A stretch of DNA of 30,891 nucleotides from the IMG/VR virus record IMGVR_UViG_3300017775_000004, positions 1 to 30,891 of that record. One strand, 5' to 3'. Numbering within the stretch: the first letter of the stretch is position 1; every line of letters starts with the position of its first letter. This DNA comes from a virus. Made by a program: the position numbers and the translations under genes. The notes under the pieces were generated by a model. That model was given only the letters and a program-made list of their open reading frames with translations. It did no database searches and had not been told where the DNA came from. Shown piece after piece: positions 1 through 30,891 of this stretch.

Positions 1-47
1 AGGGAAAGACTCTGGCCTTTCTCCCCCCGAAGTCAGGGTCTCCGGCG

Positions 48-115
48 GCCCCCAAGGGCGTGATCCCCCCACCGGGCCTGATCTGCCGCCCCCGTAGGGC
101 ACGTTCCCCCCGCCG
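48..115. repeat. two imperfect direct repeats upstream of the packaging genes
   Basis: Two copies (48-74 and 88-115) start 40 bases apart. Both have the layout GCCCCC, then AGGGC, then TCCCCCC, then CCG; I count about 22 matches over 28 aligned positions with one gap. A third TCCCCCC lies at 22-28, so the C-hexamers are spaced 42 and 41 bases apart. Repeats beside the small-terminase gene are typical of terminase recognition sites, but that role is inferred from position only. Confidence 0.4.
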
Positions 116-127
116 CTGGAACGCCCG

Positions 128-394
128 TTGAGCCGATACGGCTACGCGCACCAGCAGATGCGCGCCCGGCTGGCCCCGATCGTCGCCACCGGCACCGCTC
201 GCTGTGCGCGCTGCGGCGAGTTCATCGGCCCCGGCGAGCACTGGGACCTCGGCCACGATGACCTCGACCCGGCGCGCTATGCCGGTCCCGAGCACCGCCG
301 CTGCAACCGATCGACCGCAGCCAACGCCGCCGCCGCAGTCGCAGCAGCCGCGCCGGCCGCCGTTTCCTACCCGCTGGCCCGCGAGGGCGCGTGA
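128..394 (+). CDS. HNH endonuclease next to terminase
   Basis: An 88-residue protein with a compact HNH nuclease core. A Cys pair (C26, C29) is followed by DLGHDD (D40-H43) and HRRCN (H56, C59, N60), the usual zinc-binding and catalytic layout of small phage HNH proteins. The tail beyond residue 65 is Ala-rich and probably disordered. HNH proteins beside terminase genes assist cos cleavage in HK97-like phages, so a packaging role is likely. The start is uncertain. TTG at 128 is the best candidate after an in-frame stop near 95, with only a weak Shine-Dalgarno; an in-frame ATG at 158 would still keep the whole HNH core. The stop overlaps the GTG of the next gene by four bases. Confidence 0.8.
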   Translation: MSRYGYAHQQMRARLAPIVATGTARCARCGEFIGPGEHWDLGHDDLDPARYAGPEHRRCNRSTAANAAAAVAAAAPAAVSYPLAREGA

Positions 395-702
395 GCCCGC
401 GTCGCACCATCCCGCCGCTCGAAGCCGCCGTCCGGCGCGAGCTGCGGGAGCTGGCCCGCCGTTCTCCGGGCGCCGACAAGACTCCTGAGGCCGAGACGGC
501 GCTCGCCCTGGCCCGGGCCATCGAGCAGCGGTGGTCGGACGAGGCCGGTCTCGTCCTCGCCGAGCCGCTCGCCGCTCGCGTCAGCGCCGCCCGCGTCCTG
601 AACGAGACCCTCGACCGCCTGCGCGCCACGGCGCCGGATGAGAAGGCCGTCGACCGCGTGGACGACCTGGCCGCCAAGCGGCAGAAGCGGCGGGCGTCGT
701 GA
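391..702 (+). CDS. putative terminase small subunit
   Basis: A 103-residue, highly charged, mostly helical protein. It lies between the HNH gene and the large terminase and is coupled to both by GTGA overlaps (391-394, 699-702). The middle is rich in Arg, Glu and Ala, and the C-terminus is basic (KRQKRR). I see no clear HTH motif, so the call rests on size, position and composition. In phages of this type the small subunit binds the packaging site, perhaps the repeats at 48-115, and loads the large subunit. Confidence 0.55.
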   Translation: MSPRRTIPPLEAAVRRELRELARRSPGADKTPEAETALALARAIEQRWSDEAGLVLAEPLAARVSAARVLNETLDRLRATAPDEKAVDRVDDLAAKRQKRRAS

Positions 703-2141
703 AGCCGGTCCTCGACATGGCCCGGCCGCGGGTCTCCCACTTCCCCGAGGCGACCTCGTCCGCCGGGCGGGAGGCGGTCGACCTCGCCCGCTTCGCCGGA
801 CTGGAGCTCGACCCCTGGCAGGCGTACGTGCTGGAGCACTCGCTCGCCGAGCGCCCAGACGGGTCCTGGGCCGCGCGCGACGTCGGCCTGATCGTCCCCC
901 GCCAGAACGGCAAGAACGCCGTCCTGGAGGCGCGCGAGCTGGCCGGGCTCTTCCTGCTCGGCGAGCGGCTGATCGTCCACACGGCCCACGAGGGCGCGAC
1001 GGCCGCCGAGTCGATGCGCCGCCTGGAGGAGCTGATCGAGGCGACGCCCGAGTTCTCGCGCCGGGTCAAGGCGTTCTGGCACGCCAACGGCAAGGAGGCG
1101 ATCGAGCTGACCTCCGGCCAGCGGATCCGCTTCCGCACCCGGACCAAGGGCGGCGGCCGCGGCTTCTCGGCCGACTGCGTCGTCTTCGACGAGGCGATGA
1201 TCCTCCCCGACGCCACCGTCAGCGCGCTGCTTCCGACCCTCTCGGCGCGGCCGAATCCGCAGGTCTGGTTCACCGGCTCGGCGGTCGACCAGGCCATCCA
1301 CGAGCACGGCATCGTCCTCGCGCGTCTTCGCGAGCGCGGCCACCGCGGCGACCCGCGCCTGGCGTTCTTCGAGTGGTCGGCGGACGTGCGCGACATCGAG
1401 GGCCGCGAGATCGACCCCTCGGCCCTGACGGCCGAGCAGGTGGCTGACCCGGCGCTCTGGGCCGAGGCCAACCCGGCTCTCGGGGTTCGGATCTCCGGCG
1501 AGGACATCGAGGCCGAGCTGGCCGGCATGGACAACCGGGGCTTCGCCGTGGAGCGCCTGGGGATCGGTTCCTGGCCGTCCACCGACCCGGCCTTCGGGGC
1601 CGTCATCGACCTGACCCGCTGGCGCTCCCTGGCAGACCCGGGCTCGGCGATTGCCGGAGCCGTAACCCTCGCCTTCGACGTCACCCCCGATCGTGCCTTC
1701 GCCTCTATCGCGGCCGCCGGCACCCGCTCGGACGGGCGACTTCACGCCCAGATCATCGAGCGCCGCCCCGGCACCGGCTGGCTCGCCGACCGCGTCGCCG
1801 AGCTGCGCGCCGAGCACACGCCGGCGGCGGTGATCTGCGACGGAAACGGGCCCGCGGCGTCGCTGGCCGAGAAGGTCCGGGGCGTCTCGGTCCTGTCCTC
1901 GGCCGACTACGTGAAGGCGTGTGGCGCCTTCTTCGACCTAGTCGCCGAAGCCCGCCTGCACCACCACGGCACACCGGAGCTCGAGTCGGCGATCCGCGGC
2001 GCCTCCAAGCGCGCCCTGGTGGACGCATGGGCCTGGTCTCGCAAGTCGAGCAGCGTGGACATCTCGCCGCTGGTCGCCGTGACGCTGGCCTCCTGGGGCG
2101 CGGCAGCGCCTGCCCCGCGCGGTCGCTGGGGGCCGGCGTGA
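699..2141 (+). CDS. terL: terminase large subunit
   Basis: A 480-residue ATPase-nuclease that packages DNA into the prohead. The N-terminal ATPase has a Walker A variant, PRQNGKN (67-73), and a Walker B, VVFDEA (161-166). The C-terminal RNase H-like nuclease has acidic residues in LAFDVTP (D327), ICDGNG (D381) and VDISPLVA (D454), the expected spacing for the metal-binding triad. Length is normal for the family. The GTG start at 699 overlaps the small-subunit stop (GTGA), and its own stop overlaps the portal GTG in the same way. This is the clearest homology call in the window. Confidence 0.95.
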   Translation: MKPVLDMARPRVSHFPEATSSAGREAVDLARFAGLELDPWQAYVLEHSLAERPDGSWAARDVGLIVPRQNGKNAVLEARELAGLFLLGERLIVHTAHEGATAAESMRRLEELIEATPEFSRRVKAFWHANGKEAIELTSGQRIRFRTRTKGGGRGFSADCVVFDEAMILPDATVSALLPTLSARPNPQVWFTGSAVDQAIHEHGIVLARLRERGHRGDPRLAFFEWSADVRDIEGREIDPSALTAEQVADPALWAEANPALGVRISGEDIEAELAGMDNRGFAVERLGIGSWPSTDPAFGAVIDLTRWRSLADPGSAIAGAVTLAFDVTPDRAFASIAAAGTRSDGRLHAQIIERRPGTGWLADRVAELRAEHTPAAVICDGNGPAASLAEKVRGVSVLSSADYVKACGAFFDLVAEARLHHHGTPELESAIRGASKRALVDAWAWSRKSSSVDISPLVAVTLASWGAAAPAPRGRWGPA

Positions 2142-3487
2142 GCTTCTTCGGACGCCTGGCAAACGGAGTCCGCTCGGTGGCCCGTCGCTTCTCCGGCACC
2201 CCGTCCTGGCACGGGTACCTCGGCGGCAGCGCCGGGCTTCCGGTCGAGTGGCGAAAGCAGGTTGGAGACGGCTCGTCGAACTCGGCCGTGATGGCGCCGC
2301 TGATGTGGATCATGCGCACCTTCCCCGAGGCGCCCCCGATCGTGCAGCGCCTCCTAGAGGACGACCAGCTCGAGCCCGAGCGCCGCCACCCGATGGTCCG
2401 GCTGCTGCGCCGACCAAACCAGCACTACTCGGGCGTCGTCCTCTGGATGGCGACCCTCGCCTCCTTCTGCACCAACGGAAACGCGTACTGGATCAAGGTA
2501 CGCGACCTCCAGGAACGCGTGACCGAGCTGTGGTGGGTGCCCCACTGGACGATCGAGCCGATCTGGACGCCAGACGGCACGGACTTCATCCACCACTACG
2601 AGTACCGGCCCAACGGCGAGTCAGTGCTGCTGCACCCCGACGAGGTCGTCCACTTCCGCTTCGGCCTCGACCCCGACAACCACCGAAAGGGGCTCTCGCC
2701 GCTCGCCTCTGTTCTGCGCGAGGTCTACACCGACGATGAGGCCGCTCGCTTCACTGCGGCGCTGCTGCGCAACATGGGCGTCCCGGGCATCCTCGTCTCG
2801 CCGAAGGGCGACTACTCGGCCTCCGACGAGGAGGTCGAGGCGGCCAAGCTCTACGTGCGCCGCATGTTCACCGGCGACCGCCGGGGCGAGCCGCTGGTGA
2901 TGGCCGGCGCCACCGAGGTGAGTGCCTTCGGCTTCTCCCCCGAGCAGCTCAACCTGCGCGACTTGCGCCGAGTCCCTGAGGAGCGCATCTCCGCCGCGCT
3001 TGGTGTGCCGGCTGTCGTCGCCCAGCTCGGCGCCGGACTCGATCGCTCGACCTTCACCAACATGGGTGAGGCCCGGGAGATGGCGTACGAGTCGAACATC
3101 ATCCCCACCCAGCGCCTGCTCGCCGAGGACCTGCACTACCAGCTCCTGCCGGACTTCGAGGCGGAGCCCGAGGACTTCGAGGTCGCCTTCGACCTGTCCA
3201 AGGTGCGGGTGCTGGCCGAAGACGAGCAGCGCAAGGCCCAGCGCTGGACCCAGATGGTCGGCGGCGGCCTCGCCACGGTGGCCGAGGGCCGCCGTGCCTG
3301 CGACCTGCCCGTCGCCACCGACGGCTCCCAGGACGTCTTCCTGCGCCCCGTGAACCTCACCGAGGTCCACGTCAACCCGGCGAATCGGCCCGCCCTTCCT
3401 CCGCCGCCGGATCCCGACGCGCCGGCCACCCGCAGGGATCTCGACGTGCTCGCCCTCACCGCCGCCAACGGCAACGGGTCCCACTAG
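2138..3487 (+). CDS. portal protein (HK97 family)
   Basis: A 449-residue portal protein, expected to form the dodecameric ring at one capsid vertex through which DNA passes. Recognisable portal features are the central HPDEVVHFRFGLDPDN segment, GLSPLASVLREVYTDDEAARF, and the later stretch with LRRVPEERISAALGVPAVV. The C-terminal 40 residues are Pro- and Asp-rich and probably flexible. The open frame extends upstream to 1919, inside the terminase gene, but the GTG at 2138 forms the same GTGA overlap as its neighbours and gives the normal family length. Confidence 0.92.
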   Translation: MSFFGRLANGVRSVARRFSGTPSWHGYLGGSAGLPVEWRKQVGDGSSNSAVMAPLMWIMRTFPEAPPIVQRLLEDDQLEPERRHPMVRLLRRPNQHYSGVVLWMATLASFCTNGNAYWIKVRDLQERVTELWWVPHWTIEPIWTPDGTDFIHHYEYRPNGESVLLHPDEVVHFRFGLDPDNHRKGLSPLASVLREVYTDDEAARFTAALLRNMGVPGILVSPKGDYSASDEEVEAAKLYVRRMFTGDRRGEPLVMAGATEVSAFGFSPEQLNLRDLRRVPEERISAALGVPAVVAQLGAGLDRSTFTNMGEAREMAYESNIIPTQRLLAEDLHYQLLPDFEAEPEDFEVAFDLSKVRVLAEDEQRKAQRWTQMVGGGLATVAEGRRACDLPVATDGSQDVFLRPVNLTEVHVNPANRPALPPPPDPDAPATRRDLDVLALTAANGNGSH

Positions 3488-3501
3488 CCCAAGGAGCCGC
3501 G

Positions 3502-4182
3502 ATGGACCTGAAGACAACGCGCCTGGCCGTGGAGGTCAAGGACGCGGACCTCGGCATGGTCGAGGCCCGCTTCAGCACCTACGACGTCATCGACTCCGAC
3601 GGCGACGTGACCCGCCCCGGCGCCTTCAAAGACGGCCAGCAGGTCCGCATCTCGGCCTGGAACCACGGCTCGTGGGGCTCGGCCCTGCCAGTCGGAAAGG
3701 GCGTCATCCGCGACCGCGGCGACCACGCGGTGCTGGAGGGCGAGTTCTTCCTCTCGACCGCCGGGGGCCGCGAGCACTTCGAGGTGGTGAAGGCCCTCGA
3801 CGGGCTCCAGGAGTGGAGCTACGGCTACACGGTCGAGCGCTCGTCATTCGGGCAGCACGAGGACCGCGAGGTCCGCTTCCTGGAGAGTCTCGACGTCACC
3901 GAGGTCGCCCCCGTTCTCAAGGGCGCCGGCGTCGGCACCCAGACCCTCACGGTGAAGAGCGCCGACGGCGACTCGATCACCGTCGCCCTGCCGACCGGCG
4001 ACGAGCCGGCGGCCTTCACCTTCGGCGGCAAGCAGTACGCCCTCGGAGCGCTCAAGCAGCCCGACCCGAACGAGGCCGCCCCGTCGGATGACGACGAGGC
4101 GGCCGATCGCAAGCGGCGCGACACGGACCTCCTGCGTCTCGTGGCGGCCACCCACGGATTCCCACAGGAGGGAACGTCATGA
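3502..4182 (+). CDS. prohead protease (HK97 family, U35)
   Basis: A 226-residue maturation protease. The core runs from about residue 8 to 150 and contains FSTYDVIDSDGDV, AWNHG (catalytic His55 by position) and LQEWSYGY (catalytic Ser106 by position), the usual His and Ser arrangement. The C-terminal third (about 160-226) is acidic and low in complexity. It probably serves as an assembly or targeting segment. An AAGGAG Shine-Dalgarno precedes the ATG. The stop overlaps the capsid ATG (ATGA at 4179-4182), which suits a protease and capsid made in fixed ratio. Confidence 0.92.
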   Translation: MDLKTTRLAVEVKDADLGMVEARFSTYDVIDSDGDVTRPGAFKDGQQVRISAWNHGSWGSALPVGKGVIRDRGDHAVLEGEFFLSTAGGREHFEVVKALDGLQEWSYGYTVERSSFGQHEDREVRFLESLDVTEVAPVLKGAGVGTQTLTVKSADGDSITVALPTGDEPAAFTFGGKQYALGALKQPDPNEAAPSDDDEAADRKRRDTDLLRLVAATHGFPQEGTS

Positions 4183-5411
4183 AGGCTCTGATCGAGAAGC
4201 GCAAGGAGCTGGACGCCAAGCGAGACGAGCTCGGCGCGATCTTCAAGGAGGCCGGCCCGGACCTCGACATGGACAAGATCACGTCCATCGAGGGCGACAA
4301 CGCCGCGAAGGCGGAGCGGATCAGGGCGATCAACAAGGAGATGGAGGACCTCGGCATCGAGATCGACGGCCTGGCGGAGGTCGCCCGCGCCGCCAAGGCG
4401 CTCGAGGACCACGACCCGGAGCGCAAGGCGGGTATCCACCCGTCCGGCGGCAACCGCGATGGCAAGCTGAGCGAGGGGACCAAGAGCGTCGGCGACCTGT
4501 TCGTCGAGTCGAAGGGCCGCGAGATCAAGGGCGGCATCGGCCCGCACGTCGAGCTGGACGTCGAGGTCAAGACGCTCATGACGACCTCCGCCGGCTGGGC
4601 GCCGGAGACCACGCGCACCCCGCGCCTGGTGGACTTCGTGACCCGCCCGATCCAGGTCACCGACACCATCCCGACGCGGCCGACCGACCAGACGGCCGTC
4701 GTCTACATGGAGGAGACCACCTTCACCAACAACGCGGCCGAGACGGCCGAGGGCGGCACCAAGCCCGAGGCCGCGCTCGCCCTCGCCGAGCGCACCGACC
4801 CGGTTCGCAAGATCGCCGTCTGGCTGCCCGTCACCGACGAGCAGCTCGAGGACGTGGACGGAATCCGCTCCTACATCGACAACCGCCTGATGTTCATGGT
4901 GCGCCAGCGCCTGGACTCGCAGATCCTGGTCGGCGACGGCACCGCGCCGAACCTGTCGGGCATCCTCGACCGCTCGGGCCTCCAGACCCAGGCCAAGGGC
5001 GCCGACCCGGTGCCGGACGCGATCTACAAGGCGATGACCAAGGTCCGGCTCTCGGGGTCGGGCAACGGCGGCGCGATCCCGAACGTCGCCTACTTCCACC
5101 CGCTCGACTGGCAGGACGTGCGCCTGCTGCGGACGGCCGACGGCATCTACATCTGGGGCTCTCCGGCAGAGGTCGGCCCCGAGCGGATCTGGGGCCTGGG
5201 GGTCGTGCTGGCCGAGGGGCTGACCGAGAACACGGCGATCGTCGGCGACACGACCTTCACCGAGCTGGCGGTCAAGCGCGGGATCGGGATCCAGGTCTCG
5301 AACTCCCACTCGGACTACTTCGTGAAGAACCAGCAGGCGATCCGCGCCGAGATGCGCGCGGCCTTCGTCGTCTACCGGCCCGCGGCCTTCTGCTCGGTCA
5401 CCGGCATCTGA
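4179..5411 (+). CDS. major capsid protein (HK97 fold)
   Basis: A 410-residue HK97-type capsid protein. The first 80 residues or so are heptad-rich and charged (KELDAKRDELGAIFKEAG and similar). That matches the delta domain, which acts as scaffold and is removed by the protease encoded just upstream. The remainder has capsid-like segments such as PVTDEQLEDVDGIRSYIDNRL, QILVGDGTAPNLSGIL and a C-terminal AIRAEMRAAFVVYRPAAF. Length is normal for a capsid with a fused scaffold. A strong hairpin follows directly, marking the end of this transcription block. Confidence 0.93.
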   Translation: MKALIEKRKELDAKRDELGAIFKEAGPDLDMDKITSIEGDNAAKAERIRAINKEMEDLGIEIDGLAEVARAAKALEDHDPERKAGIHPSGGNRDGKLSEGTKSVGDLFVESKGREIKGGIGPHVELDVEVKTLMTTSAGWAPETTRTPRLVDFVTRPIQVTDTIPTRPTDQTAVVYMEETTFTNNAAETAEGGTKPEAALALAERTDPVRKIAVWLPVTDEQLEDVDGIRSYIDNRLMFMVRQRLDSQILVGDGTAPNLSGILDRSGLQTQAKGADPVPDAIYKAMTKVRLSGSGNGGAIPNVAYFHPLDWQDVRLLRTADGIYIWGSPAEVGPERIWGLGVVLAEGLTENTAIVGDTTFTELAVKRGIGIQVSNSHSDYFVKNQQAIRAEMRAAFVVYRPAAFCSVTGI

Positions 5412-5431
5412 CCCGACCCCACTGACCCACG

Positions 5432-5463
5432 CGACGAAGGGCCCCAGACGGGGCCCTTCGTCG
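5432..5463 (+). terminator. strong hairpin after the capsid gene
   Basis: A perfect 14-bp stem (5432-5445 pairing with 5450-5463) encloses a 4-base loop, AGAC, and begins 21 bases after the capsid stop. No long T-run follows, only TT. It could be a partial terminator that lets high capsid transcription fall off before the tail genes, or an mRNA 3'-end stabiliser. The Shine-Dalgarno of the next gene starts just beyond it. Confidence 0.75.
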
Positions 5464-5482
5464 TTGAGGAGGAGGAACCCCG

Positions 5483-5911
5483 ATGGGAATCATCAGCGGA
5501 GGGCAGGTCATCGAGGGCGCGGTCGGCCGCGACGGCGGTGACCTGCTGTACGAGTACGACTTCGCCGTCGACGGCGGCGCGGTCGGCACGATCAACCTGC
5601 GCGGCCCGCGGCTTCCGAGCGGGTTCGTGGTGCTCGACTCGGTCGTCGAGGTGCTGACGGCGCCGACCTCCGGCGGCGCGGCCACGCTGGCGGCGACGAC
5701 CGGCGAGGCGGCCGGCGACATCGTCGCGGCCGCCGCCATCTCCGGCGCGCCCTGGTCCACGACCGGCCGCAAGGCGGGCACGCCGGTCTCGGCCGCGACG
5801 TCGGTCAAGACCACCGCGGTCCGTACCCCGGCGCTGGTCGTCGCGACCGCGGCGCTGACGGCGGGCGTGATCCGCGTGCGCCTGTCCGGCTACGACGCGA
5901 CGAGGAGCTGA
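5483..5911 (+). CDS. putative capsid decoration or head-associated protein
   Basis: A 142-residue protein rich in Gly, Ala, Val and Thr, predicted to be almost all beta-strand (for example TINLRGPRLPSGFVVLDSVV and VIRVRLSGYDAT). It is the first gene after the capsid terminator and has a strong GAGGAGGAGG Shine-Dalgarno, which suggests high expression. Small beta-rich proteins in this slot are often decoration or head-fibre proteins. I do not recognise a specific family, so this is inference from position and composition. Confidence 0.6.
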   Translation: MGIISGGQVIEGAVGRDGGDLLYEYDFAVDGGAVGTINLRGPRLPSGFVVLDSVVEVLTAPTSGGAATLAATTGEAAGDIVAAAAISGAPWSTTGRKAGTPVSAATSVKTTAVRTPALVVATAALTAGVIRVRLSGYDATRS

Positions 5912-5913
5912 TC

Positions 5914-6183
5914 ATGGGGCTCGAGATCGACAAGCCCCAGGCGGGCGACAAGATCACCATCGACCGCACGCTGTGGCTCACGGCCGAGCGCGACCGGGTC
6001 GTCGAGGACGGCGACCCCGCCGCGGCATTCCTCTACGCCACCGCGGGCAAGCGCGTCTCGGCAGAGGAGGCCGAGCGTTTCGGCGCCATGCCGGCGAAGT
6101 CGGAGCGCAAGAAGGCGGATCCCTCCGAGGACAAGCAGGCTTCCCCGGCCGAGAACAAGTCCTCACGGCGGCGGAGCGCATAG
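5914..6183 (+). CDS. small head-module protein, function unknown
   Basis: An 89-residue protein. The N-terminal half has a small fold (GDKITIDRTLWLTAERDRVV), then a SAEEAERFG helix and a strongly charged Lys/Ser/Glu tail that is probably disordered. Small proteins with a compact head and basic tail are common between capsid and connector genes in actinophages. It sits two bases after the previous stop and three before the next GTG, so it belongs to the head-tail operon. Confidence 0.6.
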   Translation: MGLEIDKPQAGDKITIDRTLWLTAERDRVVEDGDPAAAFLYATAGKRVSAEEAERFGAMPAKSERKKADPSEDKQASPAENKSSRRRSA

Positions 6184-6186
6184 CCC

Positions 6187-6810
6187 GTGGCCGCAGGGGA
6201 CCTGACGACCCTAGCGGCCGTCAAGCTCCACATGGAGACGACCTCCGGCGTGCTGGACGACCTTATCGCGCAGGTCATCACCCAGGCGTCAGAGGCGATC
6301 CAGGTCTGGAGCGGGCGGGAGATCGTCTCGCTCGACGCCGTCGGCACCACTCGCACCTTCGACATCTCCGACGACCTGCTCTCCTGCCGCTACGGTGAGG
6401 ACCGGGTCATCGACGTCGGTGACCTCGCGGCGGTCCCCACGGCGGTCACCGTCTACGACTCGAACAACGTCCTCGCCTACACGGCCACCGTGGCAAGCGA
6501 CATCGTCGCCCTGCCGCGCGTGCGCCGGCCCGACCGCCCGATTCGGTCTCTGCGGCTCGCGCCGGGCGTCGTCCTCGCCCCCGGGGGGACGCTCCGCGTG
6601 ACGGGGACCTGGGGCTTCCCCCAGGTCCCCGAGTTCGTCGAGCGCGCTTGCATCCTCACCGTGCGCGCGTGGCTGCGCTCCGACGCCGCGTCATCGGCCG
6701 AGTACGGCTACGAGGACGGAGGCCGCGTCGTGCAGACCACCCCGGAGGGCGGCTGGATGCTCCCGATGGCCGCCAAGCAGCTCCTGGCGCCCCTTCGGAG
6801 GATCATCTGA
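6187..6810 (+). CDS. head-tail connector (gp6-like adaptor)
   Basis: A 207-residue protein with the helical N-terminus typical of connector proteins that join the portal ring to the tail: DLTTLAAVKLHM, then LDDLIAQVITQASEAIQVWSG. A beta-rich middle follows and then a second helical region (FVERACILTVRAWLRSD). The pattern and its position after the capsid fit the HK97 gp6 / gp15-like adaptor group. GTG start; the stop overlaps the next ATG (TGATG). Confidence 0.75.
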   Translation: MAAGDLTTLAAVKLHMETTSGVLDDLIAQVITQASEAIQVWSGREIVSLDAVGTTRTFDISDDLLSCRYGEDRVIDVGDLAAVPTAVTVYDSNNVLAYTATVASDIVALPRVRRPDRPIRSLRLAPGVVLAPGGTLRVTGTWGFPQVPEFVERACILTVRAWLRSDAASSAEYGYEDGGRVVQTTPEGGWMLPMAAKQLLAPLRRII

Positions 6811-7247
6811 TGCCCGCGAGCGCGATCCCGGTCGTCAAGGCGGCCCTCGTCTCGAAGATCCAGGCGGCGCTGCCCGGCGTCCAGGTGACCTGGTCGGTTC
6901 CCCGCGGCGACAAGGACCGCGAGTGGGTGATGGTCGGCAACGTCACCGGCGACCAGATCGCGGCCGCCCACGGCCGCCAGCGCCGTGAGGAGAACTTCCG
7001 CATCGAGGTGTTCGTCTCGATCGTCAAGTCCGACGTCGAGTCCGCTCAGGCCATCGCCGAGCGCGCGTATGAGCTGCTCGCCACCGGCATCGAGGCCCCG
7101 CTGCGCGCCGACGAGCTGCTCGGGCTGACCACAGCCGGGCCGCTCCTGTGGGCGCGCGTCGAGAAGACCGACCTCTCCGAGGGCCTGGCCGGCGGCGAGC
7201 GCTGGGCCGAGATCACCGTCCACATCGTCTGCAAGACCCGGATCTAG
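6810..7247 (+). CDS. putative tail terminator or neck protein
   Basis: A 145-residue protein starting at the ATG in the TGATG overlap. It has an N-terminal helix (VVKAALVSKIQAAL), beta strands (VQVTWSVPRGDKDREWVMVG, NFRIEVFVSIVKSD), a long helix (SAQAIAERAYELLATGIEA) and a last strand (WAEITVHIVCKTRI). This alpha-beta layout and length are typical of siphovirus tail terminator proteins, which cap the tail tube and join it to the head. The open frame extends upstream, but only this start avoids a long overlap. Confidence 0.65.
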   Translation: MPASAIPVVKAALVSKIQAALPGVQVTWSVPRGDKDREWVMVGNVTGDQIAAAHGRQRREENFRIEVFVSIVKSDVESAQAIAERAYELLATGIEAPLRADELLGLTTAGPLLWARVEKTDLSEGLAGGERWAEITVHIVCKTRI

Positions 7248-7256
7248 GAGACCCCG

Positions 7257-7469
7257 ATGATCGTCCACTATGGCGGCCCGGTGGACCGGGTCGACCTTCC
7301 CCTGCCCAACGGGCGGACCGTCACCGTGGCCAATGGCCACGACATCGACCTCTCCGAGCACCTGCCGGCCGCGCAGGCCAAGGCGCTCGGGAAGTCCCTG
7401 ATCGAGCAGGAGGTGTGGACCGAGGCGAAGCCCGCCGACGCCAAGCCCTCCGAGAAGAAGGAGGACTAG
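7257..7469 (+). CDS. small protein before the tail tube gene, function unknown
   Basis: A 70-residue protein with a short beta-rich start (VDRVDLPLPNGRTVTVANG), a helical middle (AAQAKALGKSLIEQEVW) and a charged tail (KPADAKPSEKKED). An AGGAG overlapping the previous stop serves as ribosome binding site. It resembles the short charged proteins often found beside tail tube genes, but I recognise no family. Confidence 0.6.
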   Translation: MIVHYGGPVDRVDLPLPNGRTVTVANGHDIDLSEHLPAAQAKALGKSLIEQEVWTEAKPADAKPSEKKED

Positions 7470-7472
7470 GTC

Positions 7473-8459
7473 ATGGGCAACCGCTCCGGCCTCGGAAGCG
7501 CTCTTGGCTTCAAGGCCGAGACCACCTATGGGACCTACGTGGTCCCTGACCGGTGGCTCGAGTTCAACTCCGAGGGGCTGGTCTACAACCGCGAGAAGAT
7601 CGTCTCGTCCGGCATCCGCCGCGGCTCCTACGTCCAGCGCGCCGCGCGCTGGGCCGTGAACCGCAAGGGCGGCGGCGGCCCGGTGACCCTCGAGTTCGCC
7701 ACCAAGGGCTTCGGCCTGCTCCTCAAGCACGGGATGGGCGTCGTCGCCATCACGACCCCGGGGGGCGGTGTCAACACCCGCCTGCATACGCACACCCTCG
7801 GCGACCTGGACGACCTGTCGCTGACGATCCAGAAGATCCTCCCGGACGTCGGAGGCACCGACCGCGCCTTCAGCTTCCTCGGCTGCGTCATCATCGGATG
7901 GGAGCTGTCGGTGGACGCGGACGGCCTGGTCACCTTCTCGCCGACCTTCGATGCGCAGGACATGACGACCGCCCAGGCGGCCGCGACCCCGAGCTTCCCT
8001 TCCGGCGACGAGTTGTTCAGCTACCAGCAGGTCGCCGTCACCGTGGACGGAGTCGCCGCGACCCCGACCGCGGCCAGCTTCTCGGTCTCGCACGCCATGA
8101 AGACCGACCGGTACTTCGTCCAGGCGAGCCCCCTCAAGAAGCGCCCGGTGCGCAACTCCAACATGGAGCTCGGCGGCTCGGTGACCTTCGAGTTCGAGTC
8201 GATGACCCAGGTGAACCACTTCCTGAACGCCGCCCCCGGCGCCGAGATCCCGGTCGCCATGACCGCCACCGGCGACGTGATCGAGGGCGCGCTGAGCTAC
8301 CAGCTCGGCGTCACGGCCGCGAAGGTCGTCTTCGACGGCGAGGTCCCCGTCGTCGCCGGCCCGGACGTCATCACTCTCACGGCCCCCTTCACGGTGGTCG
8401 ACAACGACGTCGCCGAGCCGCTGGTGGTGAGTTATCAGACGACCGACACGGCGAGCTGA
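7473..8459 (+). CDS. major tail tube protein
   Basis: A 328-residue, beta-rich protein that fits the larger phage tail tube family. The start GLGSALGFKAETTYGTYVVP is characteristic of that group. Further supporting stretches are the aromatic and Gly-rich LEFATKGFGLLLKHGMG, LSLTIQKILPDV and SVTFEFESMTQVNHFLNAAPG. It would polymerise into the central tail tube around the tape measure protein. A good AGGAGG site lies upstream, and gene order (terminator, tube, chaperones, tape measure) agrees. Confidence 0.85.
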   Translation: MGNRSGLGSALGFKAETTYGTYVVPDRWLEFNSEGLVYNREKIVSSGIRRGSYVQRAARWAVNRKGGGGPVTLEFATKGFGLLLKHGMGVVAITTPGGGVNTRLHTHTLGDLDDLSLTIQKILPDVGGTDRAFSFLGCVIIGWELSVDADGLVTFSPTFDAQDMTTAQAAATPSFPSGDELFSYQQVAVTVDGVAATPTAASFSVSHAMKTDRYFVQASPLKKRPVRNSNMELGGSVTFEFESMTQVNHFLNAAPGAEIPVAMTATGDVIEGALSYQLGVTAAKVVFDGEVPVVAGPDVITLTAPFTVVDNDVAEPLVVSYQTTDTAS

Positions 8460-8462
8460 GGC

Positions 8463-8852
8463 ATGGACGCCCGCGTCCGCATCGAAGGGCTGCGGGAGTT
8501 CCGTGCAGCCCTTCGCAAGATCGACCCCGTCCTGAACAAGGGCCTGCGCGAGGGGCTGAAGGACGCCGCCCAGATCGTGGCCTACGAGGCGCAGCGCCGG
8601 GCCCCGGTCCGGTCTGGCGCCACCAGGGCATCCGTCAGAGCTTTCGCGACTGGCAACCGCGCCGGCGTCCGCGTGCTCGCGCGACGCGCATCGCGTGCTT
8701 ATCCGGCCGGCTACCCGTACCCGCGCAGGCTCGAATACGAGGGCGGCGGCCGGCGGGCCTTCGTGGGGCCGGCGCTCGAAGCCAAGCGCGACGAGGTCGT
8801 GCGGCGCCTGGAGTACGCGCTCGACGACGTCGCCGAGATCTGGGAGGGCTGA
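8463..8852 (+). CDS. HK97 gp10-like protein
   Basis: A 129-residue protein matching the HK97 gp10-like family. It starts VRIEGLREFRAALRKIDPVL, continues with a helix ending in YEAQRRAPVRSGATRASV (the APVRSG motif is typical), and ends RRAFVGPALEAKRDEVVRRL. These are usually neck or joining proteins encoded between the connector and the tail terminator. Here the gene lies after the tail tube gene and directly before the chaperones, which is unusual. Start ATG three bases after the previous stop. Confidence 0.8.
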   Translation: MDARVRIEGLREFRAALRKIDPVLNKGLREGLKDAAQIVAYEAQRRAPVRSGATRASVRAFATGNRAGVRVLARRASRAYPAGYPYPRRLEYEGGGRRAFVGPALEAKRDEVVRRLEYALDDVAEIWEG

Positions 8853-9197
8853 ATGGCAACCGGGGACATCACGATCCGATGGGGTGACGCCACGTACACG
8901 GCAGGCGACCTCACCGCGGCCGACATGATCGCGATGGAGCGCCAGTTCGGCGTCGCCTTCCCTGATCTCGACTTCCGCTCGATCGAGGTCGCGGCGTGGA
9001 TGGTCTGGCTGGTCCGACGCCACGACGACAAGGACATCGAGCTGGACGCGGTGACGACGGTCATCACCTTCGCCGATCTCGAGCGTGGCGTTGCCGAGGA
9101 GGAGCAGAAGCCGGTCCCTCCTACCAGCAACTCGCGCAAGCCCGCCAGGCGGTCCGGCGCGAGTGGCAGCCGTGGCACCAAGCGGTCTTCGGCGTGA
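8853..9197 (+). CDS. tail assembly chaperone, short (G) form
   Basis: A 114-residue protein at the position of lambda gpG: after the tube gene, before the tape measure. The first 85 residues look like real protein (YTAGDLTAADMIAMERQFGV, WMVWLVRRHDDKDIELDAV). The last 25 are basic and Ser-rich, as often seen when a G-frame ends just past a frameshift site. It should bind the tape measure protein and help tail assembly. The ATG directly follows the preceding TGA. Confidence 0.8.
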   Translation: MATGDITIRWGDATYTAGDLTAADMIAMERQFGVAFPDLDFRSIEVAAWMVWLVRRHDDKDIELDAVTTVITFADLERGVAEEEQKPVPPTSNSRKPARRSGASGSRGTKRSSA

Positions 9198-9286
9198 AGC
9201 CCTGGGAGATGGACGGCTTCACCCGGGCCGAGCTCGACGCGATGGTCGCCGTCAACGAGGCCATGAAGAACGCAGAGGCCGTCTAG
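8853..9286 (+). CDS. tail assembly chaperone, -1 frameshift (GT) form
   Basis: The frame at -1 relative to the short form is open through 9286 and encodes a protein-like C-terminus (SYQQLAQARQAVRREWQPWH, PWEMDGFTRAELDAMVAVNE). The part of that frame upstream of about 9110 is not protein-like, so translation probably enters it by slippage. The best site is C-CCT at 9116-9119, where a Pro-tRNA on CCT can re-pair perfectly with CCC. The fusion would be 89 residues from frame 0 plus 55 from the -1 frame, 144 in all, ending five bases before the tape measure gene. The site is not a classic seven-base slippery sequence. The existence of the T-like frame is well supported; the exact slip point is inferred. 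Confidence 0.7.
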
Positions 9287-9290
9287 CTCG

Positions 9291-11975
9291 ATGAGCACCC
9301 GGCGGCTGGAGGTGGTGATCTCGGGCGATCCGAGTTCGCTCAGCCGCGCCCTGGGGTCGGTCCAGCGGGACATGGGCAAGGCCGAGACGGCCTCGGAGAA
9401 GCTCGGGCGTCGCTTCGGGAGCCTTGCACGGAGCGGCGCCCTCGCGGCCGGCGCCCTGATCGGGGTTACAGCAGGTCTCGGTGTCCGCGAGCTGATCGAG
9501 GGCGAGAAGGCGGCGGCTCGCACTCAGAACGTGATCGAGACCACCGGCGGCGCCGCCAACGTGACCGCGCAGGAGGTCGCCGATCTCTCGTCCCGGATCC
9601 AGGACCTCACCGGATCCGAGGACGACCAGATCCAGACGGCCGCCAACCTGATCCTCACCTTCAAGCAGATCCGCAACGAGGCGGGCGCCGGCAACGACAT
9701 CTTCGACCAGGCGGTCGCGGTCACCAACGACCTGTCGGTCGCGCTCGGCAAGGACCTCAACAGCTCAGCGTTGATGGTCGGCAAGGCCCTCAACGACCCG
9801 ATCAAGGGGCTGACCGCGCTCGGGCGGGCCGGCGTCCAGTTCACGGAGGAGCAGCGCGAGCAGATCGCAGCGATGGTCGAGTCGGGCAACGTCATCGGCG
9901 CCCAGAAGATCATTCTCGCCGAGCTGACCGGCCAGGTCGGCGGCGCGGCGGCGGCCGAGGGCGAGATCACCGAGGCGACCCAGCGTGCTCAGCGCCAGTT
10001 CGAGGACATGGCCGAGTCGCTCGTCGCCCGCGTGCTCCCGGCGGTGGTCAGCCTCGGGAACTTCGTCACCGAGAACGCCCGCACTCTCGGCGTCATCGCC
10101 GGTGCCCTCGCTGCCGGGGGGGCAGCGGCCCTCACCTACGCGGGGGCGCTGCGCGTGGTGTCGGCCGCCCAGGCGCTGTCAGCGATCTCGTCGCAGGGGC
10201 TGCTGAACGCGCTCAGCCTGAGCGGACCGGCGCTCCTGCTCACGGCAGGCGCGATCGCCGGTGTCGGCCTCGGCTATCTGCTGCTGCGCGACCGCACCAA
10301 CGTCGCCGCTGATGCCCTTCGCCAGCAGATCGACCTCAACCGTCAGGCGGCCGACTCGCACCGCGCGACGGCAGACGCCGTGAACGCGAATAAGGACGCC
10401 CTTGATCGGCTCACCGGGGCGGAGATCGGCCGCCGTGAGGCCGCAGTCCGCGTCGAGGAAGCCACGCTGCGCGTCGCTGAAGCCGAGCGGGCCTATGGCA
10501 GGGGCTCAGTCGAGCATCGCCGGGCCCTCCTCGATCTCGAGCGGGCCGAGCAGGGAGTCACCCGCGCCCGCGAGGACCACATCCGCGCTGCCACGGAGGG
10601 GATTGAGACCACCAAGGCCGCCAGCGCCGCGATCGACAAGGAGGCGCGGGACACCCGGGCGGCGGCCGACTCTGCTCGCCAGAAGGCGGAGGCCGTGCGG
10701 CGCGGCATCATCACCGGCGAGGAGGCGGAGAGGGTCACCCGTGAGCTGTCGGTCGCTCAGCGGGCCGAGGCGCGGGCGAGCGAGACAGCCGCCGAGAAGC
10801 ACGCAGCCAACGCGCGGCGTGCTCGCGAGCTTGCCGCTGCGACCGGCAGTGCGACGCCCCGGGCGCGTGAGCTTCGAGCCCGCCTGATCGAGCTCGCGGA
10901 GACCGAGATGGACCTGTCGCACTTCGTGGCAGCGATGAACGCCGTCCGCTCGGCAGCCTCCAGCGCCTCCGCTGCGGTGACCGACTTCGCATCCCGTGCA
11001 GCCGCTGCGTCTCGGGTGAGGGCCCCTGGCGGCGGTGGCGGCGGAGGGGGGGCTTCTCGCACGGTCACGACCACGAACCCCTACAGGCAGGACCAGGCAG
11101 GCCGCTCGGGCGCGCTCTCGTTCCCGCTGGCACCGGCACCGGTCGGATCTCCGGTGGCGCTCACGCGGCTGCGGGGACGCCGCGGCAGGATCGAGACGAC
11201 GGCCCGGGCCAACGCGGAGCGCGACGCCCGTGCAGCCGGCGGCGACGAGGACGCGATCCGTGAGGCAGGCGAGCGCGCCGAGCTCCAGGCGCGCAGGGAG
11301 TCGATCACGAAGATCAGGGGGCAGATCCGCAGCCGCCGCAACAAGCTCGTCCGCCTGCTGGCGAAGTTCGACATCTCCGCGCGCCGCAAGGTGAAGATCC
11401 CGAAGAAGGGAGACGAGCGGGCAAAGTCGCTACAGCGCCGCGCCAACATGAAGCAGCGCGAGGAGGAGATCCGCGACGAGCTGGAGACGCTCGCCGCGGA
11501 CTGGGCCGACCTCGCGGTCCAGGCCCGGGAGGTGGGCGACTCGCTCGAGGCCCTCGACCGGGGCGACGAGGCGCCCTCCACCGCCGACTCGACGGACCCA
11601 TCCACGGTGGATGCTGGCCCGACCGAGCGCGACTCCCTCGAGGCCAACGCCGCACTGGCGGCGCTCACGCCCGGTTCCTCCGACGACATCGCCGCCGCGT
11701 CCGGTCTGGTCGGGCTCGCCGAGCGCGAGCTCGCCGAGGCCCAGGCGTCAGGCGACCCCCGCCGGGTCCGCGACGCGGCGAACGCGCTCGTCCAGGCCCG
11801 CCAGAGCCTCGCCGCCCTCAACCGCAACACCGACGCGCTGAACGCCAACACTAAGGCGACCAGACAGGCTTTCGGCGGCTCGGTCGCCTTCAGCTTCCGC
11901 GGCCAGATGGAGGTCCTGCGCTCCCTCGCGATGCCGTCCTCCGACCGGCTGGCTGGCGCGGAGGTGGGGATCTAG
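9291..11975 (+). CDS. tail tape measure protein
   Basis: An 894-residue protein that sets tail length and is ejected with the DNA. The N-terminal region (about 40-250) has typical tape measure sequence (GALIGVTAGLGVRELIEGEK, SRIQDLTGSEDDQIQTAANL, LSVALGKDLNSSALMVGKAL). Hydrophobic segments follow at about 265-305 and 310-332. The rest is long helical, Ala/Arg/Glu-rich coiled coil, with a Gly tract near residue 580 and a basic stretch near 685-720. At about 0.15 nm per residue the tail would be roughly 130 nm, an estimate only. It is the longest tail gene and directly follows the chaperones. Confidence 0.92.
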   Translation: MSTRRLEVVISGDPSSLSRALGSVQRDMGKAETASEKLGRRFGSLARSGALAAGALIGVTAGLGVRELIEGEKAAARTQNVIETTGGAANVTAQEVADLSSRIQDLTGSEDDQIQTAANLILTFKQIRNEAGAGNDIFDQAVAVTNDLSVALGKDLNSSALMVGKALNDPIKGLTALGRAGVQFTEEQREQIAAMVESGNVIGAQKIILAELTGQVGGAAAAEGEITEATQRAQRQFEDMAESLVARVLPAVVSLGNFVTENARTLGVIAGALAAGGAAALTYAGALRVVSAAQALSAISSQGLLNALSLSGPALLLTAGAIAGVGLGYLLLRDRTNVAADALRQQIDLNRQAADSHRATADAVNANKDALDRLTGAEIGRREAAVRVEEATLRVAEAERAYGRGSVEHRRALLDLERAEQGVTRAREDHIRAATEGIETTKAASAAIDKEARDTRAAADSARQKAEAVRRGIITGEEAERVTRELSVAQRAEARASETAAEKHAANARRARELAAATGSATPRARELRARLIELAETEMDLSHFVAAMNAVRSAASSASAAVTDFASRAAAASRVRAPGGGGGGGGASRTVTTTNPYRQDQAGRSGALSFPLAPAPVGSPVALTRLRGRRGRIETTARANAERDARAAGGDEDAIREAGERAELQARRESITKIRGQIRSRRNKLVRLLAKFDISARRKVKIPKKGDERAKSLQRRANMKQREEEIRDELETLAADWADLAVQAREVGDSLEALDRGDEAPSTADSTDPSTVDAGPTERDSLEANAALAALTPGSSDDIAAASGLVGLAERELAEAQASGDPRRVRDAANALVQARQSLAALNRNTDALNANTKATRQAFGGSVAFSFRGQMEVLRSLAMPSSDRLAGAEVGI

Positions 11976-13520
11976 GTGGGCGTCGCCTTCGGACGCATCC
12001 CGGCCGTCGAGGTCGACGCCTTCCCGGAGACGGTGGGCGAGGCGGTCGCCCGCGTGGCCGGTGTGCCCGTGCCCGGCGGGCGCACCGGGCTGTCCGCCTC
12101 GCCGTCGCTCTCCTCGTGGGCGGACACGGCGGCCGAGCGCGAGCGCCTTCGCCGCCAGATGCGCAGCCTGCTCAACAACCTGCCGGCGCGCCTGCAGGGG
12201 GTCTACCTGGCATGGTCGGACGACCCGGAGCACGACGGCTGGTACGTGCCTGGGGCGGCCTCCTTCGACCTCGACGGCTCCAGCCTCGACGCCGCGGTCT
12301 GGAAGTTCGGCGCCCCCGAGCTCGCCCTGGTCGGACGCCCGCGCACTCACCGTCGCGCGGTCCGCGTCTACGCCCGCGACCGGCGCGTCGCCACCGAGCC
12401 GCGCGACTACCTGCGCCGGATCTACTCGACCAACTTCTCCGGCATGACCCCGGCGCCGGTGCTCTGGCTTCCGAGCCACGTCACCGACCCGCTCGTCACA
12501 GCCACCGGATCTCTCAGCCTGAGCGCGGCGCGCACCGGATACGACAGCGCCCAGATCGTCGGCGTGATCGACCCCGACCACCTGGCCGACGTCTCATTCG
12601 AGCAGGGGGCATCGCACCGCAACCGCGCCGACGTGGTGATCCGCGATCGCCGCGGCACCCTCACCGCCCCCACGGCCGGCCCGGCCGCCGGATGGGAGGA
12701 GGTCTACGGAGCCGACTGGCCCTGCGCCCCCGGCTTCGAATGGCTGGAGGCCGCCGACACGCCCGTGATCGAGAACGGGCTCTGCCGAGTGCGGTTCGAC
12801 GCGGCGAACACCGACGGCTTCGTCCTCGACCGCTGGACCGGCTCGGCGTGGGCCGAGCAGGGCAAGATCCTCATCCAGCGCGTCGGCGCCTCCACGGCCT
12901 ACTGCGACACGCTCGTGAGCGCGAGCGTGATGGAGTGGGCACCCGACCGGGCCGTCATCCGCGCCGTGATGAAGCTCGCCTCGGACGCCTACAGTCGCGA
13001 GGACGTCTACATCACCCTCCAGACCGGCTGGAGCGGCCCGCGCGTCGAGGTCTACCCGGCGCCCGTCGCCGCCGGCACGCCTGCCGGCGCCGGCGTCCAC
13101 ATCTTCCGCGTCGGCGCCCCCTCGGGGACCGAGACGGCCAACAAGTTCGACGCCAGCCTCCAGACCGTCACCGGCGTCCCGAGCTTCACCCCGGGCTCGG
13201 TCGGAGCGGCGACCTTCTCCGGCGAGAACTGGATCGTCATGCGCCGCACGGGCGTCAACAGCCTCCAGCTCGCCGCCCTCCAGAGCGCGGCCACCGGGCG
13301 CGTCGAGAACAACTCCAGCGCCTACGGATCGGCCCGCAACGGAATCGCCGTCCGCACCGCGGCCGGGGTCGGCTACGTCAGCGCCCACGTCGGCATGAAC
13401 GCCGAGTCCGGCACCACCGCCTACGACTCGGTCAGCGGCCTGCTCGACGGCGCCCGGGACCTCGGCAAGCAGGTCCTCGTGGACACGCGCTCACCCCAGG
13501 CGATCGTCCCCCGCAGATAG
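11976..13520 (+). CDS. distal tail (Dit)-like minor tail protein
   Basis: A 514-residue protein directly after the tape measure stop (TAG then GTG). The N-terminal region has a Dit-like pattern: RRQMRSLLNNLPARLQGVYL, then SDDPEHDGWYVPGAASFDLD, then KFGAPELALVG. The C-terminal two-thirds are beta-rich and may be a carbohydrate-binding or structural extension (VRFDAANTDGFVLDRWTGSA; ENWIVMRRTGVNSLQLAALQ). Position and pattern suggest a hub at the tail end that connects the tube to the tip proteins. Specific function of the C-terminal part is unknown. Confidence 0.75.
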   Translation: MGVAFGRIPAVEVDAFPETVGEAVARVAGVPVPGGRTGLSASPSLSSWADTAAERERLRRQMRSLLNNLPARLQGVYLAWSDDPEHDGWYVPGAASFDLDGSSLDAAVWKFGAPELALVGRPRTHRRAVRVYARDRRVATEPRDYLRRIYSTNFSGMTPAPVLWLPSHVTDPLVTATGSLSLSAARTGYDSAQIVGVIDPDHLADVSFEQGASHRNRADVVIRDRRGTLTAPTAGPAAGWEEVYGADWPCAPGFEWLEAADTPVIENGLCRVRFDAANTDGFVLDRWTGSAWAEQGKILIQRVGASTAYCDTLVSASVMEWAPDRAVIRAVMKLASDAYSREDVYITLQTGWSGPRVEVYPAPVAAGTPAGAGVHIFRVGAPSGTETANKFDASLQTVTGVPSFTPGSVGAATFSGENWIVMRRTGVNSLQLAALQSAATGRVENNSSAYGSARNGIAVRTAAGVGYVSAHVGMNAESGTTAYDSVSGLLDGARDLGKQVLVDTRSPQAIVPRR

Positions 13521-13531
13521 GAGCACCGAAC

Positions 13532-13702
13532 GTGTCCGACCTCCACGCCACCGGCAAGCCCCGGGAGGTGTCGATCGAGGCTGTCGTCATCCGGGCCGAC
13601 GGTACCCGCGAGGACCTCGGGACCATCTCCTACTGGCACAGGAACCCGATCCGAAGGTGGCTCTGGGCCATCATCCACGCACGAGGAGGCAACCAGCGAT
13701 GA
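13532..13702 (+). CDS. small tail-module protein, function unknown
   Basis: A 56-residue protein starting at GTG 13532 with an AGGAG upstream. It has a short beta hairpin (VSIEAVVIRADGTREDLG) and a basic, Trp-rich end (NPIRRWLWAIIHARGG). The same frame is open far upstream within the previous gene, but only this start has a ribosome site and sensible length. It overlaps the next gene by ATGA. Confidence 0.65.
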   Translation: MSDLHATGKPREVSIEAVVIRADGTREDLGTISYWHRNPIRRWLWAIIHARGGNQR

Positions 13703-13944
13703 GCGAGAAGTACGACCCGACAGCCCCCGATCAGCACGCCCAGCACCTGTTCGACTCGGCCGACAACCCGAAGGCCCTCCCGGCGCTCCACGCCTGGCTC
13801 TCGGGGCGCAACGTGGACGCCAACGTGACGCCCCACGCGGAGATCCGCCGGATGCTCGCCGAGGAGTCCGAGCGCGAGCTGGCGGTCCCCGATGGCGTGC
13901 GCGCCGCAACCGACGCCGCGAAGGCATGGAAGGAGAAGGACTGA
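13699..13944 (+). CDS. small tail-module protein, function unknown
   Basis: An 81-residue acidic, mostly helical protein (HAQHLFDSADNPKALPALHA; IRRMLAEESERELAVPDGV). ATG 13699 lies in the ATGA overlap and has GAGGAGG ten bases upstream. Its stop is one base from the stop of the antisense homing endonuclease gene, which seems to be inserted right after it. No family recognised. Confidence 0.65.
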   Translation: MSEKYDPTAPDQHAQHLFDSADNPKALPALHAWLSGRNVDANVTPHAEIRRMLAEESERELAVPDGVRAATDAAKAWKEKD

Positions 13945-13945
13945 C

Positions 13946-14464
13946 TCATGCCGCCGGAGTCTCCATGCTGAGTTCCGCGGCTGCCTCGTCGGCGCGCGCC
14001 GCTTTCACGAAGAGAAGCGGACGCACGGCTGTGAGAAGCGAAACGACGTCGCGACGCCTCGCGACCGTCCATGTCCAGGTCGGCTTTCGGTTGCCTCGCG
14101 GCTGGTACGGGCCGCTGAGCCGCCCTCCCAGCGACCCCATCCATTCCATAATCGGTTCGTCGGTCATCGTCACCTTCACCGACCACCGACCTTCTCCCGA
14201 CCGGAGAATCGACCCTTCTCCGTCGATGATGCCGGCCAGGTATCCCAGCCGTTCCGGCGATTGCGGCAGCCTGAGAGTCGGAGACCAAGCGTATCCGGCT
14301 GCGTGTCCTGCCTTGTATCCGAATCTGCGGTTGAAGAGACGGTACAGCGCCGACTTGTCGCGCCCGGTTTCCCGAGCGAGTTCGGCGACCGTTAGTCCGT
14401 CGACGGACACCCTCCGATACAGCGCCGCTGATTCCTCCGGCTTCAGGTACGGGCCTCTACTCAT
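13946..14464 (-). CDS. LAGLIDADG homing endonuclease with N-terminal HTH
   Basis: A 172-residue protein on the opposite strand to the tail operon. Residues 75-84 read YLAGIIDGEG, a LAGLIDADG motif with the expected acidic catalytic position (E83). Only one motif is present, so it would act as a homodimer. Residues 23-50 (LTVAELARETGRDKSALYRL) look like a resolvase-type HTH. The fold segments after the motif (RWSVKVTMTDEPIMEWMGSL; TWTVARRRDVVSLLTAV) match the usual beta-beta-alpha layout. The base composition looks less GC-rich than its neighbours, suggesting recent arrival. It fills the gap between two tail genes almost exactly. The ATG has no Shine-Dalgarno but sits six bases after a TATAGT box. 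Confidence 0.88.
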   Translation of the reverse strand: MSRGPYLKPEESAALYRRVSVDGLTVAELARETGRDKSALYRLFNRRFGYKAGHAAGYAWSPTLRLPQSPERLGYLAGIIDGEGSILRSGEGRWSVKVTMTDEPIMEWMGSLGGRLSGPYQPRGNRKPTWTWTVARRRDVVSLLTAVRPLLFVKAARADEAAAELSMETPAA

Positions 14465-14470
14465 GGCAAC

Positions 14471-14500
14471 ACTATACCGAATCAGGAGGTAAAAACAGTG
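14471..14500 (-). promoter_or_regulatory. promoter for the homing endonuclease, probably leaderless
   Basis: On the minus strand TATAGT (14476-14471) is followed by GTTGCC and then the ATG at 14464. Transcription would begin at or next to the ATG, giving a leaderless message. The -35 region is weak (CACTGT with an 18-base spacer) and overlaps the GTG start of the divergent tail gene at 14498. The -10-to-ATG stretch is 14 of 15 bases identical to that of the HicA-like gene at 22690. Confidence 0.6.
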
Positions 14501-14863
14501 GCTACTGTGTTCACAAACGCGGGGCGCGCGATCACGACCAACCGCGTCAAGGGCTCCGGCACCGAGCCCGCCTACGTCGCCATCGGCACGGGCGCCGGTA
14601 CGGCCGCGGCGGCCGACACGACCCTGTTCACCGAGGTCGAGTCGCGCGTCCTCGGCACCAGCACCCAGCAGACCACGACTGTCACGAACGACACCTACCA
14701 GGTGGTCGGGACGATCACCGCGACCGCCGCCCGCGCGGTCACGAACGCCGGTCTGTTCGACGCCTCGAGCGGCGGCAACCTCTACATGAAGGGGGACTTC
14801 GCCACGGTGAACCTGGCGATCGGCGACTCGATCCAGCTCACCGAGAAGGTTGCGTACTCCTGA
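14498..14863 (+). CDS. putative tail tip or fibre-associated protein
   Basis: A 121-residue Thr/Ala/Gly-rich beta protein (FTNAGRAITTNRVKGSGTEP; YVAIGTGAGTAAAADTTLFT; RAVTNAGLFDASSGGNLYMK). This pattern of 'new object at rest, with a TNAGLFD motif' resembles small tail-fibre-linked proteins in many siphoviruses. It resumes the tail operon after the antisense insertion. GTG start with AGGAGG at 14484-14489, eight bases away. The stop overlaps the next ATG by one base. Confidence 0.65.
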   Translation: MATVFTNAGRAITTNRVKGSGTEPAYVAIGTGAGTAAAADTTLFTEVESRVLGTSTQQTTTVTNDTYQVVGTITATAARAVTNAGLFDASSGGNLYMKGDFATVNLAIGDSIQLTEKVAYS

Positions 14864-15891
14864 TGGCCGCCAAGGCGCGCAACGCCTGGTGGCCCGAGCA
14901 CGCGGACCGGATGAAGCCGGGGCCGTGGCTGCGGACCGCCGACTACCTCGACGGCGCCTTCAAGAGCTGCTGGGGCGACGTCGAGATCGTGGACGACCCG
15001 GTGCTGCGCCCGGGCCTGGTCGCGTTCCGGGCGACCGTCACCAAGCGCGGCGACTCGATGACCCCCTCCAGCAAGCACTCCGAGGGCACCGACTGGACGG
15101 GCGTCGACGTCGAGTACGACGGCGACCACGACTACCAGGCCGAGGGCTCCGAGGGCTGGTACGGCGGCTCGTTCATCTACCCCGGCTCCTCCCCCTGGCC
15201 GGCCGGCTGGGTGATCCCGATGCAGATGCACGGCAACGTGGGCTCGAGCTCGCCGGTGGTCGCGCTCGCGATCGAGGGCCAGCGCCTGCTGCTCTACCGC
15301 CGCGGCGCGGGTCACTCGGGCAAGCTGGTCGCGGTCCCGGCCATGCGCAAGGACACGCGTTTCGACTACCGCTTCTTCGCGCGCTGGTCGCGCACCGACG
15401 GTCGGGCCCGCACCGACTTCGAGGTCCGCCAGGACGGCGGCTCCTGGCGGCTGGTGTCCTCCGACACCAAGCCGAACATGTTCGCCGCCTCCGGCGGACG
15501 CGCGGCGCGGCCGTACGTGCAGGCGGGCTGCTACGCCTCGGCCGGCAACCAGGACGGCGAGTTCGCCGTCATCCACCTGGCGGTCGCCCAGCGCTTCGAG
15601 TCGCGCGAGCTGCTCGAGCAGACCGTCTGGGGCGCGCCGATCCCGCCCGACGAGAAGCCGCCGCCCCCGCCGCCGCCGGATCCGGTGCCCCCTCCCTCGA
15701 CGGACCCGTGCGCGGCGATCAAGGCCGAGCTGTCGGCGAAGGACACCGAGCTGGCGGCCGCGCTGATCGGCAAGGGCGTCGCCGAGTCCGAGCGCGACGC
15801 GGCGCTCGCGCGCCTCGCCGCCATCCGCTCGGACGTGGCCTCCGAGACCCAGCGCCACGGCGCCGCGATCGCGCAGGCCCTGGAGGACTGA
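14863..15891 (+). CDS. tail protein with polysaccharide-lyase-like domain
   Basis: A 342-residue protein. Residues about 25-250 have the layout of the heparin-lyase-like jelly-roll family: WTGVDVEYDGDHDYQ, then a W-rich stretch ending PAGWVIPMQMHG, PVVALAIEGQRLLLYRRG, then a RTDFEVRQDGGSW strand pair and PYVQAGCYASAG. Residues 261-281 are a Pro-rich linker with seven consecutive prolines. Residues 284-340 form a probable coiled coil for oligomerising. A receptor-binding or capsule-degrading tail spike is the best guess. I cannot assign catalytic residues, so it may only bind sugars. Confidence 0.6.
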   Translation: MAAKARNAWWPEHADRMKPGPWLRTADYLDGAFKSCWGDVEIVDDPVLRPGLVAFRATVTKRGDSMTPSSKHSEGTDWTGVDVEYDGDHDYQAEGSEGWYGGSFIYPGSSPWPAGWVIPMQMHGNVGSSSPVVALAIEGQRLLLYRRGAGHSGKLVAVPAMRKDTRFDYRFFARWSRTDGRARTDFEVRQDGGSWRLVSSDTKPNMFAASGGRAARPYVQAGCYASAGNQDGEFAVIHLAVAQRFESRELLEQTVWGAPIPPDEKPPPPPPPDPVPPPSTDPCAAIKAELSAKDTELAAALIGKGVAESERDAALARLAAIRSDVASETQRHGAAIAQALED

Positions 15892-16221
15892 GTGGCCCGA
15901 CTGGTCAACATCACCCTGGGCCGGGTGGGCGGTCTCACCTGGGGCGCGGAGGTCGATCTCGACCAGCAGAACCCGGCGCCGGTGATCCCCGACGAGCCGG
16001 GCGATCCGGCTCCCGAGTCGGCGCGCGCCCGGGTGATCCGAGCCTGGTACGACAACGCCGACGCCCGCGACTACGTCCTCGGCGTCTACCTCGGTGGCGC
16101 CGAGGCGACACGGGTCGCCATCTCGCCCGACGGAGCGGGCCGCCGCGGCTCCGCCGATCGGCGCCTGCCGGGCGGCCAGCGCGTCTACGTGGACCAGATC
16201 TCGGCCCGGGTGCTCGGCTAG
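15892..16221 (+). CDS. tail-module protein, function unknown
   Basis: A 109-residue protein, with a GTG start directly after the preceding TGA and a stop overlapping the next GTG by one base. It has a beta-rich N-terminus (RLVNITLGRVGGLTWGAEVD), a Pro/Glu-rich middle and a C-terminal beta domain (YVLGVYLGGAEATRVAISPD; GGQRVYVDQISARVLG). By context a tail tip part; no family recognised. Confidence 0.6.
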   Translation: MARLVNITLGRVGGLTWGAEVDLDQQNPAPVIPDEPGDPAPESARARVIRAWYDNADARDYVLGVYLGGAEATRVAISPDGAGRRGSADRRLPGGQRVYVDQISARVLG

Positions 16222-17525
16222 TGCCCACCGCGATCGGCACGCCCGTCACCGGGCAGGGGTCGTCCTCGACCCCGACGCTCAGCGTCACAGTCCCCTCGGG
16301 CTGCGAGTTGATGACCGTCCGGGTGCTGATCCGGGGCAGCGAGGCGACCCCCTCGGCGACCCAGGGCGGCAACGCCATGACGGTCTCGACCGACGGCACC
16401 ACGGCCGCCGATCAGCAGCACAGCTCCACCCTGCACACGACCGTCTTCCAGTACGCGAATCCCGCGCCGGGGACCGTCAACGTGGTGGTGACGCTCAGCG
16501 CCGCGCGCAACTACGTCATGCGCGTCGACTTCTACGACGACTTCAACGCCGCCGCCGGCCCGGCGGGTAACGGTGTCCTCGGCGTCGTGAAGGGCGGCTC
16601 CTCCTCGGTCAACCCGACCGCCCTCGGCACCTTCGCCTCCGCCTCGGGCGCCCTGGAGCTGTCGGCCATCGGCGCCCGCAACACCGCCGTCTCCCTCTCG
16701 ACGACCGACGCCACCGAGCAGTTCGAGCTCACCCAGAGCACCCTCATCGGCGCCGGCGCCGCGCGCACCGGCACGGGCGCCACCGGCCAGATCAACTGGA
16801 CCCTCAACACCGCCGACAACTGGGCGCTGGTGAACGTCTCGTACGCGCACGCATCGGCGACGACCTTCCCCCAGACCATCACGGCGACCGCCACGGGCAC
16901 GGCTTCGCTCTCCAAGCGCGCCGGCAAGTTGACGAGCGCCACGGGGACCGGCTCGGCGACCATCGCCCGCTCGATCTCAAAGCCCCTGTCGGCGAGCGCG
17001 GCTGCCGCCGCGACGCTGGCGCGACGAGCCGCCAAGGTCATCTCGGCATCGTCTGCCGGAACGGCGACGCTGGCCGCAACCCGCGTGGTCCTGCAGGCGC
17101 TCACGGCGAGCGCCGCTGGTGCCGCGGCCATGCTCCGCCGGGTGGGCAAGTCGCTGGTCGCGACCTCCGGGGAGACGGCGAGCATCACCCGCGCGCAGAC
17201 CAAGACGCTCGCCGTCGGTGCGGCCGGCAGCGCGGCGCTCGTCAAGCGGGCTGACAGGGAGCTCACGGCCGGCGGCACTGGGACTGCGACCGTCGTCTCG
17301 GCCCGGTTCTACACGCAGACCCTCGCCGCGTTCAGCTCGGCGGCGGCGTCGCTCGCGAGGCGTGCAGGACTCACCCTCACGGCCACCAGCTCGGCCACGC
17401 CCACCTTCCTTCGGCTGATCCAGAAGACCCTTCCGGCCACGAGCACGGCGATAGCGACGCTCTCGCCGGTCGGCAGCTCTTCCTACACGCCCCCCGTCCT
17501 CGCAATCGGAAGGCACTCGGCATGA
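16221..17525 (+). CDS. tail fibre-like protein with an 11-copy repeat stalk
   Basis: A 434-residue protein. The N-terminal domain (1-210) is beta-rich (TLSVTVPSGCELMTVRVLIR; NWALVNVSYAH). Residues 218-418 consist of eleven repeats of 18-20 residues with the pattern hTA-x3-GTA-T/S-L-x-R-x3-K. The Ala/Thr/Ser composition and regular period suggest a beta-structured or trimeric shaft. The end (YTPPVLAIGRHSA) may be a cap. The GTG start overlaps the previous stop. A long open frame reaches back to 14850, but it only shadows the two preceding genes. Confidence 0.75.
   Translation: MPTAIGTPVTGQGSSSTPTLSVTVPSGCELMTVRVLIRGSEATPSATQGGNAMTVSTDGTTAADQQHSSTLHTTVFQYANPAPGTVNVVVTLSAARNYVMRVDFYDDFNAAAGPAGNGVLGVVKGGSSSVNPTALGTFASASGALELSAIGARNTAVSLSTTDATEQFELTQSTLIGAGAARTGTGATGQINWTLNTADNWALVNVSYAHASATTFPQTITATATGTASLSKRAGKLTSATGTGSATIARSISKPLSASAAAAATLARRAAKVISASSAGTATLAATRVVLQALTASAAGAAAMLRRVGKSLVATSGETASITRAQTKTLAVGAAGSAALVKRADRELTAGGTGTATVVSARFYTQTLAAFSSAAASLARRAGLTLTATSSATPTFLRLIQKTLPATSTAIATLSPVGSSSYTPPVLAIGRHSA
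16872..17474 (+). repeat. eleven tandem coding repeats of 54-60 bases
   Basis: Repeat units start at residues 218, 237, 256, 274, 294, 312, 330, 348, 368, 386 and 404 of the tail fibre-like protein. Intervals are 18, 19 or 20 residues. The units are conserved as protein (LTASAAGAAAMLRRVGK, LAVGAAGSAALVKRADR and similar) and diverged as DNA, so the array is old and probably stable. Confidence 0.75.
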
Positions 17526-20194
17526 CCCGTCGCATGACCTCCGAGGGCGGCTACCGCCTGCGTCACATCCACCCGACGACGCGCTTTGCTTCAGAGGGCG
17601 CGACGACGACCGTGCTGGGGCGCTCCTACGGCTTCACCGAGCTTCCGGTCTCGACGCTTCCCGGCGGCGAGGACCTGGTCGAGGGCGGCTGGACCGGCCG
17701 CCTCGGCGACGCGGGCGAGTTCACGTTGTCCTTTCCGAACGCCGCCGGCAGCAAGGGCCTGTGGCGCGAGCGCTTCAACCCCGACAAGGCACTCGAGTTC
17801 GTCGAGATCTACGGGCCCGACGAGGAGCTTGAGTTCGTCGGCTCGATCGCCCGCATGGAGATCGACCGCGGGATGGTGACGATCAGCGGGCCCGACGCCT
17901 GGGCGCTGCTTCGCCGGGCGTACGAGCGCGACCGCATCTGGACGGCCGCGCCGCAGGAGATGCTCAACGCCTACACGCGGGTGCCGGTGGCCGCGATCTC
18001 CGATGATTTCGACGGGTCATCGCTCGCCGCGAACTGGACGACCTTCGTGGACAACACCGCCACCGTCTCCGGCGGAGTCATCCGCCTCAGCAACTCCGCG
18101 GCGGCCATCAACGGCATCTTCGACTCGTCCCTGTCGATCACGAGCGACGCGTGGCGGATCACGGTCGTGGTCGAGGGAGCCGCGGGGATCTCCTCGCTGA
18201 ACGTGGACGTGGCAGCCGCCTCGTTCATCCTGGCGAACGTCAGCTACCAATCGCTCCCCTCGCGCGCGCAGATGGAGGTTTTCGACGTCCCTGACGAGAT
18301 CTCTCGCGCTACCCCGGTGGCGCCGTCCGGGGCGGGGATCGTCACCCTGACGCTCCAGCGCATCGGCCGCTGGCTCGTCGGGGCGATCAACGGGTCCGTC
18401 GTCGGCTTCCTCGCCGCTCCCACGGCGAACCCGGACCGTCTGCGTGTCTGGTCCACCTGGTCCGCCGCGCTCCCGGCACGCCTGACTATCCGGTCGGTCT
18501 CGTTCACTGAGCTGACGCCCTTCCTGGCCCGCGGCGCCGACGTCGGCGAGTACGTGCTGCCCGGTGACTACCCGCCGACCGGTGGGCTGCGCGGCCGTTA
18601 CTTCAACAACGCCGACCTGCAGGGGCTGACGGCGGCGACCCGCCACGCCCGCATCATGGCCCCTGACCGCGAGCACTACGCCGAGCGCCTGGACCCGGTG
18701 ATCGACACCTCGGGTGGCCTGACGCTACCCGTGCAACCGGGCAGCGGAGCCGAGCACTTCTCGGTTCGCTGGTTCGGCGCGGTCTACCTGCGCGGCGACC
18801 TCGGCAACTACGTGTTCGAGACGACCAGCGTCGATGACGGCGTGCGGCTCTGGGTCGGCAAGACCGCCTTCTCTGACGCGATCATCAACTCCTGGGTCGC
18901 GGCCTCGGGCACCCAGACAGGCACCTGGACGGCGTCCGCGCACGGATCGACGGCCGGCTGGTACCCGATCATCCTCGACTACTTCGACGACGGCGGCGGA
19001 AACACGATCCGCCTCCAGTTCACCCCGCCCGGGACGACCTACACCGACCCTGGCGGCACCTCGATCACGGCCTCGACCAAGCGCGTCGTCCCCGCCACAT
19101 CTCTCAGCCCGCTCGGCTGCTTCGACGGGCGCATCCAGGGCCAGTCGCACTTCGACGTCATCCAGCAGGTCGCGGCGCAGTTCGGTTACCAGGTGCGCTG
19201 TGAGCCGATGAGCCTGGAGTCGGGCGAGTTCCCCGGGCGCCTGGTGCCGCGCGCGCGCGTCGGCCGCGACACCGACGTCGTCCTGACCGTCGAGGAGGAC
19301 GAGCACGGCGATCCGATCCTCTCGCCGGGTACGACGATCGACAGCTCTGACCAGACCCTGCTGCTGATCGGCTCGGGCTCCGGGATCGCCGACGGCCGCG
19401 GCTCGCAGGTCACCGCGGAGATCGCGGATCTGGTCAACCTCGATGCGGGCCTGTTCGTCTTGGAGGGCGTGGTCGACGCCGGTGACATCGGCCAGACCGC
19501 GCTGCTGGAGGCCCGCCTGAACGCCGAGCTGGCGCTGCGATCGTTGGAGTGGCAGGAGGTCCGGGGTACGCCGCTCGCGCAAGACCGCCTCGCCGTCACC
19601 TGGCCGCTGTCGGCTGCGCTTTCGGCGATGCGCTGGGAGCCAGGCGATGGCGTGAAGCTGATCCTTCCCGAGATCAGCGTCGAGGACACCGATCCCCGCC
19701 AGCTCCTCCAGGTCACGCGCGCCTTCAACGGGCTCGGGCGCACCGGCACTCAGGTTGCTTTCCGCCAGCGCCCCCGCTCGGCAGCCCGCTCGCTGCGCGG
19801 GCTGGTGCGGGCGTCTCTTGTCTCGCGGCGCTCCTACCAGGGCCAGAAGGTCACGCTCAGCGGGGCGTTCACCAACGTCGTAGGAGTCACCACCGCTGCG
19901 GGCGCCGGGTCAGAGCTATCGATGATGACTCTCCTGCCGCAGGACCGCGTAGTGCGCGCCATCGTGCGCATCGCGGTTAACACCGCCGCGCAGCCGCTCG
20001 GGCTCATGATCAACGGCACGATCCGCACAAGCGAGCTCGGCGGCCCCTGGACTGTCACCCCGGCCGAGATCGAGATCACCGCCTATGCGACCCAGGCCAG
20101 CGATACGGATAACCGGCTATACGCGCAGCTAGTCAACAATGGGGCGTCCGGCACGATCATCCAGCTCCAGCTTATCGTCGAGGTGCTCCGCTGA
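17522..20194 (+). CDS. tail-associated hub protein with ConA-like and PA14 domains
   Basis: An 890-residue protein. Residues about 20-150 resemble the siphovirus tail-associated hub family (GEFTLSFPNAAGSKGLWRER; SIARMEIDRGMVTISGPDAW). Residues 157-335 look like a concanavalin-like sandwich (DDFDGSSLAANWTTF start). Residues about 355-503 match a PA14 domain (LRGRYFNNADLQGL; GNYVFETTSVDDGVRLWVGK; GWYPIILDYFDDGGGNTIRL). The hub fold resumes at about 520-760. A last beta-sandwich (about 770-890) ends the protein. PA14 and ConA-like domains usually bind sugars, so this is likely the adsorption apparatus. ATG overlaps the preceding stop (ATGA). Confidence 0.8.
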   Translation: MTRRMTSEGGYRLRHIHPTTRFASEGATTTVLGRSYGFTELPVSTLPGGEDLVEGGWTGRLGDAGEFTLSFPNAAGSKGLWRERFNPDKALEFVEIYGPDEELEFVGSIARMEIDRGMVTISGPDAWALLRRAYERDRIWTAAPQEMLNAYTRVPVAAISDDFDGSSLAANWTTFVDNTATVSGGVIRLSNSAAAINGIFDSSLSITSDAWRITVVVEGAAGISSLNVDVAAASFILANVSYQSLPSRAQMEVFDVPDEISRATPVAPSGAGIVTLTLQRIGRWLVGAINGSVVGFLAAPTANPDRLRVWSTWSAALPARLTIRSVSFTELTPFLARGADVGEYVLPGDYPPTGGLRGRYFNNADLQGLTAATRHARIMAPDREHYAERLDPVIDTSGGLTLPVQPGSGAEHFSVRWFGAVYLRGDLGNYVFETTSVDDGVRLWVGKTAFSDAIINSWVAASGTQTGTWTASAHGSTAGWYPIILDYFDDGGGNTIRLQFTPPGTTYTDPGGTSITASTKRVVPATSLSPLGCFDGRIQGQSHFDVIQQVAAQFGYQVRCEPMSLESGEFPGRLVPRARVGRDTDVVLTVEEDEHGDPILSPGTTIDSSDQTLLLIGSGSGIADGRGSQVTAEIADLVNLDAGLFVLEGVVDAGDIGQTALLEARLNAELALRSLEWQEVRGTPLAQDRLAVTWPLSAALSAMRWEPGDGVKLILPEISVEDTDPRQLLQVTRAFNGLGRTGTQVAFRQRPRSAARSLRGLVRASLVSRRSYQGQKVTLSGAFTNVVGVTTAAGAGSELSMMTLLPQDRVVRAIVRIAVNTAAQPLGLMINGTIRTSELGGPWTVTPAEIEITAYATQASDTDNRLYAQLVNNGASGTIIQLQLIVEVLR

Positions 20195-20217
20195 GCCCCG
20201 ATCCCGGAGGTCAGTGA

Positions 20218-20508
20218 GTGTGGCCGCGACTCGTCTTCGCCTCGGGTCCGGAAGGCCCGCCCGAGCGCCCCTCGCGGACCACTCCGCCACCACCGGAGGG
20301 CGCGGATCCACCGCGCCCGCGGGCGCCCTTCGAGCTGTCGCCGGGCCTCCGGACCACGATCCTGTTCGGGCTGGGGCTGGGGGTGCTCGGCTTCGAGTTC
20401 TTCATCCGCCCGTTCCTCGGCCTCGAGCCGAACGCGCTCGCCGTGGCGGCCGGCCTGACCCTTCTCGGGCTGCCGCTGTTCCTCGGCCTGCCCGGGGGGC
20501 CGAAGTGA
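20218..20508 (+). CDS. two-TM membrane protein, holin-like
   Basis: A 96-residue protein. It has a Pro-rich N-terminal tail (RTTPPPPEGADPPRPRAP) and two hydrophobic segments at about 46-65 and 74-92 (LRTTILFGLGLGVLGFEFF; ALAVAAGLTLLGLPLFLGL). Both TM count and position before the endolysin suggest a holin or holin partner, but not a named family. GTG start with CGGAGG nearby; the stop overlaps the next ATG. Confidence 0.6.
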   Translation: MWPRLVFASGPEGPPERPSRTTPPPPEGADPPRPRAPFELSPGLRTTILFGLGLGVLGFEFFIRPFLGLEPNALAVAAGLTLLGLPLFLGLPGGPK

Positions 20509-20609
20509 TGGCCCGGATCGCGCGCCCCAGGCTGGCGGTCGTCTGGGTGGCCCTGACGATGAGCGTGGGCGCGGTCGTCAAGGTGCTCGACGCCACCGGA
20601 AGGATCTGA
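20508..20609 (+). CDS. 33-residue single-TM peptide
   Basis: A tiny gene joined to both neighbours by TGATG overlaps. It has a basic start (MARIARPR) and one hydrophobic segment (LAVVWVALTMSVGAVVKVL). The tight coupling supports real translation. It may be a holin accessory or antiholin; function unknown. Confidence 0.55.
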   Translation: MARIARPRLAVVWVALTMSVGAVVKVLDATGRI

Positions 20610-20995
20610 TGTCCCCGCACCCACCCGAGGCCACCCCGCGCAACCGTCAGGAGTTCCGCCAGGCCCTCGCCGCCCAGCGCCGCTGGTTCATGTTGCGGCT
20701 CTGGGTCGCCGGTGTCGGCTTCGCCCTGGCCGTCCTGTTCGGCGGGCTCACCCTGCATCTGGCCAATCAGGCCCAGAACGACGCCGAAGCCGCCGTCAGG
20801 GAGGTCGGCGCGGCCACCCTCGCCACCTGCGAGCGTCAGAACGAGCTGCGCTCCACCCTGCGCGGCACGCTGGCGCGCGGCCGTGAGGTCCGGAGGGCCG
20901 AGGGGACGCTGACCCCCCGCGGCGAGGCCTTCTACGCGCGCGAGATCGCCGGTCTCGCCGACATCGACTGCCGGGCGATCGTCCCGGCTCCATGA
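20609..20995 (+). CDS. single-TM protein with extracellular Cys pair
   Basis: A 128-residue protein with a basic N-terminus, one membrane segment (about 28-52, LRLWVAGVGFALAVLFGGLT) and a C-terminal helical domain with two cysteines (ATCERQNELR and DIDCRAIV) that could form a disulfide outside the membrane. Orientation N-in, C-out by the positive-inside rule. This type is common in lysis regions of actinophages. It is coupled by TGATG to the preceding peptide. Role in lysis likely but unproven. Confidence 0.65.
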   Translation: MSPHPPEATPRNRQEFRQALAAQRRWFMLRLWVAGVGFALAVLFGGLTLHLANQAQNDAEAAVREVGAATLATCERQNELRSTLRGTLARGREVRRAEGTLTPRGEAFYAREIAGLADIDCRAIVPAP

Positions 20996-21005
20996 GGAGG
21001 ACGTG

Positions 21006-21848
21006 ATGCCCGACCGGATCCGGCTCGTCTCGCCGATCCCCTTCCGCGAGAACTACGGGCCGACCTACACGCGCGACCGCGGCGACCGCAACTACGACTT
21101 CGCCTTCGCCTTCCGCGACGCCCAGGGGATGCCCGGCGGACCGGGCGGTGCGCGCGTCCACGGCGGCATCGACATGTTCGCTGACGGTGGAGACCCGGTC
21201 GCGGCGCCGGTCACGGGGCGCATCGTCCGTTCTGAGGGCGGGGGCGGCGTGGTCGGGCAGGTCTTCGGGGGCGTGATCGCAGTCGAGGCGCCGGAGGGCC
21301 ACGCTGTGCTGATGCGCCACGTCAACCCGACGGTCCCGCTCGGGGCGGCGGTGAACGCGGGCGAGACGATCGCCACGGTGACGCCGTGGCAGAGCGGCTG
21401 GCCGCACGCGCACGTCGAGGTCTACCGGTTCTGGCCGGCCGGCTACGACTTCCGCAACACCATCGACCCGCGCGCCGGCGTCGAGTGGGTGAGCGCCGCC
21501 GAGGCCGCGCCAGAGCCGATCCCCGACTACTTCTTCGAGGAGCTGCCGCACACCGAGGGCGGCCTCGGGCCCGCGATCGTCTGGCACGGCCGCGGCTCCA
21601 CCGCGGCCGCGGTGGCCTTTCACAAGCTGCGCTACCGCACCGTCTCCACCGTGCGCGACGCCGACGGGGTCGGCTACGTCCTGTGGTGGCTGCCGGGCAC
21701 CTACCCCGGCGGCCTGCCGATCTTCGGCCCCTGGCTCGAGGACGGCGCGCGCGAGGCGAAGGCGACCGCGCGCGAGCGCAACACCGGCCGCACGATGCGC
21801 CGCTTTCGCGGACGCATCCGCTCCCTCTATCCGATCCCCGCGGTCTAG
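21006..21848 (+). CDS. endolysin, M23-type metallopeptidase
   Basis: A 280-residue protein with the LytM/M23 zinc motif: HGGID (H52, D56) and HAHVEVY (H134, H136), plus H105 in LMRHVNP. Between them are the usual strands (PVTGRIVRSEGGGGVV; IAVEAPEGHAVLMRHV; GETIATVTPWQSG). It should cleave peptide cross-bridges in peptidoglycan at the end of infection. Residues about 175-280 form an additional domain, possibly wall binding. No signal peptide, so export depends on the holin. I chose the ATG at 21006 over the GTG at 21003 because GAGGAGG is five bases upstream. Confidence 0.88.
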   Translation: MPDRIRLVSPIPFRENYGPTYTRDRGDRNYDFAFAFRDAQGMPGGPGGARVHGGIDMFADGGDPVAAPVTGRIVRSEGGGGVVGQVFGGVIAVEAPEGHAVLMRHVNPTVPLGAAVNAGETIATVTPWQSGWPHAHVEVYRFWPAGYDFRNTIDPRAGVEWVSAAEAAPEPIPDYFFEELPHTEGGLGPAIVWHGRGSTAAAVAFHKLRYRTVSTVRDADGVGYVLWWLPGTYPGGLPIFGPWLEDGAREAKATARERNTGRTMRRFRGRIRSLYPIPAV

Positions 21849-21857
21849 GAGGCCACG

Positions 21858-22136
21858 ATGAAGCACCGCTGGCGCATGCTCTACGCGAAGGTCCGCGCCG
21901 ATCTGGCGGGAACGCTGGCGACAGGCGGCCTGACGACCGCCGGCCTCTACGTCCTGGAGGCGCTGGATGTCGCGACGACGACCGAGGAGAAGACGCTGAT
22001 CGTCGGCGGGCTCGGCTACCTCGGCGGCAAGATCGCCGCCTTCATGCGCCCCGAGACCGGGCCGGTGGTCGTCACGCCGACGCCGCCCACCTACGCCGGC
22101 GCGCGATCCGACCCGCACGAGGGCGCGACGCTCTGA
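21858..22136 (+). CDS. putative holin
   Basis: A 92-residue protein just after the endolysin. It has a basic amphipathic start (MKHRWRMLYAKVRADL), two moderately hydrophobic segments (LATGGLTTAGLYVLEAL and TLIVGGLGYLGGKIAAFM) and a Pro-rich soluble tail. Size and topology fit phage holins that form membrane pores for the endolysin. A GGAGG site precedes the ATG; the stop overlaps the next ATG. Confidence 0.65.
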   Translation: MKHRWRMLYAKVRADLAGTLATGGLTTAGLYVLEALDVATTTEEKTLIVGGLGYLGGKIAAFMRPETGPVVVTPTPPTYAGARSDPHEGATL

Positions 22137-22207
22137 TGTTCGCCGTCGTCGTGATCGTCCTGCTGCTCGCGATCCTGCTGGTGCTCACCGGCAACCTGAC
22201 GCTCTAG
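22136..22207 (+). CDS. 23-residue single-TM peptide
   Basis: A very short gene coupled to the holin by TGATG. It is nearly all hydrophobic (FAVVVIVLLLAILLVLTGN). Its TAG stop directly abuts the stop of the antisense gene at 22208, with no base between. Possibly a holin modulator. Reality is supported by coupling only. Confidence 0.45.
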   Translation: MFAVVVIVLLLAILLVLTGNLTL

Positions 22208-22489
22208 CTAGACCGCGACGCTCTCCGAGGTCACGGTCCCGACGGCCGCCGAGCGCCCGGTCTCCACGAGGGCCGCGTGCACGGCGCGCAGTGCCCGCGT
22301 GGCGGCGTCGTCCGCCGCGCGGGCCTCGACGGTCAGGATGACGTCGACCTCACCCGTCTGGAGGTTCCCGCCGACCGCCGGCCCGAGGATGTCCGGCCGG
22401 CTGACCAGCGCCTCGTAGAGGTCCTCGAGGTCATCGACGCGGGGATCCTTCAGCCCGGTCGCGATCACGCTGTAGGTGAACTCGGCCAT
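22208..22489 (-). CDS. unknown partner of the HicA-like protein
   Basis: A 93-residue acidic protein. The predicted order is strand (FTYSVIATG), helix (DDLEDLYEALVSRPDIL), strands (GPAVGGNL; GEVDVILTVEAR), helix (DDAATRALRAVHAALVETG) and strand (AAVGTVTSESVAV), a ferredoxin-like layout. It lies three bases after the HicA-like gene on the same strand. It lacks the HicB signature (a GCxxxG-type strand and C-terminal DNA-binding domain). It may be an antitoxin of a new type or an unrelated accessory protein. Function unknown. Confidence 0.7.
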   Translation of the reverse strand: MAEFTYSVIATGLKDPRVDDLEDLYEALVSRPDILGPAVGGNLQTGEVDVILTVEARAADDAATRALRAVHAALVETGRSAAVGTVTSESVAV

Positions 22490-22492
22490 CCT

Positions 22493-22690
22493 CTACCCCT
22501 TATACCCGTGTCGGCGCAGCTGCGCGAGAGTGTTCGCCATCGAGCGGTGGTCGCTCGGCGTCCCTGGGATGTGGACCATCCCCACACCGTCGGGGGCGTA
22601 GGCGCGGTAGTGCCCGCTCTTGAGCTGATCGACTCGCCAGCCCTCGGACTGGAGCGACTTGACGAGGCGGCGGATCTCCTTGGTGGCCAT
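22493..22690 (-). CDS. HicA-like small protein
   Basis: A 65-residue protein resembling HicA mRNA interferases with a dsRBD-like fold. It has an N-terminal helix (KEIRRLVKSLQSEGWRV), then KSGHYRAYAPDG with the key His at 27, a strand (VGMVHIPGTPSDHRS) and a final helix (MANTLAQLRRHGYK). HicA proteins cleave mRNA and are normally held by HicB. Here no HicB is adjacent; a different 93-residue protein follows. The frame is open further upstream, but the ATG at 22690 fits the HicA length and lies six bases after TATAGT with a perfect -35, so the message is probably leaderless. Confidence 0.72.
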   Translation of the reverse strand: MATKEIRRLVKSLQSEGWRVDQLKSGHYRAYAPDGVGMVHIPGTPSDHRSMANTLAQLRRHGYKG

Positions 22691-22696
22691 GGGAAC

Positions 22697-22726
22697 ACTA
22701 TAAACGGTTTGACGGTCGCTTGTCAA
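22697..22726 (-). promoter_or_regulatory. promoter for the HicA-like gene, leaderless
   Basis: On the minus strand TTGACA (22726-22721), an 18-base spacer and TATAGT (22702-22697) make a near-consensus sigma-70 type promoter. Six bases, GTTCCC, separate the -10 box from the ATG at 22690. No Shine-Dalgarno is visible. Confidence 0.75.
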
Positions 22727-22746
22727 CGATGAGACGGATCGTTTAT
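22700..22746. promoter_or_regulatory. putative operator with nested inverted repeats
   Basis: An inner inverted repeat, TTGAC (22709-22713) and GTCAA (22722-22726) eight bases apart, covers both -35 boxes. An outer inverted repeat, ATAAACG (22700-22706) and CGTTTAT (22740-22746), overlaps both -10 regions. A dimeric regulator bound here could control both directions; the HTH protein encoded at 22776 is the nearest candidate. Confidence 0.5.
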
Positions 22747-22749
22747 CGT
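22720..22749 (+). promoter_or_regulatory. divergent promoter for the HTH gene
   Basis: TTGTCA (22720-22725), an 18-base spacer and TATCGT (22744-22749) point right. The -35 box is the same block of bases as that of the opposite promoter, since TTGTCAA is nearly its own complement. Unlike the HicA-like gene, this transcript has a leader with GAGGAGG (22764-22770) before the ATG. Confidence 0.55.
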
Positions 22750-22775
22750 GGGCCCGACCAGACGAGGAGGTCGCC

Positions 22776-23024
22776 ATGCCAGACCACAGCGGGCCGCTCG
22801 CCGAGGCCAAGAGAGCCCACGACGAGGCGTATGCGCGGGCCGGCGCCGCGGCGCGTGAGCTCGAGGAGGCGCGGCGCGCGCGCGATGAGGCGCGGTCCTT
22901 CATCCACACGGCGATGAAGTGCGCCCGTCAGGACGGGATGACCTGGACCCAGATCGGTGCGGCCATCGGCGTCAGCGCGCAGGCCGCATCGCAGATGTTC
23001 AAGCGCTACGCGGAAGGGCGCTAG
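22776..23024 (+). CDS. small HTH protein with N-terminal coiled coil
   Basis: An 82-residue protein. Residues 8-45 form a charged coiled coil (AHDEAYARAGAAARELEEAR). Residues 52-78 form a helix-turn-helix (GMTWTQIGAAIGVSAQAASQ MFKR read across the turn). It lies divergent from the HicA-like gene and shares its promoter region, so it is a candidate regulator of that pair. A strong Shine-Dalgarno supports ATG 22776. A long perfect hairpin follows its stop. Confidence 0.75.
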   Translation: MPDHSGPLAEAKRAHDEAYARAGAAARELEEARRARDEARSFIHTAMKCARQDGMTWTQIGAAIGVSAQAASQMFKRYAEGR

Positions 23025-23029
23025 CTGGG

Positions 23030-23068
23030 CTCGCCCGGCCGCGAGATGGGCCCCCGCGGCCGGGCGAG
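23030..23068. terminator. bidirectional terminator hairpin
   Basis: A perfect 14-bp stem (23030-23043 with 23055-23068) and an 11-base loop lie between two convergent genes. It is very GC-rich with no T-tract, so it may end or pause transcription in both directions. Confidence 0.7.
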
Positions 23069-23078
23069 GATCGGAGGC

Positions 23079-23681
23079 TCAGACCGAGTCGAGGATCTCC
23101 CGGCGCTTCGACTCGAACTCGTCCGGTGAGATCAGGCCCTGGTCGAGCATCGCCTGGAGGCTGCGCAGGCGCTCGGGCGCGCCGGTCGGTCCGGCCGGGG
23201 CGTCGACGCGGGGAGGCCCGTCAGAGATCCGGCTCCGCACGTACTCGCCGATCTCGGCTACCCGCTCCTTGGGCATCACCTGCTTGATCACGGCCTTGTT
23301 GCCGGAGACGAAGATCACCAGCGACCCGCTCGTCATCTTGGTCTCGGTCTGGATCGAGCTGACCTTCGAGTAGGGGAAGTCCTCCTGTCGCGAGCGCGCC
23401 ATCCCCTTCTCGAAGAAGAAGAGCCGGCGCTCGGTGACGACGAGCAGCCCCTGGCGGCCGTCGTATCCGCCGGCGGCAAGGTTCAGGACCATCTCGCCTT
23501 CGGCGAGGAGCTCGTGCACCGCCTTCAGCTCCCGGCGTACGCCGATCGTGTGCCGCAGCTTCTGGCGCGCCAGCTCCCGAATCTCCGCGCTGAGCCCTTC
23601 ACCGATATCTGCCGGCTCGCCGTCGTCCAGCGGCACGGCGTCTTGGCTTTCGGTCTCGGACTTGCCTCTCCTGAACCCCAT
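23079..23681 (-). CDS. PH domain and SHOCT domain protein
   Basis: A 200-residue protein. Residues about 58-150 fit a bacterial PH domain (LAAGGYDGRQGLLVVTERRL FFFEKG across the core, then PYSKVSSIQTE and LVIFVSGNKAVIKQV). Residues 171-199 are a SHOCT domain (LRSLQAMLDQGLISPDEFES), a short module found at the C-terminus of many bacterial proteins and thought to mediate oligomerisation. The first 40 residues are charged and disordered. A GGGAGAGG ribosome site precedes the start. On the minus strand in the presumed lysogeny region, it may be expressed in the prophage. Function unknown; membrane-linked exclusion is one guess. Confidence 0.85.
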   Translation of the reverse strand: MGFRRGKSETESQDAVPLDDGEPADIGEGLSAEIRELARQKLRHTIGVRRELKAVHELLAEGEMVLNLAAGGYDGRQGLLVVTERRLFFFEKGMARSRQEDFPYSKVSSIQTETKMTSGSLVIFVSGNKAVIKQVMPKERVAEIGEYVRSRISDGPPRVDAPAGPTGAPERLRSLQAMLDQGLISPDEFESKRREILDSV

Positions 23682-23786
23682 CGCCTGCCTCTCCCTCGCT
23701 CGCTAGTTCACGACCTTCGGGCGCCATCCATCCGTCCGAACGCACGTTCTATCCTGCCCTGCCCATCCCCCGGAGAGGAGGGCGCG

Positions 23787-24041
23787 ATGATCGACCCGGA
23801 GACCCTGGCCGGCTTGCCCATCGAGGCGCGCGAGCGGATCGCGTACCAGCTCATGGCGGATGCCGCCTACCAGGCGGCAGGTGTCCTCGGCCCTACGCAC
23901 CCGCACTCTTGCGCCCTGGACGAGATCGGCTCGCTGTACGATCAGCGACCTTCTCTCCGAGCTGTCGCGCCTTCCGGTTCGCCTTCACCGGATCGGTCGG
24001 GGAACTTGCCGATTCTTCGGTTGCTTCCACCTCTCGGATGA
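23787..24041 (+). CDS. small protein overlapping the repressor gene, uncertain
   Basis: An 84-residue frame with a good ribosome site (GGAGAGGAGG six bases before ATG). The first half looks like protein (LPIEARERIAYQLMADAAYQ). The second half is Ser/Pro/Arg-rich and overlaps the 3' end of the antisense repressor gene by about 149 bases, so its end may be unselected. It could be a gene truncated by rearrangement. No family recognised. Confidence 0.45.
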   Translation: MIDPETLAGLPIEARERIAYQLMADAAYQAAGVLGPTHPHSCALDEIGSLYDQRPSLRAVAPSGSPSPDRSGNLPILRLLPPLG

Positions 24042-24303
24042 TGTCGGCGGGGGTGCTCGCGTAGAGCACCAGCATCCGCAGGAGGGCGAGAGCGTCCGGC
24101 TTGTTCAGGCCGGACTCCCATCGGTAGATCTTGTTCTCGCTCTCGCCGATCGCCTCTCCCACGGCCCGCCGGGTTAGACCGGCGGCGTCGCGGCGTCGGC
24201 GCAGGACTGCTCCGAGGTCAGGCACAACCGCATAGTCAGATACGCCGATGCTAATCGCAACCGGCTGATCTGCCGATGTGGGGTTGACTATGTACATCTG
24301 CAT
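23893..24303 (-). CDS. putative CI-type repressor (HTH Cro/C1 family)
   Basis: A 136-residue protein. Residues 30-92 form a Cro/C1-type HTH (LGAVLRRRRDAAGLTRRAVG; GESENKIYRWESGLNKPDAL). The C-terminal 45 residues are basic and disordered. There is no LexA-like peptidase domain, so RecA-driven self-cleavage is unlikely. Its divergent position next to a Cro-like gene is the classic immunity arrangement. The start is uncertain: ATG 24303 or 24297 are possible and neither has a clear Shine-Dalgarno; the HTH is retained in both. Confidence 0.75.
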   Translation of the reverse strand: MQMYIVNPTSADQPVAISIGVSDYAVVPDLGAVLRRRRDAAGLTRRAVGEAIGESENKIYRWESGLNKPDALALLRMLVLYASTPADIIREVEATEESASSPTDPVKANRKARQLGEKVADRTASRSRPGRKSAGA

Positions 24304-24313
24304 ATGTCAGTCT
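24284..24313 (+). promoter_or_regulatory. possible leaderless promoter for the Cro-like gene
   Basis: TTGACT (24284-24289), an 18-base spacer and CAGTCT (24308-24313) precede the ATG at 24321 by seven bases. No Shine-Dalgarno is present. The -10 box is weak, so confidence is moderate. The interval also holds two small palindromes, ATGTACAT (24290-24297) and CATATG (24301-24306), possible operator half-sites. Confidence 0.45.
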
Positions 24314-24320
24314 GCCGCAC

Positions 24321-24569
24321 ATGACCACCGCAGAGCGCATCCGCGAGGCCCGAGAGGCGTGCGGACTCAGCCAGGCGAAGCTCGCCGCGCTGATCGACGT
24401 CTCCCCGGCGACCGTCTACCGCTGGGAAACGGGCAGGTCGGAGCCGCCGATCGGTTCGGCCGGTCAGATGGCCCGCGCCCTGGGTGTCGCTCTGGACTCG
24501 CTGTACGTCCACGAGCAGGACGCTTCCACACCCGCCGAGCCCGCTGGGAAAAACGCGGCGGCGGCATGA
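24321..24569 (+). CDS. Cro-like HTH protein
   Basis: An 82-residue protein with a complete XRE-type HTH over residues 1-65 (ERIREAREACGLSQAKLAAL; VSPATVYRWETGRSEPP; MARALGVALDSLYVHEQDA). It is divergent from the repressor gene and heads the rightward early operon, so it likely plays the Cro role. Its stop overlaps the next ATG. Confidence 0.8.
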   Translation: MTTAERIREAREACGLSQAKLAALIDVSPATVYRWETGRSEPPIGSAGQMARALGVALDSLYVHEQDASTPAEPAGKNAAAA

Positions 24570-24922
24570 GCACGACCCACAACGACAACGCCCCCGGATC
24601 CCCTGCTTTGGACGGCCAGGGATCCGAGGGCGCCGACAGAGGAGAAGGATACATGGCCGGCAACAGGAATTCGGGCCGCCCGCCCTCGCCGCGCGCCCTG
24701 CGCGAGCTGGCGACGCTCGACATGGTCGACACCGGGCACGAGCTGGCCGAGATCGACGGGCTGCTCGGCTCGGCGATCCGGCTGCTCTCGCACGCGCAGC
24801 GGCGCGCCGCCCACGCGGCCACGACGAACACGCGGGCGCACCTGCGGGTGATCCGCTCTCACGAGCGCGACGACGCTCCGTACGAGGGCGTCGAGCGGCG
24901 CCACCTGAGGGTCGCCGCATGA
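24566..24922 (+). CDS. early protein, function unknown
   Basis: A 118-residue protein from the ATGA overlap at 24566. The first 30 residues are polar and low in complexity. An alternative start, ATG 24653, has a good GGAGAAGG site and gives 89 residues. The shared part is a charged helical protein (RALRELATLDMVDTGHELAE; LLGSAIRLLSHAQRRAAHA). No family recognised. Confidence 0.6.
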   Translation: MSTTHNDNAPGSPALDGQGSEGADRGEGYMAGNRNSGRPPSPRALRELATLDMVDTGHELAEIDGLLGSAIRLLSHAQRRAAHAATTNTRAHLRVIRSHERDDAPYEGVERRHLRVAA

Positions 24923-24987
24923 GCGCCCTCATCATCCTGCTCGCCTTCCTCGCCGTGCTGCTGTTCATCCAGGTGGTGGAGTCGTGA
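24919..24987 (+). CDS. 22-residue single-TM peptide
   Basis: A tiny gene coupled on both sides (ATGA, GTGA). It is nearly all hydrophobic (ALIILLAFLAVLLFIQVV). It is one of four very short hydrophobic genes of this kind in the window. Function unknown. Confidence 0.45.
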   Translation: MSALIILLAFLAVLLFIQVVES

Positions 24988-25205
24988 GCGGCCGGCTGTT
25001 CGCGGAGGGCCCGGAGGGCGCGACGATCTCCGCCCTGTACGACCCGGCGACCTACCCCGGGGCGCCCGGCGAGTCCTGCCGCGCCTGCACGGGCAGCGGC
25101 CACCGCCACTCCCGGATCGCCGGACGCTGGTACCTGATCGAGTGCTCGGTCTGCGAGGGCGGCGGGACCGTGACGTCCGTGTCGATCGGGAGGGCCGCGG
25201 CGTGA
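24984..25205 (+). CDS. small zinc-finger protein
   Basis: A 73-residue protein with two CxxC-G pairs, CRACTGSG and CSVCEGGG, the DnaJ-type zinc ribbon layout. The spacing (about 21 residues) fits one zinc site. Such proteins occur often in actinophage early operons with unknown roles. GTG start, coupled by GTGA. Confidence 0.65.
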   Translation: MSGRLFAEGPEGATISALYDPATYPGAPGESCRACTGSGHRHSRIAGRWYLIECSVCEGGGTVTSVSIGRAAA

Positions 25206-25516
25206 GCGCGTACTACGTCGGCGGCGAGGGCCGCCACTACGAGCCCGAGGCCCCCGAGGACTACTGCCCCTGCGCGGACGCTGGCCTCGTCGAATGCTAC
25301 TGCGGAGGGCTCATCGGCCTGTCCGAGGCGCGCGAGTGGCTGGTGGGTCAGGGCGTGCTGGACGCCTTCCGCCTCTACGCCGACGAGATCATTGCCGAGG
25401 TCGAGGCGCGCCACCCGGAGAAGTTCGCCGGCTGGTACGACGAGACCCTGGCCGACAAGGCGTCCGAGCGTCTGCGCGGCCCGGACTACTCCGCGATCGT
25501 CGGGAGGGCGGCATGA
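25202..25516 (+). CDS. small early protein with CPC and CYC motifs
   Basis: A 104-residue protein starting at GTG 25202 (GTGA overlap). CPC and CYC near residues 22-34 may bind a metal. The remainder is helical and acidic (AREWLVGQGVLDAFRLYADE; EVEARHPEKFAGWYDETLAD). No family recognised. Confidence 0.6.
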   Translation: MSAYYVGGEGRHYEPEAPEDYCPCADAGLVECYCGGLIGLSEAREWLVGQGVLDAFRLYADEIIAEVEARHPEKFAGWYDETLADKASERLRGPDYSAIVGRAA

Positions 25517-25722
25517 GCCGCTACCGGCACCGCATCCTGCGCGAGCGCGAGGAGGCCGCGAAGGCCGCCGGATTCGCGTCGCTCGCCGACTACGAGGTCT
25601 ACCTCGACGACCCCGACGGCGGCCGCCACCCGGTGAGGGCGCACCTGGCCTCGCTCGGGATCGATCCGAGCCCCGTCGAGTTCCCCGTGTCGGCCGTCGA
25701 GGCCATGAGCTGGGAGGCGTGA
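25513..25722 (+). CDS. small early protein, function unknown
   Basis: A 69-residue protein. It has a basic helical N-terminus (RYRHRILREREEAAKAAGFA), then DYEVYLDDPDGGRHPV. It lies directly before the recombinase gene, two bases away, and may be co-expressed with it. Coupled by ATGA to the gene before. Confidence 0.55.
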   Translation: MSRYRHRILREREEAAKAAGFASLADYEVYLDDPDGGRHPVRAHLASLGIDPSPVEFPVSAVEAMSWEA

Positions 25723-25723
25723 G

Positions 25724-26707
25724 ATGAGCACTGCACTCGCAACCGTGCCCGCTGCCCAGCCGGGCGCGATCACGGCCATCAAGCAGATGTCGCCGGAGCA
25801 GGTCGCGGTCATCAAGCAGACCGTGGCCCAGAACGCGACGGATGCTGAGCTGGCGATGTTCCTCGAGCTGGCGAACCGCTACCAGCTCGACCCGTTCGCC
25901 CGCGAGATCTGGTGCATCTGCGAGACCAAGAACGGCCAGCGCACCACGAACAGCGACGGCACCATGAAGCCGGCGCAGATCATGGCCTCGCGCGACGGCT
26001 ACCTGGCGATCGCCAACCGGCACCCGCAGTTCGACGGCATGGAGTCAGACGTCGTCTGCGAGGGCGACACGTTCATCCGCAAGGGTGGGCAGGTCGAGCA
26101 CTCCTACGGCGCCAAGCGCGGCGCGATCATCGGCGCCTACGCGCTGGTGTACCGCAAGGACCGCACCAGGCCGGCGTACTTCTTCGCCCAGTGGTCCGAG
26201 TACGGCGCCCGCAACGCCGGCAACTCCTGGTCGCCGTGGTCGAAGTACGCCTCGGCCATGAACATCAAGGTCGCCGAGGCGATGGCGCTCAAGCGCGCCT
26301 TCTCCATCTCGGGGCTGGTGACCGAGGAGGAGATGGGCATGACCGACGCGCCCGTCGGCGCCAACGCGCTCGCGCTCCAGGAAACGGCGTCCACGCTCCC
26401 GCCCTTGGCCGACGTCGAGGGCTTCGCGGCGCGTTACGAGGCCATCGTCGAGCACATCCGGGCTAAGGGCCTCGATGCCAAGACGGTCTGGGCGGAGGCA
26501 GGCGTCTCGGCGCAGCGCGAGCTCGATGACGACGAGGTCTACCGGCAGGCGCGCTCCGCTGTGGGCGACGACCCGGACGACGACCCGATCGACGGCCAGG
26601 CCGAGGTGGTCGACGAGCCCACCGGCGACGCCGCGGTGGCCGATCAGATCGGCGACGAGGTCTTCTCCGGCCGCGATGCCGACCCGGACGCGGGCGGCGC
26701 GGCGTGA
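25724..26707 (+). CDS. bet: Bet/RecT-type single-strand annealing protein
   Basis: A 327-residue recombinase that anneals complementary single strands. Residues about 20-205 match phage Bet proteins: MFLELANRYQLDPFAREIW, then AQIMASRDGYLAIANRHPQF, GAYALVYRKDRTRPAYFFAQ, and KYASAMNIKVAEAMALKRAF. The last 65 residues are strongly acidic and disordered, perhaps for binding host SSB. No partner exonuclease is evident next to it. ATG 25724 is two bases past the previous stop. Confidence 0.9.
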   Translation: MSTALATVPAAQPGAITAIKQMSPEQVAVIKQTVAQNATDAELAMFLELANRYQLDPFAREIWCICETKNGQRTTNSDGTMKPAQIMASRDGYLAIANRHPQFDGMESDVVCEGDTFIRKGGQVEHSYGAKRGAIIGAYALVYRKDRTRPAYFFAQWSEYGARNAGNSWSPWSKYASAMNIKVAEAMALKRAFSISGLVTEEEMGMTDAPVGANALALQETASTLPPLADVEGFAARYEAIVEHIRAKGLDAKTVWAEAGVSAQRELDDDEVYRQARSAVGDDPDDDPIDGQAEVVDEPTGDAAVADQIGDEVFSGRDADPDAGGAA

Positions 26708-27207
26708 CCGTCACCTGGCGCGAGGGGGAGGCGTGGTTGGAGCGTGACGGAGCCCCGATGGGCATCCCGTTCGACGTCCGCATCGCCTCTTCGTCCCGGC
26801 CCGGCCGCGAGTACCGGATCGCCCGCGAGCACCGCGGCGACGGCGAGGGCGTGCTGATTCACTCGCCGGCCTGCGAGGCGTGGAGGCACCACGTCGGTCG
26901 GCGCAACTGCCGGCACGTCCGCGAGGCGTGCCGCATGGCTGACGATCCGGTCGCGTGGTTCTTCGACCACGTCCTCGCCGTCTGGACGCAGGGCGACAAC
27001 CTCACCGAGCGCGGGCGCGCCGCGCTCGCGTCCGAGATCTACCGCGCCCGTCAGGACGCGGAGAACCGGCGCGTGAACCTCATCATGTACCGCGTGCGCA
27101 TGGAGGACCGGGAGCGCGTCGCCGCGATCCGGGCCCTGATGACCGACGCCGAGCGCGAGGAGTACGACGCGGCGCGCGCGGCCGAGGCGATCGCGAGCTT
27201 CGCGTGA
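26704..27207 (+). CDS. early protein with SWIM-like Cys/His motif
   Basis: A 167-residue protein with an N-terminal beta domain (WLERDGAPMGIPFDVRIASS), then CEAWRHHVGRRNCRH (C58, C70, H72 approx.), which resembles an incomplete SWIM zinc finger. The rest is helical (RGRAALASEIYRARQDAENR). SWIM fingers bind nucleic acids, so its place next to Bet is suggestive. GTG start, GTGA overlap. Confidence 0.6.
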   Translation: MTVTWREGEAWLERDGAPMGIPFDVRIASSSRPGREYRIAREHRGDGEGVLIHSPACEAWRHHVGRRNCRHVREACRMADDPVAWFFDHVLAVWTQGDNLTERGRAALASEIYRARQDAENRRVNLIMYRVRMEDRERVAAIRALMTDAEREEYDAARAAEAIASFA

Positions 27208-27410
27208 TGCCCCGGTACGTGGTGTCAGTGGCCTCGCGCGCGACCGGCTACGTGTTCGACGTGTACGGACCGTTCGCGTCGCATGAGAAGGCGAGCGAGG
27301 TCGTCCAGAAGATCTACCGCGAGGGCCAAGAGGCCAACGCCTACTTCGGCCAGGACCATTCGGTCGTCTCCCACGAGATCAAGCCGCTCCCTCGGGGAAA
27401 GTTCCGATGA
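27207..27410 (+). CDS. small early protein, function unknown
   Basis: A 67-residue protein joined by TGATG to the preceding gene and ATGA to the next. It has a simple strand-helix-strand layout (YVVSVASRATGYVFDVYGPF; HEKASEVVQKIYREG; DHSVVSHEIKPLP). No family recognised, though it looks like a compact folded domain. Confidence 0.55.
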   Translation: MPRYVVSVASRATGYVFDVYGPFASHEKASEVVQKIYREGQEANAYFGQDHSVVSHEIKPLPRGKFR

Positions 27411-27823
27411 GCGCCGAGGAGCTCGTAGCCGAGATCGAGGCGGCCGAGGACGCGGCGCGCCTGGCGCTGGCCGAGGCCGAGCGGCACAAGACGGCCGCCC
27501 TGCTGGCCGAGGCGCGGCTGATCGCGCTGCTCGGAGACGGGGAGGCGGTCATCGCCCCCTCGGGGCGCGTGTTCGCCAAGGTCGAGGGACCGTCCGGCGC
27601 GGCGAAGGTCAACGAGGCGGCGATCGACGAGCACGCCGAGCGCCTGCCGGAGTCCTGCCGCCCCCGTCAGGTCACCCGCTACCCGGGCGTCACGGCGATC
27701 CGCGAGGCCGCCAAGGCGCACCAGCTCCCGGCCGGGGTGGCGCTCGAGGACCTCCTGGTGATGGCGACGGCCACCTCGAAGATCGTCCGCCGCTCCCTGC
27801 CGGGCGTTCGGAGCGCCGCATGA
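27407..27823 (+). CDS. early protein with N-terminal coiled coil
   Basis: A 138-residue protein. Residues 1-45 form a coiled coil (EELVAEIEAAEDAARLALAE). Residues 46-60 form a beta turn (GDGEAVIAPSGRVFAKVEG), then a helical domain (EHAERLPESCRPRQVTRYPG; AKAHQLPAGVALEDLL). This layout is seen in phage accessory proteins near recombination genes. A role with Bet is possible but not shown. Confidence 0.55.
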   Translation: MSAEELVAEIEAAEDAARLALAEAERHKTAALLAEARLIALLGDGEAVIAPSGRVFAKVEGPSGAAKVNEAAIDEHAERLPESCRPRQVTRYPGVTAIREAAKAHQLPAGVALEDLLVMATATSKIVRRSLPGVRSAA

Positions 27824-28671
27824 CCGACAAGGAGCGCATCGACGCGCTGCGGGCGGCACTGGCGCAGTACGCCTCCATCGACCCGGACGACGAGCCCTGG
27901 ACGGTGCCGCTCTGGCAGCCCGCCCGCGACGCCCTCCGCGCCGACGACGAGGCCGTCCGGCAGGGTGAGCCCTGCCACATCTGCGGGGATCCGCGCAACT
28001 CCCCTGGCGGACTGTATTGCTCCGCTGGGCACCCGGACCCCGCCGAGTCCCCATCGGAGACTCGCGGCGGACTGATCCACCAGCCGACGCGCCGCGAGAT
28101 GGGAGTGGATGCACCGGACTTCGGGCCGCACCTCGGCCAGCCCTCCCCGCCCGGACCTCCGGCGCCGCCCACGCGCGGCATGTGGGGAGAGGGTGGCGCG
28201 GGACCGGGGAGGGTCTACTGCGACCTGCCGCCCGACGGCTGGCGCTGCACGCGCGAGCGAAGCCACGAAGGGCCGTGCGTCGCCGTCCCTGAGGACTACA
28301 CGGCGCTGGAGTCGATCGAGCGCCTGCAAGCGCAGGTGGTCCATCTGGCCGGGCGGCTTGGCGAGGCGCACCGCGAGCGAGACGCGCTGGCCCAGCGCCT
28401 TGAGTCGATCACCCCGGGCACCGCCGCCGAGCCCTCCCCGGAGGCCCGGGAGGCGGCGAGGGAGTGGGGCAAAGGACTCGCGGTAGGAGCGAAGGTCGAG
28501 ACGCCCACGGGGATGAAGGGTCGCATCTACGGCGGCCCTCGCCCCGAGCCGGACGGGCGCGGGTGGTCGTGGCTCGTCTACTTCAACGGCGAGGATCGGC
28601 CGCGCTGGTGGATGGACTACGGCCTGCGCGTCCAGGCGGCGATCCGTGACGAGCTGGGGGGTGGGGCGTGA
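27820..28671 (+). CDS. early protein with zinc motifs and an SH3-like C-terminus
   Basis: A 283-residue protein from the ATGA overlap at 27820. Residues about 52-70 hold CHICGDPRNSPGGLYCSAGH, a zinc-ribbon-like motif. Residues about 133-155 hold CDLPPDGWRCTRERSHEGPC, a second Cys/His motif common in actinobacterial small proteins. A coiled coil lies at about 165-200. The C-terminus (VGAKVETPTGMKGRIYGGPR) resembles an SH3 or Tudor-like barrel. The Pro-rich segment at 105-120 is a linker. Function unknown. Confidence 0.6.
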   Translation: MTDKERIDALRAALAQYASIDPDDEPWTVPLWQPARDALRADDEAVRQGEPCHICGDPRNSPGGLYCSAGHPDPAESPSETRGGLIHQPTRREMGVDAPDFGPHLGQPSPPGPPAPPTRGMWGEGGAGPGRVYCDLPPDGWRCTRERSHEGPCVAVPEDYTALESIERLQAQVVHLAGRLGEAHRERDALAQRLESITPGTAAEPSPEAREAAREWGKGLAVGAKVETPTGMKGRIYGGPRPEPDGRGWSWLVYFNGEDRPRWWMDYGLRVQAAIRDELGGGA

Positions 28672-28895
28672 CGCCGAGCAAGAAGACGTTCTCTCGCCTC
28701 GGGTGGTGGATGCCGGTCCGGGAGGACGGCGCAGACGGGCGCTGGCACCACTTCCGGGAGGGTGGTTCGAGGTGCGGGCGGTTCAGCGAGGGTCGCGTGT
28801 ACGGGAACGCCGACGAGCGTTACCGGCACGACCTCCCTCGCCAAGGTGAGGTCTGCGACGAGTGCCAGCGAGCGCTTGCGGAAGGCGGCGCATGA
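28668..28895 (+). CDS. small early zinc-binding protein
   Basis: A 75-residue protein with Cys at GSRCGRF and a C-terminal CDECQRALAEGG, the pattern of a small zinc-ribbon. It starts at GTG 28668 (GTGA overlap). Aromatic and basic N-terminus (KKTFSRLGWWMPVRED). Confidence 0.55.
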   Translation: MTPSKKTFSRLGWWMPVREDGADGRWHHFREGGSRCGRFSEGRVYGNADERYRHDLPRQGEVCDECQRALAEGGA

Positions 28896-29068
28896 CCACC
28901 ACCCAACGCCCCTACGACGGGTACGCCCCGTTCGACGACGACCCGGCCTACGCGCGCCCCCAGGACTACACGGCGCGCTGGCGCCCCCGGGGCTCGGGAG
29001 CTGCCGTCCTCTGGCTGGCGGCGGTCCCCGGGCTGGTGGCCCTGATCGTCTGGGCGGTGGGGCGGTGA
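28892..29068 (+). CDS. 58-residue protein with C-terminal TM
   Basis: The N-terminal 35 residues are polar (YDGYAPFDDDPAYARPQDY). The C-terminal 22 are hydrophobic (AAVLWLAAVPGLVALIVWAV). Tail-anchored topology. ATGA overlap. Function unknown. Confidence 0.5.
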   Translation: MTTTQRPYDGYAPFDDDPAYARPQDYTARWRPRGSGAAVLWLAAVPGLVALIVWAVGR

Positions 29069-29226
29069 GCCGCCTTCCTTCCGGGATGACCGTCCTCTCG
29101 ATGAAGCGGATGGCCGATGGCATCAACGCGATGGCCCTGGAGATCTCCGTCAGCCTTCGCCTCGTCCACTCCTACAAGACGTACCTCTGGGCCTTCGGCG
29201 ACAGCGACTCGGGGATGTGGACGTGA
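29065..29226 (+). CDS. small early protein, function unknown
   Basis: A 53-residue protein from GTG 29065 (GTGA overlap with the preceding gene). Predicted two helices (GMTVLSMKRMADGINAMALE; RLVHSYKTYLWAFGD). Its end overlaps the next GTG. No family recognised. Confidence 0.45.
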   Translation: MSRLPSGMTVLSMKRMADGINAMALEISVSLRLVHSYKTYLWAFGDSDSGMWT

Positions 29227-29561
29227 CCCCCGACGACCGCGACCGGCTGCGCGAGCTGGCGGCGAGGGCTCCTGGCGCGCGCTTCATCCGCGGCTCGCGT
29301 CTCCTCGCCCTCCTCGACGACCTCCGGGACGCCGAGGCGCGGGTGGCGCGGGCGCGCATCGTGGCGGACCACTGGCGAAGCGGAGCGCTCAACTGGGGCG
29401 AGGCGCCGATGCCCGGCCGCATGGCGGCGCATCCGCTCTGCCTGGTGCTGGACGCCCTCGACGGGGAGACGGACCCGGCGAGGCTCGGCGTCTCTGCCGG
29501 CGTGGACTTCGACGCGCTGGCCGACCTCGCCCCCGACGAGACGGGAGGGGCTGGTGGCTGA
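29223..29561 (+). CDS. early protein, function unknown
   Basis: A 112-residue helical protein (RLRELAARAPGARFIRGSRL; LDDLRDAEARVARARIVADH; HPLCLVLDALDGE). I chose GTG 29223 because it gives the standard GTGA overlap; GTG 29217 is possible. Stop overlaps the next start by eight bases. Confidence 0.5.
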   Translation: MTPDDRDRLRELAARAPGARFIRGSRLLALLDDLRDAEARVARARIVADHWRSGALNWGEAPMPGRMAAHPLCLVLDALDGETDPARLGVSAGVDFDALADLAPDETGGAGG

Positions 29562-29862
29562 CGAGCCGCTCAGCGCGGAGGAGCGCGACGAGTTCTGGGA
29601 GGCCAGCGGGTGGGACCGCGGCGACATCCTTGACTTCGCTGGCCGTTACGAGGCCACCTGCCGCACCCTGGAGGCCGAGCGGGACAGGCTGCGGGCGGCG
29701 CTGGAGTTCTACGCGAACCGCCACAACTACGAGGAGCGGGTCCGGGAGTTCCGCGGCCTCTACGGCGAGGCGCGCCGCAGCTACGTGCAGCCCATCGAGG
29801 AAGACGACTACGGCGCCCGCGCCCGCGCCGCCCTCGCCCCCGACCCCCCGGCGGGGACGTGA
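29554..29862 (+). CDS. early protein, function unknown
   Basis: A 102-residue protein, acidic at both ends and with a long helix (ATCRTLEAERDRLRAALEFY). The pattern of a coiled coil followed by ARARAALA is very common in actinophage small proteins. No function known. Confidence 0.55.
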   Translation: MADEPLSAEERDEFWEASGWDRGDILDFAGRYEATCRTLEAERDRLRAALEFYANRHNYEERVREFRGLYGEARRSYVQPIEEDDYGARARAALAPDPPAGT

Positions 29863-30056
29863 GCATGGCGTCGACCCCGGCGATGGCGGCGGTGTTCGCC
29901 CCGCATCCCTCGCCGCTCCCGGCGCTGGTGTGGGTGCCGTGCGCCTCGTGCTGGGGACAGCGGCGCCAGTTCGTCCAGGACGCCCGCGGTCGTTGGTGGG
30001 GGCGCGACTGCCCGCGCTGCGAGGGCTCCGGCGAGGTGCTGGAGGACGCCCGGTGA
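29859..30056 (+). CDS. small zinc-ribbon protein
   Basis: A 65-residue protein with VPCASCWGQ and DCPRCEGSG, two CxxC pairs 21 residues apart, again the DnaJ-type ribbon. GTG 29859 overlaps the previous stop; an in-frame ATG at 29865 is an alternative. Similar in plan to the protein at 24984. Confidence 0.55.
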   Translation: MSMASTPAMAAVFAPHPSPLPALVWVPCASCWGQRRQFVQDARGRWWGRDCPRCEGSGEVLEDAR

Positions 30057-30388
30057 GCTACACCGTCTACCTCGAGGTGGATCTGGGCGGCCCTGAGCCC
30101 TCGTGCGTCGAGCACGAGCACCTGAACTACACCTACAACGTCTCGCCGATGTTCCGGGAGGCGTTGGGTGGCGAGGGGCTGAACGACCTGCACGGCATCG
30201 AGGCCGGTGTCGCGGCCCAGCGACTCGGCCACGCGATCGGCCAGATGGCCTATCCGGGGAACCGCGAGAAGTACGAGGCCATGAACCCGCCGAACGGCTG
30301 GGGCGACCACCAGGGCGCCATCAGGTTCCTCCAGCGGCTCCGCGCGATCTGCGAGGCACACCCCAAGGCCCGGGTCGTGATCTCGTGA
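30053..30388 (+). CDS. conserved early phage protein, function unknown
   Basis: A 111-residue protein. The run NYTYNVSPMFREALGG, then LNDLHGIEAG and EAMNPPNGWGDHQGAIRF, is a pattern I recognise as recurring in early regions of many tailed phages, always without known function. GTG start at 30053 (GTGA overlap); the stop overlaps the next GTG. Confidence 0.7.
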   Translation: MSYTVYLEVDLGGPEPSCVEHEHLNYTYNVSPMFREALGGEGLNDLHGIEAGVAAQRLGHAIGQMAYPGNREKYEAMNPPNGWGDHQGAIRFLQRLRAICEAHPKARVVIS

Positions 30389-30891
30389 CCCGCCGGACCC
30401 TCATCGCCGCCACGGTCGCGGGCGCCCTGGCCGCCGGCTTCTCGTTCGGCTTCGCGCAGACGCCGCCGACTGATCCTCGTGACGCCGACCGCGCCGGATC
30501 AGTTCGCCCGCCAGTCGCTCACTCGCGCTTCCTCCACGCCGTCGAGGGCTGGCGGGGGGCGCGGGCGCAGGTGCGCTCGCTGCGGGCGACGCTGCGGCAC
30601 CGGCCGTCGGTGCAGGAGGCCCTGACGATCGCCTCGCTGGTCTACGGGGCACCCCGCGCCGAGATGGAGCGCGTCGCCTTCTGCGAGTCGCGCCTCGACC
30701 CGCGAGCCCGCAACCGCACGCCGATCTACAACGGCGAGCACGCGACGGGGCTGATGCAGACGATCCCCTCCACGTTCAGGCGCTCCCCGTTCCGCGACCT
30801 CGACATCTACAGCCCGTACGCCAACGCGCTGGCCGGCGCCTACATCTGGTCGCTGTCGGGCTCGTGGAGAGAGTGGGCGTGCAGGCCGTGA
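30385..30891 (+). CDS. exported lysozyme-like transglycosylase
   Basis: A 168-residue protein. The N-terminus (TRRTLIAATVAGALAAGFSF) is a signal peptide, possibly Tat type because of the RR, with likely cleavage after GFA (residue 24). The mature part has the SLT/lysozyme fold: AFCESRLDP with catalytic E101, GLMQTIPSTF (122-131), NALAGAYIW (147-155) and a final WREWACRP. Cys100 and Cys166 could form a disulfide. It should cut peptidoglycan glycan strands outside the cell. It lies in the early operon, far from the endolysin. Stop codon is the last base of the window. Confidence 0.8.
   Translation: MTRRTLIAATVAGALAAGFSFGFAQTPPTDPRDADRAGSVRPPVAHSRFLHAVEGWRGARAQVRSLRATLRHRPSVQEALTIASLVYGAPRAEMERVAFCESRLDPRARNRTPIYNGEHATGLMQTIPSTFRRSPFRDLDIYSPYANALAGAYIWSLSGSWREWACRP

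What the first reader, a model, noticed from the sequence alone, without database searches (positions are those of the whole stretch)
22208..22690. HicA-like gene paired with an unrecognised partner instead of HicB
The 65-residue protein has HicA-like length, the key His in KSGHYR and the terminal helix. The following gene, three bases away, encodes a 93-residue ferredoxin-like protein with no HicB signature. HicA toxins need an antitoxin, so the partner may be a new antitoxin type, or the HicA-like protein may be non-toxic. It sits in the presumed lysogeny region of a phage.
Basis: partly seen in the sequence, partly recalled or inferred. Interest (0 to 1): 0.72.

Follow-up and report, generated by a model that had tools for sequence, protein, structure and literature searches.

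The report
HicA-like gene with non-HicB partner
A phage carries a small HicA-fold protein, a toxin type normally held in check by HicB, next to an unrelated ferredoxin-like protein; the same two-gene pair recurs on plasmids, chromosomes and prophages of Actinomycetota, so it is probably an unrecognised variant of the HicA toxin-antitoxin kind, though toxicity is untested.

Summary
On the minus strand, 22690-22493 encodes a 65-residue HicA-like protein and 22489-22208, three bases on, a 93-residue partner. The first has the HicA fold (AlphaFold2, pLDDT 86.8; best Foldseek hits are solved HicA proteins) and its His27 aligns with the canonical HicA histidine. The partner is predicted beta-alpha-beta-beta-alpha-beta, with no similarity to HicB.

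The pair is real beyond this phage. An otherwise unrelated phage contig has the same HTH/HicA-like/partner cassette. I count 34 distinct pairs from actinobacterial plasmids, chromosomes and phages; outside the two phages the partner is usually fused to a helix-turn-helix, like HicB with a DNA-binding tail. In 396 genomes searched with the partner alone, 16 of 19 new hits had a HicA-like gene immediately upstream.

Best reading: a type II-like toxin-antitoxin module with a ferredoxin-like domain in place of HicB (about 55%). Main doubt: 12 of 31 aligned paired HicA-like proteins lack His27, although 11 of those have a histidine at position 42, probably nearby in the fold. A homologous pair in an M. 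abscessus prophage was already annotated toxin/antitoxin, untested. The 14 published HicA contexts do not name this partner. Toxicity and neutralisation are unshown.

The parts
22493..22690 (-). HicA-like protein, 65 aa (P0001), predicted dsRBD/HicA fold; His27 at the start of strand 2; conserved TPSDxR...N...LRR.G motif
22208..22489 (-). Partner, 93 aa (P0002), predicted beta-alpha-beta-beta-alpha-beta (ferredoxin-like); homologous to the N-terminal domain of HTH proteins that follow HicA-like genes elsewhere
22490..22497 (-). Stop of the HicA-like gene and a purine-rich ribosome-binding-like stretch (GGGGTAGAGG then ATG), suggesting translational coupling; similar layout in L001
   Evidence: sequence, (function is inference)
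22776..23024 (+). Divergent 82-aa HTH protein (P0006), conserved with the pair in L001 (55% identity)
22697..22726 (-). Sigma-70-like promoter of the pair, TTGACA-18-TATAGT (11 of 12), ending 6 bases before the ATG (probably leaderless mRNA)
   Evidence: leaderless start is inference
22720..22749 (+). Divergent promoter-like site of the HTH gene, TTGTCA-18-TATCGT (9 of 12), overlapping the first
22700..22746 (.). Inverted repeat ATAAACGGT...ATCGTTTAT (arms 22700-22708 and 22738-22746) over both -10 regions; GTAAAC...GTTTAC at nearly the same spacing in L001 (4946-4993): possible operator
   Evidence: sequence, (function is inference)

Best explanation
The two genes form a toxin-antitoxin-like module in which a HicA-fold ribonuclease-type protein is paired with a ferredoxin-like protein in place of HicB. 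Proposed working: the basic HicA-like protein would bind and cut RNA; the acidic partner, made from the same transcript and translated by coupling, would bind it and cover the RNA-binding face. In most relatives the partner carries its own C-terminal helix-turn-helix and would repress the operon. In this phage and its one close relative the partner lacks that part, and a divergent HTH protein next to overlapping promoters probably does the repression. Shown here: both genes, HicA fold prediction, recurrence of the pair, HTH fusion, divergent promoter-like sites. Inferred: RNA cleavage, toxicity, neutralisation by binding, repression, and any role in prophage maintenance or exclusion of other phages.
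For: HicA fold: top PDB matches 6g26_E/F, 1whz, 4c26, 5yrz. Sequence homology to a canonical HicA beside a real HicB. Partner homology to the fused domain is reciprocal: HMM of 8 fused domains hits P0002 at 4.6e-7 and the reverse search gives 8.5e-5; hhalign 94.1%, E 1.3e-7. Independent sample searched by partner alone: 16 of 19 new N-domain hits have the HicA-like gene directly upstream, HTH-only hits 0 of 3. In the same genomes the 17 strongest HicA-like hits all have the partner downstream (profile built from paired members). Ten plasmids carry both, 78-211 bases apart. The three-gene cassette is shared by two phages that otherwise share only one other gene. HicA-first gene order and the HTH-tailed partner match HicAB classes 1 and 3 (PMC10865869). 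Distances within the two families covary (r 0.58, 0 of 5000 permutations). Depositors call the homologous pair in prophiGD91-4 toxin/antitoxin.
Against: No toxicity, RNA cleavage or binding was tested. His27 is W/F/Y/I in 12 of 31 aligned distinct pairs. Many actinophages carry HicA-like relatives without this partner, and one orphan phage HicA-like protein was not toxic on overexpression (LeBron gp82, PMC13148394). The partner domain also occurs beside a VWA-like gene instead of HicA. Opposite charges are weak evidence, since the VWA-associated domains look acidic too. The covariation may reflect joint inheritance only.
Confidence: 0.55

Rival explanations
1. The pair is a regulatory unit of mobile elements, not a toxin-antitoxin system: the HicA-like protein is a nucleic-acid-binding protein without nuclease activity and the partner is a co-regulator or excisionase-like repressor.
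For: His27 is lost in 12 of 31 aligned pairs; the fused partners match PHROG 66 'excisionase and transcriptional regulator' (E down to 8.6e-8); one chromosomal pair lies between a phage lysis gene and tRNA genes; an orphan HicA-like phage protein was non-toxic (PMC13148394).
Against: 11 of the 12 members without His27 carry a His at position 42 and 0 of 19 His27 members do, as if a functional histidine was kept (largely one clade, so few independent events). PHROG 66 matches cover the HTH, not the ferredoxin-like domain.
Confidence: 0.3
2. The partner is a highly diverged HicB, so the module is a standard HicAB of class 1 or 3.
For: Same position, size and HTH-tailed variants as HicB in classes 1 and 3.
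Against: Profile comparison of the partner domain with five HicB proteins gives 0.3% probability; no Pfam HicB match; no HicB structure in the top 50 Foldseek matches; predicted E-H-E-E-H-E order differs from HicB.
Confidence: 0.08
3. The HicA-like protein is an ordinary orphan actinophage HicA-like gene (PHROG 2089) and the partner is an unrelated neighbour.
For: 194 phage records hold relatives, many annotated HicA-like toxin and, where examined, without this partner; P0002 itself has no close relative in the phage or plasmid collections.
Against: Cassette shared with an otherwise unrelated phage and 34 distinct pairs.
Confidence: 0.04

Closest known systems
HicAB toxin-antitoxin modules, classes 1 and 3 (Gerdes 2024, PMC10865869)
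   Same: HicA-fold gene first, small partner second; in relatives the partner has a C-terminal HTH as in class 3
   Different: Partner domain is ferredoxin-like and shows no sequence similarity to HicB; the 14 listed contexts name no such partner. The paper's supplementary table was not read
prophiGD91-4 gp36/gp35 (Mycobacterium abscessus prophage; PMC8092301)
   Same: HicA-like protein (A9 profile, 34 bits) followed by a partner with HTH (A12 profile, 104 bits), annotated toxin and antitoxin
   Different: Fused HTH; only a predicted TA system; the paper does not mention HicA
Orphan HicA-like genes of actinophages (PHROG 2089; e.g. CRB2 gp82, Eden gp27)
   Same: Same HicA-like family, about 38-46% identical, same TPSDxR motif
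   Different: No ferredoxin-like partner beside them
Adephagia gp91/gp90 HicAB (PMC11373665)
   Same: Phage-borne HicA-fold toxin with neutralising neighbour
   Different: Partner is a HicB and comes first (class 2); tested experimentally
Rv2016/Rv2017 (TASmania, PMC6504116)
   Same: HicA-domain protein with a non-HicB, HTH-containing neighbour
   Different: Partner named by HTH_3; rescue was very limited; no ferredoxin-like domain reported

Membership tests
[quoted passage not shown]
   AlphaFold2 pLDDT 86.8; Foldseek ranks 1-4 and 6 are HicA or HicA-like structures, TM 0.52-0.62, but E only 0.08-0.36
HicA fold/superfamily | Pfam PF07927 over its gathering score | tested here: not met
   15.9 bits against 27; L001 homologue 19.3 bits
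HicA fold/superfamily | catalytic histidine before strand 2 | tested here: met
   His27 in the window protein, aligned with canonical HicA; not conserved in all paired relatives
HicA mRNA interferase | ribonuclease activity and toxicity | not testable with these tools
   needs an expression assay
HicAB module | HicB partner (partial RNase H fold, HicB sequence) | tested here: not met
HicAB module | two-gene operon with tight spacing | tested here: met
   3-base gap in the window; elsewhere up to about 260 bases between matched parts
Type II toxin-antitoxin (general) | recurrent two-gene pair on mobile elements with patchy distribution | tested here: met
   plasmids, phages, a prophage, about 5% of 396 genomes
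Type II toxin-antitoxin (general) | antitoxin with DNA-binding domain and autoregulation | tested here: inconclusive
   HTH fused in most relatives, separate divergent gene here; autoregulation not tested
Type II toxin-antitoxin (general) | partner neutralises toxin by binding | not testable with these tools
   no complex prediction tool, no assay

The most novel reading that the evidence does not exclude
HicA-fold toxins of Actinomycetota have a second, unrelated antitoxin family (ferredoxin-like, usually HTH-tailed), and within it the active-site histidine has moved from the start of strand 2 to the end of strand 3.
Probability: 0.35. Interest if true: 0.72.

Novelty: new variant of a known kind. 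Interest (0 to 1): 0.58.

Why it matters
A 2009 survey stated that HicA and HicB occur strictly as a unique pair (PMC2701414), and the 14 HicA contexts listed in 2024 do not name this partner (PMC10865869). A recurrent HicA-fold gene with an unrelated ferredoxin-like partner would break that rule, give names to many 'hypothetical protein' pairs on actinobacterial plasmids and prophages, and offer a direct test of whether orphan phage 'HicA-like toxins' are toxins at all. The His27/His42 exchange gives a simple mutational test.

Tried and rejected
Close relatives of the partner in phages, plasmids, IMG/VR and GTDB by single-sequence or two-sequence patterns: only L001 found. PDB sequence search with the partner: nothing meaningful. 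Foldseek of the partner against viral models: generic ferredoxin-like folds. A search with PF09509 was a wrong guess and gave nothing. HTH-only matches to the partner profile were discarded as not informative. Locus L052 was rejected as a pair: it is a true HicA-HicB with HTH. Antisense ORFs over the cassette (for example 22277-22732 +) also match L001, but the substitution pattern by codon position fits the annotated frames. Charge complementarity was judged weak. The separate HTH and the fused HTH show only a short, weak match (28.7%), so descent of one from the other is not claimed.

Full report
Observation. The two genes are present, both on the minus strand: the HicA-like gene at 22690-22493 (65 aa) and its follower at 22489-22208 (93 aa), three bases apart. 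Upstream, a divergent 82-residue HTH gene starts at 22776. Between them lie two overlapping promoter-like sites (2 found, 0.0 expected from shuffles); the one for the pair ends six bases before the ATG, so the message is probably leaderless (inference). An inverted repeat, ATAAACGGT/ATCGTTTAT, covers both -10 regions; a similar GTAAAC/GTTTAC pair with nearly the same spacing is in the relative L001.

Fold and family of the first protein. Pfam HicA is hit below threshold, the PADLOC 'HicA-like' model at 2.6e-11, and PHROG 2089, of unknown function, at 1.7e-17. AlphaFold2 with 12 related sequences gives alpha-beta-beta-beta-alpha at pLDDT 86.8. Foldseek against the PDB puts HicA chains 6g26_E and 6g26_F first, then 1whz, 4c26 and, at rank 6, 5yrz, with TM-scores 0.52-0.62 but modest E-values of 0.08-0.36. 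The family profile aligns over its full length with a canonical HicA that has a HicB beside it (E 2.7e-9; HicB seen), His27 falling on the canonical histidine.

The partner. Alone it matches nothing in Pfam, PHROGs, NCBIfam or PADLOC. AlphaFold2 gives E-H-E-E-H-E at pLDDT 81.8 from two sequences; Foldseek finds generic ferredoxin-like folds and no HicB in the top 50. Comparison with five HicB proteins gives 0.3% probability.

Is the pair conserved? First, a 36-kb phage contig (L001/G001) has the same HTH/HicA-like/partner cassette (55%, 86% and 47% identity). Against the whole window only that cassette and one bPH-SHOCT gene are shared, so the cassette appears to travel apart from the rest of the phage. 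Second, a profile of the two phage partners hit the gene directly downstream of HicA-like genes in Streptomyces (E 6e-5). There the domain is N-terminal to a helix-turn-helix. The reverse profile, built without the phage partners, finds P0002 at 4.6e-7, and hhalign gives 94.1%. Third, an independent sample of 396 genomes searched with the partner profile alone gave 19 new hits covering the N-terminal domain, of which 16 have a HicA-like gene immediately upstream (one of them only a partial match); three HTH-only hits have none. In the same genomes the 17 strongest HicA-like hits all have the partner; this direction is biased because the HicA-like profile was built from paired members. Ten plasmids carry both genes 78-211 bases apart. 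In all I count 34 distinct pairs.

Limits of the association. The HicA-like family also exists without this partner: the mycobacteriophage, Gordonia and Microbacterium phage copies that I opened stand alone. The ferredoxin-like domain also occurs without HicA, as a short gene behind a VWA-like gene in nine actinobacterial loci (the VWA assignment is by eye).

The histidine. Of 31 aligned distinct pairs, 19 keep His27 and 12 have W, F, Y or I there. Of those 12, 11 carry a histidine at position 42; none of the 19 does. In the predicted fold position 27 precedes strand 2 and position 42 follows strand 3; in an antiparallel sheet these ends lie side by side (inference; no coordinates were measured). 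Most His42 members fall in one weakly supported clade (81/81), so the Fisher value of 1.4e-7 overstates the number of independent events. The exchange suggests that a histidine is still needed, which favours an enzyme over a plain RNA binder.

What it probably does. By architecture the module corresponds to HicAB classes 1 (no DNA-binding domain) and 3 (HTH tail) of Gerdes 2024 with the antitoxin domain replaced. I put the toxin-antitoxin reading at 55%. The main rival, a non-toxic regulatory pair of mobile elements, gets 30%, fed by the loss of His27 and by the non-toxic orphan LeBron gp82 (PMC13148394). On the other side, the HicA-like proteins of Adephagia (neutralised by its HicB) and Amelie are highly toxic (PMC11373665, PMC11797047).

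Prior knowledge. Makarova 2009 held HicA-HicB to be a strictly unique pair (PMC2701414). TASmania reported HicA-domain Rv2016 with HTH_3 protein Rv2017, toxic with very limited rescue (PMC6504116). In M. abscessus prophage prophiGD91-4 the homologous pair is annotated toxin and antitoxin, and the paper lists the prophage among those with TA systems transcribed against the early lytic genes (PMC8092301), without naming HicA or testing it. I found no description of the ferredoxin-like partner family; the literature held here is open-access only, and supplementary tables could not be read.

Verdict. A real, recurrent module and a new variant of a known kind. The decisive experiments are simple and were not available here.

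Noticed in passing
window 23079-23681: bPH_3 plus SHOCT domain gene next to the cassette is the only other gene shared with contig G001 (58% aa, at its other end, 34968-35612), so it may travel with the lysogeny region.
   Followed up: partly
L096-L104: A family of about 95-residue ferredoxin-like proteins related to the partner domain sits directly behind a VWA (CoxE-like, by eye) gene in several actinobacterial genomes.
   Followed up: partly
L163 6024-10576: A chromosomal pair lies between a phage endolysin/tape-measure module and tRNA-Asn/tRNA-Met, probably a prophage end.
   Followed up: partly
L105 2001-2424: A degenerate second copy of the pair (remnant of the HicA-like C-terminus and partial partner) in the genome that also has the intact pair L041.
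   Followed up: no
window 23893-24569: Two divergent Xre-type HTH genes (136 and 82 aa), probably repressor and Cro-like, with RecT at 25724: supports a temperate phage; no integrase was found or looked for specifically in the 30.9-kb fragment.
   Followed up: no
L150-L161: Weaker HicA-like matches with the TPSD motif, several inside long open frames (about 220-390 codons), without the partner; possible fused HicA-like domains.
   Followed up: no
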